From: Cellvibrio sp. PSBB006
Lineage (GTDB): Bacteria > Pseudomonadota > Gammaproteobacteria > Pseudomonadales > Cellvibrionaceae
NCBI RefSeq assembly: GCF_002162135.1
Contig: NZ_CP021382.1
Location: forward strand, 2,664,001 to 2,728,000
Direction: 5' to 3'
DNA: 64,000 nucleotides
Shown here: piece by piece, positions 1-64,000 of the stretch
How the letters are laid out: the number at the start of each line of letters is the position of its first letter
Numbering within the stretch: position 1 is the stretch's first letter
The notes under the pieces: generated by a model
The model's database searches: none
What the model saw: only the letters and a program-made list of their open reading frames with translations
What the model was told of the DNA's origin: nothing
Program-made: the position numbers and the translations under genes

Positions 1-706
1 CTGTTATCACGGTGATCGGCGTGCGCAATTCATGACTGGCTGAATCGGTAAAGTATCGCTCTCGCGCAACGAATGCGCTGATACGCTCAAGGGTTTTTTC
101 AATGGTTCCAGCAAGCACGCCAACCTCGTCGTCGCCGAACCGGCTGGACTCGATGCGCTTATGATCCTCAGCCGATAGATGTTCTACGTCGATGTCCGCG
201 ACCACGTTGGCGAGTTGCACGACAGGGAAAATCGCTCTACGCATCACAACAACGCCCAGCCCGAATCCAAGAGCACCGAGCGTACCTACGACTCCGGTGA
301 TAAGGAGCAGCCACCACCAATCCTCTGACGACGCAGCCTCAATCCCGGCAACATCGAAAACCACAAATGCGCGCGGCTGTTTATTACCGGCTGACGGCTC
401 TTCATTCCCGGTAGATAGCACTGCGACATGCAACTCTTCGGCTTCGAATTCGTATATTCCCTCATCGGGATTTGTCTGCGCCCATTCCCTGAGTGATTCC
501 GGCAGGCTACCGACCTCATCGTATCCGCGAAGGTTCGTCGTCAGTGCGGGATAGCTTTCGGCGGCACGCTGTAGCTGATGCACCAGCACACGGTCTTCGC
601 TGAACCTGATCGCCCCGAAGAAAGCGAGCCCCCAGGCGACGCTGAGCACAGCAACACAAAGCGCAAAGGCAATGGCGACACGCGTGCGCAAACTGTGCCG
701 GTACAT
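1..706 (-). CDS. Sensor histidine kinase, N-terminal part (cut by window edge)
   Basis: Inner-membrane sensor kinase, partner of the response regulator directly upstream. Reading the minus strand from ATG at 706 gives 235 codons: a first membrane segment at about residues 9-30, a periplasmic stretch, a second segment around residues 120-150, a HAMP-like linker, then the phosphoacceptor H-box SHELRTPITVIT with His225. The dimerisation remainder and ATPase domain lie outside the window. The start overlaps the regulator stop by one base (TAATG), which implies translational coupling. The signal sensed is unknown. Confidence 0.85.
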   Translation of the reverse strand, partial: MYRHSLRTRVAIAFALCVAVLSVAWGLAFFGAIRFSEDRVLVHQLQRAAESYPALTTNLRGYDEVGSLPESLREWAQTNPDEGIYEFEAEELHVAVLSTGNEEPSAGNKQPRAFVVFDVAGIEAASSEDWWWLLLITGVVGTLGALGFGLGVVVMRRAIFPVVQLANVVADIDVEHLSAEDHKRIESSRFGDDEVGVLAGTIEKTLERISAFVARERYFTDSASHELRTPITVIT

Positions 707-1425
707 TATTGACTATCCTCTGTGATATCAGGCTCTGCAATTCGGTATCCGATGCGATGCACCGTATGAATTAGCGGATTATCAAACGACCTGTCGATAG
801 CCTGCCGCAGCTTGTACAAGTGCGAGCGAAGCGCGTCGCCATCGGGGCGCTCGTCAGCCCACAACAGCGTTTCGAGATCTTCGCGAGCCACAACAGACGG
901 CGACGCTTCCATCAATCGTTGAAGTAGTCTCATGCCCGCCGGGGTGAGATCGATGCGCCGCCCCGCGCGATGCACTTGCAGCGTGGATTTATTCATCGTC
1001 AGATCACCAACCGTTAACAGATTTTCGGTTTTTCCATGACTACGTTTGTACAGCGCCTGCAGTCGCGCATGTAGCTCTTGTAGTGCGAATGGCTTGACCA
1101 GATAGTCGTCGGCTCCCGCCGCAAATCCTTTCAGTTTATCGTCAAGCGTGTCTCTCGCCGTTAGCATCAGCACGGGCGTTTCTACGTCGGCATCAGTTCG
1201 CAGCTTTTGACAGAAACTCAAGCCATCCATCCTCGGTAGCATCAGGTCCAGAACAATAACGTCGAACCGATTCGTCAACGCCAGGTGCATCGCGCTTATA
1301 CCGTCGTAGGCAAAATCCAGAACATAGCTGTGCTTCTCAAGATACGCAGCAATGTTCTCGCAAATATCGCGGTTGTCTTCGACAATCAACACTCTAATCG
1401 GCGCTGCACCCAGCATATGTACCAT
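706..1425 (-). CDS. OmpR/PhoB-family response regulator
   Basis: Two-component DNA-binding regulator of 239 aa. The N-terminal receiver has the acidic pair in VEDN, phosphoacceptor Asp60 in VLDLMLPRMDG and Lys111 in LVKPF. The C-terminal half is a winged-helix Trans_reg_C domain ending IHTVHRIGYRI. The start at 1425 has an AGGAG ribosome site about 6 bases upstream. It lies 50 bp downstream of the TonB-dependent receptor on the same strand and overlaps the kinase start by one base, so it is probably co-transcribed with the uptake genes. Targets are unknown; the receptor operon is a plausible one by position. Confidence 0.93.
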   Translation of the reverse strand: MVHMLGAAPIRVLIVEDNRDICENIAAYLEKHSYVLDFAYDGISAMHLALTNRFDVIVLDLMLPRMDGLSFCQKLRTDADVETPVLMLTARDTLDDKLKGFAAGADDYLVKPFALQELHARLQALYKRSHGKTENLLTVGDLTMNKSTLQVHRAGRRIDLTPAGMRLLQRLMEASPSVVAREDLETLLWADERPDGDALRSHLYKLRQAIDRSFDNPLIHTVHRIGYRIAEPDITEDSQ

Positions 1426-1475
1426 TCGTTGCTCCTCTTACCATGCACGATTTACCAAGCCCATTACCAGGCCCA

Positions 1476-3896
1476 TTACCATGCGTAGTCCAGCCGCAAA
1501 CCAATAAGTGGCTCGGCTTCGTTTTCGTCTTCCACGTTAATGCCGCGGCGGTAGTCAAACTCGGTGTCGTCGCTCGACGATGCTGCCGTTACGTTGATGA
1601 CATCGAGAAAGGTTGTTACATCGATGGGGCCAAATGCGCGCCGATAGTCAACGCGAATGTTCACCAGGCTGTAAGCGCTTTTACGACCGACATTGCGCTC
1701 TGTGATTTCTTTCGAGTAGCGCAGTGGTTGTCCGGGGCCCAGCACATCTGAATGAATAATAAATTCTTCGTCTGGCCTGCCGGACAGATATTTGTAGCGC
1801 CCGGCGATCTTCCAGCGGTCGTTGATTTCCCAGGTCAGGCCGAAGGTCGCGACATGCTCGCGGCTGAAGTCGGCAGCCAGGTCACCGCGACCGTCCTTCC
1901 GGTCGATGACGGCATCGTTGTAAGAGTAGGTTGCGGTAGCGTAAAGGCCTTCGGTAATCGTACCCCTGGCCACGATATCGACACCGTAGGATGTGCCGTC
2001 ACCAATGTTAGCAAATGTTCCGCTAACGCGATCAAGGTCTACCACCAGGTTGTCGAGGTTTTGATAATAGGCTTCAGTCAACACCGACCAGTTGCTGCTC
2101 GGGAAAACTTCAAAACCGACACTACCGTGTGTGATTTCTTCGTTCTTGAGGTTGTTCTCCGGGTTAGCGGCAAGATCTAAAAATCGTGGTGACTGATGAA
2201 AGAGCCCTGCTGTCGCAAAATACCTAACCGTAGTACTCGGCCGCCAATTGACACTGAACCGGGGCGACGCGAAGCTTTCGTCTGCAAAGCCGTCCCGTTC
2301 GAACCGCACGCCTGTGCCAAATTCCCAATCGCCGCGTTCAAAAATTTGTTCTACGTAACTTGCGTAGCTTGTTTCTTTCTGACTGAGTGAAGCGTTGGTG
2401 TCGGCGGGAGTCAGCACAATATAACGCTGATCGGGGTCTGGTCTAAAATCATCTTCGTCGTAGGTAAATCGAATCCAATCGCCATCCAGGACCGTGTTGT
2501 AGTCCAGTTCAAGTTGCGTTACGCGAACACCGGCACTGAACACGCCCCATTGATTCAGTGTCTCAAAGTCGCTTCGCCAGCCAATCTCTGTTTCCTCTTC
2601 ACCGATGGTAATAATGTTTTCCCGTACCGGAAAACTGGACGCGGGCGATCCCTCAGGGACGAGATCAGGAAATGCTTCACCCTCTGAGCTAATTTTGTCG
2701 CTTGTGCGGTAGTAAACCTTGTTGGTCCAGACAGCGTCTTCACCGACCAATGATCGCAATGTCAGCCCATACAAATCACTATCTTGTTCAGAATCCTGAA
2801 GTGCAACATCTTCGAAATTGGGCGACGCAAAAACGTGCGTCACGCCGCGAGTATAGTCTTCGTGTGTATCGATCAGTAGAACTTCAAGCGTGTTGTTCTC
2901 GTTGATGGGTGTGACCGACTTTACGATGATGTCTCTTAACACAGGCTCGCCAATGTCGAGTTCTTCGATCGTTTCAAATAACGCGCCGAAATCAAGGCGT
3001 CGAGCAGAAACGAGCATTGTTGAGTCTTCAGTGATACCGGCAGGTCCGTCGTAGCCCACTTCATAACCCGCAAGGTCGAGGCGCAGACTCGCTGAGGGGC
3101 TTGGGTTGCCATCGGCGACGTCCAGCTTAAGTAGCGATGCCGCCTTGCCGCCATAAGCCGCACCCCACCCGCCCGGTGAAAACTCTGCACCACTGATAAC
3201 ATTCGGTGCGAAGATCGAGAAACGGCCGCCGCCACCGACATCTTCCTGTTCACCGAGTGACGCATCAAAGTGCACCGCTTTATCAAAGGGGAAATCATCA
3301 ACGAATAACAAATTATCTCGTGGGCCACGGCCGCGCACGCTAAAGTTCGCGAATTCCCCGGTGGATGCCAGGCCAGGTAAACCGTCCAGCGAGAGAAGCG
3401 GATCTGCGCCACCGCCAACAGAACTTCGCAACGCTTCTCTATCGAGATAGGTGCCGTTGACAGAGGCAATGGCTTCAGCTTCCTGTCCGAGAACCACCAT
3501 TTCCTCAATGACCTGCGCCCTAAGTTCGAATTCAATCTTGATATTTTTGCGCGTAATCACACGCACGCTTGGCTCATACGATGAAGCGAACCCGCCTTTG
3601 GTCAGGTTCACCGAATAGAGACCGGGGTCGAGCTGTTCAACGACAACGCGACCTTGTGCGTCGGTTTCTACCGATCGCGTGGCATTGGTTTCCCGTTTCG
3701 TGATCGTGACCTGCACGGTTGAGAGTGGCCGGTCAGTATTCTGATCTTTGACAATGACAGTCAGCGCACCGGGCGCCTCTGCTGCGCTGGCAAGAAGTGG
3801 AAAGGTAGAAAGTGGAAAGCTGATCAGGAGCGCCGACAGAATCAACCATGATATCTGCCCCAAATACCTGCTCATTTTGCTCAATTGCCTGCTCAT
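1476..3896 (-). CDS. TonB-dependent outer-membrane receptor with N-terminal carboxypeptidase-regulatory-like domain
   Basis: Outer-membrane beta-barrel importer of 806 aa energised through ExbB/ExbD. After a signal segment (about residues 10-40, ending ASAAEA) comes a beta-sandwich carboxypeptidase-regulatory-like domain (about 45-130), a plug (about 140-270, with FSVRGRG and DDFPFD), then a long barrel ending in aromatic Trp. I chose ATG 3896 because GGAGGA lies 7-8 bases upstream; an in-frame start at 3959 lacks one. The substrate is not evident; regulatory-like N-domains are common in carbohydrate-importing receptors. The gene follows exbB, exbD and a TonB-position gene in one orientation. 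Confidence 0.9.
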   Translation of the reverse strand: MSRQLSKMSRYLGQISWLILSALLISFPLSTFPLLASAAEAPGALTVIVKDQNTDRPLSTVQVTITKRETNATRSVETDAQGRVVVEQLDPGLYSVNLTKGGFASSYEPSVRVITRKNIKIEFELRAQVIEEMVVLGQEAEAIASVNGTYLDREALRSSVGGGADPLLSLDGLPGLASTGEFANFSVRGRGPRDNLLFVDDFPFDKAVHFDASLGEQEDVGGGGRFSIFAPNVISGAEFSPGGWGAAYGGKAASLLKLDVADGNPSPSASLRLDLAGYEVGYDGPAGITEDSTMLVSARRLDFGALFETIEELDIGEPVLRDIIVKSVTPINENNTLEVLLIDTHEDYTRGVTHVFASPNFEDVALQDSEQDSDLYGLTLRSLVGEDAVWTNKVYYRTSDKISSEGEAFPDLVPEGSPASSFPVRENIITIGEEETEIGWRSDFETLNQWGVFSAGVRVTQLELDYNTVLDGDWIRFTYDEDDFRPDPDQRYIVLTPADTNASLSQKETSYASYVEQIFERGDWEFGTGVRFERDGFADESFASPRFSVNWRPSTTVRYFATAGLFHQSPRFLDLAANPENNLKNEEITHGSVGFEVFPSSNWSVLTEAYYQNLDNLVVDLDRVSGTFANIGDGTSYGVDIVARGTITEGLYATATYSYNDAVIDRKDGRGDLAADFSREHVATFGLTWEINDRWKIAGRYKYLSGRPDEEFIIHSDVLGPGQPLRYSKEITERNVGRKSAYSLVNIRVDYRRAFGPIDVTTFLDVINVTAASSSDDTEFDYRRGINVEDENEAEPLIGLRLDYAW

Positions 3897-4030
3897 ATTG
3901 CTCTTCCTCCAAGAATCGACCGTATTGTTTGATGAACGCCGGGAGGTTAACAACGGCAATGTGACTAAAAAGTCGCTGAAATGTGAAAGCTACAGTAGAT
4001 CCAGAAATGACCGGACCTTCCAACCAGCCA

Positions 4031-5452
4031 CTACTCAATGGCTGGCGCCAATGCCACCGAAAACGCAGCGCGCTCAATGCCGTTTTCCAATCGAAATAAA
4101 AATTTATTGCGCCCTTGTTGCAGGTGTACCTTACGGTGCCCTTGCGCTGGCGACCAAACCCGCTCGTGGTCGGTGCTTTGCCAGACCAGCATGTCGTTAA
4201 CCCACAGCTTGGATTGATCGTCGCTGCCTATCGCTAGCCATAAATCCTGCGCGTGTTCTGAGAACACTTCGGTGTAGGCGTAGTAAATCGCATAGTCGGT
4301 AAAATCTGGCGGGATGATCGGCAGGTGATCAAATTGTATATGTTGCCATTGGAGCAAGCGGTTACTGTCGCCGATATAAAGCGCATCTAAATCAATACTG
4401 ATTTCCGGTGGAAAACGGGTGTGGATATTTGCCCGACCGGGGTTGGGAAACGGACCAATAAAATACCAGGCGTTGAGTACAACCCATTCAGCTTTTTCTC
4501 CAGATGCGGCGAGCTTGCGTGAATAAACCAGTTTTTGCCGCTGATTAATGTGAGGCGCATTTAAGCGTTTCTTTTCGCCATCATCAATAGCATAGAGTTC
4601 GCTTGCCTGACCGCTAGCGAGCGATCTCATGGCCTGGCTTACATCTTGAACAGAACCTCGGGCCATGCCGCTAAAGTAATGTTCAACCGAGAGCGGGTTG
4701 TTGGGATCAAGGCCCTGGCCGCCATTACCATTTCCACCATTGCTTTCGCTCTCGCCCTGTTGAAGTTCAGCGCTGTTGCCTTGTTGTTTGGCGGCTTCGC
4801 TGCGCATCATTTTACTTAACAGCTCGCGCGCTTCCCGTTGGTTTTTTGAAACAGCCTGTACAAGCTCTTCATCGGACAGCGGCTCAACAGAATCTTCTGC
4901 TGAGGCCTGCTCAGGTGTGTCGGTCTCTGTTTCTGTTTCCCTTTCCGTTTCCGCTTTTTCGGCTAATGCAGATAACTTTTCCTCCAGTACTTCATCACTT
5001 GCAGCGCGGATCTCTTGCAGTAACTGTTCTGAGCGAGCTAGCAACTCTTGCATGGATTCTGGTGGTCGTTCCGAATCGGATTCAGTCGTCGAATTTGAAT
5101 CAGAAGGCGACTGTTCTGGCGTGCGCGACTCTTCTGTGCGCGACAGGGCGTCCACCATTTTCTTTACGGCTTCCATGTCATCCACACGTTCACGCATCGC
5201 GTGCTGGCGACTTTCGCGGGTATATTCCCGTGCTATGTCATGTGCGGGTGTTTCGGGTATTTCCGGCGTAAAAAGATCTGGACTCTGAAGCAGAAAAAGA
5301 ATGATCGCGATATGCGCCCATACCGACAAGCCAAGAAAAGGATTGCTACCCAGAAAAGCCTCCAGGCCCGAGGGTTTAGGCTTCGCGCTGGTTTTGTCTG
5401 GCCCGGTGTGCGTGGGTTTAGTATTCGGCACGGGACGCTGCTCGCAAACCAA
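4031..5452 (-). CDS. TonB-position envelope protein: one membrane helix, acidic coiled-coil linker, C-terminal beta-rich domain
   Basis: A 473-aa protein of unknown function. It has a short cytoplasmic N-terminus, one membrane helix (about residues 42-60, VWAHIAIILFLLQ), then a long Glu/Ser/Thr-rich, coiled-coil-prone segment (about 70-230) with ETETET repeats, a Gly/Asn-rich hinge, and a beta-rich C-domain (about 320-473) with WYFIGPFPN and SKLWVNDMLVW. That order resembles TonB in topology, but I see no proline-rich spacer or TonB C-terminal signature. The C-domain looks like sugar-binding or PA14-type sandwiches (inference). The start is uncertain: TTG at 5452 or GTG at 5431; both overlap the exbD end. 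Confidence 0.75.
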   Translation of the reverse strand: MVCEQRPVPNTKPTHTGPDKTSAKPKPSGLEAFLGSNPFLGLSVWAHIAIILFLLQSPDLFTPEIPETPAHDIAREYTRESRQHAMRERVDDMEAVKKMVDALSRTEESRTPEQSPSDSNSTTESDSERPPESMQELLARSEQLLQEIRAASDEVLEEKLSALAEKAETERETETETDTPEQASAEDSVEPLSDEELVQAVSKNQREARELLSKMMRSEAAKQQGNSAELQQGESESNGGNGNGGQGLDPNNPLSVEHYFSGMARGSVQDVSQAMRSLASGQASELYAIDDGEKKRLNAPHINQRQKLVYSRKLAASGEKAEWVVLNAWYFIGPFPNPGRANIHTRFPPEISIDLDALYIGDSNRLLQWQHIQFDHLPIIPPDFTDYAIYYAYTEVFSEHAQDLWLAIGSDDQSKLWVNDMLVWQSTDHERVWSPAQGHRKVHLQQGRNKFLFRLENGIERAAFSVALAPAIE

Positions 5453-5858
5453 TATTGGTAAGCCCCTCGAACTCGCATAAATCCATCAAATGAACAATAT
5501 GCTGTAAGGGTGTGTTGCGGTCGCCATCAATCCGAATGCGTCGATCGGGATTTGCAGCGGCTTGCTCTTTGAGCACCTGATGCAACTCCGTCACGCTCAG
5601 TCGGTTGTGATTCATGTACAAATGCCCTTTGTAATCAATCGCAATAACCAGGGGTTCTGGTAAACCGTCAGCGACCGACATCGCAGCGGCTGATTCCGGT
5701 AATTTAATTGAGAGTTGCTGGAGCTCTGGATTCTCGTCAATTTTTTGCTGCTGAAATGATGTGGCAACCAGGAAAAAAATAAGCAGCAGGAAAATACAAT
5801 CGAGCAAAGGCGCCATGCTCGGTTCCATGTTTTCGTCGTCATCGAGATTAATACGCAT
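5418..5858 (-). CDS. exbD: ExbD/TolR-family biopolymer transport protein
   Basis: Proton-channel partner of ExbB, 146 aa. A short cytoplasmic N-terminus (MRINLDDDEN) precedes one membrane helix at about residues 17-37, which carries the conserved Asp20 (PLLDCIFLLLIFF) needed for proton coupling. The rest is periplasmic, with the usual C-terminal ExbD fold. It starts 4 bp after exbB and its last 35 bases overlap the next reading frame, so the genes are tightly packed. ExbD and TolR are hard to separate by sequence; the TonB-dependent receptor in the cluster favours ExbD. Confidence 0.92.
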   Translation of the reverse strand: MRINLDDDENMEPSMAPLLDCIFLLLIFFLVATSFQQQKIDENPELQQLSIKLPESAAAMSVADGLPEPLVIAIDYKGHLYMNHNRLSVTELHQVLKEQAAANPDRRIRIDGDRNTPLQHIVHLMDLCEFEGLTNIGLRAASRAEY

Positions 5859-5862
5859 TGTG

Positions 5863-6561
5863 TTACTCCCTGGCAGAAAACCATTCAGCCGTTAATTCGT
5901 TGATGACTTCCTCAAGCGAAATACCGTACATCACCGTGCGGCTTTTAAAGTAGTGATGAAAACCCAGGGCGGGTATGGCTGCGCTTAAACCTGCAGCCGT
6001 GGTCAGCAAGGCTTTGGAAATACCATCGGCGAGAATAGCCGGATCACCAATCGAACCCGTTGCCGCCACCACGTAAAAGGCTTCAATCATACCCAGCACC
6101 GTGCCGAGCAATCCGGCCAGTGGCGCAATCGTTGCTACCACGGCTAAGGGATAAGCGCGCTGAAGATGGCGACGTAAATCCATTGAAGCAATATCGCCCG
6201 CACCCGTCGAAATGGCTTGCAGGCTTTGATGTCGGTGCTGATTGATAAACCCCAACACTTTACCCAGCGTACTGCCACGCGATTTGCAAAGCTCGGCAAT
6301 GGCGTCGTGATGTCCCGCCTGCCACAACTCGCGTACCTGTTGTGTCAGCCCGTCGGGAATAATGAATTTCTTGCGCAACCCCGCGAAGCGCTCGAACACG
6401 ACCCCCACAGCCATAACCGAAAGCCCAAGAATAATCACCCCGGTCACACCAAATAAACTCAGTGTCTTGGCAAGCGTTAATTCTGCCGACCATGCGAACG
6501 AAGAATAGGTGATGAAATAGCTGACAGCACCGACGAAAAAGACAGTTTTCTTAAAATCCAT
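5863..6561 (-). CDS. exbB: ExbB/TolQ/MotA-family proton channel protein
   Basis: Inner-membrane proton channel subunit, 232 aa. Hydrophobic segments sit at about residues 5-25 (signal-like), 36-56, 137-160 and 180-205. The family signature is seen in PLAGLLGTVLGMIEAF and in the last helix with TTAAGLSAAIPAL. It should use the proton gradient with ExbD to energise outer-membrane import. First gene of the minus-strand cluster, so its promoter should lie in 6562-6929, divergent from the xylanase gene. Confidence 0.92.
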   Translation of the reverse strand: MDFKKTVFFVGAVSYFITYSSFAWSAELTLAKTLSLFGVTGVIILGLSVMAVGVVFERFAGLRKKFIIPDGLTQQVRELWQAGHHDAIAELCKSRGSTLGKVLGFINQHRHQSLQAISTGAGDIASMDLRRHLQRAYPLAVVATIAPLAGLLGTVLGMIEAFYVVAATGSIGDPAILADGISKALLTTAAGLSAAIPALGFHHYFKSRTVMYGISLEEVINELTAEWFSARE

Positions 6562-6929
6562 AAACGCTCCTGGTTTTGATTATTCTGGTAGATAGCTCGC
6601 AATCATTGCTGATGCTGGTGGGGAATTGTAGTGCTATTTGTCATCAGGTTTTGATGATTCGTGATGCGATACGCAATCCACATAATTAGAGAAAGTGACA
6701 TGCGCCACACCTTAATTTCAAATTGACAATATCCTCGATCAGTTGTTTACTCTCCGACGGCGCCCGATGTCGGCGATACGACCAATAACGTTTAATAATA
6801 GGTTCAAATAAGCAGTAGGCCTCGCTATTCACTTTTGTTGTTATGTATCGAACCTTCCGATGTTCAGGCGTCTCGGTGTAGTAATCAGCAATGCTCCCAT
6901 GCCAATAACTTAAACAGGAGTTCGAAAAA
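6562..6929. other. Divergent intergenic region, exbB / xylanase
   Basis: This 368-bp stretch separates two divergently transcribed genes and should hold both promoters. No convincing gene is present: a minus-strand reading frame here runs on into the xylanase start and has no family resemblance. The xylanase side carries ACAGGAG about 10 bases before its ATG. I cannot assign a specific operator. Confidence 0.5.
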
Positions 6930-8651
6930 ATGACCATCCATTTACCCAAAAATCTGCTCTTTGCAGCAGCAATACTAACGTCAGCCCAAGCAGCGCATGC
7001 GCTGACTTCCGGCTCGGCCGAAGCCACTCTGAACGTCAATAACAATTGGGGTTCAGGTTATTGCGCCAATGTCACCATTGCCAACAATGGCAACCAGGCC
7101 ATTACGTCCTGGACGGTTGGCCTGAACCTTAATGGCACGACCATCAGCAATCTCTGGAGCGGCAACCTCAGTGGCGTTACGGTAACGCCCGCCCCGTACA
7201 ATGCAAACGTGGCGCCGGGCAGCAACACCAGTTTTGGTTTTTGTGCCAACGGTAGCGCGACACCCGCACTGGCGACGTTTTCCGTTCAAGGCGGCGGAGG
7301 CCCAATCAGCAGTTCAAGCAGTTCTATTAATTCGAGCAGTTCCGTTAGCTCTATCAGTTCGAGCAGCTCCAGCAGTTCGGCTCCTGGCGGTAACCACAGC
7401 GTCACCGTGCGCATGAGCGGCGTCACCGGCGATGAAAGTGTCAGCTTGCAAATCGGTGGCCAGACCATCCAGACGTGGACCCTGAGCGTCGGCATGCTCG
7501 ACTACACCGTACAGACCAACGCTACTGGCGAGCTGCGTGTTGCGTTTACCAACGACGCGGGTGATCGCGATGTCGAAGTGGATTACATCATCGTCAATGG
7601 TGTGACCTATCAGGCCGAAGATCAGGAAGATAACACCGGCGCCTGGGACGGAGAGTGTGGTGCGGGGTCCTTCTCGCAGATGCTGCATTGCAACGGTTCC
7701 ATCGGCTTTGGCAATCCGTTCAATGGCGGCAACCCATCGTCCAGTTCCAGCAGCACATCAAGCTCCAGCAGCTCTAACCCCAACCCGGGCAACCCGAATT
7801 TCCCCGATTTCTTCGTGGGTAATATCACCACTAGCGGCGCGGTTCGCTCTGATTTCACCCAGTACTGGGATCAGATTACGCCGGAAAACGAAGGTAAGTG
7901 GGGCTCGGTAGAAGGTACGCGCGACCAGTATAACTGGGGTCCGCTGGACGCCATCTACAACTACGCTCGCGCGAACGGTATTCCTGTCAAAGCGCATACC
8001 CTGGTGTGGGGTAGTCAGCGTCCTGGCTGGATTGATGGCTTGAGTGCCGCGGAGCAACGCGCGGAAATTGAAGAGTGGATTCGCGATTACTGCACACGCT
8101 ACCCGGATACAGCGATGATTGACGTGGTGAACGAAGCGCTGCCTTCGCACGCCCCGGCAAACTATGCGGCCAATGCGTTTGGCAGCAACTGGATCACTGA
8201 GTCGTTCCGTTTGGCGCGCCAGCATTGTCCGAATGCCGTTCTGATCTACAACGACTATAACTTCATGACCTGGGATACCGATGCCATCATCAACATGATT
8301 CGCCCAGCCGTGAACTCCGGTTATGTCGATGCGCTGGGCCTTCAGGCGCACAGCTTGTATTCCCCGCAAATCTGGACCGCTCAGCAAATCCAGAACAAGC
8401 TGGATCAGATTTCCGAGTTGGGCCTGCCGCTGTACATTTCCGAGTATGACATCGAAGCGACGAATGATCAGACTCAGTTGCAGTACATGCAGATGCACTT
8501 CCCGATCTTCTACAACCACCCCAATGTGGCTGGCATTACCCTGTGGGGTTATGTTGTGGGCGCCACCTGGCGTGACGGCACCGGCCTGATCCAAAGCAAT
8601 GGCCAGCAACGTCCCGCCATGCAGTGGTTGATGGAGTATCTGAACCGCTAA
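6930..8651 (+). CDS. Secreted endo-1,4-beta-xylanase, CBM2-CBM60-GH10
   Basis: Extracellular xylan-degrading enzyme, 573 aa. Signal peptide about residues 1-24 (cut near AHA-L). Residues about 25-120 form a CBM2-type module with Trp residues and a Cys pair (GSGYC, FGFC). A serine linker (about 126-152) leads to a CBM60-like xylan-binding module (about 155-265, with EVDYIIVNG and paired Cys), then a second serine linker and the GH10 barrel (about 292-573). Acid/base Glu402 is in DVVNEAL and nucleophile Glu505 in YISEYDIEA. Poly-serine linkers are typical of Cellvibrio and relatives. Monocistronic, with a strong terminator 31 bp downstream. Confidence 0.95.
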   Translation: MTIHLPKNLLFAAAILTSAQAAHALTSGSAEATLNVNNNWGSGYCANVTIANNGNQAITSWTVGLNLNGTTISNLWSGNLSGVTVTPAPYNANVAPGSNTSFGFCANGSATPALATFSVQGGGGPISSSSSSINSSSSVSSISSSSSSSSAPGGNHSVTVRMSGVTGDESVSLQIGGQTIQTWTLSVGMLDYTVQTNATGELRVAFTNDAGDRDVEVDYIIVNGVTYQAEDQEDNTGAWDGECGAGSFSQMLHCNGSIGFGNPFNGGNPSSSSSSTSSSSSSNPNPGNPNFPDFFVGNITTSGAVRSDFTQYWDQITPENEGKWGSVEGTRDQYNWGPLDAIYNYARANGIPVKAHTLVWGSQRPGWIDGLSAAEQRAEIEEWIRDYCTRYPDTAMIDVVNEALPSHAPANYAANAFGSNWITESFRLARQHCPNAVLIYNDYNFMTWDTDAIINMIRPAVNSGYVDALGLQAHSLYSPQIWTAQQIQNKLDQISELGLPLYISEYDIEATNDQTQLQYMQMHFPIFYNHPNVAGITLWGYVVGATWRDGTGLIQSNGQQRPAMQWLMEYLNR

Positions 8652-8681
8652 GCGCTTGCATTATCGATAAGCGTTTTACAT

Positions 8682-8721
8682 AAACGGCCAAGGGAAACGG
8701 ACTTCCCTTGGCCGTTTTTTT
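8682..8721 (+). terminator. Rho-independent terminator of the xylanase gene
   Basis: A perfect 15-bp stem (AAACGGCCAAGGGAA at 8682-8696 pairs with 8703-8717) with a 6-base loop runs into a T tract ending at 8721. It also reads as a hairpin on the other strand, for the convergent N-acetyltransferase gene. Confidence 0.93.
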
Positions 8722-8758
8722 GATTGGCTTGCCGCCACGTTTCCCCGCCTGACATATT

Positions 8759-9586
8759 CTAAAAAAATTCAGTGATCAGCTTACCCAATCGCGCATCCAG
8801 CCCCACCACCTCGGCAGTGCGAATGCGGAATACACCTTCAAGCAGACCCTTGATTTCACTAACAGAGCCGAGTTGCTTTTTTTCCGCTTCGCCCACCAGG
8901 GGATAGAAAGAATACTGCGTGCCGTGCAGCACATGCCGCCCCGCCTGTTCAGGTCGAGCGGCGACCAGGCTGGTGACGAATTGGGAGCCGGGATGCGTCG
9001 ACACATACCAATTGCACACCTCATAGTCCGCCGCGTAATGCGCGGTCAAATCGAAAACGTAAAGCACCGTCCATTCATTTTTGATGCGTGTTTCAAGGCG
9101 GTAATGCTCGCGGTCGCGTGTGAGGCGATATTGTCCATGTGGCGTGTTTTGAATTTCATCAACGGCGAACCGTATGGGCACGGTGAGGGTCATGCCGCCG
9201 AAACCGGTGTCGGCAATCCATTGTTCGCCGTCGGCCTCCACCAGCAATAGCATATGACTGCGCGGCGTTATCACATCATCCGCCATATTTAACCGCACGC
9301 GCGCGGCAAGGCCGGTGGTTCTGAAGCCGATCTGCTCCAACACATACTGGAATACAGTGTTTTGTTCGTAACAGTATCCGCCGCGTTTAGCGACCGTAAA
9401 TTTTTCCAGCAAGGCAGGAATGTCCAGGTGCACTTGCGTTCCCGTAAAGGGAGACAGGTTTTCAAAGGGAATAGATTGCGTATGCCGGAGGTGCAGTTGG
9501 TAAAGCGTATCGAAAGTGGTTGTGAGTACGCCGCCATATTGGATCTGGTCCAGGTATGCGGCGATATTCTTCAATTGGCGTTCCAT
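8759..9586 (-). CDS. Arylamine N-acetyltransferase (NAT)
   Basis: Cytoplasmic enzyme of 275 aa that moves acetyl from acetyl-CoA to arylamines or related nucleophiles. The Cys-His-Asp triad is visible: Cys72 in RGGYCYEQN, His111 in RSHMLLLV, Asp126 in IADTGFGG. The N-terminal motif SIPFENLSPF is also typical. I start it at ATG 9586, with GGAGG 6 bases upstream, rather than at the longer frame from 9625. Length matches the family. It is flanked by a convergent xylanase and an unrelated membrane protein, so it is probably transcribed alone. Confidence 0.93.
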   Translation of the reverse strand: MERQLKNIAAYLDQIQYGGVLTTTFDTLYQLHLRHTQSIPFENLSPFTGTQVHLDIPALLEKFTVAKRGGYCYEQNTVFQYVLEQIGFRTTGLAARVRLNMADDVITPRSHMLLLVEADGEQWIADTGFGGMTLTVPIRFAVDEIQNTPHGQYRLTRDREHYRLETRIKNEWTVLYVFDLTAHYAADYEVCNWYVSTHPGSQFVTSLVAARPEQAGRHVLHGTQYSFYPLVGEAEKKQLGSVSEIKGLLEGVFRIRTAEVVGLDARLGKLITEFF

Positions 9587-9706
9587 TGGTGCCTCCTCAT
9601 CGCGACTGATTAGATTGGGAAGCACTATAAAACCTCAAGTTAGCTTTAGGTCAAGAGGAAGCAGAGAGATTTTTCCTGGTAAAATCGCCCACCAATCTGG
9701 CACTTT

Positions 9707-10195
9707 TTACGCCGCTAATGATGCTTTATTCCTACGCAAGTAAATAATCTGCAACGTAAGCCCAACAATAAGCGCAACCAATAAACCGGCTTGTGCTCCC
9801 AAAAGAATGGGCGATTTCAGGTCAGTTACAATCGGATTACCATCGGGAACGCGCCGCAGGGTTTCAGACACGGTGGGAACCATTAATAAAAAAACGGTTA
9901 ACGTTAAACATATCGTTTCGATATACACGCTTTTGTTTTTCAATATCGGTAGATACGCAACCCCATAACCGATCAATAACAACGTTATTGTTGCGATGGC
10001 AATGCCATAGCTGACAGCTTGCTGTGCAATTAAAAAAATAGTGACGCTGCCCAGAAGCATTGATATCAGGTAAATCATGCCCGGTGTTGATCGGGGCATT
10101 ATTCGACCATAACGCACGAGCATGTAAAGCGCTAAGGGGATAGCCGGGAGACTGCCAAGTGTATGCAACCAACCGAGTGGCGAGATTCCAAACAT
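9707..10195 (-). CDS. Four- or five-helix membrane protein in a TetR operon
   Basis: Unrecognised 162-aa inner-membrane protein with hydrophobic segments at about residues 5-25, 40-57, 62-85, 92-108 and 130-153. Start ATG 10195 has GAGGA about 6 bases upstream. It begins 16 bp after the stop of the TetR-family gene on the same strand, so the two form an operon and this is the likely effector gene. The N-terminal FGISPLGWLHTLGSLPAI, with a histidine in the first helix, is reminiscent of small DUF2306-like membrane proteins, but I would not assign a family. Confidence 0.75.
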   Translation of the reverse strand: MFGISPLGWLHTLGSLPAIPLALYMLVRYGRIMPRSTPGMIYLISMLLGSVTIFLIAQQAVSYGIAIATITLLLIGYGVAYLPILKNKSVYIETICLTLTVFLLMVPTVSETLRRVPDGNPIVTDLKSPILLGAQAGLLVALIVGLTLQIIYLRRNKASLAA

Positions 10196-10211
10196 AAAAA
10201 TTCCTCATACA

Positions 10212-10796
10212 TTACGAATTGACGGACAATCGTGCTAAAAGCGGACTAACAATAATTCCAAATAGTTTTGGATCGCCATAAGCGCGAGCGGATAGCATTG
10301 CGCCGTGAATCGTTGCCATAAACGATTCGGCTTCCACGTAGGGTGCGTTAACAATTCGAATCGATTTCTGCTGCACACCTTGCTCAAAAACGGATGTCAG
10401 CCATCCCGATAACGTCGTAAAAAATGTTTTGATTTCCGATTGCAACGCCTCTGGCAGTACAGGCAATTCACTCGCCAAAAGTGCACAAATACAGAACGGC
10501 GCACGTGCATCCAGAATGCATTTTTCCCAATACCCAGCATAAGCGCGGAGTCTTTCGAGAGGATCTGGTATCTGGAGATCAATGTCTGCAATGCCCGACG
10601 CCATCTGATGTCGATAGGTGATTAGAAGCGTACGCACCAAATCAACCTTGCCTGGGAAGTGATGGTGGATGCTCGCCTTGCGGATACCCACGGCTTCGGC
10701 TACATCCGCGTAGCTAAACGCGTTATACCCTCCCGCAAGGATTAACGTGCGGGCGGCGTCGAGGATTTTTTCGGATGTCATGGAGGATGTTTTCAT
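10212..10796 (-). CDS. TetR/AcrR-family transcriptional repressor
   Basis: DNA-binding repressor of 194 aa. The N-terminal TetR helix-turn-helix is clear: ILDAARTLILAGGYNAFSYA, then DVAEAVGIRKASIHHHFPGK. The C-terminal ligand-binding helices carry a CxC (FCICALL) and belong to the AcrR-like group. Start ATG 10796 is chosen over a weaker upstream start at 10835, because a 16-bp perfect palindrome (10808-10823) lies just upstream of it. This suggests autorepression and repression of the membrane-protein gene behind it. The ligand is unknown. Confidence 0.9.
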   Translation of the reverse strand: MKTSSMTSEKILDAARTLILAGGYNAFSYADVAEAVGIRKASIHHHFPGKVDLVRTLLITYRHQMASGIADIDLQIPDPLERLRAYAGYWEKCILDARAPFCICALLASELPVLPEALQSEIKTFFTTLSGWLTSVFEQGVQQKSIRIVNAPYVEAESFMATIHGAMLSARAYGDPKLFGIIVSPLLARLSVNS

Positions 10797-10807
10797 GGAT
10801 GCGATTT

Positions 10808-10823
10808 TACCTACTAGTAGGTA
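10808..10823. promoter_or_regulatory. TetR operator (palindrome)
   Basis: Perfect 16-bp palindrome TACCTACTAGTAGGTA, ending 12 bases upstream of the TetR start codon. Position and symmetry fit the self-operator of a TetR-family repressor. It could also affect the divergent gene starting at 10928. Confidence 0.7.
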
Positions 10824-10927
10824 GGCTGTCAACAATTAAAAAGTGAAGCTTAACGTCCAAGGGGCGGCCCCGACGGGTTTGGTTTATAGTCTGCCGGTGC
10901 AATCTCCCTCGACTTAAAACAGATCGT

Positions 10928-11944
10928 ATGGACCCGTACATGAATGCATTGAAAGAAAAAGAAGGCGTGTGGTTTGTCCACGATGGTGAGTGCCCGATCT
11001 GTCAGCACGCGGCTAAAGCCTTACGTATAAAAGAAGATTACGGGACGTTACACACCGTTAATGCTCGTGACGTGAGTGAAGATGAACCACTGATAAAGGA
11101 AATAAACCAGCTGGGCCTCGACCTGGATGAAGGCATGGTGATTTACACCCGTGGTGAGTTTTTTCACGGTAAGGACGCATTAAAATTTATCGCCCAATAC
11201 GGGGAGAGCAAGAATACTTTCATGGCTGCTGCCAAAGGATTTTTCTGGTCGGATCACCTTTCCAGATTGATGTATCCGTGGATGCGTGGTGCGCGCAATT
11301 GGTTTTTAAGACGAAAGAAGGTTCATCGTATCGATAACCTTGCTCTAAAAAGCGAACCCATTTTTAAATCTATCTTTGGAAACAGCTGGGAAGAATTACC
11401 GTTGGTGATGAAGCGGCATTATGCCAATCGACCTTACACGCAGGACACAACAACCGTTAACGGCGTGTTAAATATCATGTGCAAGCCACCCTTGTTATAC
11501 ATGTCGCCACTGATGTCGCTTCTGGGACAAATTCCAACGCGCAATGATAATAATGTACCAGTGAGCGTTAATTTTCAGAGCGATGCAAACTACAAATATT
11601 TTTATTTCAATCGTGTTTTTCACTTCGCCAACGGAAAACCATACACATTCCAATCTCGCATGCTCCAGATAAAAGGTGACGAGGTTGTTGAGATTATGCG
11701 ATTCGGTTTTGGCTGGAAAATGCGGTATGCATGGGATGGTGAAAAAGTTGTTTTGTCGCATAAAGGTTACGCCTTGCAACTCTTCGGCCACTTGATTCCG
11801 CTACCGCTAACAATACTCTTGGGCGCCGGATATGCGGAAGAACATCCTATTGATGACAATACGTTTGATATGCAAACCCATATCACCCATCCCTGGTGGG
11901 GAAAGGTTTATGAATACAAAGGGCGCTTTAAGATAGCAGAGTGA
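10928..11944 (+). CDS. DUF393 (DCC thioredoxin-like) - DUF4166 fusion protein
   Basis: Protein of 338 aa with two parts. Residues about 12-125 are a DUF393 thiol-disulfide-like domain with the DGECPIC signature near the N-terminus (Cys22, Cys25). Residues about 150-338 look like DUF4166, with FGNSWEELPLVMKRHY and a C-terminal beta-rich half ending PWWGKVYEYKGRF. No signal peptide. Biochemical role unknown; the CxxC suggests redox activity. Start is either ATG 10928 or ATG 10940. Divergent from the TetR gene. A second, stand-alone DUF393 protein occurs at 44583-45005. Confidence 0.82.
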   Translation: MDPYMNALKEKEGVWFVHDGECPICQHAAKALRIKEDYGTLHTVNARDVSEDEPLIKEINQLGLDLDEGMVIYTRGEFFHGKDALKFIAQYGESKNTFMAAAKGFFWSDHLSRLMYPWMRGARNWFLRRKKVHRIDNLALKSEPIFKSIFGNSWEELPLVMKRHYANRPYTQDTTTVNGVLNIMCKPPLLYMSPLMSLLGQIPTRNDNNVPVSVNFQSDANYKYFYFNRVFHFANGKPYTFQSRMLQIKGDEVVEIMRFGFGWKMRYAWDGEKVVLSHKGYALQLFGHLIPLPLTILLGAGYAEEHPIDDNTFDMQTHITHPWWGKVYEYKGRFKIAE

Positions 11945-12137
11945 CGCATAGGTTTTACATATATCAACGCTCACACCACAGGGTTTTTGTTAACGGAAAA
12001 CAGTTTTCAATTGGTGATTGGGATATTGTGGTGCCAAACGAGTTAACTCCACATTACAGTTCAAAGCGAACTCGACCCGAATAAAAGCACGGTGGTTTAT
12101 ACCCAAGGGAGCATAAGTAACTACCCGAACAAAAGCG

Positions 12138-12335
12138 CTAACGAACGTTGAAGGGGTGTTCGACGTAAAACTGACGCAGCAGTGCAAGGGTAAAAAAGAC
12201 GACCCCGCCGATAGCAATCAGTTTATTTTCAGGATGAAGCACCCCGAAGAGAAAATTAGCGACAATTAAACTGATATAAACAGTGAACTCTACTTTTAGT
12301 ACATGCAATAGCCACGCTGACGTTTCTTGAGACAT
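12138..12335 (-). CDS. Small two-helix membrane protein
   Basis: Unrecognised 65-aa protein with two hydrophobic helices (about residues 13-33 and 38-56, LIAIGGVVFFTLALL) and a polar tail. I prefer the ATG at 12335, which has ACGGAG upstream; in-frame starts at 12356 and 12413 would add a basic extension. It stands alone between two plus-strand genes, and there is no neighbour suggesting function. It may be a real small membrane protein or a chance frame. Confidence 0.45.
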   Translation of the reverse strand: MSQETSAWLLHVLKVEFTVYISLIVANFLFGVLHPENKLIAIGGVVFFTLALLRQFYVEHPFNVR

Positions 12336-12559
12336 AGCCGGATGCTCCGTAACCATAAAATGGCCTGTTTTTTGTCTTTTACGATGATGTGAATGGCAGA
12401 GACTCACAAGCACGCTAATTGTTACAAAAACAGGGAACTTTCTGAGGAGTCCATTAGGTTATTTACCACACGGTTGATCATACAGCGTTGCTATAGGGTG
12501 ATGAGGTTCATGTTGCAGGCGCAACATTCTCTTTTAACGCTATAGCAAATGAGGTCATT

Positions 12560-13096
12560 ATGGATTCGATCAACAAAAACCAACCCGAACACAATCATGA
12601 AGATTTAAACGGCACAGCGGCTGTCGAGAAGATCAAACACATTGTTGATAAAGCAGAGAGCTGCTTTTTTAGTACCTCGTTTCACGTTGCTGGATCTTCT
12701 GGCACGCGTCCGATGGGCGCACAGGAGGTGGACGACGAAGGAAACCTGTGGTTTCTGAGTGCTAACGATAGCCATAAAGATCAGGAGATTGCGATTAACC
12801 CGAACGTGACTTTGTATTTTCAGGGGTCAGCACATTCTGATTTCCTGGTACTAAAAGGTACTGCCACAGCGTCGCGCGATGAGAAGAAAATTAAAGCACT
12901 CTGGCAGCCGATTTTTAAAACCTGGTTCACCGAAGGCGAAAATGATCCGCGTATTTCCGTGATTAAAGTTGCCCCAACGGAAGGCTACTACTGGGATACT
13001 AAACACGGCTTCGCTGTAGCGGGTATCAAGATGGTGATTGGCGCGCTAACCAGTAAAACGCTGGACGATTCGATAGAAGGAAAAGTTAAACTTTAA
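12560..13096 (+). CDS. Pyridoxamine 5'-phosphate oxidase-fold protein (general stress protein 26-like)
   Basis: Flavin-binding split-barrel protein of 178 aa. The pattern SCFFSTSF, RPMGAQEVDDEGNLWFLS, then SHKDQEIAINPNVTLYF matches the general-stress branch of PNPOx-like proteins, which bind FMN or F420-type cofactors. The C-terminal YYWDTKHG is also typical. Cytoplasmic, no signal peptide. Start ATG 12560. Transcribed alone; the preceding 140 bp probably hold its promoter. The substrate is unknown and it is unlikely to be a true PdxH. Confidence 0.85.
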   Translation: MDSINKNQPEHNHEDLNGTAAVEKIKHIVDKAESCFFSTSFHVAGSSGTRPMGAQEVDDEGNLWFLSANDSHKDQEIAINPNVTLYFQGSAHSDFLVLKGTATASRDEKKIKALWQPIFKTWFTEGENDPRISVIKVAPTEGYYWDTKHGFAVAGIKMVIGALTSKTLDDSIEGKVKL

Positions 13097-13110
13097 TCAC
13101 GCAAACGTTG

Positions 13111-14613
13111 CTAGAGCGACGACAATATCTTAAGCAATTGCGGAAGGTCGACCGGTTTTACCAGATGGTGATCAAAGCCTGCGTGAAGCGACTTTTGCCG
13201 ATCACTGTTCTGACCGTAGCCGGTAATGGCAATCATCAGGGAGGATGCTGTGTCAGGGCGATTGCGCAGTTGTCGCGCGAGGGTGATGCCATCCATGTCG
13301 GGCAATCCAATATCGAGCAAACAGGCTTTTGGCGATTCAGTCGCAACCCGATCAAGGGCGGCCCTGGCGCTGTGTTCAATAGAAACCTCATAGCCGGCAA
13401 TTTCCAGAATAGTTCCCAGTGTCGTCGCCGCATCGACATTGTCATCCACCACCAATACGCGAGGGGATGATTGCACCGGCGGTAATTCAGGAAGCGGGGT
13501 TCGCGCGGGCATGTTCTGATGCGCAACGCGGGGCAAGGTTAATGTAAACGTGCTGCCTCTCCCAAGCCCGGCACTGTGCGCCGCCACGCTGCCGCCGTGC
13601 AAGCTGACAAGACTCTTGACGATAGCGAGCCCTATTCCCAAACCGCCCTGGGTGCGATCTGAATTTCTTTCGCCTTGGGCGAACATATCAAATACACGAT
13701 TAAGGACACTCGGTTCCATTCCGATACCATTATCCTCAACCGTAAAAATAACACTCGCATCATCGACTTCGACACTGAGAGAAATATCACCGCCCGAAGG
13801 CGTATATTTCGCCGCGTTATTCAAAATGTTGGCAATGATCTGCACCAATCTTTTTTGATCACCAAAGATTGAGGCAGCAACCGGTGCGTCGCGCACGCTT
13901 AAGTGATGTTGTCGCGAATCCATGATCGGGCGAACCTGCTCCACGGCGCTGGCCACAATTTGCCATGCGTCCTGAATGCCCTGGTCGAGCGTAACCAGCC
14001 CGCGCGATACTCTGGACACATCCAGCAAGTCATCAATAAGACCGGTCATGTGGCGCACTTGCCGCGAAATAATTTCGCTGGTTTGTTGAATTCTTTCGCG
14101 ATCCAAGGTTGGCACACTGAGCAATTCAGACGCCGCACTGATCGGCGCCAGAGGGTTGCGCAATTCATGCGCGAGCATCGCGAGGAACTCATCTTTGCGC
14201 CGATCAATTTCACGCATCTCGTATTGCCGTTTACGCGCACGCAATACCGACGTGGCGGCGCTGACGAGCGTTACGCTCCTGACGGGCCGGTCCAGCAAGG
14301 TAACATTGCCCAACTTGAGATAGCGACTGCGCATGTCCGGTGTGTCGGGGGCAGTTTGCCGCAGCACCAAAAAAGGAAAATCAGACCAGGTAGGTTGATT
14401 ATCAAGAAATGGGCGAACCACTTTCAGGAATTCTACAGTCAGCGCTTCATCCGCCAGGATAATGGCACCAGCCCCCTTCCCCATTTCTTCAAACGCTTCA
14501 TCGAATCGGGTGCACACATAGCAATCCATCTGCGCGCGTTCGAGAACGCCAGCCAATAGCCTACCGTCCTTGCCGGTAGGTGCATAAATCAGTAGACGGC
14601 TTTCCATAATCAT
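13111..14613 (-). CDS. Hybrid sensor histidine kinase with C-terminal receiver
   Basis: Soluble kinase of 500 aa. An N-terminal receiver-like domain (about residues 4-122) lacks a clear phosphoacceptor, then a short coiled segment leads to HisKA with His149 (MLAHELRNPLAP), HATPase with NILNNAAKYT, DNGIGM and GLGIGLAIVKSLV, and a C-terminal receiver with phosphoacceptor in CLLDIGLPDMDG and HHLVKPVD. No membrane segment. It follows the KaiC-like gene by 35 bp on the same strand. KaiC-like ATPases next to such kinases recur in bacteria, so the pair probably works as one signalling module. Start ATG 14613 has AGGTG upstream. Confidence 0.92.
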   Translation of the reverse strand: MIMESRLLIYAPTGKDGRLLAGVLERAQMDCYVCTRFDEAFEEMGKGAGAIILADEALTVEFLKVVRPFLDNQPTWSDFPFLVLRQTAPDTPDMRSRYLKLGNVTLLDRPVRSVTLVSAATSVLRARKRQYEMREIDRRKDEFLAMLAHELRNPLAPISAASELLSVPTLDRERIQQTSEIISRQVRHMTGLIDDLLDVSRVSRGLVTLDQGIQDAWQIVASAVEQVRPIMDSRQHHLSVRDAPVAASIFGDQKRLVQIIANILNNAAKYTPSGGDISLSVEVDDASVIFTVEDNGIGMEPSVLNRVFDMFAQGERNSDRTQGGLGIGLAIVKSLVSLHGGSVAAHSAGLGRGSTFTLTLPRVAHQNMPARTPLPELPPVQSSPRVLVVDDNVDAATTLGTILEIAGYEVSIEHSARAALDRVATESPKACLLDIGLPDMDGITLARQLRNRPDTASSLMIAITGYGQNSDRQKSLHAGFDHHLVKPVDLPQLLKILSSL

Positions 14614-14648
14614 TTACAACACCTGAAATCTGCAGTCCAATCGCTCAT

Positions 14649-16148
14649 CTACTTGGTTATTTCCTGTGACCTAATATCATCGAGAGGACTTACAACGGAT
14701 GGCACACCGGTCAGCACGCCCTGAAAATTATTGAGCACTGCTCCAACTTCAATTCCATTCTTGGTAATACAGAGTCGGCGTAGTGTCGTTTCGTGAGCAC
14801 TGCCACGTTTTTTGAAAACCGATATCGCTTTTTCTACCGAACCACGCGCTTCGAAATAACGCAGAATCAAAACGTTATCTGCCATATAGCTCACATCGAT
14901 TCCGGTGGTCATTGTCCCAACCATACCCTGTTGGACACCAATAAGAAACGTCGCCACGCCACGCTGGCCAAGATAAGTTAAAACCTCATGCAAATGCGTC
15001 GAAAGAAAACGCGCATGGGGCATGGCATTCAGATAGCCGTTCAAGCTATCAATCACAATCACTTTCGCTCCGTCATCCGCCGACTTACACACAGCGTGTG
15101 AAAATTCTCCCGGCGACATTTCAGCAGGATCAATTTGATGCACACTGAGCAAGCCGGACTCAAAAGGTGCGCGTAAATCCAGGCCGATGCCTTTGCTGCG
15201 ATTGAGAAGTGTGTTGAACGATTCTTCGAACAGAAACATGGAGGCTTTGTCGCCGCTCTCTGTTACCGCTTTTACAAATTGATTAGCCAAACTGGATTTT
15301 CCCGTACCGGGTGGTCCGGAAATCAGTGTGCTGGAACCTTCTTCGATTCCGCCGCCCAGCAACGCATCGAATGCATCCAGTCCGCTTTTAATTTGCCCCC
15401 GCTCTGCCAACTCGCGTGATTCAGCAGCGATAACGTTGGGGTACACAACAATCCCACCGGTGATAATGCTGTAATCATGCGGTCCACGACGGTAGGCAAT
15501 GCCGCGATATTTCAGTATCCGCACAACGCGCCGTTCGGCTCCGTATTCAGAATCAAAATGCTGCAGTGAAATCACACCGTGGGTAATACTGCGCACTTGT
15601 AAATCCCGGCGAATGGATGACTTGTCATCAAGTAACAGCGCTGTGCATGAACGTCGTGCAAAGTATTGCTTAAGGCCGAGCACATGCCGGCGATACCGCA
15701 ACGCATCGCCGGACAACAGTTGTAGCTCCGACAAAGAGTCCAGCACAACACGTGTGGGGCGCAGCTTCTCTATCATTTCAAGGATGAGATTATTCGTTTC
15801 ACTCAGCTCCACCTCTGACGGATGAAGCGCCGTGTACTGCTCAGCCGGATCAAGCAAACCTTCTTCCGGAATCACCTCATGCACTGTCACACCATCCATT
15901 GAAAAACCGTGTGAATCAGCAACGGCTCGCAGCTCTACTTCATTTTCGGCAAGCGTGACATACAACACTTTTTCACCTTGCCGCGCACCCTCAATCAGAA
16001 ATTGCAGCGCCATGGTGGTCTTGCCCGAGCCCGGATCACCTTCGACGAGATAAAGCCGTTCTTTCGTTAACCCGCCTCCCAATACAAGGTCGAGCCCAGG
16101 AACACCCGAGGAGATAAAATCTTTGCTCACGGTATTTTGCGTAGCCAT
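14649..16148 (-). CDS. KaiC-like double-domain RecA-superfamily ATPase
   Basis: ATPase of 499 aa made of two tandem KaiC domains. The first has Walker A GDPGSGKTT (Lys43) and Walker B-like VVLDSLSEL; the second has GPPGTGKSS (Lys284) and KVIVIDSLNGY. It resembles the KaiC/RadA-like family found outside cyanobacteria with no KaiA and often no KaiB, and I see neither here. Start ATG 16148. First gene of a two-gene unit with the hybrid kinase. Role in timing is not shown; a stress- or signal-dependent ATPase is the safer inference. Confidence 0.92.
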   Translation of the reverse strand: MATQNTVSKDFISSGVPGLDLVLGGGLTKERLYLVEGDPGSGKTTMALQFLIEGARQGEKVLYVTLAENEVELRAVADSHGFSMDGVTVHEVIPEEGLLDPAEQYTALHPSEVELSETNNLILEMIEKLRPTRVVLDSLSELQLLSGDALRYRRHVLGLKQYFARRSCTALLLDDKSSIRRDLQVRSITHGVISLQHFDSEYGAERRVVRILKYRGIAYRRGPHDYSIITGGIVVYPNVIAAESRELAERGQIKSGLDAFDALLGGGIEEGSSTLISGPPGTGKSSLANQFVKAVTESGDKASMFLFEESFNTLLNRSKGIGLDLRAPFESGLLSVHQIDPAEMSPGEFSHAVCKSADDGAKVIVIDSLNGYLNAMPHARFLSTHLHEVLTYLGQRGVATFLIGVQQGMVGTMTTGIDVSYMADNVLILRYFEARGSVEKAISVFKKRGSAHETTLRRLCITKNGIEVGAVLNNFQGVLTGVPSVVSPLDDIRSQEITK

Positions 16149-16542
16149 GTGTTTTCCCTCATAAATCCTACGAGGCTAAAACCGCAGAAAGCCTCGCAAA
16201 CAGATCTCGGTTCATCCCTATTGTCAGCAGATGGAATTACTTTTTTACGTCATGCGAGTGAATTCCGGATCAATTACTTCAATGGAGATGTTTTAGTTTG
16301 AAAGGTTCAAGCGAAGACCAACCGACGCTTCACCAGTCTTACTATTATTCATCTTTTGTGTGAGCGGTTCCGTCTGTTATTGCCCAAACGCGCGCGCAGA
16401 TGCTGTGCCCGCTTGCGCTTTGCAATTTTTTAAAAAACAAACTAAAAAAAGCCATTTAAGAACAATGTGGTGCAAGGCACATAAGGTACCTTGCTGGTTT
16501 TGCGCCAAGAGTCGACATTTTTTTAAGCAGTCGCGTTTGTTT
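16149..16542. other. Intergenic region upstream of the KaiC-like gene
   Basis: This 394-bp stretch should hold the promoter of the KaiC-like gene on the minus strand. Apparent reading frames on both strands at 16360-16706 have no family resemblance, and one overlaps the SDR gene. No repeat or RNA gene was recognised. The SDR gene ends at 16543 without a clear T-run hairpin. Confidence 0.45.
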
Positions 16543-17286
16543 TTATGTTGCAGAAACCAAGGCAAGCGCATCTGCACCCGCTGGAAAATGCAATTGCTTT
16601 GAGCTGTCATTCGCTGCTCGCCACACCACCTCGGCCACATCCGATTCCCTGGTAAACGCCGCCTGCTGCGCAAACAACGTAAACACGGACTGCGCGTAAG
16701 CGGCATAACTTTCCGGGATTAATCCCGCCATGCGCTCGCCACCATTTTCCGCAAAACGGGTCGATGGCCCATAGCCGGGCTCCACCAGTTTTACCCCGAT
16801 AGTAAACTCTGCCAGCTCGTGCGCGAGCGATCCGGTAAAACCCTGAATGGCGGTCTTACTTGCGGTGTAAACCGCGACCAATGGCATGGGTGCGAGGGTC
16901 GCACTGGAGGTCACATTCACAATCATCCCCGCACGGCGCGCGCGAAATTGTGGCAACACCGCTTGCGTCATCGCCATCACCCCGAAGGTATTGGTTTCAA
17001 AAATTTCACGAATCGTCGCCATGGGCGTGACTTCAAAGGCGCCGAACAAACCAATGCCCGCGTTATTCACGAGCACATCGATATGCCCGCTGGCATCGAG
17101 CACGGCGGCGATACTTTCGGGGTTTGTCACATCCAACGGCAACACGCGCAACCGTGGCGACGCCGGCAAGATATCTTCACGCGGACTGCGCATGGTGGCG
17201 ATCACCTGCCAGCCCTGGGCGAGAAAATAGCGAGCGGTTTCCAGGCCGTAACCTGACGAGCAACCGGTGATAAGAACTGTTTTCAT
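16543..17286 (-). CDS. Short-chain dehydrogenase/reductase
   Basis: NAD(P)-dependent oxidoreductase of 247 aa with a Rossmann fold. The cofactor motif is TGCSSGYG (usual TGxxxGxG) at residues 8-14, followed by NNAG at 74-77, Ser127/128 and the catalytic Tyr140-x3-Lys144 (YTASK). Start ATG 17286 has AAGGAG 6 bases upstream; an in-frame extension to 17409 would cross the divergent promoter and is unlikely. Classical SDR length. It is divergent from an AraC-family gene 114 bp away, its probable regulator. Substrate unknown. Confidence 0.92.
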   Translation of the reverse strand: MKTVLITGCSSGYGLETARYFLAQGWQVIATMRSPREDILPASPRLRVLPLDVTNPESIAAVLDASGHIDVLVNNAGIGLFGAFEVTPMATIREIFETNTFGVMAMTQAVLPQFRARRAGMIVNVTSSATLAPMPLVAVYTASKTAIQGFTGSLAHELAEFTIGVKLVEPGYGPSTRFAENGGERMAGLIPESYAAYAQSVFTLFAQQAAFTRESDVAEVVWRAANDSSKQLHFPAGADALALVSAT

Positions 17287-17400
17287 AGGAATCTCCTTAA
17301 TGATGGTGTTGGTTAAGATGTGGCCATGATAAGCTCCGCAACCAATACCCTCTATAACGGATAATCCATAAAACATTATCAATAGTCTTGAAGTTAAGCC

Positions 17401-18318
17401 ATGATGCATAACCCTCTCTCCGATGTCATCGCCCTGCTCCGGCCCAGCCAGGTGTTCTCCAAAGCCATCAGCGGCGCCGGGCGTTGGGGCGTGCGCTATT
17501 CATCCTTCGGCCACCCGAGCTTTTGTGTCGTGCTTGAAGGAAGCTGCCTGTTGGCCGTGGATGGCGAAGCGATGCTGACACTGGAGGCAGGCGATTTTGT
17601 GTTGCTGTCATCAACACCCGGCTTCACCATGTCGGGCTTCGAGCCGGTGACGCCCATACAGACAGATCCACTCGCCAGCGCGGGTGACATGGATGAAGTT
17701 CGCCACGGCGACCCGAATGCAGAACCCGACGTGCGCTTGTTAGGTGGCTATTTTGCTTTCGATTCACCCGACGCAGCCTTGCTCGTCTCGCTGCTACCGA
17801 CGCTGGTGCATGTACGCGGCGAGGAACGACTTGCGACGCTGGTACGACTCGTGAGTGATGAATGCAAAGCACAAAGACCGGGCCGGGACTCGATCCTGAC
17901 GCGATTAATAGACGTGTTATTAATTGAAGCCCTGCGCGCAACCCCCGGCGAAAAAACACCACCCGGTTTACTACGCGGCTTAGCCGACCCACGGCTCGCA
18001 CTCGCCCTGCGCAACATGCACCGCGACCCGGCGCACCCGTGGACCGTAGCCGAACTCGCGAAACACGCCACACTCTCGCGCTCCGCATTTTTCGAACGCT
18101 TCTCACACGCCGTAGGCATACCACCGATGGAATATCTATTAGCCTGGCGCATGGCCGTCGCAAAACGCCTGCTCCGCCAACCCGATGCAGGACTCACAAA
18201 AATCGCCGAACGCGTCGGCTACGGCTCAGCCAGCGCTTTCAGTACCGCGTTCACGCGCTACGCCGGCGAACCACCAAGCCAATATTCCCGGCAGTATTTA
18301 AAAGCAATCACTTCGTGA
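17401..18318 (+). CDS. AraC-family transcriptional regulator (cupin-type N-domain)
   Basis: Regulator of 305 aa. The N-terminal cupin-like effector domain (about residues 10-190) includes SFCVVLEGSCLLAVDG and LEAGDFVLLSS. The C-terminal pair of helix-turn-helices (about 205-300) includes WTVAELAKHATLSRSAFFERF and IAERVGYGSASAFSTAF. Start is ATG 17401 or ATG 17404. Divergent orientation and close spacing suggest it controls the SDR gene. Same group as AraC proteins next to oxidoreductases in many proteobacteria. Confidence 0.92.
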   Translation: MMHNPLSDVIALLRPSQVFSKAISGAGRWGVRYSSFGHPSFCVVLEGSCLLAVDGEAMLTLEAGDFVLLSSTPGFTMSGFEPVTPIQTDPLASAGDMDEVRHGDPNAEPDVRLLGGYFAFDSPDAALLVSLLPTLVHVRGEERLATLVRLVSDECKAQRPGRDSILTRLIDVLLIEALRATPGEKTPPGLLRGLADPRLALALRNMHRDPAHPWTVAELAKHATLSRSAFFERFSHAVGIPPMEYLLAWRMAVAKRLLRQPDAGLTKIAERVGYGSASAFSTAFTRYAGEPPSQYSRQYLKAITS

Positions 18319-18354
18319 CTTTATTGATTGCGCAATTTCAAAACTCCAATAACC

Positions 18355-18388
18355 CGTAGGTTGAATTAGCCAAAGGCGTAATCCGACA
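18355..18388. repeat. Dispersed palindromic repeat, copy 1
   Basis: Degenerate copy of a family whose core reads GTAGGT(C/T)G(A/G)ATTA...TAATCCGACA. It lies 37 bp after the AraC stop codon. Four further copies are at 41346, 46302, 48870 and 54108. Confidence 0.7.
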
Positions 18389-18471
18389 AAACAAAAACCG
18401 TGTAATACCGCGTAATTGACTTTCCGCCCCAATATCCCGCATTAAAACCAATAAACCCATGCAAAAGAATT

Positions 18472-18576
18472 CTGAAAAAACACGTCCCCGAGCTGGCACA
18501 AGAGTCTTCCATGGGCTTTAATACAGGAATTATTGCCGGGCGCTACAGCAAGACTTTCTCAAGCAATAATGCGTAA
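18472..18576 (+). pseudogene. Possible C-terminal remnant of an ImmA/IrrE- or HigA-type protein
   Basis: An open run of 34 codons ending at TAA, without its own start, reads ...ELAQESSMGFNTGIIAGRY.... The xxAxExxxxxGIIAGRY pattern resembles the C-terminal end of ImmA/IrrE-type proteins (AxxxgixPGIVvGR). It may be what is left of a toxin-antitoxin or phage-regulator gene. The match is short and by eye. Confidence 0.3.
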
Positions 18577-18911
18577 CAGGGAAAAAGGGAATGATAGGTT
18601 TGTTACTTCTTTATGCCGCCTTCCCCACGATTGTATTCCCCGAAGTTTATATGTCAGCGAGGCTAGATGATCAGTGGCCCATAAGGCCTCGCTGATTGTT
18701 GGCTTATGGATGAGTTTTAGGGGCTGCTTTGTGCCCAAAGCGGACGCTGGGACTGTATAAACACAGGTCCGGCTAAAAGCTGTATATCACCTGTTCTGAA
18801 CTCGAAAAATGAAATTGGAAACAGGCGCCTTTTACAAGCAGATGATATTTGGTAATAGGCGCTATGATAATTTATGATTTGGCTGTCTAAATAACTATTG
18901 AGGGAGAGTGC

Positions 18912-19628
18912 GTGGCTCGTCTCACAAAAGGACAAAAAGAGTTTATTAAAGAAAGAACAATAAGTTTTTTTGAAAACTTATTGTCATTTCATGTTGCATA
19001 TCAAGCAGCTCAATTACTTCATAATAATGCCCAGGAGAACTGGAGAGAATTCGAAGATTTTCTTCACATGGACTACCCCATAAAAGGAATAGGCATAAAA
19101 GCGACACGTAAAAATTTAGATGAACCCGACGAGGATTGGGGTGGCTTTCTTCATAGTCAGGAACCGTTGAGTCCAGCACATGTTGCTCCCGAGCTATCCT
19201 ATTATCCATTGGAGGCCGCATCATCAGCTTATATTTATACCCTGCTAGAGAACTTTGGTAATGAGATATCTGAAAATGTAAATCCGGGCGGTTTAAAAAA
19301 TCGACAAGCATGGCATTACGGTGTGCACGGTGACTTAAATATTTCAGATGAAAAAACTGTAGATAAAGCGAAGAAAGGGTTTGCCAAATCGTTTTCAGTT
19401 GCAGAGAGAAAAATCACAAAAACCGCCATTAAAAGATTGGTTTTACTAAAAAGCGCAAGGAACGAATTCATGCATGAAGGGAGCTATTCCTGTGAGTTTA
19501 GCGAATTTTTTCAGTGTTCAATCCAAACCGTTTGCCACATATATTTTATGCTCCTTCCAAGTGAAAAAGATATTTCAGTATATCCATACGAAGATTTTAA
19601 TGGTAAGTGGAAAAACTCTAAAAAGTGA
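18912..19628 (+). CDS. HEPN-motif protein upstream of SIR2-HerA
   Basis: A 238-aa AT-rich protein with no family I can name. It is largely alpha-helical and has the HEPN RNase signature R-x4-H (Arg183 to His188, in KSARNEFMHEG) inside a helix-rich C-terminal half, preceded by a basic helix (KKGFAKSFSVAERKITK). HEPN domains with this motif are often metal-independent RNases in defence and toxin systems. The start is GTG 18912, with GAGGGAGAG upstream. It lies 196 bp upstream of the SIR2 gene on the same strand and could be a third component or an independent unit. RNase activity is inferred from the motif only. Confidence 0.7.
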   Translation: MARLTKGQKEFIKERTISFFENLLSFHVAYQAAQLLHNNAQENWREFEDFLHMDYPIKGIGIKATRKNLDEPDEDWGGFLHSQEPLSPAHVAPELSYYPLEAASSAYIYTLLENFGNEISENVNPGGLKNRQAWHYGVHGDLNISDEKTVDKAKKGFAKSFSVAERKITKTAIKRLVLLKSARNEFMHEGSYSCEFSEFFQCSIQTVCHIYFMLLPSEKDISVYPYEDFNGKWKNSKK

Positions 19629-19824
19629 CTACGTTTAGAAACATTTTTTGTTTAACCCCTAGGCCAGCTATTTTCGAGTCTAAGTGGAGTTGTATCATTC
19701 TCCGCTTTCGGCCGGTATGCGATGTAATAACCTGTTCCGATTCTCAATATATGCGGCTTACCCAGTTGTGCCCGAAGCGAAAGTTAAATCCTTAATTAGT
19801 CAACAGCACAAACCAGAGATTTTT

Positions 19825-20904
19825 ATGCCAGATAAATTTAACCTATATGATGTTTACGAACAGAACTTAAATTTTTTGTTTGGCGCTGGTGCGTCTTATG
19901 GATTTCTCCCAACATTGGCGTTAAATATTAAAGATCGTGAAGGAACGCATTATACTTTTGAGACTTTGGCAAAAGAGCTGGATAAGGGCAGTACCCGCGA
20001 TCTATATACTCTGCTCTTTATGTACTACTTTAAGAAATGCATCAATACCGGATTACCACGACTACCAATGGCACCACATCCACCGTATCGTGCAAAAGTT
20101 CTTAAAGAGTACAAAATTTTCCTAAAAACTCTATTATCAGTATTAGAAAAGCAAAACCGAAATGATAAAAAGTGCAATATATACACGACTAACTACGACA
20201 ATTGCTTTGAGCTGTCTGCTGACTCACTAATGACCGAACAAGCTTTGAACTGTGCAATCAATGACGGAAGTTCCGGATTTCAACAGCGGAAATTTCATAC
20301 AAAGAACTTCAACAATCGCGTCTTACAAAAAGGTATATTTGATAAACACGCCGAATATATTCCGCAAATTAATATCCTTCATCCGCATGGCTCTGTCTAC
20401 TGGCATAAAATTGATAAAAATATTGCGGTCAATTATGGCCATTCACCATATGACATTATTTTTGATTCAGAGCAAGAGAAGCTCCTGAAGGCATTTGAAG
20501 AGTTACTTGACGACAAAAACAGGAATATAAATGATCTGATTGAATTCGAGAAGGATGAGCTTGGCTTATGGGATTGGAGTACCCTGCAAGCTGATACCTT
20601 TTGGGAGAAATATAAAGAAATTCCTATAGTTAATCCCACAAAGTGGAAATTTCATGAAACTGTTTTCGAAGAAGCCTACTACCAGATTCTGCGTCACTTA
20701 AGCTTTGAGCTGGAGCGCCCAAATTCGGTTTTGATAACCTTTGGTTTCTCTTTCGCAGATGAACACATTTTGCACTTAGTGCAGAGGTCCCTGTCTAATC
20801 CCAGCTTAACCGTTTACGTCTCCTGTTTTAACGAAGGTGAAAAGCGTGAGATGCAGAATAAATTTAAAGGTGTAATGGTCAACAAAAACCGGACAAAAAG
20901 TTAA
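19825..20904 (+). CDS. SIR2-like NADase of a SIR2-HerA (Nezha-type) defence system, truncated by an IS
   Basis: N-terminal 349 residues of a SIR2_2-type protein. Seen: nucleotide-binding GAGAS (residues 20-24), TTNYD with Asn123, HPHGS with His186 and His188, and GFSFADEH near the end. In SIR2-HerA systems this subunit destroys NAD+ when phage is sensed. From codon 350 the frame runs into an IS and adds ten foreign residues before TAA at 20904. Without the IS the frame is 379 codons plus stop. Start ATG 19825 fits the family N-terminus; an in-frame start at 19684 adds 47 residues not expected there. Truncation probably impairs HerA coupling. Confidence 0.88.
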
Positions 20905-21755
20905 GCACACTTTTCAAATTCAATCGGGCTTTTGTAGCCCAGAGTTGAATGTGGTCTTCGCGAGTTATACCAGGTCACAATATAAGCTCGCACATCCCGA
21001 ATTGCATCTTCTCGATGGCGATACAAATTATCCCTGATCCACTCCCGTTTCAGGCTGCTAAAGAAGCGCTCCACAACAGCATTGTCCCAACAATTTCCCT
21101 TGCGGCTCATGGAACACACAATACCGTGCTGCTTCAATGAAGTCTGATACTTCAGGCTCGCATATTGCGAACCACGATCCGAATGGTGAATGAGTCCCGC
21201 CGATGGCTTGCGCATATTCACCGCCATCATCAATGCGCGAATCACCAGCGATTTCGTTTGCCGTTTATCCATGCACCAGCCAACAACCCGCCGCGAATAC
21301 AGGTCAATCACCACCGCCAGGTACAGCCATCCTTCTGCTGTCCAAATATAAGTAATGTCTGCAGCCCAGGCTTGATTCGGTGTAACCGGATTGAACTGCC
21401 GATCAAGTATATTCTCCGCTACCGGCAATTTATGGTTGCTGTTGGTGGTAATACGAAACTTACGCTTCTGTTTAACTACCAGCCCCAGCTTTTTCATCAG
21501 TCGTCGTACCCGATACCGCCCCGCCGCAAAACCTTGTGCCTGTAATCGCCGCGCCATGCGTCTGCTGCCCATGCTGCTGTTGGATTCAACAAACAATGCG
21601 CGCATGCAGGTTTCAAACCTCTGCTGTTCCGGATCAGGCTTATCCTGTTGCTGTCCCAGCCACTCGTAATAACGACTGCGACTGACACTTAGCATGCGAC
21701 ACAAGTGTTTTACCCGGCAGCGCGAAGCATGCTCTCGGATAAACGCAAATCTCAC
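20901..21755 (-). CDS. IS3-family transposase OrfB (DDE integrase core)
   Basis: Catalytic part of the transposase, 284 codons in this frame. The DDE triad is visible: Asp in WAADITYIW, Asp in [12 protein letters not shown], Glu in [18 protein letters not shown]. The frame overlaps orfA by 4 bases and could begin at GTG 21755, but IS3 members normally make an OrfAB fusion by -1 frameshifting. A slippery run (TTTTAAAAAAAG on the minus strand, near 21784-21796) lies just before the overlap and would serve. Confidence 0.94.
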
Positions 21756-22051
21756 CGCATATGCTTCGCGAAGTAGCTGCTGGCTTTTTTTAAAATATCA
21801 TTATCCAACTGTAGCTCGCGCACTTGTTTTTCAAGTTCACGGATACGTTTTTGCTCGGGGGTCATCCCGGCTTTTCCCTGGTAATCACTAAAAGGCTGAG
21901 CTTCATGCTCTTTTAGCCAGCGGCGTAGCATATTGTGATTGATATCCAGATGGGCCGCTGCCTCACCTATACTGAAGCCTTGATCGCGAACCAGGGCGAT
22001 GGCTTCAAGTTTGTATTCAGGCGTATATTTCTTTCGTGTTTGCTTGGTCAT
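21752..22051 (-). CDS. IS3-family transposase OrfA (HTH)
   Basis: DNA-binding first frame of the element, 99 aa. The helix-turn-helix reads [20 protein letters not shown] then [11 protein letters not shown], followed by a leucine-zipper-like coiled coil ([16 protein letters not shown]). Length and order are standard for IS3. It overlaps orfB by 4 bases. Confidence 0.94.
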
Positions 22052-22120
22052 AGGACACCTTGATGTTTTACGGTATTATCCGCTTAACTTGGTGTCCGGT
22101 CTAATTAGACCACTTCAAGG

Positions 22121-22214
22121 GTATGCAAATGTCAAATATATTGCCATAGATGATGACCTGACTTTTACTCGCTTTAACAAGCGTGTATTCACTCTTAAAA
22201 AGGATGGTGAGTAA
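22121..22214 (+). pseudogene. Detached C-terminus of the SIR2-like protein
   Basis: The last 30 codons and stop of the interrupted SIR2 gene, separated from the rest by the IS. Joining 19825-20870 to 22121-22214 gives 1,140 bases with no internal stop, and the seam codon AAA-GGG-TAT restores K-G-Y. It reads YANVKYIAIDDDLTFTRFNK onwards and ends at TAA 22212-22214, directly abutting the HerA ATG. It cannot be translated on its own from a normal start in this frame. Confidence 0.9.
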
Positions 22215-23990
22215 ATGAGCATTGCCATCGGAGAGGTCGTATCCGTAAAAGGAATCAACATTGTTATCGAGCTGTATGAGGAATCGAATAAAGAAACGCT
22301 ATTCTACGATGGCAAGAAGTTTAAAGGTGTTTCCATTCAAGAGCATGTCCTGATTAAACGAGGATTTAAAGACATAGTTGCACGCGTACAAGGCGAGTAC
22401 TTGGATGCGCGGCTACATTCTGAAGATAGTGGCAACTATGTCCGAAAAGTAGAGTTGAAACCTATTGGATTTTATCATCAGGAAGAATTCTTCGAGGGCA
22501 TAAAGCATTTACCGATGATTCGGGACGTAGCTTACTTGATGAATGATGAGCAAGTGAGACAGATTTATGGTGAGCCAGATGAAAACTTTGTTGTTGGTGA
22601 GATTTTAAAAGAAGAACTTCCGATATCATTACCTTGGGCAAGTCTTTTCAATACACATATAGGAGTATTTGGAAATACTGGTAGCGGCAAATCTAATACT
22701 CTTACAAATTTATACACGACTCTTTTTCTAAACAAGTTTGAGCAACTAAATGGCAACAGCCATTTTGTTGTAATTGATTTCAATGGTGAGTATACAGGCA
22801 ATCAATTAATTGCCAATCCAGAATACAAAAAAGTTCACGAATTGGATACTCGTTCGGATGATGGCGACAAGTTTCCGTTGAGTGAGAGCGTGTTTTGGGA
22901 CGAAGAGGTTTTCGGTATTCTATTTAAAGCGACGGAGAATACGCAGAAACCATTCTTAAGACGTATCGTGGCTGGCAGGGAGCGATTTAAAGATACTGAG
23001 GACAGCCTTGTTACCTATACAAGGAAAACTATAACTAAAGCACTAATCAGCACATCACCCAAAAAAGAGTATGCCGAACTGATAAGGACTATTGCAGGAG
23101 TAGTTTTAGCAGATGAACTCAAGGATTTAGCCAGAAAGATGAGTTGGTACAGTAAAGATGGGAAGTTCTATATCGTCGGAGGAAATTTTCTCAATGGTGG
23201 TGAAAATGATGCGACATATCGAAATTATTTCAAGCCACACATTGACAATATAACGGTGGGACAACTGGATCATTTTGGAGAGCTAAAACTTCGAATCAAT
23301 CTTCAATTGCTGGCAGATCTAACTGATGAGTATGTCCAGTTTGAACATATACAACCACTTTTGAAACGCGTCGAGGCTTCACTAAAATCTTTAGAGCGCG
23401 TGTTTTCAATTGGTAAAAACCCTGTCAACAACCTCCTGACGGTGATTTCTCTAAGGAGGTCAAATCAAGAAGTTAAGAAAGTCATCCCGTTGCTTTTAGC
23501 AAAATATTATTACAACTCTCATAAGGAAATTGTAATCAACCAAAGTCCTCCAAAACAAACATTCCATATGATAATCGATGAAGCACACAACATTTTGTCG
23601 ATGCAATCGAATCGTGAAAGTGAAAGCTGGAAAGATTATCGATTGGAGCTGTTTGAGGAAATTATTAAAGAAGGGAGGAAATTTGGCTTCTACTTGACGC
23701 TTTCCAGTCAGCGTCCTGCTGATATATCACCAACCATCATGTCTCAAATTCATAATTTCTTTATTCACCGGCTGGTTAACGATAGGGACTTATTGTTACT
23801 GGAAAACTCCATTAGCACGCTGGACTTTCTTTCTCGCTCAATGATACCCAACTTGCCCAAAGGCTGTGCGGTGATAACAGGGACATCATTTGATATTCCT
23901 ATGGTTGTGCAGTTTAAACAACTGGCTAAGGATCACCAACCTGATAGCGGAGATGTAGATTTGAAAGAACTCTGGAAAGATATTTCTTAA
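22215..23990 (+). CDS. HerA-like P-loop ATPase, partner of SIR2
   Basis: Hexameric FtsK/HerA-type ATPase of 591 aa. An N-terminal beta-barrel HAS domain (about residues 1-90) precedes Walker A GNTGSGKSN (Lys159) and Walker B with DEAH at 455-458; the arginine-finger region is near SSQRPADIS. In SIR2-HerA systems it assembles with SIR2 subunits and controls NADase activity. The ATG directly follows the SIR2 stop (TAAATG), so translation was probably coupled; the IS now breaks that message. Length matches known partners of about 580-600 aa. AT-rich like its neighbours. Confidence 0.92.
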   Translation: MSIAIGEVVSVKGINIVIELYEESNKETLFYDGKKFKGVSIQEHVLIKRGFKDIVARVQGEYLDARLHSEDSGNYVRKVELKPIGFYHQEEFFEGIKHLPMIRDVAYLMNDEQVRQIYGEPDENFVVGEILKEELPISLPWASLFNTHIGVFGNTGSGKSNTLTNLYTTLFLNKFEQLNGNSHFVVIDFNGEYTGNQLIANPEYKKVHELDTRSDDGDKFPLSESVFWDEEVFGILFKATENTQKPFLRRIVAGRERFKDTEDSLVTYTRKTITKALISTSPKKEYAELIRTIAGVVLADELKDLARKMSWYSKDGKFYIVGGNFLNGGENDATYRNYFKPHIDNITVGQLDHFGELKLRINLQLLADLTDEYVQFEHIQPLLKRVEASLKSLERVFSIGKNPVNNLLTVISLRRSNQEVKKVIPLLLAKYYYNSHKEIVINQSPPKQTFHMIIDEAHNILSMQSNRESESWKDYRLELFEEIIKEGRKFGFYLTLSSQRPADISPTIMSQIHNFFIHRLVNDRDLLLLENSISTLDFLSRSMIPNLPKGCAVITGTSFDIPMVVQFKQLAKDHQPDSGDVDLKELWKDIS

Positions 23991-24112
23991 GGGAAATATT
24001 AACTATTGCAATTGGCAAATGAGAATATTGAGAGGGCCGACACCAGGCTGATACAATCGATAACTTCCGCTTTTGGCCGAAAGCTGCCATCAAGTCTCTT
24101 TCGATATAGTAT

Positions 24113-24391
24113 TTATACGCGACTATTAATTCGTTGCAACCACTCATCAAACAGTTGCGCTTTATCGCTGATCGACCGAGACATACGCTTCATTCCTTGC
24201 GCATATGCCTTATCTGCCGAATCACATTGGGCGATATGAAGACTTACCGATTCGCAAAAAAAAGTACAATAGTCATTAAACTCGGAAAACTCATCGCAAA
24301 GGTTCAGAAATTCCTGCCTGAGCGATAGCTCCTGCCCGTCAATCTTCCTTTTTGTCTCTATATCCAACATATTAAAGCCGTCCATATACAT
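24113..24391 (-). CDS. Hypothetical protein divergent from the XRE regulator
   Basis: Unrecognised 92-aa, mostly helical, Cys-containing protein (CDEFSEFNDYCTFFCESVSL). Starts at 24391 or, with a better upstream GGAC, at 24370. It is divergent from the small XRE gene, and the 57 bp between them carry a two-layer symmetric operator, which suggests common control. Its convergent neighbour is the HerA gene. Possible partner of the regulator or a small effector. Confidence 0.55.
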   Translation of the reverse strand: MYMDGFNMLDIETKRKIDGQELSLRQEFLNLCDEFSEFNDYCTFFCESVSLHIAQCDSADKAYAQGMKRMSRSISDKAQLFDEWLQRINSRV

Positions 24392-24395
24392 ATTA

Positions 24396-24440
24396 TTTGC
24401 TAATCATAGTATGTAGAACTATAGTATGCAAATTAGCAAA
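24396..24440. promoter_or_regulatory. Divergent operator with nested repeats
   Basis: Outer perfect inverted repeat TTTGCTAAT (24396-24404) and ATTAGCAAA (24432-24440) encloses two direct repeats ATAGTATG (24406-24413 and 24421-24428, 15 bp apart). The arrangement resembles tandem operators bound by small controller-type XRE proteins and sits 8 bp before the XRE gene. Confidence 0.6.
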
Positions 24441-24448
24441 GTTGGCGA

Positions 24449-24685
24449 ATGCCTACACAACCCAATCAATGCCAACTTGTTAACGTATTCGCGGCCAATG
24501 TTCGACGCAAACGGCTGGAGCTCGGGCTTTCCCAGGAAGAGCTTGCGGAATATGCCGGGGTGCATCGCACTTATATCGGAATGCTGGAACGGGGAGAGAA
24601 GAACGTCACAATTTATAACATCGAGCGATTGTCTATCGCTCTGGATGTGACCCCGGCCTATTTATTAACGCCTTTCGAAAAATAG
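24449..24685 (+). CDS. Small XRE-family regulator (controller-like)
   Basis: DNA-binding protein of 78 aa, almost entirely one helix-turn-helix domain: RRKRLELGLSQEELAEYAG then VHRTYIGMLERGEKN and LSIALDVTPAYLL. Size and sequence are like restriction-modification controller proteins, but no restriction or methylase gene is visible nearby. Start ATG 24449 lacks a good ribosome site, so it may be leaderless. It probably regulates itself and the divergent gene through the operator at 24396-24440. Confidence 0.85.
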   Translation: MPTQPNQCQLVNVFAANVRRKRLELGLSQEELAEYAGVHRTYIGMLERGEKNVTIYNIERLSIALDVTPAYLLTPFEK

Positions 24686-24728
24686 TATTACCGGCTTTTA
24701 CTATTCCGCCGTAGATAAGGAGCAACGC

Positions 24729-24779
24729 GTGAAGAATGCTGATGAAAAGGAAGATAGCTACTCGATCAACCCTTCATAA
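24729..24779 (+). CDS. Possible 16-aa leader peptide
   Basis: GTG-initiated 16-codon frame (MKNADEKEDSYSINPS) with an AAGGAG site 6 bases upstream, ending 20 bp before the next gene. The strong ribosome site is the only support; it may be chance. Confidence 0.2.
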   Translation: MKNADEKEDSYSINPS

Positions 24780-24799
24780 AATTAGCTGTGCAGGCGTAA

Positions 24800-25021
24800 A
24801 TGAATTTCTCTTTATCCGAACTGGCTACTTTGATTCGCCTCGTTGACAAGGAGTTGGAGGAACTGCACGAACAGATTAATTCTGATAACGATGAGATAGC
24901 CGACGATGCCGCGGATCTTTCAGTTCAGGTGGGTGAGATAGCTGGAAAGCTTAAAGCACTTTATGAAAGCAATTGGCAAGAAGGCAGCAACCATGTGCCT
25001 TACGATGAAATTCTAAAATAA
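24800..25021 (+). CDS. Small acidic helical protein
   Basis: Unrecognised 73-aa protein, strongly acidic, with heptad-like leucines (LIRLVDKELEELHEQINSDN). No signal or membrane segment. It lies between the XRE regulator and the AHH toxin gene on the same strand. It could be a chaperone or adaptor for the toxin, but that rests on position only. An inverted repeat GCTGGCCT (25028-25035) / AGGCCAGC (25078-25085) follows it. Confidence 0.5.
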   Translation: MNFSLSELATLIRLVDKELEELHEQINSDNDEIADDAADLSVQVGEIAGKLKALYESNWQEGSNHVPYDEILK

Positions 25022-25257
25022 TAAAAAGCTGGCCTTCCTCCCGGCTCGCAGCCCCACCCCAAACTGATACAGTCTTCAGGCCAGCCTGATGTGAACCACC
25101 GCTGATTCCCCGAGGTTACATAAGGAAGGTGGTGTAATCCACAAGCGGTATGCTATAAATTTAGCTATGGCACCATCCACCTACGCCAGCTCTCGCAGAA
25201 TCGGGCATGCCTTGCGAATGGATGTGTTAGCAATGAACAAGTCGAGGAGTTCGGGTT

Positions 25258-26070
25258 ATGGATCTTGGTGAAAAAGTCAGCGTAGACATGATTGCGAGCG
25301 AAATGCACGACGAAGAGACGTGCGCTTTCTGTAGCTCAACCGAACCGCCGAAAGACGTCGTCAATGATCTAACCGATGAGCACGATGAAGACGCCGAAGC
25401 CAAGCTCGGCGATAACATGCCCACTTATAAATTCAAGAACGATGCGGGAAAGTTGGGTACCGCGCTCGGCGGCAAGCCGGATGCAAAGATCGTCGCGCTA
25501 GCGAATAAAGACTTTGAAGCCTCGGTAGCAGCGCACCATTTGATTCCGGGTAACGCGGCCCTTAAAGAAAGCCAATTATTCAAGTCGGAAAAATACCTTT
25601 GGAAGGACGGTAAAGCCAAAGGCAATATCGGTTACAACATCAATGCCGGCGAAAATGGCGTCTGGTCGCCGGGCAACTATGGCGTCCGCCCTTGGGGCCC
25701 CGGTGGGGCCGCGTTTAAGTTGGGCAATCCGACGTTGGAGCCAAAAGACTTTGCTTTTGCCGCCATGGACAAATGGCGCACTCAATTTCATGATGCACAT
25801 GCGGATTACAGTTCTTTTGTGAAGGACAGCCTGGATAAGGTGTTTGAAAAACTCGAAGCCAAGAAAGACATATGGTGCCCTGAGGCCAAAAAGAAAGAAG
25901 AGAAAAAGCCTGAGGAAAAAGAGCCTATTTACGCGCTGGTTCAGCGGTTGAATACCATCTCTTCCCGTATGAAAAAGATGCTGACCTTCCCTACCCGCAA
26001 CTGGAAACGTAACATCTATACATCCCGCTTTGTCGAAATGTACATGACTGATAAGTCACACCAGGATTAA
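25258..26070 (+). CDS. AHH-domain nuclease toxin (polymorphic-toxin type)
   Basis: Probable secreted nuclease effector, 270 aa. The middle carries the AHH signature (ASVAAHHLIPGNAAL, about residues 89-103) of the HNH/Endo VII-like superfamily, followed by the conserved NINAGENGVWSP and FHDAHADYSSFV segments. An acidic N-terminus contains CAFC. No signal peptide, PAAR or RHS repeats, so it may be carried by a type VI or similar apparatus not present here. The C-terminal 70 residues are Lys-rich. The next gene, 15 bp downstream, is its likely immunity protein. Base composition is nearer the chromosome than the HEPN/SIR2 genes. Confidence 0.78.
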   Translation: MDLGEKVSVDMIASEMHDEETCAFCSSTEPPKDVVNDLTDEHDEDAEAKLGDNMPTYKFKNDAGKLGTALGGKPDAKIVALANKDFEASVAAHHLIPGNAALKESQLFKSEKYLWKDGKAKGNIGYNINAGENGVWSPGNYGVRPWGPGGAAFKLGNPTLEPKDFAFAAMDKWRTQFHDAHADYSSFVKDSLDKVFEKLEAKKDIWCPEAKKKEEKKPEEKEPIYALVQRLNTISSRMKKMLTFPTRNWKRNIYTSRFVEMYMTDKSHQD

Positions 26071-26085
26071 TGTTCGGAGCTACCT

Positions 26086-26775
26086 ATGTATTATCTGTTA
26101 TCCGCCAATAGCCGTCCTCGCCGCCGCATTGCTGAAACGCCGTTTATAGAGAACGTCAGTTGGTGGCGGGGTGCTGTGATCACGGCACCGCTCCCGAAAC
26201 CACTACCCTTTTCGTTGCACCCGTATCGCCCGTTTTCGGAAGACGAGGATCAGTATATGGGAGCCATTATGGAAACTAACCCGCCGCTTTGGCGTGATGA
26301 TTTCATCCAGGCGCTCCGCGACTGCGGCGTGCATAACTTTGATACCTACGATGTTGCTATCTCAAACCCGGACAACAAGCCGATCATTGATGCGTTTTAT
26401 CAGGAAATGCGCGATGCCGGCGTCGATGATGTGGATCAGTATCTTCGCGATATCGGTTATCAGGAACTCGGGGAGTGGATCGATCCCAAGCCTGGGGCCG
26501 TGTTTACCAATTATAAAGCCGTTAATGTTCTCGGACTCGTTGCTGCCGCCGATATGGCGAAATCCGAAGCCACCGTTCACGATGGCATTCCACTGATTGA
26601 TGTGGATTTTAATTCGTTGGTTATCGATGAAAATAAAACGCGGGGCATCAAGATGTTTCGGCTGGCGGAATCCACTAACGCCATTCTTGTGCATGAATCC
26701 TTGCGTGATGCGCTTCTGGAGAAAGGCTTTGGATCAGATGTTGCCTTTTATGATCTGACAGAAATTGCCCTTTAG
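26086..26775 (+). CDS. Probable immunity protein to the AHH toxin (DUF1629/Imm11-like)
   Basis: A 229-aa protein 15 bp after the toxin gene. The C-terminal half (about residues 160-229) has the Imm11-like flow IKMFRLAESTNAILVHESL then GFGSDVAFYDL. The N-terminal part is less typical: YYLLSANSRP, then DNKPIIDAFYQEMRDAGVDD. AHH toxins are often followed by DUF1629 proteins, which supports the role. The ribosome site is GGAG. Its stop overlaps the convergent beta-helix gene by 4 bp. Family assignment is by eye and moderate. Confidence 0.65.
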   Translation: MYYLLSANSRPRRRIAETPFIENVSWWRGAVITAPLPKPLPFSLHPYRPFSEDEDQYMGAIMETNPPLWRDDFIQALRDCGVHNFDTYDVAISNPDNKPIIDAFYQEMRDAGVDDVDQYLRDIGYQELGEWIDPKPGAVFTNYKAVNVLGLVAAADMAKSEATVHDGIPLIDVDFNSLVIDENKTRGIKMFRLAESTNAILVHESLRDALLEKGFGSDVAFYDLTEIAL

Positions 26776-28433
26776 CGGCCTGAAGCCGCCGCCACCTTAA
26801 TCAATTGCTCTTTACGCGCAGCTCTGCCTTTTTCATCCCATACAATCAGTGTGACCCGGTATGTACCTGGTGCTGTGTAGGTATGGGTTGGATTTTTTTC
26901 TGTGCTGGGCAACCCTTGGCCGAGATCCCATAGCACATGTGCGATGGAGCCGTCCGCATTGCTTGAGCGCGAAAGATTTATAAATTCAACGGGCTGATGC
27001 TCCTTAATGCGCTTGTTAACTTTAAAATCAGCGCTGGGTATGGCGCTGTTATTGAATCCTGAGGAGCTTGGTACAACATTACTTTTATTACTGGCAACAT
27101 GATTGCCGCTCCACTGTAAATCAGTGCCCTGGTAGGTTGTTATTGCACCTTGCTTGTTATCGGTTAGGACATTATTGATAAACGTAAATTGATCGATACC
27201 CTTTCCACTAAACTCCACGCCAAAGCCTTCATTTCCTTTAATAGCATTTTCTTCCAGAGTGACGTGGTGGGAATTACCGTTGATACGAAATCCATGGCCC
27301 TGGTTTTTATAGGTAGATTGCGTGTGATTTCTGTAGGTGTTGGAAAAGCTATTTTTATAAAAATAGTGATAACCCAATCCGGTTGCTTCGCCTTGTAATT
27401 GTGCACCCCAATCAGCCATACCGCTGATGGTGTTGCGCCCCCAAAACACATATTCTTTGGGGTAATCAACGGATATAGAGATACCCAGTTTTGCACCTTG
27501 ATTAACCTGGTTGTCGGTAAAGATATTATTTGATCCTCCCGCCAGTTCAAGGCCAGCGTATTTCCAGTCATCCACTTTGTTGGAGCTAACACTGTTTCTG
27601 CGGATTGCACTGTTATTTGTTTTGTCCAGGCTTATCCAATGCTCAACGGTGTTGTCCTCAATGAGCGCGCGATTGCACTCGGTGTGCACTTCAATCGATA
27701 AACCCTCAGCGACCTTGCCTATTCCGGTAATTGAGTTCCCACTAATCGTTAAATCTGTCGCACCATTATTGGCAAGTATTCCGCCGCGCCCTGTATCTGT
27801 GATGGTGTTTCTGAGCGCCTGATTGTGCGAGGAGCCATTGGCAAATCGTATGGCCGCGCCCCATTCTGACTTCACACCAATATGTGAAAATGTGTTATCC
27901 GATAGCAGACTATGATTAACAGCCTGTTTCCATTTCGCATTACCTTCAAATAAAATCCCGTGAGGTCCAAAGCCGTTATAAGCCAAATTTCGTATCGTCA
28001 TGAAATGTATTTTATGGCCGCCGCCATTTGTGGCAAAAATGCCATTCGCCAGGTTTTTCAGCTTTCCATCAAGGGTGAGTGTTGTTATCTCTACATTGGA
28101 GAGATTCGCCAGGTCAATCATCGTGAAGCTTTTCTCTCCTGAAAACTCAACAACCGTTCCTGCTTGAGACTCACCTTGAATTTTAATGTTTGACCTGGAC
28201 GTTATAGCGCGGGAGATTTTATATATGCCATTCGGGATAAATATCGTATCACCGGCATTGGCGGTGTTGATCGCCGTTTGAATAGCCACCGTATCATCTT
28301 TCTCGTCATCGCCTATCGCACCATAGTTGGCAACATTAATACTCAAAGCAGCGTCTGCGTTTTGACTTGCGGCTTGTAGAGTCATGCCACATAACATCAA
28401 CGCACTGACAAGACTGACAACTGGTGTTTTCAT
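26772..28433 (-). CDS. Secreted right-handed beta-helix protein with PKD domain
   Basis: A 553-aa exported protein. Signal peptide about residues 1-24; then a pectate-lyase-3-type start (INVANYGAIGDDEKDDTVAI), many Asn/Gly-rich parallel-helix coils with ISGNSITG and LEENAIKGNEGFG repeats up to about residue 460, and a C-terminal PKD domain (about 465-553, VLWDLGQG, HTYTAPGTYRVTL). This fold suits polysaccharide lyases, epimerases or glycosidases, and I cannot identify catalytic residues with certainty. It may act on pectin or alginate-like glycans. Convergent with the immunity gene. Confidence 0.82.
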   Translation of the reverse strand: MKTPVVSLVSALMLCGMTLQAASQNADAALSINVANYGAIGDDEKDDTVAIQTAINTANAGDTIFIPNGIYKISRAITSRSNIKIQGESQAGTVVEFSGEKSFTMIDLANLSNVEITTLTLDGKLKNLANGIFATNGGGHKIHFMTIRNLAYNGFGPHGILFEGNAKWKQAVNHSLLSDNTFSHIGVKSEWGAAIRFANGSSHNQALRNTITDTGRGGILANNGATDLTISGNSITGIGKVAEGLSIEVHTECNRALIEDNTVEHWISLDKTNNSAIRRNSVSSNKVDDWKYAGLELAGGSNNIFTDNQVNQGAKLGISISVDYPKEYVFWGRNTISGMADWGAQLQGEATGLGYHYFYKNSFSNTYRNHTQSTYKNQGHGFRINGNSHHVTLEENAIKGNEGFGVEFSGKGIDQFTFINNVLTDNKQGAITTYQGTDLQWSGNHVASNKSNVVPSSSGFNNSAIPSADFKVNKRIKEHQPVEFINLSRSSNADGSIAHVLWDLGQGLPSTEKNPTHTYTAPGTYRVTLIVWDEKGRAARKEQLIKVAAASGR

Positions 28434-28573
28434 TATTCGATATCCTGAGAAGCCTCTGCATAAGGCAGAAACATATCACTTCACGGTGGTATGAAGCATC
28501 TTACCCAAAAATCGTTTACATGTTTTATCCCTGAAGGTGTGATGTCCAATCGCCATGATCACGCAGGAGAATT

Positions 28574-28605
28574 GAAAAAGCCGGAGCTTTCGCCCCGGCT
28601 TTTTC
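28574..28605 (-). terminator. Rho-independent terminator of the alpha/beta hydrolase gene
   Basis: Perfect 11-bp stem GAAAAAGCCGG (28574-28584) / CCGGCTTTTTC (28595-28605) with a 10-base loop, giving a T run on the minus-strand transcript. It lies 16 bp after the stop codon. Confidence 0.9.
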
Positions 28606-28621
28606 GTTTACACCTATCGAC

Positions 28622-29554
28622 TTATTTGGCTTGCAAAAAATTCAACAAGTCCTGATTCAACTGTTCCTTATGCGTATCTGCCAATCCGTGCGGGGCGCCT
28701 TTGTAGATGATCAGTTTTGAATTCTTGATCAACGCGGCTGAGGCTTTGCCGGTGGTTTCAATCGGTACGAGTTGATCGTCGTCGCCGTGTACTACCAGGG
28801 TTGGCACATCAAATTTTGCTAAATCTTCTCTGAAATCCGTTGCTGAGAAGGCGGCGATGGAGTCGTAGGTATTTTTTGCACCGGCCATCATGCCTTGTCT
28901 CCAGAAGGATTGGATCATGCCTTGTGAAGGTTTCGCGCCTTCGCGGTTAAAACCAAAGAAGGGGCCGGAGGCGATGTCCAGATACAGTTGCGAGCGGTCT
29001 TTGTTTGATGCTTCACGGATGCCATCAAACACCGACATAGGCACGCCATTGGGATTCCACTCGGTCTTCACCATGATCGGCGGTACGGCGCTGATCAGTG
29101 CAGCTTTTTTCACGAGTTTGGTGCCGTGCCGACCGATGTAACGTGCCACTTCGCCGCCGCCGGTGGAGAAGCCTACCAGAGTTACATCTTTTACCTTGAG
29201 GGCTTTGATCACGGCAGATAAATCGTCGGCATAATGGTCCATGTCGTTACCGTCCCAGGGCTGGCTTGAGCGGCCATGACCACGGCGGTCGTGGGCGATG
29301 ACGCGGTAGCCTTTCTCGGCGAGGAATTGCATCTGCGACTCCCAGCTGTCGGAGTTAAGCGGCCAACCGTGGCTGAACATCACGACCTGGCCATTTTTGG
29401 GGCCCCAGTCTTTGTAGTACAGCTCTACGCCGTCTTGCGTGGTGACGGTGCTGGCGGTATGGACAACCTTGCTTGATGCCTCGGCGGCGATAGAGACGAG
29501 CGGCAACGCGGCAACGGCTAAGGTGGCGATGAGGGTACGCGTAAATTTATTCAT
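28622..29554 (-). CDS. Exported alpha/beta hydrolase (non-haem chloroperoxidase-like)
   Basis: Serine hydrolase of 310 aa with a signal peptide (about 1-22, ending SIAAEA). The oxyanion motif [12 protein letters not shown], nucleophile elbow GFSTGGGE, acid near [10 protein letters not shown] and catalytic His in APHGLADTH place it in the perhydrolase/chloroperoxidase branch. Start ATG 29554 has AGGAAG upstream; an in-frame extension to 29773 overlaps the divergent gene and is rejected. An AraC-family gene is divergent 133 bp away, and probably controls it. Substrate unknown. Confidence 0.92.
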
Positions 29555-29687
29555 GACTTTGCTTCCTATCAGTGAGTTAAATGTTGGGTTTGGGTACACG
29601 CTGTTTTGTGTTGACGAGGAGCATTGTCTAGCAATCCCCCATACGAATTGATACAGTTTGTCTTCAATTTTTGACGGATCGTATTTT

Positions 29688-30518
29688 ATGGTTGATCGAC
29701 TCGCTGCCTTGCTGGGCCACTTTTCAGTCAGTGCCCGCACCTTCCAATCCGGCCCGCTGTGCGGAGTTAACACGCTGGACGGGACAGATCCCTATGGTCA
29801 GTTGCATCTGTTGAAGGAGGGAAAGGCAGAGGTCTGGCATGGCAACACCAAAGCCCATGACCTTCAGGAGCCGACCTTGTTGTTTTATCCGCGCCCCACC
29901 GCACACCGGTTTGTGACCCATGCCGAACAGGGTGCCGATTTTGTGTGTGCGCACATCGCGTTTGAGGGCGGTGCGGCGAATCCCCTCGCCAATGCCCTGC
30001 CCGCCTGCGTGTGCATCCCGCTGTCACAATTGCCCGACAGCGTGTCGGTACTGACGCTGTTGTTTGCCGAAGCCGAGGCCAGGAATTGCGGCCGACAAGC
30101 GCTGCTGGATCGGCTGTTTGAAGTGGTATTGATTCAACTCTTGCGGCAACTGATGGAAAACGGCAGCGCCCAGGTCGGCCTGCTCGCGGGTTTTGCGCAT
30201 CCGCAATTGCGCCGCGCGATTGTGGCGATACATCAGGAACCGGAAAAAGAGTGGACCGTTGAATCACTCGCCACGGTTGCGGGTATGTCGCGCAGTGTTT
30301 TTTCAAACCTGTTTCGCGAAGCCGTAGGAGAAACGCCCGCGAGTTATCTGCAACGCTGGCGCATCGGCCTGGTACAAAAATGGTTGAAGAATGGGCAATC
30401 GCTTAAGTTGATTGCGGAAGAAGCGGGGTACGGCAGCGAGTCCGCGCTCTCGCGGGCGTTTAAATCGCAATGCGGTGTTTCGCCGAAGGCGTGGCTTAAG
30501 CAGGCGCGCGGTGATTAG
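29688..30518 (+). CDS. AraC-family transcriptional regulator
   Basis: Regulator of 276 aa with a cupin-type N-domain ([24 protein letters not shown]) and a C-terminal double helix-turn-helix: [21 protein letters not shown] and [19 protein letters not shown] prefer ATG 29688, with GGAT upstream, over TTG 29658. Divergent from the exported hydrolase, its likely target, in the same layout as the AraC/SDR pair at 16.5-18.3 kb. It ends 12 bp before the convergent MarR gene. Confidence 0.9.
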
Positions 30519-30530
30519 CTTTGTGCCTTG

Positions 30531-30989
30531 TTATTCTGCCGACGGCTGATCACTCTTCCAGGCCGTGTTGTTGATCTTCTGCAAAAGATCAATCAACTGC
30601 CGCAGTTCCTGTTCTTCCAACCCGCTGAAGGTTTTCTGCAACAGCGGCACGCATGCCTGCTGCGCTCGATTCAGGTGATCCTTGCCATCGGCAGTGACGG
30701 TCACGTAACTCACGCGCGCATCTTTTTTACACTTTCGTTTCTGCACCCACCCCCGCACATCCATTGCCTGAATCGCCTTGGTAACAGCGGGTTGATTCAT
30801 CTGCATGGTCTGCGCAAGGCCCAATACCGTTTCTTCGCGATTGGCGTGAACCAGATGAGTTAATAATGAAATCTGGGTCATATTCAGACCCAGCGGTTCG
30901 AGCTGACGATTGAGGCGGGCGGCCAATTGTTGATAAACAATCGACAAGCATTGCACGCCGGCTCCGAGCAAGGATGGTGGAATTTTCAT
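30531..30989 (-). CDS. MarR-family transcriptional regulator
   Basis: Winged-helix repressor of 152 aa. Seen are the MarR dimerisation helices, MTQISLLTHLVHAN, recognition helix MNQPAVTKAIQAMDVRGWV and the basic wing CKKDARVSYVTVT. Cys residues in the wing (KRKCKK) might allow redox sensing (inference). Start ATG 30989 is chosen over 31031, which would lie in the operator. Two palindromic operators lie between it and the divergent membrane-protein gene, so it probably controls both. Confidence 0.9.
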   Translation of the reverse strand: MKIPPSLLGAGVQCLSIVYQQLAARLNRQLEPLGLNMTQISLLTHLVHANREETVLGLAQTMQMNQPAVTKAIQAMDVRGWVQKRKCKKDARVSYVTVTADGKDHLNRAQQACVPLLQKTFSGLEEQELRQLIDLLQKINNTAWKSDQPSAE

Positions 30990-31006
30990 AGCGACTCTTG
31001 ACAATA

Positions 31007-31042
31007 TATTCCATGGAATACAATAATACATTCCATAGAATA
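31007..31042. promoter_or_regulatory. Paired MarR operators
   Basis: Perfect palindrome TATTCCATGGAATA (31007-31020) and a near copy with ATTCCATAGAAT (31030-31041), centre to centre about 22 bp, so both face one side of the helix. They lie between the divergent MarR and membrane-protein genes. Confidence 0.72.
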
Positions 31043-31058
31043 CACCTTAGGAGCTTAT

Positions 31059-31688
31059 ATGGACATAGTTAACCCCCACACCCGTTTCGTTAACCGCAGC
31101 CTCACCAGCCAATTCAATGTCGGGTACTGGTGGCTGATGGCACTCATCGGGCTCGTTGTTGCCCGTTTAGTCCAGACACTGTGGCTCGACCCATCCTATG
31201 TTGCGTCGCAATATCCTGTACCTTTTTATGTCGGCCAGATGACGTTTGATGCTGCCGAATTAAAAAGTTATTACCAGGTGATGTTGGACAAAGGGACTAT
31301 GCCGGTTTACTGGTCAACCCAGTGCATTGATTTTGTCTTTATCGCCTGCACCTACCTGGCGTTCTTCGCGTTAAGCCAAAGTATTTTTCATAGCATGGTG
31401 CGGGTATTTCCCAACGCCCTGCGCTGGCGAAACGTGGCGGCGTGGATGTGTTTTATCGCCCCCTTGGCCGCCGTCGCGGATGCGATTGAAAATTTATTGT
31501 CTTTTATTCTGTTGCTACAGCCGGTGAGTTTTCCTGATTTTCTGGTTTATCCCTATAGCAGCTTTGCGGTGATTAAATTCCTTTTATTTGCTCTCACATA
31601 TCTCTGGGCGTTAGTGATGGCAGTAGTCCTGGTGCTGACCCTGTGCGGACGCACTTGTTACGGCTTATTCACTGGAAAAGCCAATTAA
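31059..31688 (+). CDS. Four-helix membrane protein under MarR control
   Basis: Unrecognised 209-aa inner-membrane protein with hydrophobic segments at about residues 24-44, 92-112, 125-150 and 168-200. Start ATG 31059 with TAGGAG upstream. It is divergent from the MarR gene across two operators and 54 bp upstream of the membrane-anchored GH10 gene, with which it may be co-transcribed. No transporter or enzyme motif seen. Confidence 0.8.
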   Translation: MDIVNPHTRFVNRSLTSQFNVGYWWLMALIGLVVARLVQTLWLDPSYVASQYPVPFYVGQMTFDAAELKSYYQVMLDKGTMPVYWSTQCIDFVFIACTYLAFFALSQSIFHSMVRVFPNALRWRNVAAWMCFIAPLAAVADAIENLLSFILLLQPVSFPDFLVYPYSSFAVIKFLLFALTYLWALVMAVVLVLTLCGRTCYGLFTGKAN

Positions 31689-31742
31689 TACACATCGGTT
31701 TTTTAACCTGACTTTTCAAAATTTATACATTGGACGTACGCT

Positions 31743-32963
31743 ATGTTGCAGACTATTGCATTAATTTTTCTTGCCCTTGTTATTCTGATCGCGCTGCTTA
31801 TCAGTTTTAGACGCAGCCGCACCATCGGCAAATACCTGGGTTATGCAGGCGGGGCCGCGTTATTTATTGCAGCGGTGGTTTATGGCTATTTTATGCGGCC
31901 CATCAATATACCGCCGGCACCTGCACTGGAAGCTCAAGTCATCGCACCCGAGACCCGCGCGGCATTAACGGCATTGGATTTTTATCTGGGTGCAGGCACC
32001 TATACGGTTGACGATATAAAGCACCACGCCTTCACGGATTTATTTAATTCCTATACCGCGATCAATGCGCTGAAGATTGGCGCTGTGCTCACAGAGATTA
32101 ATCAGAAAATCTATGACTTCACGCAAGCGGATCGCTTTATTGATGAAGCCTTGCATCAAGGTTTACGTATCCGCGGCCATGCCCTTGTTTTCGGCAAACT
32201 GAGTGATATTTATGAAGAACCAAATTTGCAAACCTGGCTGGATACATACTATCGCGATGACGCAAACAAGCGTCAGGCGTTGCAAGAATTGGTGGATCAT
32301 CATATTGATACTATGGTGACGCGCTACCAGGGCAGGATCACGCAGTGGGATGTGGTGAACGAGCCCCTGGGGCTGTTTGGGCAAGGCGAGCTGGAAGATA
32401 ACGTGTTTTTGCGAAATCTGGGACCTGATTATATTGCCAATGCGTTTAAACGGGCGCACCTCGCTGACAATCAGGCAAGGTTATTTTTAAACGAACAATT
32501 TGATCGCTACACCGGGCCCAGAGCCGATGCATTTATCGCGTTAGTCAAACGCTTAAAGGCACAGGGAGTGCCGATACACGGTGTGGGCCTGGAGCATCAT
32601 ATGTTGTTCACGCTCGCGCCGCGTGAAGAAACCAAAGCGTTTATTCAACGGTTGTCAGCCTTGGGCGTTGATGTTGAAATTACCGAACTGGATGCGCGCC
32701 TTCGTCTGTTTGCTGATGGAGAAAATCCGCATCTGGCCCAGGCGGAATATTACCGGGATATCATGACCGCCTGCCTCGACATCAAAGCCTGCAAAGGCGT
32801 TACGTTCTGGGGTTTGCACGACCAGGACGCGTGGCACAAAGATTTGCCGTGGATGTTTGCAACGCCTAATGATCCCTATTTGTTTGACCAGGACAAAAAT
32901 CCCAAGATTGCGGCGAAATTAATTTCCGAAACCATAGTGCAATGGGATGTGAATGCGCGGTAG
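31743..32963 (+). CDS. Membrane-anchored GH10-family glycoside hydrolase
   Basis: Protein of 406 aa with two N-terminal membrane helices (about residues 3-21 and 32-50) followed by a GH10 barrel (about 70-400). Acid/base Glu207 lies in WDVVNEPL and nucleophile Glu315 in VEITELD; WGLHDQDAWHKDLPW is the end-of-barrel motif. The usual RGHTLVWH is changed to RGHALVFG, so the glycone subsites may differ. The topology places the enzyme at the periplasmic face of the inner membrane, suited to short xylo-oligosaccharides rather than polymer (inference). No carbohydrate-binding module. Confidence 0.88.
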   Translation: MLQTIALIFLALVILIALLISFRRSRTIGKYLGYAGGAALFIAAVVYGYFMRPINIPPAPALEAQVIAPETRAALTALDFYLGAGTYTVDDIKHHAFTDLFNSYTAINALKIGAVLTEINQKIYDFTQADRFIDEALHQGLRIRGHALVFGKLSDIYEEPNLQTWLDTYYRDDANKRQALQELVDHHIDTMVTRYQGRITQWDVVNEPLGLFGQGELEDNVFLRNLGPDYIANAFKRAHLADNQARLFLNEQFDRYTGPRADAFIALVKRLKAQGVPIHGVGLEHHMLFTLAPREETKAFIQRLSALGVDVEITELDARLRLFADGENPHLAQAEYYRDIMTACLDIKACKGVTFWGLHDQDAWHKDLPWMFATPNDPYLFDQDKNPKIAAKLISETIVQWDVNAR

Positions 32964-33027
32964 GGTTTGAAGCCAGCCACACGCACACATACCGCGCGCT
33001 GCGCGCGACGCGGCATAGTGCGTTTAA

Positions 33028-34341
33028 CTAACTGCTCGAATTATTTACCAGGTTAACCGCAACTTGTGAAACGTGTTCGGCACCGCGCAGAATTTCGTCG
33101 ATGATGGCTGTGGCTTCGTTCACCAGATCCGCGTTTTTGTTTGCCTGGGTGATGACTTCAATCATGCTATCGCGCGCTTGCACAACCAGGTTGCTGTTAG
33201 TGTCCACCATTTGATTAATTTCTTCCGTGGATTTGCTGGTTCTGGCCGCCAGTGTTCTGACTTCGTCGGCCACGACTGCAAATCCCCGCCCATGGTCGCC
33301 AGCCCTTGCGGCTTCAATTGCCGCATTTAATGCGAGCAGGTTGGTCTGATCGGCAATGGATTTTATCGTGGTGACTATCTTGGATATTTCGCGCGATTGT
33401 TTATTTAAATCCTCCACCCGCTCGGCGGATTGTTTTATATCCACCGATATTTTTTCTGAATTCCTGAGGTTTTCTTTCAGAATTTGTGCGCCGTGTTCAG
33501 ATACCTGGGCCGTTTCTACGGCGGTGCTGTAAGCTACTTCAGCAGCCTTCTGAATCTTCAATTGTTTTTCAATACGCTCCGTGACATCACTCGCGACTTT
33601 AATAATTTTTACGATGTTTCCCGCGTGGTTGTACACCGGGTTATAGGTTGCTTCCAGCCACACGGTATTGCCGCGACTGTCTAACCGCTGGAAAAGGCCA
33701 TTTTTAATTTTACCGTTGGCTAATTCCCGCCAGAAGTTGGGATTCTCGTTATAAAAATCCGTAGGACAAAATATTTTGTGATGTTTGTCTTTTATCGCAT
33801 TGAGATCGCGGTAGCCCATTGTTTGCAAAAAATTGGCGTTGGCGTTGGCCACTGTGCCGTCGGGCGTGAATTCGATGATGGCGCTGGACCGGTGGATAGC
33901 GTCAATAAGCGCCTTACTTTCCATTGACTGCATTTGCACACTGGTAACATCGTAGGCAATCTTCATGATGTGCACCAAAACACCATCTTCATAGATGGGG
34001 ATGTAAGTCGCTTCCAGCCAGATATCCTTACCGTTCTTATGCTTCCGCAAAAAGATGCCGCGTTTGGCAATGCCTTTTGAGAGATCTTGCCAGAACAGGG
34101 AATACTCTTTTGAATCAATAATTGCCTGTGGACAAAAGAGGCGATGGTGCCGACCTTTAACCTCACTCAGTGAATATCCAATCACGCTGAGGAATGACTC
34201 GCTGGCATCCAACACCTCGCCCGCTGTGGTGAAGTTGATGGTCGCGCAGCAGCGAGAAATGCTATCTAACCGATCCTGGGTGTTAGCGGCCTTCTGAGCC
34301 AAGGCTTCCAGCTCAAGCTTTCGCTTTTTCGAAAAGAACAT
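33028..34341 (-). CDS. Soluble methyl-accepting chemotaxis protein with two PAS domains
   Basis: Chemoreceptor of 437 aa without membrane helices or HAMP. Two PAS domains (about residues 28-138 and 148-258), each followed by a PAC-type WLEATY...P(I/V)Y strand, suggest sensing of redox, oxygen or a small ligand. The signalling domain (about 290-437) has the conserved hairpin tip [17 protein letters not shown]. It is shorter than usual after the tip. Similar two-PAS receptors act as Aer-like sensors. Convergent with the GH10 gene. Confidence 0.93.
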
Positions 34342-34599
34342 AGATCTACCCGTAGATAATGAAAGGCCATATAAATCAATGAGTTATTCGTCGCGGCTTT
34401 CTAACGGAACACATTTGAAGCGTGCCCGGGAAGAATAATGATGATTTATACGCCACATCTCGCGAAATAGATCAGGCATTCAGCAAATAAAAACTATGCA
34501 AGGACCAGTAACCTGTCGATTTCCAGCTTTCCTGTTCGACTATCCTGGTAACTATTCTGAAAACACCAGAAACCATTCCATTAAATTAAGGAGGCTACT

Positions 34600-35058
34600 A
34601 TGTCTAATGAAGCAAACACTGTGCGATTACACCGCGTGCTGCGGGCGCCCGCCGAGCGCGTGTATAAGGCGTTTACCGATAAAAGTGCTATTGAGCGCTG
34701 GCTGCCGCCCTATGGGTTTACCGGTACGATCCACACCATGGATGTCCGCGTCGGCGGCGGCTATAAAATGTCGTTCACCAATTTCGGCACCGGCAGCAGC
34801 CACTCGTTTACGGTGGAATATACTGAACTGGTGCCCAATGAATACATTCAACACAAAGATCGTTTTGATGATGAGAATCTGCCCGGAGAAATGACAGTTT
34901 CCATTACCCTCAAAACAGTCTTGTGTGGGACGGAAATCAGTATTGTTCAGGCGGGTATCCCCGACGTCATTCCAACAGAAATGTGTTATCTGGGTTGGCA
35001 GGAATCGCTGGAGCAACTGATCAAACTGGTTGAGCCTGACATTTCGGATAATGGATGA
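34600..35058 (+). CDS. SRPBCC/AHSA1-family protein
   Basis: START-fold (Bet v1-like) protein of 152 aa: HRVLRAPAERVYKAFTDKSA, ERWLPPYGFTG, DVRVGGGYKMSF and a final helix GWQESLEQLIKLVEP match the AHSA1/polyketide-cyclase-like group that binds small hydrophobic ligands. Start ATG with AAGGAGG upstream. It lies 39 bp before the serine hydrolase gene, separated by a hairpin. Ligand unknown. Confidence 0.9.
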   Translation: MSNEANTVRLHRVLRAPAERVYKAFTDKSAIERWLPPYGFTGTIHTMDVRVGGGYKMSFTNFGTGSSHSFTVEYTELVPNEYIQHKDRFDDENLPGEMTVSITLKTVLCGTEISIVQAGIPDVIPTEMCYLGWQESLEQLIKLVEPDISDNG

Positions 35059-35064
35059 GACAAT

Positions 35065-35089
35065 CTGCCCTTCATAATATGAAGGGCAG
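35065..35089. promoter_or_regulatory. Hairpin just before the serine hydrolase start
   Basis: An 11-bp perfect stem CTGCCCTTCAT (35065-35075) / ATGAAGGGCAG (35079-35089) with a 3-base loop, ending 8 bases before the ATG at 35098. No T run, so it is a weak terminator candidate; its 3' arm abuts the ribosome site and could limit initiation. Confidence 0.5.
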
Positions 35090-35097
35090 GTGGATCA

Positions 35098-36189
35098 ATG
35101 AAAGTACGGAAGCTCGTTTCGATAGTTCTGGTGTTTATGTGTGTATCGGCATCGGCATTTGCGGATAAAACGGACACCATGCAAGAGGCTTTAAAAAGCA
35201 TCATGCACCAGCACAAGATTCCCGATTTATCGGTCAGTGTCATACGGTCAGGGAAGATCGTGTATATCGCTGACTTACATCAGCGGAACGATAAAATTCT
35301 GCAAACTGAAACCGGCATTACACGCTTTAGAATTGCGTCTATCACCAAGCTGTTTACCGCTCAAGCAATCATGCAGTTGGTGGAAAAAGATAAGCTAAGG
35401 CTCGATGACGACGTTGCTGTGTATATTCCTGAATTTAAAAACGACCACATTACCATCCAGCATCTACTCACCCATCACGGCGGCTTGCAGGATAAAGTTT
35501 GGCCCGAGCCCTTCAGTGAGGACAGCGGGTTCAATGCTTATCTTAAAAATGTGCTGGCCGTGAATCCGGATACTAAACCGGGCATTCAATTTCAATATTC
35601 CGATACCGGTTTTAATTTGCTCGGCCAGGTTATTACCAAGGTTTCCGGGCTGCCCTATCACATTTACATCGAACGCAATATTCTGAAGCCTGTGTTAATG
35701 GAAAGCTCTGGTTATTATTCTGGATCGACCGGCGTACAACCAGATGTGGAACCTTTTAAGAACGGGCAGCTTATCCCTCACGACCAGCAATGGCCTTTTG
35801 ATCCACAGTTTTTTCCCAGTGAAGGGTTAATTAGCAACGTTAACGATTTAAGTTTGTGGGTCCAGGCAGTTTTGACCAGGTCATCTAAACTTCTGTCAAA
35901 AAAATCCTATAAACAAATGACCACGCCTTTAGAAAAAACATCCTGGGAAGAAACCCGCATTGGTTTGGGTTGGTTCATAACTCGCCGTCATCAGATCGAC
36001 TATGTTTACCATATGGGTGGTATACGCGGCTATGAATCCGTTCTTGTGATGGAGCCCAGTGCTAACAACGCTATTATTTTATTGACGAACAGTAGTGATG
36101 TGCCGCGCTGGGAAATTATTGATGAGATTGAGCAGGTATTGAAGGGTGGAAAAATTAGCGGAGCTTCGGCAAGATCCCGTATCTTCTGA
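35098..36189 (+). CDS. Exported serine hydrolase, beta-lactamase class C / penicillin-binding fold
   Basis: A 363-aa exported enzyme with a signal peptide (1-22, ASAFA-D). The serine motif is SITK (Ser81, Lys84); the second motif is YSDTG (Tyr167), with Asp in place of the Asn usual in lactamases; the third is HMGG. This pattern is common in esterases, D-aminopeptidases and carboxypeptidases of the family, and true cephalosporinase activity is doubtful. The last codons lie in the hairpin at 36174-36218. Confidence 0.9.
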   Translation: MKVRKLVSIVLVFMCVSASAFADKTDTMQEALKSIMHQHKIPDLSVSVIRSGKIVYIADLHQRNDKILQTETGITRFRIASITKLFTAQAIMQLVEKDKLRLDDDVAVYIPEFKNDHITIQHLLTHHGGLQDKVWPEPFSEDSGFNAYLKNVLAVNPDTKPGIQFQYSDTGFNLLGQVITKVSGLPYHIYIERNILKPVLMESSGYYSGSTGVQPDVEPFKNGQLIPHDQQWPFDPQFFPSEGLISNVNDLSLWVQAVLTRSSKLLSKKSYKQMTTPLEKTSWEETRIGLGWFITRRHQIDYVYHMGGIRGYESVLVMEPSANNAIILLTNSSDVPRWEIIDEIEQVLKGGKISGASARSRIF

Positions 36190-36218
36190 GACGTATAGCT
36201 ACCTGGAAGATACGGGAT
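36174..36218. terminator. Bidirectional hairpin overlapping a stop codon
   Basis: Perfect 13-bp arms ATCCCGTATCTTC (36174-36186) / GAAGATACGGGAT (36206-36218), 19-base loop. It includes the last codons and abuts the stop of the serine hydrolase, between convergent genes. No long T run. Confidence 0.65.
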
Positions 36219-36240
36219 AATGCAACAACAAGACCGGATT

Positions 36241-38511
36241 CTAATCAGTTACCCTAAAGATAAATTTTCCTACAGATGCACGACGCCATTCCAGATCATT
36301 GTCTTGCATCCATAAATCATTTACGCCGGAGAGCCAACTCCCGCCTGGTTGCAGCGTTTGGCCAATGACAGTCAGTTGATCGTTCCAAACAAAGAGATGA
36401 CTTAACCAGAAGGGCACATTCTCGTATTCGGCTGTCCAATTGCTTCCGTCAACTGATGAATAAATTGCACGGTGCGTTGTGCCTCTATTAAACAACCAAA
36501 GCTTTTGATTATAGAACGTAATTGCAAAATTACCAGTTATGACCAGATCATTCAAAACTTCTGGTTGCCAGGTCACTCCATCAGCCGTTGAATAGGCGAC
36601 GAGCTCCTGCTCGGCAGTCCCGTAAATGCCGATGAACCATAATTTATCGTTGAAAACAAAAAATTGTTTATGAAATATCCTCGATGTTGGTAGGCCAAGC
36701 AAATCAACTTGCTCCCACTCAATTCCGTCAGTTGAGGCCCATACCTCTTCAAAAGTAGTAAAGAGGTCGTTTCCTCCAATCATCCATATCTTGCCGTTAA
36801 ACGATACCATGGTTTGATTTGCGCGGGAGGAGAAGGGTGCGGGCGATAAAATTTGTTCCCATGTCTCGCCATCTGTGGATGACCATACATCCCTTCTGAA
36901 ATCGCCAGGTCCCGCAAAGCCACCGACGACATATAGCTTTTCACCGTGAGCAACGAGACTACAGATTCCTTGCGCGGGTAAAGGCGTTGTCGCGGGCAAT
37001 AGCTCCCAATCTTTTATATCGTTTGCTCGCCAAAGAAGGCCACGAGAAGCTGCATAAAGCTGGTCATTGAAGGTGTAGAAACGACATGCATCAGGAACAA
37101 CCGTACGGGAAGTCAAATTTTCCCAGGTCAGGCTGTCGGTAGAGTTCCAGATGGTATTACGGAGAAATCCCCCAACCATATACAGCTGATCATTCAAGGT
37201 AAGAACCCTGTGCTCGAAATAGGTATCAGGAAGTGTTGCCATTGATTGCTCCCAAATAACGCCATCGTCCGACCACCAAATTTCATCCACGGAAAGATCA
37301 TCTGTAGAACCACCTGTTAACCATAACCTCCCATCAACTTCGTGGATGGCATGGCCATAACGGCGGGAAAAATTTGCGTATTCAATTGCGAGCGACCAGT
37401 TGACGCCATCGAGAGAGGTCCAGATATCATTTGTTCTGCCACTCTCTCCATAACCACCCGATAGTAAAAGTTGTCCCTCAAATTCAATGACTTCAAAGCT
37501 CGTGCGCGCGCCGAATACAGCGAGATCTGTTTCCTGAACCCAGTTGATCCCGTTTGATGAAGACCATATATCGCCAAACCAGCTCTCATCATCTTCTCCG
37601 CCGATTAACCACAGCTTTCCATTAAAAGCCACTAGTGCATGTCCGTATCGCGGACTGAACGGCGAATTCGCATTTCGCAATGTCCAGTTAATGCCATCCG
37701 AGGATGACCAGACATCATTAGTGGGTCCTTTGCTGCTATCGCCGCCAATCAGCCACAATTGATTATTAAAATGAGCAACCCGATGATACTCTCGGCCAGA
37801 GAAAGCGCCCTGCTCCAATTCGATCTTCCAGTTAGCGCCATCGACAGAAGACCAGATGTCATTCCGCGCTCCACTTTCATATCCACCTATAATCCACAAT
37901 TTATCATTAAAAGCGAAAGATTCTGCTCCGCGACGCACAGGGAGGTCGTCTGTTCGCAGGACTACTTCAGATGTTTCTGTTCCATTTTTGATGGCGTAAT
38001 ACGCATAGCCGCCTATGGCAAGCGTGGAATCACGCGCTTTATTGCCGAGTATCCAGCTGTGGGTTACGGGATCGCAATCCTGATAAAACAAGTAATCGCA
38101 ACCGCCATCCGTTGTACCAATAAATTCCATACCGTTAGCAGAAGCATCGAACTCAAAAATGGTATCTTGCTCACCTATCCATGCGGTGAAATTGACGCTT
38201 GCTGGAGTATCGACAAGAGGCATTGATGATGAGCTGGAGCTGGTAGAACTCGCAGGCTCGCTGGATGACGAGGTTGATGAATTTTTCGAACTCCCCGACA
38301 GGGATGAAGCCGGTATCGAGCTAGCTTGCAAAGAACTGGTAATAGATGAATTTGCGCTTGAGGGAAAATTGGACGATGAACTACCCACTAATAGGGAGGA
38401 TACTGATGCGCTTGTTCTCGATTCGCCACCATTACCGCCAGAGCCACCACCACCCCCGCAACCTGCAAGCGCGAACAGGCAAAGCATCAATCCCAGGTGA
38501 ACTTTATACAT
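36241..38511 (-). CDS. Poly-serine lipoprotein with kelch-like propeller repeats
   Basis: Surface-type lipoprotein of 756 aa. The lipobox LAGC puts the lipidated Cys at residue 18, followed by a glycine run and a serine-rich linker (about 30-100). The rest is built of repeated about 50-residue units with the pattern (L/M)W(L/M)IGG...NDIWSS.DG..W, like kelch/galactose-oxidase beta propellers. No catalytic residues visible; likely a binding or adhesion protein. I start at ATG 38511, with GGAG 6-7 bases upstream, rather than 38517. Poly-serine linkers tie it to the same secretion style as the xylanase. Confidence 0.82.
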   Translation of the reverse strand: MYKVHLGLMLCLFALAGCGGGGGSGGNGGESRTSASVSSLLVGSSSSNFPSSANSSITSSLQASSIPASSLSGSSKNSSTSSSSEPASSTSSSSSSMPLVDTPASVNFTAWIGEQDTIFEFDASANGMEFIGTTDGGCDYLFYQDCDPVTHSWILGNKARDSTLAIGGYAYYAIKNGTETSEVVLRTDDLPVRRGAESFAFNDKLWIIGGYESGARNDIWSSVDGANWKIELEQGAFSGREYHRVAHFNNQLWLIGGDSSKGPTNDVWSSSDGINWTLRNANSPFSPRYGHALVAFNGKLWLIGGEDDESWFGDIWSSSNGINWVQETDLAVFGARTSFEVIEFEGQLLLSGGYGESGRTNDIWTSLDGVNWSLAIEYANFSRRYGHAIHEVDGRLWLTGGSTDDLSVDEIWWSDDGVIWEQSMATLPDTYFEHRVLTLNDQLYMVGGFLRNTIWNSTDSLTWENLTSRTVVPDACRFYTFNDQLYAASRGLLWRANDIKDWELLPATTPLPAQGICSLVAHGEKLYVVGGFAGPGDFRRDVWSSTDGETWEQILSPAPFSSRANQTMVSFNGKIWMIGGNDLFTTFEEVWASTDGIEWEQVDLLGLPTSRIFHKQFFVFNDKLWFIGIYGTAEQELVAYSTADGVTWQPEVLNDLVITGNFAITFYNQKLWLFNRGTTHRAIYSSVDGSNWTAEYENVPFWLSHLFVWNDQLTVIGQTLQPGGSWLSGVNDLWMQDNDLEWRRASVGKFIFRVTD

Positions 38512-38699
38512 ACACATCTCCTTTCTTGCCGATGGTCGAATACCGGCTCTTAATTTGATTTCGCTTTATGAGTTAAGCGTGAGGCGTTTATTGACTATGC
38601 CGTAGCCCCAAGTACTTGAGGCAGCATTTCGAAGAGGTGGGATTGGATAACAAAACCAACAAAAAGTCTATCATCAAAATAATTTCCGTTTTCACTTAT

Positions 38700-38909
38700 C
38701 TATTCATCCGGAACATATTCAAGAATATCCCCCGGTTGGCACTCCAGAATTTGGCAAATTTGCTCGAGCGTTGAAAAGCGCACACCTTTCACTTTACCGG
38801 TACGCAGCAGCGATAAGTTCTGTTCGGTAATGCCGATCTCCGTGGCAAGTTCTTTGCCACGAATTTTGCGTTTGGCCAACATGACATCCAGGTTAACGAC
38901 AATAGGCAC
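38700..38909 (-). CDS. XRE/YozG-type small regulator
   Basis: A 69-aa Cro/C1-type helix-turn-helix protein: LAKRKIRGKELATEIGITEQ, NLSLLRTGKVKGVRFSTLEQ, and a CQPGDILEY ending typical of YozG-like regulators that pair with DUF2975 membrane proteins. It begins 9 bp after the DUF2975 gene, so they form one operon. Probably autoregulatory through the palindrome at 39457-39475. Confidence 0.9.
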   Translation of the reverse strand: MPIVVNLDVMLAKRKIRGKELATEIGITEQNLSLLRTGKVKGVRFSTLEQICQILECQPGDILEYVPDE

Positions 38910-38918
38910 TGCGAACTC

Positions 38919-39440
38919 CTAGATGAATTGCTTGTTTTCGTTTTCGAGCTTGCTGGCGCTTACCAGCAGGTCGCTCATCACCCACAGAATCATGGCCAGT
39001 GCGATCACGTTAATTTCACCACTTCCCAAAGAAATCGAAAGCATCTTTTGGCCCGCGGGATGATTCATTGATAACAACATACTGGCGAGCGAAAAATGCA
39101 AGGGTTTGGCAAGTGCCTGCACGAATAGAAAAACGGAAAACAGGCGCAAGTCACGGCTGTTGCTGTAATTAAAGAGCTCTCCTCTAGCGAAGTTGGCGAA
39201 CGCACGACGTAAGAAAAAGAGACCAGCCAAGCCAGTGGCAATATATAAGATGGTCAACAGCCATAAGCCGTACCACTGTATGTTAGAGACTGTCTGCCAT
39301 TGTATCGGCAGATTCAGGTTGCTTTTGGCCATTACGGCAAATTGTTCTATGTCGATCAGGAAATACAGCGCAGCCACAGGGGCTGCAATAAGTATGGCCA
39401 TGCAGCCCAGAGCGATTAAGCGTGAAAAATGGCGAGTCAT
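38919..39440 (-). CDS. DUF2975 membrane protein
   Basis: A 173-aa inner-membrane protein with four hydrophobic helices (about residues 8-28, 55-77, 100-125 and 140-160) and the conserved RRAFANFARGELF segment between helices 2 and 3. Start ATG 39440 has GGAGG 5 bases upstream. DUF2975 proteins are nearly always paired with a YozG-like XRE regulator, as here. Role unknown; anti-regulator or stress sensor are guesses. Confidence 0.88.
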   Translation of the reverse strand: MTRHFSRLIALGCMAILIAAPVAALYFLIDIEQFAVMAKSNLNLPIQWQTVSNIQWYGLWLLTILYIATGLAGLFFLRRAFANFARGELFNYSNSRDLRLFSVFLFVQALAKPLHFSLASMLLSMNHPAGQKMLSISLGSGEINVIALAMILWVMSDLLVSASKLENENKQFI

Positions 39441-39451
39441 ATATCCTCCGC

Positions 39452-39480
39452 TTGACATTATTGCAATGCAATAATAAATT
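39452..39480 (+). promoter_or_regulatory. Promoter with embedded palindromic operator
   Basis: TTGACA (39452-39457), a 17-base spacer and TAAATT (39475-39480) form a plus-strand promoter. Its spacer is largely one palindrome, ATTATTGCA-a-TGCAATAAT (39457-39475, 9-bp arms). It lies between the DUF2975/XRE operon and the divergent gene at 39517 and is a likely XRE operator. Confidence 0.6.
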
Positions 39481-39516
39481 ATTGTTTTACAGCAATTTTG
39501 TCAAGAGGATTTTCCT

Positions 39517-39870
39517 GTGACTATTCGTTTGCTCACTATCATTGCCACCCTATTACTATCTTTGCACGTGCCGCTTGCCACAGCGCTGACGATGGAGCAA
39601 TTTTCCAATATCTGTAAATCATCTCCTGTGAAATGCAGCGACCACCCCACCGTTCAGGCCTATGTTGGCGGCGCGCTGGATTTGCTGGCCACACTCGATG
39701 AACGGACGGACTATCTACAAAAGGTATATTGCAAAGCGCCGAAAGAATTATTTGATGTACCGGCCATTATCCGGTTTATGGAGCAACGGAGTGAACAATA
39801 CCGCAGCGACAATGCCATGCTGGTGTTGATCCGATACTTTGAGGAACGTGGAGGCTGCAATCATGAGTAA
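39517..39870 (+). CDS. Small exported protein, possibly Rap1a/Tai-like
   Basis: A 117-aa protein starting at GTG 39517 (AGAGGA upstream) with a signal peptide (about 1-23, ATA-L). The mature part has Cys pairs (ICKSSPVKC, YCKAPKELF, GGC) and the flow YVGGALDLL...YC.P...I..F...RS......A..L...Y, which recalls Rap1a/Tai immunity-type folds, though the match is weak. It overlaps the next lipoprotein gene by 8 bp, so the two are probably made together. Confidence 0.65.
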   Translation: MTIRLLTIIATLLLSLHVPLATALTMEQFSNICKSSPVKCSDHPTVQAYVGGALDLLATLDERTDYLQKVYCKAPKELFDVPAIIRFMEQRSEQYRSDNAMLVLIRYFEERGGCNHE

Positions 39871-40060
39871 GTTATTAATGGTATTGCTCATATTGGGCGC
39901 GGTCGGGTGTAGCAACAAAGCGGTGTACGACAATATACGCATCAATCAGCGCAATGAGTGTATTAAAGAGCCACCGCCCGCCTATGATGAATGCATTGAA
40001 CGCACGAACAAATCTTATGAAGAGTATCAGCGTGAACGAAACGAAGTATCGGAAAAATAG
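39863..40060 (+). CDS. Small lipoprotein
   Basis: A 65-aa lipoprotein: MSKLLMVLLILGAVGC with the lipidated Cys at residue 16, then a charged, Cys-containing helical tail (NECIKEPPPAYDECIERTNK). The two Cys after the lipobox may form a disulfide. The start at 39863 overlaps the preceding gene. Function unknown. Confidence 0.7.
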   Translation: MSKLLMVLLILGAVGCSNKAVYDNIRINQRNECIKEPPPAYDECIERTNKSYEEYQRERNEVSEK

Positions 40061-40109
40061 GTAAGCTGAAAGATTCATCCGGGTATCTTCTGGGGTAAGT
40101 CCCGCCGAA

Positions 40110-41366
40110 GTGGTATTAGTGACCGTAAAAGATATGAAGCACCACCTGCCTCCTTCTGGTTTTATAGCTCAGCTGCGTAACCGTTTTGGTTTATACGCCG
40201 TTGCTGTGATCACGCTTGCGCAATTATTTGGGACTTCTTTATGGTTCAGCGCGAACAGTGCCGCGCTGGATCTCATGCGAGAGTGGCAAGCCAGCCCGAC
40301 GGATATAGGTTGGCTGACCAGTGCTGTGCAACTGGGATTTATTATCGGCACCTTAGTGATTTCTGTGTCGGGGCTGGCTGATCGTTTTCGAGCCAGTGTG
40401 ATCTTTACGGTTTCAGCATTAGTGGGTGCTGGTTTTAATGCGGGCTTTGCCTGGTTGGCAGCGGATTTAACCGAGGGAATTATTTATCGTTTCCTTGTTG
40501 GCATTACACTAGCCGGCGTCTATCCGATTGGAATGAAGCTCATGGTGCAATGGGCACCGGAGCGAGCTGGATGGGCACTATCTCTACTCGTCGCGATGCT
40601 AACGCTGGGAACTGCATTGCCCTATGGGCTGCGCGAGTTAGCCGCCGAACTTCCCTGGCGGGAAATCATTACAGTATCGTCCCTACTCGCGGTGATCAGC
40701 GCGTTGCTAATTGCATTACTAGGTGATAAGCCACGGGTTGCTCAACAGCAACATTTACAAACTGATGTAACAGATCATTCTCGTTTCAACGCCTATCGCT
40801 TATTCAACATTCACAATTTCAGAGCCGCGGCGACCGGTTACTTCGGGCACATGTGGGAGCTTTATGCGTTCTGGACCATTGTGCCGCTATATGTTTCCAG
40901 TTTGAAATTGCATGAATCCTTCGGGCTCGTCGGCGTAGCGGGATTGACCTTTTTTATTATGGCGATGGGGGCGGTTGGCTGTATTATCGGCGGAGAGCTT
41001 TCACAGCGTTTTGGCAGCGCTAAAGTTGCTGCGAGCGCACTGACCTTGTCTGGCCTGTGCGGTGTAGTATTTCTTTTTGGATGGCGATTTTTACCAGCGT
41101 GGGTGTTATTGGTTGTGCTGCTACTGTGGGGCGCAATTGTCATTGCAGACTCACCGCATTTTTCAGCGCTCTCCGCAAAAGCTTGTCCGCCTCGCTTTGT
41201 CGGCAGTGCGTTGGCACTGCAAAACTCGATTGGTTTTGCTATCACGATTATTTCGATCACGATCACGACGTATTTGTTTGAAGAAATCGGATTGGATTCT
41301 GCGTTTATATTATTGCTTGGCCCGGTATTCGGGTTGGCGGGGTTTTGTCGGATTACGCTGCGCTAA
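40110..41366 (+). CDS. MFS transporter
   Basis: A 418-aa major facilitator with 12 predicted helices; the first reads VITLAQLFGTSLWFSANSAA, and the loop 2-3 motif is weak (GLADRFRAS). The closest group by eye is the YbfB/CynX-like or sugar-type MFS. Substrate unknown. Start is GTG 40110 or ATG 40134. The final seven codons lie in a dispersed palindrome (41346-41377), so the natural C-terminus was probably replaced or trimmed by that repeat. Confidence 0.88.
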   Translation: MVLVTVKDMKHHLPPSGFIAQLRNRFGLYAVAVITLAQLFGTSLWFSANSAALDLMREWQASPTDIGWLTSAVQLGFIIGTLVISVSGLADRFRASVIFTVSALVGAGFNAGFAWLAADLTEGIIYRFLVGITLAGVYPIGMKLMVQWAPERAGWALSLLVAMLTLGTALPYGLRELAAELPWREIITVSSLLAVISALLIALLGDKPRVAQQQHLQTDVTDHSRFNAYRLFNIHNFRAAATGYFGHMWELYAFWTIVPLYVSSLKLHESFGLVGVAGLTFFIMAMGAVGCIIGGELSQRFGSAKVAASALTLSGLCGVVFLFGWRFLPAWVLLVVLLLWGAIVIADSPHFSALSAKACPPRFVGSALALQNSIGFAITIISITITTYLFEEIGLDSAFILLLGPVFGLAGFCRITLR

Positions 41367-41377
41367 TTCGACCTACG
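41346..41377. repeat. Dispersed palindromic repeat, copy 2
   Basis: TGTCGGATTACGCTGCGCTAATTCGACCTACG-type copy (core arms TCGGATTA / TAATTCGA). It begins inside the MFS gene and supplies its last codons and stop. Confidence 0.8.
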
Positions 41378-41604
41378 TTGTGCGTCATCGGTACTTATCA
41401 CATTATAATGAACAGCTGATGTAAAAATTATTACGCTTTTTATTTACGCAAGACTTCTAAAACTCGGCGGTTGAACTGCCGAGCCCTCCCTTAATTTTCT
41501 CCGCAATACCAATCTTCTGAACCGCAACCAACCGTCAACAAGTTGTCATGATTACGTTTGTAGAATGCCGTCACCAATTCCATAACCTTTAAAAGGAAAG
41601 TGTG

Positions 41605-42576
41605 ATGTCTTTTATATCAGGCGTAAAAAAAGCAATAACTTCTCGGTCAACAGGTTGTATTTTGTTCATGGCACTCACCTGCGGTATCGGTCAGGTGCAA
41701 GCAGATGAGTTCCCACGCTGGGATGCAGCCATTACCAAATACAATGAAGTGCAGGTGCAAAACTTTCACCCCAAATTCGACTTTGACTCAGACGGGTGTT
41801 ACGCAGCAACGCCGTTTCATCGTTATGAAAATTTGCGGCAGAATCCGGGGCTAGGCGCAACCGGTACTGTCTGGGGTGCTTGCCGGGATGCTGGCTGGGA
41901 AAACTACGCGAACACCATCCATCGTCAGTTGTGTCGTACAACAAACGAAGGTGGAAATACCATCCAACGTTGCGCACATTTTTATGAACTCTATTTCGAA
42001 AAAGACCAAGCCCTCGGCTTCTCTTTCCTGGCCGGTCATCGCCATGATGTAGAAACGGTTATCGTTTGGACGGGAAAAATCAATAATCAGGCTCCATTTG
42101 TTTCACATACGTCAGTGAGCGCACACGGCAACTTTACGACCAGAGCGATGAACCAGATTCAAACCCAGGGTTCGCATGCATTGGTGGTTTACCATAAAGA
42201 TGGTGCGGGCACTCACGCATTTCGCTTTGCCAACGCTACCGACAAAAACAATGTTGAATTCCAGGGCAATTGGGGCGAGTTTTATGCGCCGAATATCCTG
42301 AGCCATTATCGCGCGGTGGCTTCATGGAGTAACGATGAATGGACTCGTTACAACGCCAACAGACAATATCGATTGGTATTGGAAAACTCAAACTTCGGCA
42401 GCGGAACCTTTAAAACACGTAACGATGCGGAAGTATTGAACAAAGCCAATGACAACGCTCCGCGTAGCGATGCGTTTTGGGCCAACACCTGGTTTTCCTG
42501 GGATGACGTGTGGGCTACACGGGCGAAAGAGTTTGAAGCTAACTACCCGGCTATTCACCAGCAAATCAGCGAATAA
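41605..42576 (+). CDS. NPP1/NLP-family necrosis-inducing-like protein
   Basis: A 323-aa exported protein with an N-terminal signal segment (about residues 10-34, VQA-D). The NLP heptad appears as GHRHDVE (Gly144-Glu150; consensus GHRHDWE), preceded by YELYFEKDQA. In plant-associated microbes NLPs bind sphingolipids and lyse dicot membranes. Several conserved Cys (DGCYAA, GACRDAG, LCRTT, RCAHF) suggest disulfides. ATG 41605 is preferred to GTG 41602. Activity against plants is not shown by the sequence alone. Confidence 0.88.
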   Translation: MSFISGVKKAITSRSTGCILFMALTCGIGQVQADEFPRWDAAITKYNEVQVQNFHPKFDFDSDGCYAATPFHRYENLRQNPGLGATGTVWGACRDAGWENYANTIHRQLCRTTNEGGNTIQRCAHFYELYFEKDQALGFSFLAGHRHDVETVIVWTGKINNQAPFVSHTSVSAHGNFTTRAMNQIQTQGSHALVVYHKDGAGTHAFRFANATDKNNVEFQGNWGEFYAPNILSHYRAVASWSNDEWTRYNANRQYRLVLENSNFGSGTFKTRNDAEVLNKANDNAPRSDAFWANTWFSWDDVWATRAKEFEANYPAIHQQISE

Positions 42577-42592
42577 AAAATAGATCAACAGT

Positions 42593-42628
42593 TGATGTTA
42601 AAGCTGTATCTATACAGCTTTAACATCA
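42593..42628. terminator. Bidirectional terminator hairpin
   Basis: Long near-perfect stem: GATGTTAAAGCTGTAT (42594-42609) pairs with 42612-42627, with an extra T-A pair outside. Lies between convergent genes. Confidence 0.8.
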
Positions 42629-42634
42629 CAACAT

Positions 42635-43177
42635 TTACTTCCACTTGATATTACATCCCAAACTCGGCACCTGATCAGCCGAAATGTCTTTACCTTCCAG
42701 CAACGCATCCATCGCCGCACGCAAATCTTTTCCGGTTACCGGTATGTCATTGCCCGGACGCGAATCGTCGAACTGGCCGCGATAAACCAATTGCAGATCA
42801 CCATCGTATAAGAAAAAATCCGGTGTGCAGGCCGCGTCGTAAGCTTTGGCAACCTGTTGGGTCTCGTCATAGAGGTAAGTGATGCCGAGATTAAGTTGCG
42901 GCATTTTTTCCGGCGCGTCTTCGGGATAATTTTGTGCGTCGTTAGAGCTGATGGCCACAAGGCCGATGTCACTGTTTTGGTAGTCACGGCCTAATGCACG
43001 CAGGCCATCAAGGATATGTTTGACGAAGGGGCAGTGGTTGCACATGAAGATCACCAGCAAGCCTTTGCTTTTACACAGATCGTCGCGCGCGACCTGCTGG
43101 TTGTTGGCAGGATTGAGTAAACGGAAGTCAGCCGCATTGCTGCCGAGGGCGACCATGGTAGACGGTGTGCGGGCCAT
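42635..43177 (-). CDS. Thioredoxin-fold redoxin (AhpC/TSA-like)
   Basis: A 180-aa cytoplasmic protein with the redoxin fold: FRLLNPANNQQV, VIFMCNHCPFVKHI, AISSNDAQNYPEDAPEKM, TPDFFLYDGDLQLVYRGQFD. The active site is CNHC, typical of a branch of uncharacterised thioredoxin-like proteins related to peroxiredoxins. Start ATG 43177 with GGAG upstream. Monocistronic. Probably a peroxide or disulfide reductase; partner not known. Confidence 0.9.
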   Translation of the reverse strand: MARTPSTMVALGSNAADFRLLNPANNQQVARDDLCKSKGLLVIFMCNHCPFVKHILDGLRALGRDYQNSDIGLVAISSNDAQNYPEDAPEKMPQLNLGITYLYDETQQVAKAYDAACTPDFFLYDGDLQLVYRGQFDDSRPGNDIPVTGKDLRAAMDALLEGKDISADQVPSLGCNIKWK

Positions 43178-43338
43178 TGGTTTCTCCTTTCATGTGAGTG
43201 GTGAAGACAGCGAGCCTAGCATATCTGCCGTGCGAGGTTTATGCGTATCTATACACTTCTTAAACCAGCGCCCGTTGCGACCGGCGGCGCGCCTTTGTTA
43301 ACCTGCCAGATCACTGCAACCGTCATCGGAGACGATAA

Positions 43339-44493
43339 ATGAAAACCCTAACCCGCCCCTATTCTTTACTCGCTATAGCATTGGGCCTGCTGCTGGGTGC
43401 CGGTGCGGCGCACAGCAAAACCATCAACGTCAAGACGGAAACCACACCCTTGCGCGTCGTCACCGTCACGGACGGGTTAAAGAATCCCTGGGGTCTGGAT
43501 TTTCTGCCGGACGGCAAGATGATTGTCACCGAGCGCAGCGGTCAGATGCGCATCGTTGAAGCCAATGGCACCAAAGGGCCAGCGCTGAAAGGCTTACCGG
43601 ATATTATTGTGCGCGGCCAGGGCGGTTTGCTCGATGTCACCGTGGCACCGGATTTTGCGACGAGCAAGCGCGTGTACTTTGCGTTTTCTGAACCCGCCAA
43701 AGAAGGTAAAGGTAATAGCACCGCTGTTGCTTATGGCGTGTTGAAAGGTGATGCGCTGGAAGATGTTACGGTGGTCTTCAGCCAACAGCCCAAGTTTGAT
43801 AGCACAGCGCATTTCGGTTCGCGCATTGTGTTCACACCCGACGGCAATATGTTTATCACCTTGGGTGATCGCTACGCGCGTATGGACGATGCCCAAACTC
43901 TCGATAACCACCACGGCAAGGTCGTGCGCATTAAACCCGACGGCAGCGTGCCGGAAGATAACCCGTTTGTAAAAACCGAAGGTGCCTTGCCCGAGATTTG
44001 GTCTTACGGCCACCGCAATGTGCAGGGCGCGGCGTTGCATCCGACCACCGGCAAACTCTGGACCGGCGAGCATGGCCCACAGGGCGGTGATGAAATTAAC
44101 CTCGACGAGCCAGGCAACAATTACGGTTGGCCGGTAATTACCTACGGTGAAAATTACGGTGGCGGCAAGATCGGTATCGGCACGCATAAAGAAGGCATGG
44201 AACAACCGCTGCACAAGTGGGTGCCATCTATCGCGATTGCCGGCATGACCTTTTATACCGGTGATAAATTTCCCGAGTGGAAAGGCAATTTGTTGGTGAG
44301 TGCATTGCGCGGACAAACACTGGCCCGACTGGTGTTGGATGGCAACAAGATCACCCACGAAGAACGTTTGCTGCAAGAGGAAGTGGGCGAACGTTTGCGC
44401 GATGTGGTGCAAGGACCGGATGGTTTTGTGTATCTCATCTCTGATGAAAGCAACGGCAAGATTTTTCGCCTTGAACCCGCCGTCAAAAAATAA
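43339..44493 (+). CDS. PQQ-dependent aldose sugar dehydrogenase (YliI-like)
   Basis: Exported six-bladed propeller enzyme of 384 aa. Signal peptide 1-26 (AHS-K). Blade motifs seen: NPWGLDFLPDGKMIVTERSG, GGLLDVTVAPDF, IWSYGHRNVQGAALHP, GEHGPQGGDEIN and NYGWPVITYG, all typical of the soluble aldose dehydrogenase family using PQQ. Oxidises sugars in the periplasm. No PQQ synthesis genes are in the window, so the cofactor must come from elsewhere. A weak hairpin follows at 44537-44559. Confidence 0.92.
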   Translation: MKTLTRPYSLLAIALGLLLGAGAAHSKTINVKTETTPLRVVTVTDGLKNPWGLDFLPDGKMIVTERSGQMRIVEANGTKGPALKGLPDIIVRGQGGLLDVTVAPDFATSKRVYFAFSEPAKEGKGNSTAVAYGVLKGDALEDVTVVFSQQPKFDSTAHFGSRIVFTPDGNMFITLGDRYARMDDAQTLDNHHGKVVRIKPDGSVPEDNPFVKTEGALPEIWSYGHRNVQGAALHPTTGKLWTGEHGPQGGDEINLDEPGNNYGWPVITYGENYGGGKIGIGTHKEGMEQPLHKWVPSIAIAGMTFYTGDKFPEWKGNLLVSALRGQTLARLVLDGNKITHEERLLQEEVGERLRDVVQGPDGFVYLISDESNGKIFRLEPAVKK

Positions 44494-44536
44494 TTACCAC
44501 GGGTGACACTGCCACGGATTGTTGTCTATGGCATCC

Positions 44537-44559
44537 TGCGCCGGAATACGCTTCCGGCG
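44537..44559. terminator. Hairpin between convergent genes
   Basis: Perfect 9-bp stem GCGCCGGAA (44537-44545) / TTCCGGCGC (44551-44559), 5-base loop TACGC. No T run; placed between convergent genes, so a bidirectional terminator or a small palindromic repeat. Confidence 0.55.
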
Positions 44560-44582
44560 CTTACCTCCGCTTTCTATCCCAC

Positions 44583-45005
44583 TCAATATTTTTCAGCAGC
44601 GCTTGGCGGCAGGGAACAACCGTATACCCGGCAGTAGCGTTTATCAGCCCAGCGTTCATAAAAATGATCTACCAGCCGGGCGAACAAACGCCACCGCAGG
44701 GGCTGTAATAAAAAGCCGAAGGGCGTGAACGACCAGGCGGCGACGCTCGCATCCATATCCATCAACCAGCGTCCATCCGCCTGTTTCAAATGCAAACGGC
44801 GCAACAAGCGTTCGCGTTCATCCGCCGACAAACTCAACATGTCATGCACATTGATCAATTGCAATCCCGTCGCTTTGAATTTATTGAGCCAGTGCATTTC
44901 GCGCAGGCAGATGGGGCATTGGCCATCGTAAAACAGGGTGGCTTTATCCAGCACAAATGAAACGATTTCAGTAGAGGATTTATTGACAACAGGCGAGTTG
45001 CGCAC
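44583..45005 (-). CDS. DUF393 (DCC) thioredoxin-like protein
   Basis: A 140-aa stand-alone DUF393 protein: ATLFYDGQCPICLREM carries the DxxCPxC signature, with FTPFGFLLQPLRW and FYERWADKRYC typical of the family's C-terminal half. Presumed redox function; no signal peptide. It starts at GTG 45005, with a weak ribosome site, or at an internal codon. A related domain is fused to DUF4166 at 10928-11944. Confidence 0.85.
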   Translation of the reverse strand: MRNSPVVNKSSTEIVSFVLDKATLFYDGQCPICLREMHWLNKFKATGLQLINVHDMLSLSADERERLLRRLHLKQADGRWLMDMDASVAAWSFTPFGFLLQPLRWRLFARLVDHFYERWADKRYCRVYGCSLPPSAAEKY

Positions 45006-45277
45006 GATCGGTCACCTTCAAAAAAGGACAGCATTGACGCGTTAATGAATAGCTACGCAGTTAATGAATCGCTGTGCGTTACTGGGTCTATACGCGCTTA
45101 CTATAAGGCTGGATCAGGCATGAATATAAATCAAGGCAAGGCGACAAAAATTCCCCGCGTGACCAGCACAAGCTAAACGCAAGCAACCTGCTTGCAACCA
45201 ATTAGCACGATTGCGATCTTTTACTGGATTTATCCGGTATAAGCGGCTATTTTTTCGCAACCTGTCGAGGAGGCTTC

Positions 45278-46300
45278 ATGACTTATAGCTCGCTGCAACA
45301 ACCTGCTGATGCGTTATTCCACAAAAAAGAGACGGCGCCGCGCGTCACCACCGGGGTTTTGCTGGTTAACCTGGGTACGCCGGATGCGCCCACCACACCC
45401 TCGGTGCGCACCTATCTTGCAGAATTTCTTTCCGACCCGCGGGTCATTGAAATTCCGCCTCTGGCGTGGAAGCTGATTTTGCACGGCATTATCCTGCGCG
45501 TGCGCCCGAAAAAATCAGCGGCGTTATATAAAAGCATCTGGACCGACGAAGGCTCACCCTTACTGGCTATCAGCCAACGTCAACTGGCCGCCATTCAACA
45601 AGAGCTGGGCAGCGACGTCAGTGTCAAACTGGGCATGCGTTACGGCAACCCATCCATCGCCAGTGCGCTGCGGGAATTTCGTGAAGCCGGTATTCGCCGC
45701 ATCATTGTGTTGCCGCTGTACCCGCAATACGCCGCACCCACCACCGGCTCTGTATTCGATGCCATCGCGCGGGAGTTGATGACTTGGCGCTGGGTACCGG
45801 CCTTGGATTTTGTCAATGGTTATGCCGATAACCCGCTGTATATTGATTCTCTGGCGCAGAGCATCAAAGAGCATATTGATACGCAGGGCTTACCACAAAA
45901 AATACTTTTTTCTTACCACGGCATGCCGAAACGTAACCTGGATTTAGGTGATCCCTATTATTGTTTTTGTATGAAGACCACGCGCCTGGTGGCGGAAAAA
46001 TTGGGGCTCGATAAAGACATCTGTTTATCCACTTTTCAGTCGCGCTTTGGCTACGCGGAATGGTTGCAGCCTTATACCGATAAAACGCTGGAGGAGTTAC
46101 CATCCAAAGGCGTCAAAAATATTGCGATTGTATCGCCGGCATTCAGTGCTGATTGCCTGGAGACGTTGGAAGAATTGGCCGAACAGAATCGCGAGATTTT
46201 TTTGCATCACGGTGGCGAGTCCTACCACTATATTCCCGCCTTGAATGATCGCCCCGATCATATTAATGCGCTGGTCGACATTATCCGCAAGAAGCTATGA
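45278..46300 (+). CDS. hemH: Ferrochelatase
   Basis: Last enzyme of haem synthesis (inserts iron into protoporphyrin IX), 340 aa. Hallmarks: LLVNLGTPDAPTTPSVRTYL, the catalytic-His motif FSYHGMP, GDPYYCFCMKTTRLV, STFQSRFG and SPAFSADCLETLEEL. Start ATG 45278 has GAGGAGG upstream. Single gene. A dispersed palindrome starts just after its stop. Confidence 0.96.
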   Translation: MTYSSLQQPADALFHKKETAPRVTTGVLLVNLGTPDAPTTPSVRTYLAEFLSDPRVIEIPPLAWKLILHGIILRVRPKKSAALYKSIWTDEGSPLLAISQRQLAAIQQELGSDVSVKLGMRYGNPSIASALREFREAGIRRIIVLPLYPQYAAPTTGSVFDAIARELMTWRWVPALDFVNGYADNPLYIDSLAQSIKEHIDTQGLPQKILFSYHGMPKRNLDLGDPYYCFCMKTTRLVAEKLGLDKDICLSTFQSRFGYAEWLQPYTDKTLEELPSKGVKNIAIVSPAFSADCLETLEELAEQNREIFLHHGGESYHYIPALNDRPDHINALVDIIRKKL

Positions 46301-46301
46301 C

Positions 46302-46330
46302 TGTCGAATTAGCGTAGCGCAATCCGACAC
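46302..46330. repeat. Dispersed palindromic repeat, copy 3
   Basis: TGTCGAATTAGC...GCAATCCGACAC core, one base after the hemH stop codon and immediately upstream of the MFS frame. Confidence 0.8.
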
Positions 46331-46335
46331 CACAC

Positions 46336-47589
46336 TTGCGGCGTAAACGGAGGAGTTTGCTGGTCAAGACATTCATGCATTCCTTAGCAACCCGCCATGG
46401 CATTCCCTACTTTGTGATATTCAGCACCGGGCACGGTTTATCGTCGCTCGGCAGTTGGATGCAAAAAACGGCAGTGGGTTGGTTGACCTGGGAACTGACC
46501 CATTCGCCAGCCTGGGTAGGCGCCATTGCCATGAGCGATTTGATCGCGGCCTTGTGGGTCGCACCGCTGGCGGGCGCGGTGACTGATCGCAGCAATCCTT
46601 TTCGTCTGATGTTACTCACCCAAACATTGCTGATTCTGCTGACGCTGGTCCTCTGGGCCATGACGGCCAGCGGCGTATTGACCATCTGGTTATTACTCGC
46701 GTGGTCGATCACCGATGCCAGCGTGCAAGGTTTTAATCAACCGGTGCGCATGGTGGTGATCGGTTCACTGGCGCCGCCGGAACGCATGTCGCAGGCCATC
46801 GCCACCAATTCCATTGCTGTGAACCTGGCCCGCAGTCTCGGCCCGGCGATTGCCGGTCTGGTGATGGTGACCGGCCATATCGAACAGGTTTTTCTGATCA
46901 ATGCGTTTTCGTTTATCGCACTGGTGACTGTGATCGTATGGGTACGCCATCACATTAACCGACCGGGCTTATCGCCACGCACCGCGCATATTCTGCACGA
47001 CATCCATTCAGGATTTTCCTATATCCGTCACACACCGGTGATTGCGGCACTGTTTGCGCTGGCACTGGGTTTTGCGTTACTCGCGCGGCCGTTCAGCGAA
47101 TTATTTCCAGCTATCGCGGGGGATATTTTGCGCGGTGGCCCGCAAACCTTGTCGTGGTTAATGAGCGCGCAAGGATTCGGTGCTTTGCTCGGCGCAATCT
47201 GGATGTTAAAAGCCAAGCCCGCCGATCATTTAATTAAAATCACCTTCGGTGCCGCCATCGGTATTGCTGCAACCCTGATGATTTTTTCATTCACGACGCA
47301 ACTAGAATGGGTGGTGTTGATCATCGCCATTGCCGGTGTTTTTCATGTGGTGTGCAATATCGGTATGCAAACCATGGCGCAAACACTGAGCGAACCTGCC
47401 ATGAAAGGCCGGGTGATGGCACTGTACGGTTTGATCTTTCGCGCCGGCCCGGCACTGGGTGCGTTTATCTTCGGTGCTTGCGCACAATGGGTGAGTTTGC
47501 AGTGGTTGCTCGGCGCAGCGGCGGCTGTGTTTGGCATCATGGTGTTGGTGAAGTTGCCATACATCCGGCGGGTTTATTTCAGAACTTAA
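46336..47589 (+). CDS. MFS transporter (EntS/TMEM-like multidrug type)
   Basis: A 417-codon frame with 10-12 membrane helices. Seen: GLSSLGSWMQKTAVGWLTW, VAPLAGAVTDRSNPFRLML (loop 2-3 motif) and NSIAVNLARSLGPAIAG. Closest by eye are MFS_3/enterobactin-exporter-like multidrug efflux members. The start is unclear: the frame opens at TTG 46336, ATG is at 46375, and a GGAGG site lies at about 46349-46354, six bases before an in-frame CTG. ATG 46375 gives a 404-aa protein beginning at helix 1 and is plausible. Confidence 0.85.
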   Translation: MRRKRRSLLVKTFMHSLATRHGIPYFVIFSTGHGLSSLGSWMQKTAVGWLTWELTHSPAWVGAIAMSDLIAALWVAPLAGAVTDRSNPFRLMLLTQTLLILLTLVLWAMTASGVLTIWLLLAWSITDASVQGFNQPVRMVVIGSLAPPERMSQAIATNSIAVNLARSLGPAIAGLVMVTGHIEQVFLINAFSFIALVTVIVWVRHHINRPGLSPRTAHILHDIHSGFSYIRHTPVIAALFALALGFALLARPFSELFPAIAGDILRGGPQTLSWLMSAQGFGALLGAIWMLKAKPADHLIKITFGAAIGIAATLMIFSFTTQLEWVVLIIAIAGVFHVVCNIGMQTMAQTLSEPAMKGRVMALYGLIFRAGPALGAFIFGACAQWVSLQWLLGAAAAVFGIMVLVKLPYIRRVYFRT

Positions 47590-47716
47590 AAACTTGATCC
47601 CGGCTACAGCGTGTGGCTTGGGCGTGTATATCGCTGAAGCGTTCGCGGATGCGTTGATCGAGGGTTTCATCTTTTGCCCACCATTGCTGGGGGGTTAATT
47701 CAGAGAACCAAGAAGC
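47579..47716 (-). pseudogene. DUF924-family remnant
   Basis: Between the MFS gene and cysA, a 46-codon minus-strand run without a start reads WFSELTPQQWWAKDETLDQR, then IRERFSDIHAQATRC, before diverging to a stop inside the MFS 3' end. This is the N-terminal DUF924 pattern (FWFxELTPxQWWxKDxxxDxxIRxRF). The first codons are lost and a stop lies just upstream at 47717-47719, so it is a decayed fragment. Confidence 0.62.
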
Positions 47717-47728
47717 CTAATCTGACAA

Positions 47729-48787
47729 TCATTGCAAAAACACCTTGGAATTAACAGGTTTGGCATAAACCCTGGCGCCAGGTTGTAAATGAATTAAACG
47801 TTCCTGCGAGCGCGGCAATTCCACATGAAAAATATCCTCGCTGAGTGCATGGCGCAATTCAATGCGCAACACCGAACCCGCCGTACTGATACTGTCCACT
47901 GTCGCTTCGATAAAACCCTCCCCCTGGGGTTCCGCTTGTAGTTCAATATCGTGCGGCCGAACATAAGCAACAGCAGCACTGTCTTTAACGCTCGCGTGTT
48001 CCGGGGCCGGTAATTTGTAATCGCCGATATGGGCCCAGCCTTCGCTGACACGACTGTGAAATAAATTCACCTGTCCGATAAAGTCATACACAAATGGACT
48101 GGCAGGATTATTGTAAACCTTATCCGGCGAACCGATCTGTTCGATCTTACCTTTGTTTAACACCACAATGCGATCCGCTACTTCCATGGCCTCTTCCTGA
48201 TCGTGGGTGACAAAGATCGAGGTGATATGCAAGTCATCGTGCAAACGACGCAACCAGCGACGCAAGTCTTTACGGACTTTTGCATCGAGTGCACCGAAGG
48301 GTTCATCGAGCAATAACACTTTTGGTTCTACCGCGAGCGCACGAGCCAAGGCAATACGTTGACGTTGACCGCCGGAAAGCTGATCCGGATAACGATCGGC
48401 GAGCCAGTCCAGTTGCACGAGGCGCAACAATTCATGAACGCGCTCAGCAATGTCTTTTTTATTCGGGCGTGTGTGTTTGGGTCGCACGGTCAACCCGAAG
48501 GCCACGTTATCAAACACCGTCATATGACGAAACAGTGCATAGTGTTGAAACACAAAACCTACTTGCCGCTGGCGCACATGGACGTTAGTGGCGTCTTCGC
48601 CGTGGAATTCCACTACGCCGCTATCCGGTTGTTCGAGACCGGCAATAATGCGCAGGAGTGTGGTTTTACCGCAGCCGGAGGGGCCAAGCAGCGCGACCAG
48701 TTCACCGGTGGGGAAATCCAGTGAAACGTTATTCAACGCGGAAAAACTGCCGAAGTTTTTGTGGATTTTTTTGACCTGGATGCTCAT
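47729..48787 (-). CDS. cysA: Sulfate/thiosulfate ABC transporter ATP-binding protein
   Basis: ATPase of the sulfate importer, 352 aa. Walker [10 protein letters not shown] (about residues 36-44), signature [10 protein letters not shown], Walker [13 protein letters not shown] and switch His in [10 protein letters not shown]; the C-terminal regulatory (TOBE-like) region is present. It works with CysT and CysW at the inner membrane and Sbp in the periplasm. Last gene of the locus; a dispersed palindrome lies between it and cysW. Confidence 0.96.
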
Positions 48788-48869
48788 GATGTTTCTCGTT
48801 GCGTGAATAAATAGAGTGCTACTTTTTTGGAATCTCTGGTGTCAGGGACAATGCCTTTGGCCACCATGG

Positions 48870-48905
48870 TGTCGGATTACGTCTTGCGGCTAATCCGACC
48901 TACGG
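48870..48905. repeat. Dispersed palindromic repeat, copy 4
   Basis: TGTCGGATTACG...TAATCCGACCTACGG, 8 bp after the cysW stop (minus strand) and inside the sulfate operon. The arms GTCGGATTA and TAATCCGAC are perfect here. Confidence 0.85.
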
Positions 48906-48913
48906 ATGGTCAG

Positions 48914-49810
48914 TCAGGTTTGTTGTTGGGCAGCGCGGATGGATTTTTCGCGCTCCCGTGTGTGCTGCCATTCCAGTAAAGATTTCACCAATAGCGTGAT
49001 CAATGCCAAACCGGCAAGTAACGAGGCAGCAGCAAAGGCCGCCGCAAATTGATATTCGTTGTATAAAATTTCAATATGCAACGGCAGCGTGTTGGTCTGG
49101 CCGCGAATATGGCCGCTAACGACACTCACTGCACCAAACTCACCCATGGCACGCGCGTTACACAAGATAATGCCGTAGAGCAAACCCCATTTAATGGACG
49201 GCAACGTCACTCGCCAAAAAGTTTGCCAACCACTGGCGCCCAACGTGAGCGACGCTTCTTCATAGGATGTGCCCTGCTCTTCCATCAAGGGAATTAATTC
49301 GCGTGCGATAAACGGAAAGGTGACAAACACGGTGGCCAATACAATGCCCGGCACGGCAAAAATAATGTGTATGTTGTTGTCGGAGAGCCAGGGGCCAAAC
49401 CAACTCTGCGCGCCGAAGAGCAGCACATAAATTAAACCAGCCACCACCGGCGAGACAGCAAAAGGCAAATCGATCAAGGTGATCAATGCCTGCTTGCCAC
49501 GAAACTGGAATTTGGTGATCGACCAGGCTGCGGCCAAACCGAATATGACATTGAGCGGCACAGCGATGGCTGCCGCCAACAAGGTTAATGTAATCGCATG
49601 CCAGGCATCGGGTTCGGTAATGGCCGCCCAATACACATCGGCACCGCGCGAAAAGGCTTCGGTAAATACGGCGATTAATGGCACCACTAAAAACAGCGCT
49701 AAAAAAAGCAATGCCATACTGATTAACGTCATTTGCATCCATAAAGGTTCTGTGGTGGCATCGGTCGCTTTGCGGGTGCGACGGCCCAGGGAAGATACAG
49801 CACCGCTCAT
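48914..49810 (-). CDS. cysW: Sulfate ABC transporter permease CysW
   Basis: Permease subunit of 298 aa with six membrane helices and the EAA loop EEASLTLGASGWQTFWRVTLP that docks on CysA. Typical features are RELIPLMEEQGTSYEEASL and GAVSVVSGHIRGQT. It begins one base after the cysT stop, so the two are coupled. N-terminal 30 residues are hydrophilic. Confidence 0.95.
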   Translation of the reverse strand: MSGAVSSLGRRTRKATDATTEPLWMQMTLISMALLFLALFLVVPLIAVFTEAFSRGADVYWAAITEPDAWHAITLTLLAAAIAVPLNVIFGLAAAWSITKFQFRGKQALITLIDLPFAVSPVVAGLIYVLLFGAQSWFGPWLSDNNIHIIFAVPGIVLATVFVTFPFIARELIPLMEEQGTSYEEASLTLGASGWQTFWRVTLPSIKWGLLYGIILCNARAMGEFGAVSVVSGHIRGQTNTLPLHIEILYNEYQFAAAFAAASLLAGLALITLLVKSLLEWQHTREREKSIRAAQQQT

Positions 49811-49811
49811 A

Positions 49812-50636
49812 CTAGGCTCCTGCCCGCTTGCTACTCCAGTGTTGCAAGAAATTGATCAGCAACAGCAGGACAAAGGAAAAGGTTAACAACACCACCGCCA
49901 GGGCAGCAGCACCGGCGTAATTGTATTGCTCCAGTTTGGAGACAATTAATAAGGGCGTGATCTCGGTGCGAAACGGCATATTGCCGCTGATAAACACCAC
50001 CGAACCGTATTCGCCCACCGCGCGGGCAAATGCCAACGCGAAGCCGGTGAGCAAGGCGGGTAACAACGCGGGCAATAAAATCCGCTGGAAGATATGCCAA
50101 CGATTTGCACCTAAACTCGCGGCGGCTTCTTCAATCTCTCGTTCCAATTCTTCCAGCACCGGCTGCACGGTGCGCACGACAAAGGGCAAACCAATAAAAG
50201 TCAACGCGACGATCACGCCCAGCGGCGTGTAAGCCACTTTAATGCCGAGTGGCGTGAGCCATTGGCCGATCCAGCCTTGCGGTGCGTAAAGTGCAGTGAG
50301 CGCAATACCCGCCACGGCGGTGGGCAAGGCGAAAGGTAAATCCACCAAGGCATCAACAATTTTTTTGCCAAAGAAATCGTAGCGCACCAGCACCCAGGCT
50401 ACGACAAACCCAAACACTAAATTGATCAGCGCACCAATAAACGCAGCGCCGAGACTCAAGCGATAACTCGCTACCGCTTGCGGATCGAGCACCGTTGCCC
50501 AAAACTCCGACCAGGTAAGCGTCATGGCTTTGGCAAATAAAAAGGCGAGCGGGATGAACACAATCAAACTCGCATAAAATGCAGCGTAGCCAAGGGACAA
50601 CCCGAAACCGGGAATAACAGAAGATCGACGACTCAT
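49812..50636 (-). CDS. cysT: Sulfate ABC transporter permease CysT (CysU)
   Basis: Permease partner of CysW, 274 aa and six helices. FGLSLGYAAFYASLIVFIPL, DLPFALPTAVAGIAL, the EAA loop EEAAASLGANRWHIFQRILL and GEYGSVVFISGNMP are family hallmarks. Lies 66 bp after sbp and directly before cysW on the same strand. Confidence 0.95.
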   Translation of the reverse strand: MSRRSSVIPGFGLSLGYAAFYASLIVFIPLAFLFAKAMTLTWSEFWATVLDPQAVASYRLSLGAAFIGALINLVFGFVVAWVLVRYDFFGKKIVDALVDLPFALPTAVAGIALTALYAPQGWIGQWLTPLGIKVAYTPLGVIVALTFIGLPFVVRTVQPVLEELEREIEEAAASLGANRWHIFQRILLPALLPALLTGFALAFARAVGEYGSVVFISGNMPFRTEITPLLIVSKLEQYNYAGAAALAVVLLTFSFVLLLLINFLQHWSSKRAGA

Positions 50637-50702
50637 GAAACACCTTTAAAAAAAACCCGCACTGAATTTGTGTTTTATTGCGGGCGCTGCCCTCAGCAGA
50701 CG

Positions 50703-51713
50703 TTAATTCGTTCCAGGCTTGTAGATCTTGTCGAACACACCGCCGTCATTGAAATGGGTTTTCTGGGCTTTCTGCCAACCACCAAATTCCTCATCCACGG
50801 TAATCAGGTCAACGTTCAAAAATTGCGCTGCGTACCTGGCTGCAATCGCAGAATCACGCGGACGATAAAAATGTTTACCCGCAAGGTTCTGGCCGGTTTC
50901 GCTATACAAAAACTCCAGATAGGCTTGTGCAACTTTACGCGTACCGTGCTTGTCGACATTTTTATCCACGATAGTCACGGGCGGTTCAGCCAAAATCGAC
51001 AGCGAAGGAACCACAATTTCAAAGGTGCCCTTGCCAAATTCCTTTTCAGCGAGAAACGCTTCGTTTTCCCATGAGAGAAAAACGTCACCAATACCGCGTT
51101 GTGCAAATGTTGTGGTCGATCCCCGCGCACCTGAGTCCAGGACCGGGACGTTTTTGTAGAGTTTTTCGATGAACGCTTGCGCTTTTTCATCCGAACTATA
51201 TTTCTTTTTCGCGTAGGCCCAACCGGCCAGATAATTCCAGCGCGCGCCGCCCGAGGTTTTCGGGTTTGGCGTAATGACTTCAATGCCCGGTTTTACCAGA
51301 TCATCCCAATCCTTGATATTTTTGGGATTACCTTTACGCACCAGAAACACGATAGTCGATGTATAGGGCGAACTGTTGTGCGGCAAACGTGACTGCCAAT
51401 CCTTGGGAATTAATCCACGCTCTTCATGGATAGCATCAATATCGTAGGCCAATGCCAGAGTCACAACGTCTGCCTCAAGGCCATCGATAACGGCACGCGC
51501 CTGCTTGCCAGCTCCGCCATGGGATTGGCTGATGCTGACTTTTTGTTTGTTGGCTTTTTGCCAATGGTCTGCGAAGGCTTTGTTAAATTCCACGTAGAGT
51601 TCGCGCGTAGGGTCATAGGAAACGTTTAATAGTTTGACATCCTGCGCGTATGCAACGCTGGCAAAGCCAAGTGACAGGACCAGCAATGTATTTTTCAGAT
51701 AACGAGTAATCAT
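50703..51713 (-). CDS. sbp: Periplasmic sulfate-binding protein
   Basis: Substrate-binding protein of 336 aa that delivers sulfate to CysTW. Signal peptide about residues 1-24 (AYA-Q). Hallmarks: [57 protein letters not shown] and [21 protein letters not shown]. Start ATG 51713 has AAGGAA upstream; 51767 would add an unlikely extension. CysP is an alternative name, since Sbp and CysP differ little. Confidence 0.95.
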
Positions 51714-51828
51714 GATCAGGTTCCTTACAAAAAAAAGCGTGTATATAAATCGAATAAGTGTTGGCATGGTGAATCAGGCTATGCGCAGCAACATCGGTAA
51801 TTGCTTGAAAAATACTTCATGATTTCCC

Positions 51829-52887
51829 TTAAAAACTGTGATCAAAACCAACGGCAAAGGTGTTATCCGCCAGGTCGGCGTTATCCACATCCAGCGCGGA
51901 ATAGTAGGTAAATATCTTGGTCTTGCTACCCAGGCTATAGTCCAGGCCCACTGCTGCCAGCGTGCCTTCTTCGTCGCTGACATTTGCTTCGGCGATGCCG
52001 TATTGCGCTTTTACTTTAAACCTGTCGATATTCCAGGCGCCGGAGATTAAATAGCTGGTGTCCTCTGCTTCGCTACCGGCAACAACATCGCTGGCTTGTT
52101 GCACCAGTGCTCCCAATTCAAATGAGCCCCGTTTGGCCGTGCCCACCGCTCGGATTACATCAGCACGGACAATACCATCGAGACTGCGACGCGCCAGTTG
52201 GTTACTGTCGTAGGCAATAGCGCCATAAAAAATGCCGTTATCTGCAACCAACGACGCGGAAAGGGTATCGGTCAAACCATCGTCTACCTCGCCGTCGAGA
52301 TCTACATCCGCACCTTCCGGCGTAACAAACGCAAGATTGGCGGTGAATAATTTGGCGAGCCTGGGTGTGGAGTATTGGACGATATTGTTCACGCGATTCT
52401 GACCGCCGAGCAGAACATCAATGTCTGCTTTCAGATCGTTAAACTGATCAACTTTGCCTTCGATGACTTTTAGCGGCGTATCGAATTTTCCACCAATCAC
52501 GCGACCAAAGCTGCCTTGCAATCCGGCGTAAATATTGCGTTGTACAAAGGGACTGCTACCGCCGTCGTCCGCATCAGTTTCGTATTCCGCGAGATACACC
52601 ACCGTCAAACCGGTATTCTCTAATGCCTGTTCGCCTTTGATCCCCAAGCGTGAAGCATTGGAATTAAGCTCCCACTGGTCAACCACAGCAGGAGCCTGGA
52701 GAGCAATGACGCGAGCCGCGCCTTCGTGATCAAATTGATCGAGAGTAATATTCAGTTTTCCGTAAATAATCGGCGGATTAGCCAACGCGTGCTGAGCGTT
52801 AAGCCCCAAGGCCGCAGTCACAGCTAATGAAAAAAGTGTGGGCGTGTAAAACGATCGACGCAACGACCGCAGGTGTTGAAATGACAT
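51829..52887 (-). CDS. Outer-membrane porin of the sulfate locus
   Basis: A 352-aa general porin: signal peptide about 1-36 (HALA-N), then a 16-strand-type barrel beginning YGKLNITLDQF and ending with the terminal Phe (FAVGFDHSF). Motifs like NASRLGIKGEQALENTGLTV and GGKFDTPLKVIEGKVD are typical of Porin_4 proteins. It lies between the YezD-like gene and sbp on the same strand, so it probably widens sulfate entry and shares its regulation. Confidence 0.9.
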   Translation of the reverse strand: MSFQHLRSLRRSFYTPTLFSLAVTAALGLNAQHALANPPIIYGKLNITLDQFDHEGAARVIALQAPAVVDQWELNSNASRLGIKGEQALENTGLTVVYLAEYETDADDGGSSPFVQRNIYAGLQGSFGRVIGGKFDTPLKVIEGKVDQFNDLKADIDVLLGGQNRVNNIVQYSTPRLAKLFTANLAFVTPEGADVDLDGEVDDGLTDTLSASLVADNGIFYGAIAYDSNQLARRSLDGIVRADVIRAVGTAKRGSFELGALVQQASDVVAGSEAEDTSYLISGAWNIDRFKVKAQYGIAEANVSDEEGTLAAVGLDYSLGSKTKIFTYYSALDVDNADLADNTFAVGFDHSF

Positions 52888-52970
52888 GTTAATCTCCAGA
52901 ATTAACTTATCACTTCCGGCGGTCCGGTCAGTGTTGATGGTGTGTATGTTCTTTTAGAATGCGCGGTAAT

Positions 52971-53147
52971 TTATTTAGCGTTTTCGCTTTTATCAAACCG
53001 CTTTTTCTCGCGACGTTCCAGTTGCACGATCCGGCCATTGTGGACAGATATTTCCAGCGAGCCGTATTGAATTTGCGCCAGGATTTGCTTGATTTCCTTC
53101 AGCACATCTTCATCGATAGCAATGGATTCATTCGTTGGGCTTGCCAT
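52971..53147 (-). CDS. YezD-family (DUF2292) small protein
   Basis: A 58-aa protein. The frame starts at ATG 53147 and ends at TAA 52971-52973. DEDVLKEIKQILAQIQYGSL, EISVHNGRIVQLERREKKR match the DUF2292 pattern (I..aL..irfGsveiviqdgrvvqIer). These proteins recur at the head of sulfate/sulfur-assimilation operons, as here. Probable small regulator; mechanism unknown. Confidence 0.85.
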   Translation of the reverse strand: MASPTNESIAIDEDVLKEIKQILAQIQYGSLEISVHNGRIVQLERREKKRFDKSENAK

Positions 53148-53234
53148 GACGGTATCTCAATAACAACTGATTGCTCAGCGACGGCGCCATACTAATCAAC
53201 GCTCATCTGGCCGCAAAAGATTTATTTTTTATTA

Positions 53235-53281
53235 GCTTATGACATGCGTAGTCATAAGCGACTCATTTTTTGGCATATGCC
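53235..53281. promoter_or_regulatory. Palindromes upstream of the sulfate locus
   Basis: Perfect inverted repeat GCTTATGAC-7-GTCATAAGC (53235-53259) followed by GGCATATGCC (53272-53281), 88-134 bp upstream of the YezD-like start. The position suits a control site of the sulfate operon (for example a CysB-type regulator), but the sequence is not a confirmed site. Confidence 0.45.
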
Positions 53282-53425
53282 GTACCCGGAAAACGGCAAA
53301 CATTTCAGGCATAACCACAGAACAAATTATTCCTTCGCATTCATATAACCAGCCAGTAAGCTCCGCCCTAACGCTATGAACGCGACCCATTGAACAACGA
53401 CCATACATTGGTAACGGAGCCGACC

Positions 53426-54094
53426 ATGAGCCACGAGCCGATTTTTTTTGATGCCCCCTTTTTTGACGCGCCCCATGATGACGAGGCGTTAGTTAATCCT
53501 GCGCAGGTTGTGGGAGAACATCCGGTGTTGATTGTGCCAGGATTGAATAACAGTGATGACAATCATTGGCAGACACTCTGGCAAAATCGCCTGCCCAATG
53601 CGCAACGTATCGCGGTAAAAAATTGGCACGAAGCTGATCTGGATAAATGGCGCAATGCCATCAAGAAATCCCTGGCCGGGGTTGATCGACCCAGCGTATT
53701 AATCGCACACAGTTTTGGGGCACTCGCGGCGGCATCTATCGCAGCGGAATACCTGGAACTGATCGCGGCGGTGTTGTTGGTGGCGCCTGCTGATCCCGAT
53801 AAATTCCAGATCGCCGATCGTCTGCCAGACCGCCCCTTGTCGGTTCCCGTGCATTTGATTGCGAGCAGTAATGATCCCTGGATGAAGGACAGTAAGGCAG
53901 CCTACTGGGCATTGTTGTGGGGTGCGAATTTTTTGCGGATAAAAGAACTGGGGCATATCAATAGCCACTCCGACATCGGTGTATGGCCGCAGGGATTAAA
54001 GCAATTGGAATTGTTAGTGCGGAGAGTTAAGCCAAAAAATGTTGTTAAGAAACTGTTGACTCGTTCGAGCCATCGAAACGGGGTTGCCGCGTAA
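53426..54094 (+). CDS. RBBP9/YdeN-type alpha/beta hydrolase
   Basis: A 222-aa serine hydrolase. VLIVPGLNNSDDNHWQTLWQ, NWHEADLDKWRNAI, the nucleophile elbow AHSFGALAA, Asp in SSNDPW and the final LGHINSHSDIG with catalytic His are hallmarks of the RBBP9/YdeN family. Start ATG 53426 has GGAG upstream; TTG 53390 is less likely. Substrate unknown. Divergent from the sulfate locus; a dispersed palindrome follows its stop. Confidence 0.9.
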   Translation: MSHEPIFFDAPFFDAPHDDEALVNPAQVVGEHPVLIVPGLNNSDDNHWQTLWQNRLPNAQRIAVKNWHEADLDKWRNAIKKSLAGVDRPSVLIAHSFGALAAASIAAEYLELIAAVLLVAPADPDKFQIADRLPDRPLSVPVHLIASSNDPWMKDSKAAYWALLWGANFLRIKELGHINSHSDIGVWPQGLKQLELLVRRVKPKNVVKKLLTRSSHRNGVAA

Positions 54095-54107
54095 GGTTGC
54101 ATTTGCG

Positions 54108-54144
54108 TGTCGGATTACGCCTTGCGGCTAATGCGACCTACGGG
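54108..54144. repeat. Dispersed palindromic repeat, copy 5
   Basis: TGTCGGATTACG...CGGCTAATGCGACCTACGGG, 13 bp after the hydrolase stop and 5 bp before the convergent TauE/SafE gene end. Confidence 0.8.
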
Positions 54145-54149
54145 ATCGG

Positions 54150-54956
54150 TTAAACAAACAGTGAATACAGCATTTGCAGGGAGAGACCAATCAGCAACAA
54201 GGCAAATAGTTTTTTTAATAACGCGACGGGTAAACGATGCGCGAGCCTCGCGCCGACCGGTGCCGTGATAAAACTCATCAATGCCATTGCAATGACGGCG
54301 GGCCAATAAATAAAGCCCAGCGTGTGAACGGGTAAATTATCTACTGACCATCCATTCACCAGATAACCCGTGGCACCAGCAAGCGCAATGGGAAAACCGA
54401 CCGCTGCCGAGGTGCCTATGGCCGTTTGTAAACGAACGTTGCACCACGTCAAAAACGGCACAGTTAACGTGCCGCCGCCAATCGCCACCAATGCCGAAAT
54501 GCTCCCGATACCCACCCCCACGGCCGACAAACTGACTGCGCCTGGCAATTGACGTGCAGCCTGAGGTTTGCGATCTATCATCAATTGCAGCGCAACAAAG
54601 GCCATAAAACACGAGAAGAACAGTGCGAGTGGTTTGGCAGAAAGGTAACTGGCCAAAAACGTTGCCGCGAAGGTGCCGCATAAAATACCCGGCGCAATCT
54701 TTATCACAACCGGCCACAATACTGCGCCCCGCGCATGATGTGCGCGGACGCTGGCCAGGGCCGTGGGCACTATCGCTGCCATGGAAGTTCCTAACGCAAG
54801 ATGCACCAGATGCTGCTCAGGAAAACCCTGCGCCATAAATAGCAGGGTTAATATCGGCACCATGATGCCACCGCCACCGATACCGAACAGTCCGGCAAAC
54901 AAACCGGTGGCGGCCCCCAATAGCAACAGCGATAACAGAAAATAAAGTTCAGGCAT
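54150..54956 (-). CDS. TauE/SafE-family sulfite/sulfonate exporter
   Basis: A 268-aa membrane protein of about eight helices with two repeated halves: GLFAGLFGIGGGGIMVPIL and GSISALVAIGGGTLTVPFL are the family glycine-rich turns. Members export sulfite or organosulfur compounds. It lies about 1 kb from the sulfate uptake locus, which fits a role in sulfur balance. Start ATG 54956 preferred over TTG 54965. Confidence 0.9.
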   Translation of the reverse strand: MPELYFLLSLLLLGAATGLFAGLFGIGGGGIMVPILTLLFMAQGFPEQHLVHLALGTSMAAIVPTALASVRAHHARGAVLWPVVIKIAPGILCGTFAATFLASYLSAKPLALFFSCFMAFVALQLMIDRKPQAARQLPGAVSLSAVGVGIGSISALVAIGGGTLTVPFLTWCNVRLQTAIGTSAAVGFPIALAGATGYLVNGWSVDNLPVHTLGFIYWPAVIAMALMSFITAPVGARLAHRLPVALLKKLFALLLIGLSLQMLYSLFV

Positions 54957-55043
54957 GATGATCAAACACAGATTTAATAACGGGCGAATTAAAACAGCCT
55001 AAGCGCTTTCGTGATCAATGCGTCTTAATACCTGGAAGCCCGC

Positions 55044-55094
55044 AAAAAATAATGCCCATTTACGCACCGGTATAGCCGGACGTAAACGGGCATT
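55044..55094 (-). terminator. Rho-independent terminator of typA
   Basis: Long stem: 55051-55064 (AATGCCCATTTACG) pairs with 55081-55094 with one mismatch; an inner CCGG/CCGG stem closes the loop. On the minus strand it is followed by a T run (A6 at 55044-55049 on the plus strand). Ends 27 bp after typA. Confidence 0.85.
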
Positions 55095-55120
55095 GTATTC
55101 ACTACCTGAAAGGTGGCGCG

Positions 55121-56944
55121 TTATTTCTTGGAGCGCTTCCGATCGTTTTCACTTAACAGCTTTTTGCGCAGACGAATGCTTTGCGGTGTGACTTCAACCA
55201 GCTCATCGTCTTCAATAAACTCCAGCGCTTGTTCCAGGGTGTGGCGAACCGGCGGCGACAAGGTCAAGGCATCGTCAGTACCGGAGGCGCGCACGTTGGT
55301 CAACTGCTTGGCTTTAGTGGGGTTAACGACCAAATCGTTACCGCGTGAGTGCAGACCAACGATCTGACCTTCGTATACTTCCACACCGGCGCCGAGGAAC
55401 AAACGGCCGCGGTCTTGCAGCGGGTGCAAACCATAAGCGAGGGTTTTACCTTTCACCATGGACACCAACACACCGTTCTGACGCTTGGCCACTTCACCTT
55501 CTTTCACCGGACCGTAATGGTCGAAGATGCTGGTCATGATGCCCGAACCGGAGGTCATGGTCAGGAACTGACCACGGAAACCGATCAGGCCGCGCGACGG
55601 ACACAGGAATTCCAGCTTGATACGGCCTTTGCCATCCGGCTCCATGTTAGTCAGCTCGCCTTTACGCAGACCGAGTTCTTCCATCACCGAACCCTGGTGA
55701 TGTTCTTCAACGTCGATAACCACTTGCTCGTAGGGCTCGTGCACTTCGCCGTCAACAATTTTCTGTACCACTTCCGGACGCGATACGCCCAGCTCAAAAC
55801 CTTCACGACGCATATTTTCAATCAATACGGAAAGGTGCAATTCGCCGCGACCGGAGACGATAAATTTGTCCGGGCTGTCGCCCTGTTGAACACGCAAGGC
55901 CACGTTGGCAATCAGCTCTTGCTCAAGACGATCTTTAATATTACGGCTGGTCACGAACTTGCCTTCTTTACCGGCGAAGGGCGAGTCGTTTACCTGGAAG
56001 GTCATGCTGACGGTTGGCTCGTCAATGGACAGTGCCGGCAGTGCTTCAACGGCATCGGGGCTACACAGGGTATCGGAGATACCCAACTTGTCCACACCGG
56101 TAATACAAACGATGTCGCCCGCATATGCCTTGCCAGTTTCAATACGTTGTAAGCCGTGATACCCCATCACCTGCAATACCTTGGCCTTGCGCTGATTACC
56201 TTCATGGTCCACCACCACAACCTGCTGGTTGGGCGACAGGCTGCCGCGCGTGATACGGCCGATCCCGATAACACCCACATAGCTGCTGTAATCCAGCGCA
56301 GAGATTTGCATCTGGAAGGGACCGTCCAGGTCAACGACCGGCGGCTTAACTTTGTCGACGATCATCTGGAACAAGGGTGTCATGTCGTCTTTTATGTCGT
56401 TCAGATCGGTACCGGAGACACCGTTCAATGCCGATGCGTAGACCACCGGGAAATCCAGCTGCTCTTCGGTAGCACCCAGACGGTCGAACAACTCAAATAC
56501 CTGATCGATCACCCACTCCGGACGAGCGCCCGGACGGTCGATCTTGTTGATCACCACAATGGGGTTCAAACCTTGTTCAAAGGCTTTGGAGGTTACAAAG
56601 CGGGTCTGCGGCATAGGTCCGCCTACCGCATCCACGATCAACAACACAGAATCCACCATCGACAGAACCCGCTCTACCTCGCCACCGAAGTCGGCGTGTC
56701 CGGGGGTGTCCACGATGTTGATGCGGTAATCGTTCCATTTGATCGCGGTGTTTTTCGCGAGGATGGTAATCCCGCGTTCGCGTTCCTGATCATTGCTATC
56801 CATGATCAGGTCGCCGGTATCCTCACGACGGTCGAGGGTGCCGGATTGACGCAACAACTGGTCAACCATGGAGGTTTTACCGTGGTCAACGTGGGCGATG
56901 ATGGCAATATTACGCAGTTTTTCGATAGCGGATTGATCTGTCAC
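55121..56944 (-). CDS. typA: GTP-binding protein TypA/BipA
   Basis: Ribosome-associated translational GTPase of 607 aa with roles in ribosome assembly at low temperature and stress. G motifs: AHVDHGKTS (G1, near residue 17), the EFG-like G2, [10 protein letters not shown] (G3) and [10 protein letters not shown] (G4); domains II, III, V and the BipA-specific C-terminal domain follow. Length is typical. Start ATG 56944. A tandem repeat of 23 bp lies 13 bp upstream. Confidence 0.97.
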
Positions 56945-56957
56945 AGTGTTGTTTCTC

Positions 56958-57003
56958 TTGGATTTGGCGCCAGCTGAGGCTTGGATTTGGCGCCAGCTGA
57001 GGC
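56958..57003. repeat. Tandem 23-bp duplication upstream of typA
   Basis: Two perfect copies of a 23-bp unit beginning TTGGATTTGGCGCCAGC and containing the palindrome GGCGCC, at 56958-56980 and 56981-57003. It begins 13 bases upstream of the typA ATG, in the leader or promoter. Confidence 0.9.
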
Positions 57004-57137
57004 AAGGGAGGACGGTAAAAAGCCGCGCATTATACCCATGTCGGGCTGACGGGGATATGACAGATAGGGTTTTATTGATGATTTTTTAGTCGAAAAATGG
57101 CAGCGAAGCGGAAGAAGTTACGCGATCTCGCCGCCAA

Positions 57138-58385
57138 TTACCTGCGACTCATACGCGGCAATAAGATAGTGACCATGCCGATGAGGGGTAAATAAGCACA
57201 ATAATCAAACACATGTTCGATGGTTGTTGCGTCGGCCAAAGCACCCAATCCCGCCGCTGCGACGCCGCTAATACCAAACATCAAACCAAAAAATATCCCG
57301 GAAATCATGCCGATTTTAGTGGGCACCAACTCCTGCGCGAGCACCACAATCGCGGAAAACGCCGAGGATAAAACCAGCCCGATCACGACCGACAGCACCG
57401 CCGTCCAGAACAGGTTGCAGTAGGGAAAGAGCAGCGTGAAAGGTGCGGCGCCGAGAATGGAAATCCAGATCACGGCTTTGCGGCCAACCTTATCGCCAAT
57501 CGGACCACCGGCAAATGTGCCCAGCGCCACTGCGGCTAAAAACAAAAATAAAAACAATTGCGCGTCGGCAACGGACGTCGAGAATTTTTCGATCAGGTAA
57601 AACGTGTAGTAATTGGTAAACGCCGCCATGTAAATGTATTTGGAAAATACCAACAGCGCCAACACCGTTAATGCACCGATAACCTGAGCGCGTGACAGGT
57701 GTGCGAAGTGCGCGTGCTTTTTTACACTCTTAAGTGATGCATGGGAACGGATTGTCCAGCGGGCAACACCAAACAGTACGGCAAAACCAACAATCGCAAA
57801 CAACGTAAACCATCCGATGGCACCTTGTCCCTGCGGAAGAATAATGGCCGCTGCCAACAAGGGACCAAACGCAGAACCGGCATTGCCGCCCACCTGGAAG
57901 AACGATTGCGCAAAACCAAAACGCCCGCCCGATGCCATACGTGCAACACGCGAGGCTTCCGGGTGGAAAGTCGAAGAACCCAAACCAATCATCGCAGAGG
58001 CAATCAACAGCCAGGTGAAATTGTTGGCGAATGCCAGCATGACCAGGCCGGCTAATGTGAACAGCATGCCGGTGGGCAGTAGATAAGGCTTGGGGTGTTT
58101 GTCGGTATACAGTCCAATGCCCGGTTGCAGTAGCGACGCCGTCATCTGGAACGCGAGCGTTATCATGCCGATCTGGGTAAAGCTCAGCGCGTAATCGGTT
58201 TTCAGCAAGGGGTAGATCGACGGCAAGATAGATTGGATCAAATCATTGATCAGGTGGACAAAGCTGACCGCGCCAATCACCGGCAAGATCGTTTTGGTCG
58301 GATCAAAAGTATTGGCAGCAGGTACAACCGGCGGTATCTCGCCCAGCACCGCACCAGCGGGAGTAAGGGTTTCCATCTGGCTCAT
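57138..58385 (-). CDS. fsr: MFS transporter, fosmidomycin-resistance (Fsr) type
   Basis: A 415-aa, 12-helix transporter. DLIQSILPSIYPLLKTDYAL, GLGSSTFHPEASRVARMASG, GFAQSFFQVGGNAGSAFGP, and the second-half GTFAGGPIGDKVGRK are typical of Fsr, which exports fosmidomycin in E. coli. The hydrophilic N-terminal 30 residues and the length match. The divergent AraC gene is 163 bp away and a likely regulator. Natural substrate unknown. Confidence 0.9.
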   Translation of the reverse strand: MSQMETLTPAGAVLGEIPPVVPAANTFDPTKTILPVIGAVSFVHLINDLIQSILPSIYPLLKTDYALSFTQIGMITLAFQMTASLLQPGIGLYTDKHPKPYLLPTGMLFTLAGLVMLAFANNFTWLLIASAMIGLGSSTFHPEASRVARMASGGRFGFAQSFFQVGGNAGSAFGPLLAAAIILPQGQGAIGWFTLFAIVGFAVLFGVARWTIRSHASLKSVKKHAHFAHLSRAQVIGALTVLALLVFSKYIYMAAFTNYYTFYLIEKFSTSVADAQLFLFLFLAAVALGTFAGGPIGDKVGRKAVIWISILGAAPFTLLFPYCNLFWTAVLSVVIGLVLSSAFSAIVVLAQELVPTKIGMISGIFFGLMFGISGVAAAGLGALADATTIEHVFDYCAYLPLIGMVTILLPRMSRR

Positions 58386-58548
58386 AACATGACTTCAAAA
58401 AGGGATTAAGCGGCGATCACGCCGGTAATTGCTCGGCAGGCCAGTATAAGGCGCCAGAAATAATAGAAATGACATAAAATGTCGAATAAGTGACAAATCA
58501 AAGCCGTCCATTTACCGCAGCCAAGCCATGGGAGAAGGGGGAACGATC

Positions 58549-59325
58549 ATGCGTATTGTTGAACAGCGCAGCCCGGAAGAACTTCAACATGTGCCGCGCC
58601 CCATAGTGGCCTGGGCTGGGCATTATGCGAATGGCGACGAGATTCCCAGCCACACGCACCGGCGCGCGCAGTTACTTTATGCGGTTGAAGGGGTAATGCG
58701 GGTGATAACCCCCAACAGCGTCTGGACAATCCCGTCGCATCGCGCACTTTGGGTGCCGCCGAATGTTGAACATCACTCGTTTATGATGACCGAGGTGGAG
58801 ATGCGCACCCTTTACGTCAGTGACGATATCCGGCTTTCACTCGGCAAGGAATGCCGGGCAATTTCTGTGTCGGGATTACTACGCGAATTGATTTTGGGTT
58901 TACTGCAAGAACCGGCCGAGTATCCAATGCCGGGACGCGGTGAACATTTGGTTGCGCTGATTTTGATGGAGATTGACCGCGCTGCAACCCAGCCGGTGGA
59001 AATTCCCTGGCCACAGGATCGGCGCTTACAAACCGTGTGCCAGCGGATTATGAATTCGCCCGGGGTGACTTACACCATCGATGAATTAGCCGAGATGGCG
59101 GGTGCCAGTGCTCGCACCCTGATTCGTTTATTTCCGAAAGAAACCGGCCTGAAATACCACCAGTGGGTTCAGCAAGTACAGCTTGCCGAAGCACTCTGCC
59201 GCCTTAGCCGAGGCGAAAGCATTGCACGCATCGCCAACTTCCTCGGGTACGCCAATCCCAGTGCATTCTCGGCAATGTTCAAACGCAATGTTGGTGTCAC
59301 GCCCAACCAATATTTTCAACGATAA
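58549..59325 (+). CDS. AraC-family transcriptional regulator (cupin type)
   Basis: Regulator of 258 aa. N-terminal cupin (HTHRRAQLLYAVEGVMRVIT, VPPNVEHHSF) and C-terminal double helix-turn-helix (YTIDELAEMAGASARTLIRL, IARIANFLGYANPSAFSAMF). ATG 58549 is preferred over ATG 58528 because a GAAGGGGGA purine run sits in front of it. Divergent from the Fsr-type exporter. Its stop is followed at once by an inverted-repeat element. Confidence 0.92.
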   Translation: MRIVEQRSPEELQHVPRPIVAWAGHYANGDEIPSHTHRRAQLLYAVEGVMRVITPNSVWTIPSHRALWVPPNVEHHSFMMTEVEMRTLYVSDDIRLSLGKECRAISVSGLLRELILGLLQEPAEYPMPGRGEHLVALILMEIDRAATQPVEIPWPQDRRLQTVCQRIMNSPGVTYTIDELAEMAGASARTLIRLFPKETGLKYHQWVQQVQLAEALCRLSRGESIARIANFLGYANPSAFSAMFKRNVGVTPNQYFQR

Positions 59326-59327
59326 CC

Positions 59328-59469
59328 AGAAGCCATCTCAAAAATCACTTGGCGGCCTGATACTGCGTTGAAAAGCTGATTCCGGTGCTCATTTACTTAA
59401 GTAAACTCCGCTCCTCATCAACTTTTCGCCTTGCCTGAGTCTCGCCAATCGAATTTTGAGACGGCTTCT
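59328..59469. repeat. Inverted-repeat (MITE-like) element beside thiI
   Basis: A 142-bp element bounded by 16-bp arms AGAAGCC(A/G)TCTCAAAA (59328-59343; partner 59454-59469; one mismatch). The middle is also symmetric: AAAAGCTGAT / ATCAACTTTT around TTTACTTAAGTAAA. It fills the space between AraC and thiI and overlaps the thiI stop codon by 2 bases. No protein is encoded. Confidence 0.7.
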
Positions 59470-60946
59470 AGATCGAGCATGCACTCTTGGGTTCCGGACG
59501 ATAGACGCCAACATTCGTGTGTCCGGCATCTTTCAGGTTGGCGGCATGCAGTTGGCTCATGACGCCTTTCTGGCAATAAAGCAAATATTGTTTGCTGGCA
59601 TCCAATTGCGGGAATTGTTTGTTAAGCGAATAAAAAGGAATCTTTTCGATGGTGACGTCGATCAGTTTCAGCGGGTTCGCTTCTTCTTCATCGGGATGGC
59701 GAATATCGATCACTACCTGGTCGGCACCGACGATATCCGCCACAATCGGAACGGTCAGATCTGCATTCAGGTCGTCCACAATTTCATCGATATTCTGCGC
59801 GATGCGTTCGTCAATAGCGCGTTGCAACACCGCCATATCAAAGTTTTCTTCTTCCGCCTCGGCGCGAGCCAATTTCGCGCGCGTGGTGGGGTTTACGGAA
59901 ATAACACCACAATATTCCGGCATGCTGGCGGCGAAGGTTTCCGTGCCGATCTTGCGCGAGATATCGATGATCTCGCCCTTATCCATGGTGGCCAGTGGGC
60001 GCAACACAATCATGTCCGTCGCGCGATCAATCACATTTAAATTCACCAGCGTCTGGCTCGACACCTGCGCCACACTTTCGCCAGTTACCAACGCGGGAAT
60101 CTCCAGCGAGTCCGCCACTTTTTCCGCCGCGCGCAACATCATGCGCTTGAGCACCACGCCCATATAGGAATTATCAACTTTTTCGAGAATTTCACGCACC
60201 ACATCTTCAAAGGGCACAGTGACGAATTTTACGCGATGCGAAGCGCCGTATTTATTCCACAAATAATAAGCCACTTCTTTTACACCAATCTCATGGGCAC
60301 GACCGCCGAGATTGAAGAAACAATAATGCGCGCGCAAACCGCGCTTGATACACAAATACGTCGACACCGTGGAATCAAAACCGCCGGAAATCAGTGACAG
60401 AACCGGGTCCTGCGCACCGAGCGGAAAACCGCCCAGACCTTGCGTTTTGCTCGCGATAACAAACAGGCGCTCCCATTTGATTTCCAGCGGCACGATAATG
60501 TCCGGTTTATGCAGATCCACACCTTTGGCCTGGGAGTTATGCAACAACCCACCACCCACAAACTTCTCCACATCGACCGAACCGAAGTCATGTTTACCAT
60601 GGCGCTTTACGCGCACACAAAACGTTTTACCAGCCAACGCATCGCGCCAATGGGCCAGGGTTTTTTGAAAGATATCCTCCAGGTCACCGAGCGGGTAAGC
60701 CTGAATCAACGAAAAATTCGCGATGCCCGGCGTATGCGCCAACACCTCGGCCACCTGCGCCGTTACCCTCGCATCCGCACCGGGCGCTACAACCTCAATC
60801 TTCTCCCAATCGCGCTGCACATCAATATCCACCCCCAGATCCGCCAACAAACGCCGCAGGTTATCGCGCAGCTGCTTGATAAAGCGCTTACGCACCGGCG
60901 GACTTTTGATGATGATCTCGGGGAAAACCTTGACGATAAAATGCAT
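59468..60946 (-). CDS. thiI: tRNA 4-thiouridine synthetase (thiamine biosynthesis) ThiI
   Basis: Enzyme of 492 aa that makes 4-thiouridine in tRNA and supplies sulfur for the thiamine thiazole. Order: NFLD/THUMP (start MHFIVKVFPEIIIKSPPVRK), PP-loop pyrophosphatase with LISGGFDSTV, and a C-terminal rhodanese domain with active Cys458 in LYCQKGVMS. Start ATG 60946 matches the E. coli N-terminus; 60952 would be TTG. The last codons and stop touch a palindromic element. Length is typical of gammaproteobacteria with the rhodanese extension. Confidence 0.96.
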   Translation of the reverse strand: MHFIVKVFPEIIIKSPPVRKRFIKQLRDNLRRLLADLGVDIDVQRDWEKIEVVAPGADARVTAQVAEVLAHTPGIANFSLIQAYPLGDLEDIFQKTLAHWRDALAGKTFCVRVKRHGKHDFGSVDVEKFVGGGLLHNSQAKGVDLHKPDIIVPLEIKWERLFVIASKTQGLGGFPLGAQDPVLSLISGGFDSTVSTYLCIKRGLRAHYCFFNLGGRAHEIGVKEVAYYLWNKYGASHRVKFVTVPFEDVVREILEKVDNSYMGVVLKRMMLRAAEKVADSLEIPALVTGESVAQVSSQTLVNLNVIDRATDMIVLRPLATMDKGEIIDISRKIGTETFAASMPEYCGVISVNPTTRAKLARAEAEEENFDMAVLQRAIDERIAQNIDEIVDDLNADLTVPIVADIVGADQVVIDIRHPDEEEANPLKLIDVTIEKIPFYSLNKQFPQLDASKQYLLYCQKGVMSQLHAANLKDAGHTNVGVYRPEPKSACSI

Positions 60947-61045
60947 GAACAACCGCGCCTGACTGGTGAAAAAGGCGGCGATTATACCTTATGTTCGCTT
61001 GGACCGGGATTGAGGCATCAATGACATAAATTCGCACTGAAGTGA

Positions 61046-61152
61046 GTTTGTTGTAAAGCACGGCATATCGAAACCCTCGCGTCAGGGATGACGTGAGGGA
61101 GCTACAGGGACGTATTCACCGCGTTTTCGATATGCCGTGCTTTACAACAAAC
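61046..61152. repeat. 107-bp palindromic element with 28-bp perfect arms
   Basis: Left arm 61046-61073 (GTTTGTTGTAAAGCACGGCA...) is exactly complementary to right arm 61125-61152. The 51-base middle has its own hairpin (CCCTCGCGTC / GACGTGAGGG, 61074-61099, one mismatch) and a GGGAGCTACAGGGACG motif. It lies between the antiporter and thiI genes, both minus strand. No coding capacity. Confidence 0.85.
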
Positions 61153-61185
61153 GTTTATGGAGTACTTCTTGCCCAATAGAAGACT

Positions 61186-62397
61186 TTATTTCGATCTAAA
61201 AATAACGTCCCGCAACTTCTCCAGCTTCGGCGCCACTACCGGCACCGTCAACATAGTACTCGCCACCGCCATCAACAACAGCGCCGTAAACGTCTCACTC
61301 GTAATAATCTGTTTATCCAACAACACATTCGCAAAAATAATCATGATCAACGCCTTGGTCTGCAACAACCAACCAATGATCGACGCCTCCCCCTTCTCCC
61401 ATTTCAAAATCCTGCCCGCCAGATGCACACCCGCCAGCTTACCGCTCACCGACGCCACCAATAACACCGCCGCCGCAATAAACACCATGGTGCCCCCCAC
61501 ATCCCAGTTGGTCCGCAACCCCGTGCTGAGGAAAAACACCGGCATGATCACCAGCAACACGTGATGACGCAGCTTGTCCATCTCCTCCTGATTGAACCAA
61601 TGGCTGTCCGTCACCGCGCCGGCCAGAAACGCGCCGACCATAAAATGCAATCCCGACCAGTCGCCGGCAAAACCTCCAATTGCCAGCCACACCAGGCTCA
61701 CGTACCAGCGATCCCGCTCAGGAATCGCCACCATCAACTTGCGATACAGATAACTGGCCGCCGCAAACCCAACCAGGAACATACCCTGGCGCCCCACGCG
61801 ATCCCAATCCAGAAGGATCAGCGCCAGCACGCCCCAGATCGCAATGTCATCAAGGCTGGCGTAGCGCAGGATGCGCTGACCGATGGGCTGACGCAGGATA
61901 TTCAGCTTCTCCATCAACAAAATCAGGATTGGCAAGGCAGTCACTGCACAGGACATCCCCACACCCAATACAAACTGCCAGGGCATACCCTGCGGCCCCA
62001 ACCAGCCTTCAAACATCAACATGCCCAGGCCGGCCACGCAGCCGAAGGCCAGGGGCATCCCCAGGGCCAACCCGGCGGTGATGCCGCTTTCGCGTTTATA
62101 TTGCCAGGCCTTGCTCAGATCCAATTCAACACCAGCGATAAACACAAACAACATCACTGCCCACCAGGCAATACCGTTAAGCGCGGTGACCACCGAGGGG
62201 TTAAAGACAAAGGCGTAGTAGTCAGGGAAGAAGGCACCGAGAATGCCCGGCCCCAGCAAAATGCCGGTGATAATCTGCACCACCACCAGCGGTGCCCAGT
62301 AATCTGTTTTTCCAACGCGCCAGATGAAATAAGGCACGGTGAAGATAATCGTCATGGCAATCAGGAAGATTTCCGTGGTGTTCATGGCATGAGGCAT
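61186..62397 (-). CDS. Cation:proton antiporter (CPA2-like)
   Basis: A 403-aa Na+/H+ exchanger-fold membrane protein with about 12 helices; IITGILLGPGILGAFFPDYY and FVFIAGVELDLSKA are family marks, and ILRYASLDDIAIWGVLALI carries the paired Asp of the ion site. No RCK/KTN regulatory domain. Start ATG 62397 (or 62385). Transported ion unknown, sodium or potassium likely. Confidence 0.88.
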   Translation of the reverse strand: MPHAMNTTEIFLIAMTIIFTVPYFIWRVGKTDYWAPLVVVQIITGILLGPGILGAFFPDYYAFVFNPSVVTALNGIAWWAVMLFVFIAGVELDLSKAWQYKRESGITAGLALGMPLAFGCVAGLGMLMFEGWLGPQGMPWQFVLGVGMSCAVTALPILILLMEKLNILRQPIGQRILRYASLDDIAIWGVLALILLDWDRVGRQGMFLVGFAAASYLYRKLMVAIPERDRWYVSLVWLAIGGFAGDWSGLHFMVGAFLAGAVTDSHWFNQEEMDKLRHHVLLVIMPVFFLSTGLRTNWDVGGTMVFIAAAVLLVASVSGKLAGVHLAGRILKWEKGEASIIGWLLQTKALIMIIFANVLLDKQIITSETFTALLLMAVASTMLTVPVVAPKLEKLRDVIFRSK

Positions 62398-62727
62398 GGC
62401 TAATCCAGGCTATTTTTTAGGGGAATAAAGTGACAGAACATCACAACCGATAAACCGTGCAGCGAATCTCCACCGTGCATGGCGCCGCCTTTCTACAAAG
62501 CCGGGCGGGTGGCGGTCAATTGTTTAAAGCTATCCCCGCGATAGCCTGGACGTGCTCACAGACGCCGGAACGCAACCCCAAGTGCCCCCAAGTGCCAAAG
62601 TAGGGATTTATTTGTGCTGGGAGCTTGACGATGAATCACCGGAAAGCCTACTGTTGGCGCGCTAAAAAGAAGTTGAGAGATTTTAAAGCAAGGGATGGTG
62701 GATACCATCTACCCCGCCGCTCAATTT

Positions 62728-62744
62728 GGCACCAAAAAAGTGCA
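62728..62744. promoter_or_regulatory. NtrC site 1
   Basis: GGCACCAAAAAAGTGCA, a 17-bp match to the NtrC pattern TGCACCA-N3-TGGTGCA, about 105 bp upstream of the -24 element. Confidence 0.6.
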
Positions 62745-62758
62745 AAGCAAAAATCGTG

Positions 62759-62775
62759 TGCAATATTTTGGTGCT
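62759..62775. promoter_or_regulatory. NtrC site 2
   Basis: TGCAATATTTTGGTGCT, a 17-bp NtrC-type dyad, 31 bp from site 1 (about three helical turns) and about 74 bp upstream of the -24 element. The pair fits an enhancer. Confidence 0.65.
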
Positions 62776-62848
62776 TTTGATAAAAAAGCTTGGGTCCCAA
62801 TCTTCCGCAAAGCCTGATTTTTACAAGCCCGTTGCTATTTCTCCGAGA

Positions 62849-62863
62849 TGGCATATATTTTGC
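62849..62863 (+). promoter_or_regulatory. Sigma-54 promoter of glnA
   Basis: TGGCATATATTTTGC matches TGGCACG-N4-TTGC with correct -24/-12 spacing, 125 bp before the glnA start. Confidence 0.85.
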
Positions 62864-62987
62864 CCCTTTTCGGACACCCTGGTTCTCGCTCTGCTCGCTA
62901 CCGGGGTGGCGAGGTGGAAAGAGCGCGGGATAAAAATGATTACTGACTTGTAGCTATGGTGGCTACTCATTTACTTGGAGGCATTCA

Positions 62988-64000
62988 ATGTCTAAGACTC
63001 TGGACTTGATCAAAGAACACGAAGCGCGCTGGATCGACCTGCGCTTTACCGATACCAAAGGTAAAGAGCAACACGTTACCTACCCCGCCAACGTCGTAAA
63101 CGACACCTTCTTTGAAGAAGGCAAAATGTTCGATGGTTCATCTATCGCCGGCTGGAAAGGCATCAACGAATCCGACATGATCCTGATGCCGGACGATTCT
63201 ACCGCTATGCTGGACCCTTTCTACGACGAAGCAACCATCATCGTGCGTTGCGACATCGTTGAACCTGCCACCATGCAAGGCTACGACCGCGACCCACGCT
63301 CTATCGGCCGTCGCGCTGAAGAGTACCTGAAGTCCACCGGCCTGGGCGACAAAGCCCTGTTTGGTCCGGAGCCTGAATTCTTCATCTTCGACAGCGTTCA
63401 CTACGCCAGCACCATGGGCGGCGCGTTCTACAAGATCAAATCTGAAGAAGCCGCCTGGGACTCAGGTGCTGACACCGAAGGTAAAACCGGCCACGCACCA
63501 CGCGTAAAAGGTGGTTACTTCCCGGTTGCGCCGATCGACTCTCTGCACGACATCCGTGCCGCCATGTGTAATGCCATGGAAGCTATGGGCCTGGAAATCG
63601 AAGTTCACCACCACGAAGTGGCTAACGCCGGTCAGTGTGAAATCGGTGTTGGCGCCAACACCCTGGTGAAAAAAGCGGACGAAGTACAGATCCTGAAGTA
63701 CTGCGTACACAACGTTGCTCACCAGTACGGTAAAACCGCTACTTTTATGCCGAAGCCGCTGATTGGCGACAACGGTTCAGGTATGCACGTTCACCAGTCT
63801 TTCTCTAAAGCTGGCGTTAACCAGTTTGCCGGTGATGCTTATGCTGGCCTGAGCGAAACTGCCCTGTACTACATCGGCGGTATCATCAAGCACGCTAAAT
63901 CACTGAATGCTTTCTGTAACGCGTCTACCAACTCCTACAAGCGTCTGGTTCCAGGCTTCGAAGCGCCGGTAATGCTGGCTTACTCTGCCCGTAACCGTTC
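62988..64000 (+). CDS. glnA: Glutamine synthetase type I, N-terminal part (cut by window edge)
   Basis: Central nitrogen-assimilation enzyme (glutamate + NH3 + ATP to glutamine), 337 codons seen. ATG 62988 has TTGGAGG upstream. Motifs: [43 protein letters not shown] (metal-ligand region), [13 protein letters not shown] (ATP-binding region), [17 protein letters not shown]. The adenylylation Tyr and C-terminus lie beyond the window. Sigma-54 and NtrC sites upstream suggest nitrogen control by the classic Ntr system. Confidence 0.97.

Follow-up and report, generated by a model that had tools for sequence, protein, structure and literature searches.

Does a SIR2-HerA (Nezha) gene pair, in which the SIR2 gene has been split by an insertion sequence (IS), still act as an anti-phage defence, or has it become a pseudogene in the genome of Cellvibrio sp. 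PSBB006? The locus is situated in a stretch of 64,000 bp (the window), which corresponds to positions 2,664,001-2,728,000 of the one-contig 5.26-Mb genome, and the features below are numbered within the window unless the chromosome or another locus is named. The truncated SIR2 gene occupies 19825-20904 on the forward strand: the frame 19825-20870 contains 348 SIR2 codons and two bases, the first base of the IS completes codon 349, and ten codons read from the IS are followed by a stop at 20904, the product being composed of residues 1-349 of SIR2 type and ten IS-read residues. The remainder of the gene (22121-22214, forward strand) is found beyond the IS, where the frame 22122-22214 encodes 30 SIR2 residues and a TAA directly preceding the HerA ATG at 22215. 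An initial annotation of this DNA had proposed that removal of the IS would join 19825-20870 with 22121-22214 into one frame ending immediately before HerA, and that SIR2 had lost its last 30 residues. Both proposals are confirmed by the rejoined length (349 and 30, that is 379 residues, versus a median of 377 aa among 118 relatives), by the position of the ATG and by the match of the 30-residue stub to the tails of the relatives. No secondary decay is visible around the insertion, so that the sequence gives no sign of relaxed selection. The SIR2 reading frame of the pair is incomplete, as the IS splits it, and the locus is, therefore, classed as a disrupted one and not as a working system.

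The interrupting element (20871-22117, 1247 bp, transposase on the reverse strand) has the features common to the IS3 family, such as overlapping orfA and orfB, a DDE core, a 3-bp target duplication and terminal inverted repeats that match imperfectly (at 27 of the first 36 positions), with no notable difference from other members. The orfB (20901-21755, reverse strand) encodes a DDE transposase of 284 aa (NCBIfam transpos_IS3, 355 bits at a cut-off of 160; Pfam rve), and the orfA (21752-22051, reverse strand) encodes an HTH protein of 99 aa (Pfam HTH_Tnp_1, 4.8e-15), which overlaps orfB by 4 bases, with an A7-G run close to the overlap, and which alone reaches 62 bits against transpos_IS3, below the cut-off of 160. 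The genome contains five copies of the element, 100% identical to each other, and 3-bp duplications (CTC, AAC, AGG, GTT, GGT) flank all five. The ends of the IS are exact, since the 1247 bp are identical and each copy has its own duplication; the AGG of the SIR2 site is placed at 20868-20870 on the left and 22118-22120 on the right, so that the limits and the duplication given in the initial annotation are correct to the base. The identity of the five copies points to recent transposition, and the insertion into SIR2 is recent. Two copies of a 98% identical IS were found in another genome of the same genus (G018), and none of the plasmid records contained at least 80% of the element.

The SIR2 gene is recognised by the profiles PADLOC SIR2 (4.1e-50) and Pfam SIR2_2 (1.8e-7). 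Its truncated form contains N123 (in the motif TTNYDN, N123-Y124-D125) and H188 (HPHGS), both invariant in 40 relatives, which correspond, judging by the motifs, to the residues described as catalytic in PMC11559045 and PMC11263360. A protein search with SIR2 gave 2455 relatives; the best 120 of them were listed, and with two of these being the window's own protein, 118 were compared. In each of these 118 (best of 2455), the tail beyond the point of residue 349 outscored all 200 shuffles in the comparison with the 30-residue stub, so that the match is not one of chance, with identities of 10 to 29 of the 30 residues (median 21). The alignment of homologous C-termini with the post-IS segment had been set beforehand as the result on which the reading depended, and the C-termini do align throughout the 118. 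One relative (P0054) has 23 tail residues only, another (P0105, 259 aa) possesses the tail at a much shorter overall length, and none of the 118 is shortened to the breakpoint of the window. Four invariant columns were found inside the lost 30 aa in the alignment of relatives, and the lost part is predicted to supply the strand and helix with which the sirtuin fold ends. Thus, the claim that the truncated SIR2 keeps the whole catalytic region stands for the catalytic Asn and His but not for the predicted last strand and helix with their invariant columns.

The second gene of the pair (22215-23990, forward strand) is intact and encodes a HerA-type ATPase of 591 aa (PADLOC HerA 5.7e-175; DUF87 4.6e-14), with the Walker A motif at residue 153 and the DE box from residue 452. 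Scanning of genomes revealed close relatives of this HerA at 13 loci, including those of Alteromonas, Shewanella, Moritella, Legionella, Marinospirillum and several MAGs, and SIR2 is directly upstream of HerA at 12 of them. Three further loci, the best outside the own genome in a wider HerA search of 195 genomes, brought the number examined to 16, and in 13 of these an open SIR2 frame abuts HerA, ending from 11 bp inside to 13 bp before it; the uninterrupted two-gene locus sought in related genomes does, therefore, exist. By profile and neighbourhood, the HerA of the window belongs with the SIR2-linked HerA, and the identity assigned to the pair at first is upheld by the profiles, the catalytic and Walker motifs and the abutting order in relatives: the locus is a SIR2-HerA (Nezha) phage-defence pair by descent. 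In the MAG of the Osedax symbiont Rs1 (L010:4874-5908), the SIR2 frame breaks after 100 codons, which may be a second case of a broken SIR2 or a fault of the assembly. The HerA genes of a Cellvibrionaceae MAG (L017, 6001-7761) and of genome G027 (L022) had no SIR2 in the DNA examined around them and are possible orphan or decaying pairs.

The system known as SIR2-HerA (Nezha), which corresponds to GAO_19 in PMC11514479, and the pair of the window have the same gene order, a SIR2-like gene with a HerA ATPase gene immediately after it, as well as the catalytic N and H; the difference is that SIR2 is interrupted by the IS in this genome. The solved SIR2-HerA pairs are far by sequence (best phmmer E 1.3e-6 for SIR2 and 2.8e-30 for HerA), and the NCBIfam anti-phage cut-offs were missed widely (59.6 of 500 bits for SIR2, 126 of 850 bits for HerA), so that the pair is distant from those curated subfamilies. 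The model of an intact SIR2 relative was closest to the SIR2 chains of the E. coli, PsSIR2 and 8yhx SIR2-HerA entries, which is to say that the modelled SIR2 fold resembles the solved chains. According to PMC11559045, SIR2-HerA homologues assemble from 12 SIR2 and 6 HerA subunits and deplete NAD+, the immunity in V. cholerae was abolished by N168A, H227A or herA deletion, and an earlier report, cited there, found that the NADase activity of SIR2 requires HerA. In the Staphylococcus aureus system, as cited in the review PMC12198126, HerA binding opens the NAD+ pocket of SIR2.

As to the distribution, any HerA match was found in 25 of the 195 genomes, and a full-length close HerA was found in the own genome, G063, G183 (64%) and G027 (53%, with one internal TAA). 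The same-genus genomes G001, G004, G010 and G014 gave distant HerA matches only (best E from 1e-10 to 3e-18), and a search of the genus (21 genomes, at most 14 candidates scored per genome) listed no non-own place covering the SIR2 or HerA genes. The GC content is 38-39% in SIR2 and HerA, 40% in the preceding stretch and 49.8% in the window; the pair was probably acquired horizontally. The segment 19696-19785 just upstream of SIR2 recurs at 76-78% identity in the same-genus genomes G002, G003 and G007, none of which has a HerA match, and may mark a repeat or the edge of an insertion. The AT-rich stretch also contains a gene for 238 aa (18912-19628), with no Pfam or NCBIfam match and no relative at the 13 HerA loci. 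Elsewhere in the window, a short repeat (18349-18398) has five further copies at 88-93% identity among the matches listed in the own chromosome, and a block with a KaiC-like ATPase adjoining a hybrid histidine kinase/receiver protein (13111-16148) recurs in four same-genus genomes at 69-74% identity. The segment 25258-26775 looks like a toxin-immunity pair, made up of a gene resembling AHH nucleases (Pfam AHH 3.5e-6) and, after it, one with a weak resemblance to Imm11 (3.1e-4, slightly under the gathering score).

These data suggest a sequence of events in which the pair would have been gained, probably by horizontal transfer, and the resident IS3-family element would have transposed recently into SIR2 and inactivated it. 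In an intact pair, HerA in the 12:6 complex would let SIR2 destroy NAD+ upon infection, as in the published homologues; the IS would deprive SIR2 of its last 30 residues, in which the sirtuin fold is predicted to end with a strand and a helix, and would part herA from any SIR2-coupled translation, and the truncated SIR2 would then fail to fold or assemble properly, leaving the system off. Such a recent pseudogenisation, with the IS3 insertion having inactivated the SIR2 of the Nezha pair, is considered highly probable, with the kept catalytic residues and the intact HerA frame standing against it. Deprived of its C-terminal strand and helix, the truncated SIR2 is most probably dead, or else inactive because it lacks a proper contact with HerA. 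AlphaFold is no stability test, and the two SIR2 models differ in sequence (78% identical) and length. On the other hand, HerA may still be made despite the IS, as suggested by an AAGGA motif upstream of its ATG and a promoter-like site (22052-22079, 9 of 12) at the right end of the IS that points at herA and is one of eight such sites found, a number in line with the 6.7 expected by chance. Such a promoter or ribosome-binding site, along with the retained catalytic pair and a HerA frame that is still open, would suit a tolerated truncation, in which the 349-residue SIR2 folds, binds HerA and defends, the IS being neutral; this is improbable, as the lost segment, predicted to be part of the core fold, is kept in 118/118 relatives (best of 2455) and bears four invariant columns.

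Still less credit is given to two further possibilities. A truncated SIR2 that has escaped HerA control and drains NAD+, at a cost borne by the strain, would be in keeping with the catalytic residues that remain. However, a constitutive NADase should face strong counter-selection, the SIR2 fold is predicted to be damaged, and HerA is reported in PMC11559045 as required for SIR2 activity and not as its brake, which makes loss of function likelier than an unleashed NADase. Of the three outcomes listed in the initial annotation (a NADase free of HerA control, dead or tolerated), the free one thus appears to be the least likely. A reversible switch or a mixed population, in which some cells without the IS keep the system on, would agree with an IS that looks active (intact ORFs, five identical copies) and with the clean duplication flanking the insertion; nevertheless, the assembly shows the inserted form only and IS3-type elements rarely excise precisely, so that it is equally hard to credit.

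The splitting of SIR2 is accompanied by that of a second defence gene, PD-Lambda-4_A, which is unrelated to SIR2-HerA, lies about 1.2 Mb distant on the chromosome and is split by the IS copy at chromosome positions 1,470,975-1,472,221 (L054:6976-8222, GTT duplication). The pieces of this locus (L054:4493-9504, chromosome 1,468,492-1,473,503) match positions 4-433 (2.4e-35) and 442-1279 (6.6e-36) of the 1283 of the PADLOC profile, with the IS between them. Any match to PD-Lambda-4_A was found in six of 144 family genomes, the own one included, and unsplit forms in G103 (profile 1-1283) and G098 (222-1278). As to a second subunit, a 207-aa gene beside it had no PADLOC match and no tblastn match in L060-L062, where flanks are short. 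Two of the five IS copies are thus inside anti-phage genes, in a small sample picked after the fact. The remaining three, inspected by eye, are in an AT-rich region with DarT/DarG, at a small-gene end and beside another transposase-type element, with 38.9-49.4% GC in their 2-kb flanks. Assuming that defence genes make up 1-2% of the genome, the chance of at least one more defence-gene copy among four is 0.04-0.08, the first copy being excluded because it was chosen for hitting a defence gene. Insertion tolerance in accessory DNA explains the two hits well enough, and selection against defence is possible. It is doubtful, if somewhat less so than a tolerated truncation, that the recently expanded IS3 element pruned the defences of the lineage, switching off SIR2-HerA and PD-Lambda-4 by separate insertions, either with costly defence being disfavoured or with the IS preferring AT-rich cargo; if true, IS bursts would be one of the general ways in which defences turn over. 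DarT and DarG (PADLOC 1.1e-39 and 9.3e-60) were located at L055:1259-4987, near 3.78 Mb of the own chromosome, with a different two-ORF transposase-like element between them (L055:2478-3676), the same ORFs of which occur at L057:7104-8302. A PADLOC mad2 match (1e-14) near a further IS copy (L056:6277-6870) looks like a generic methyltransferase.

SIR2-HerA is a known kind of system, and this allele is informative as a natural C-terminal truncation and as one of the two defence genes that the IS has split. For annotation there is a warning, in that PADLOC continues to give good scores to the 359-aa SIR2 and to HerA, and the system could be reported as complete by a finder program. The locus offers a recent, clean allele, presumably without function, of a defence pair known to deplete NAD+, and the truncation raises the question of whether SIR2 requires its C-terminal strand and helix for the NADase activity or for the coupling to HerA. 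With the same IS in two defence genes, the genome allows the decay of defences by IS activity to be tested on a small scale.
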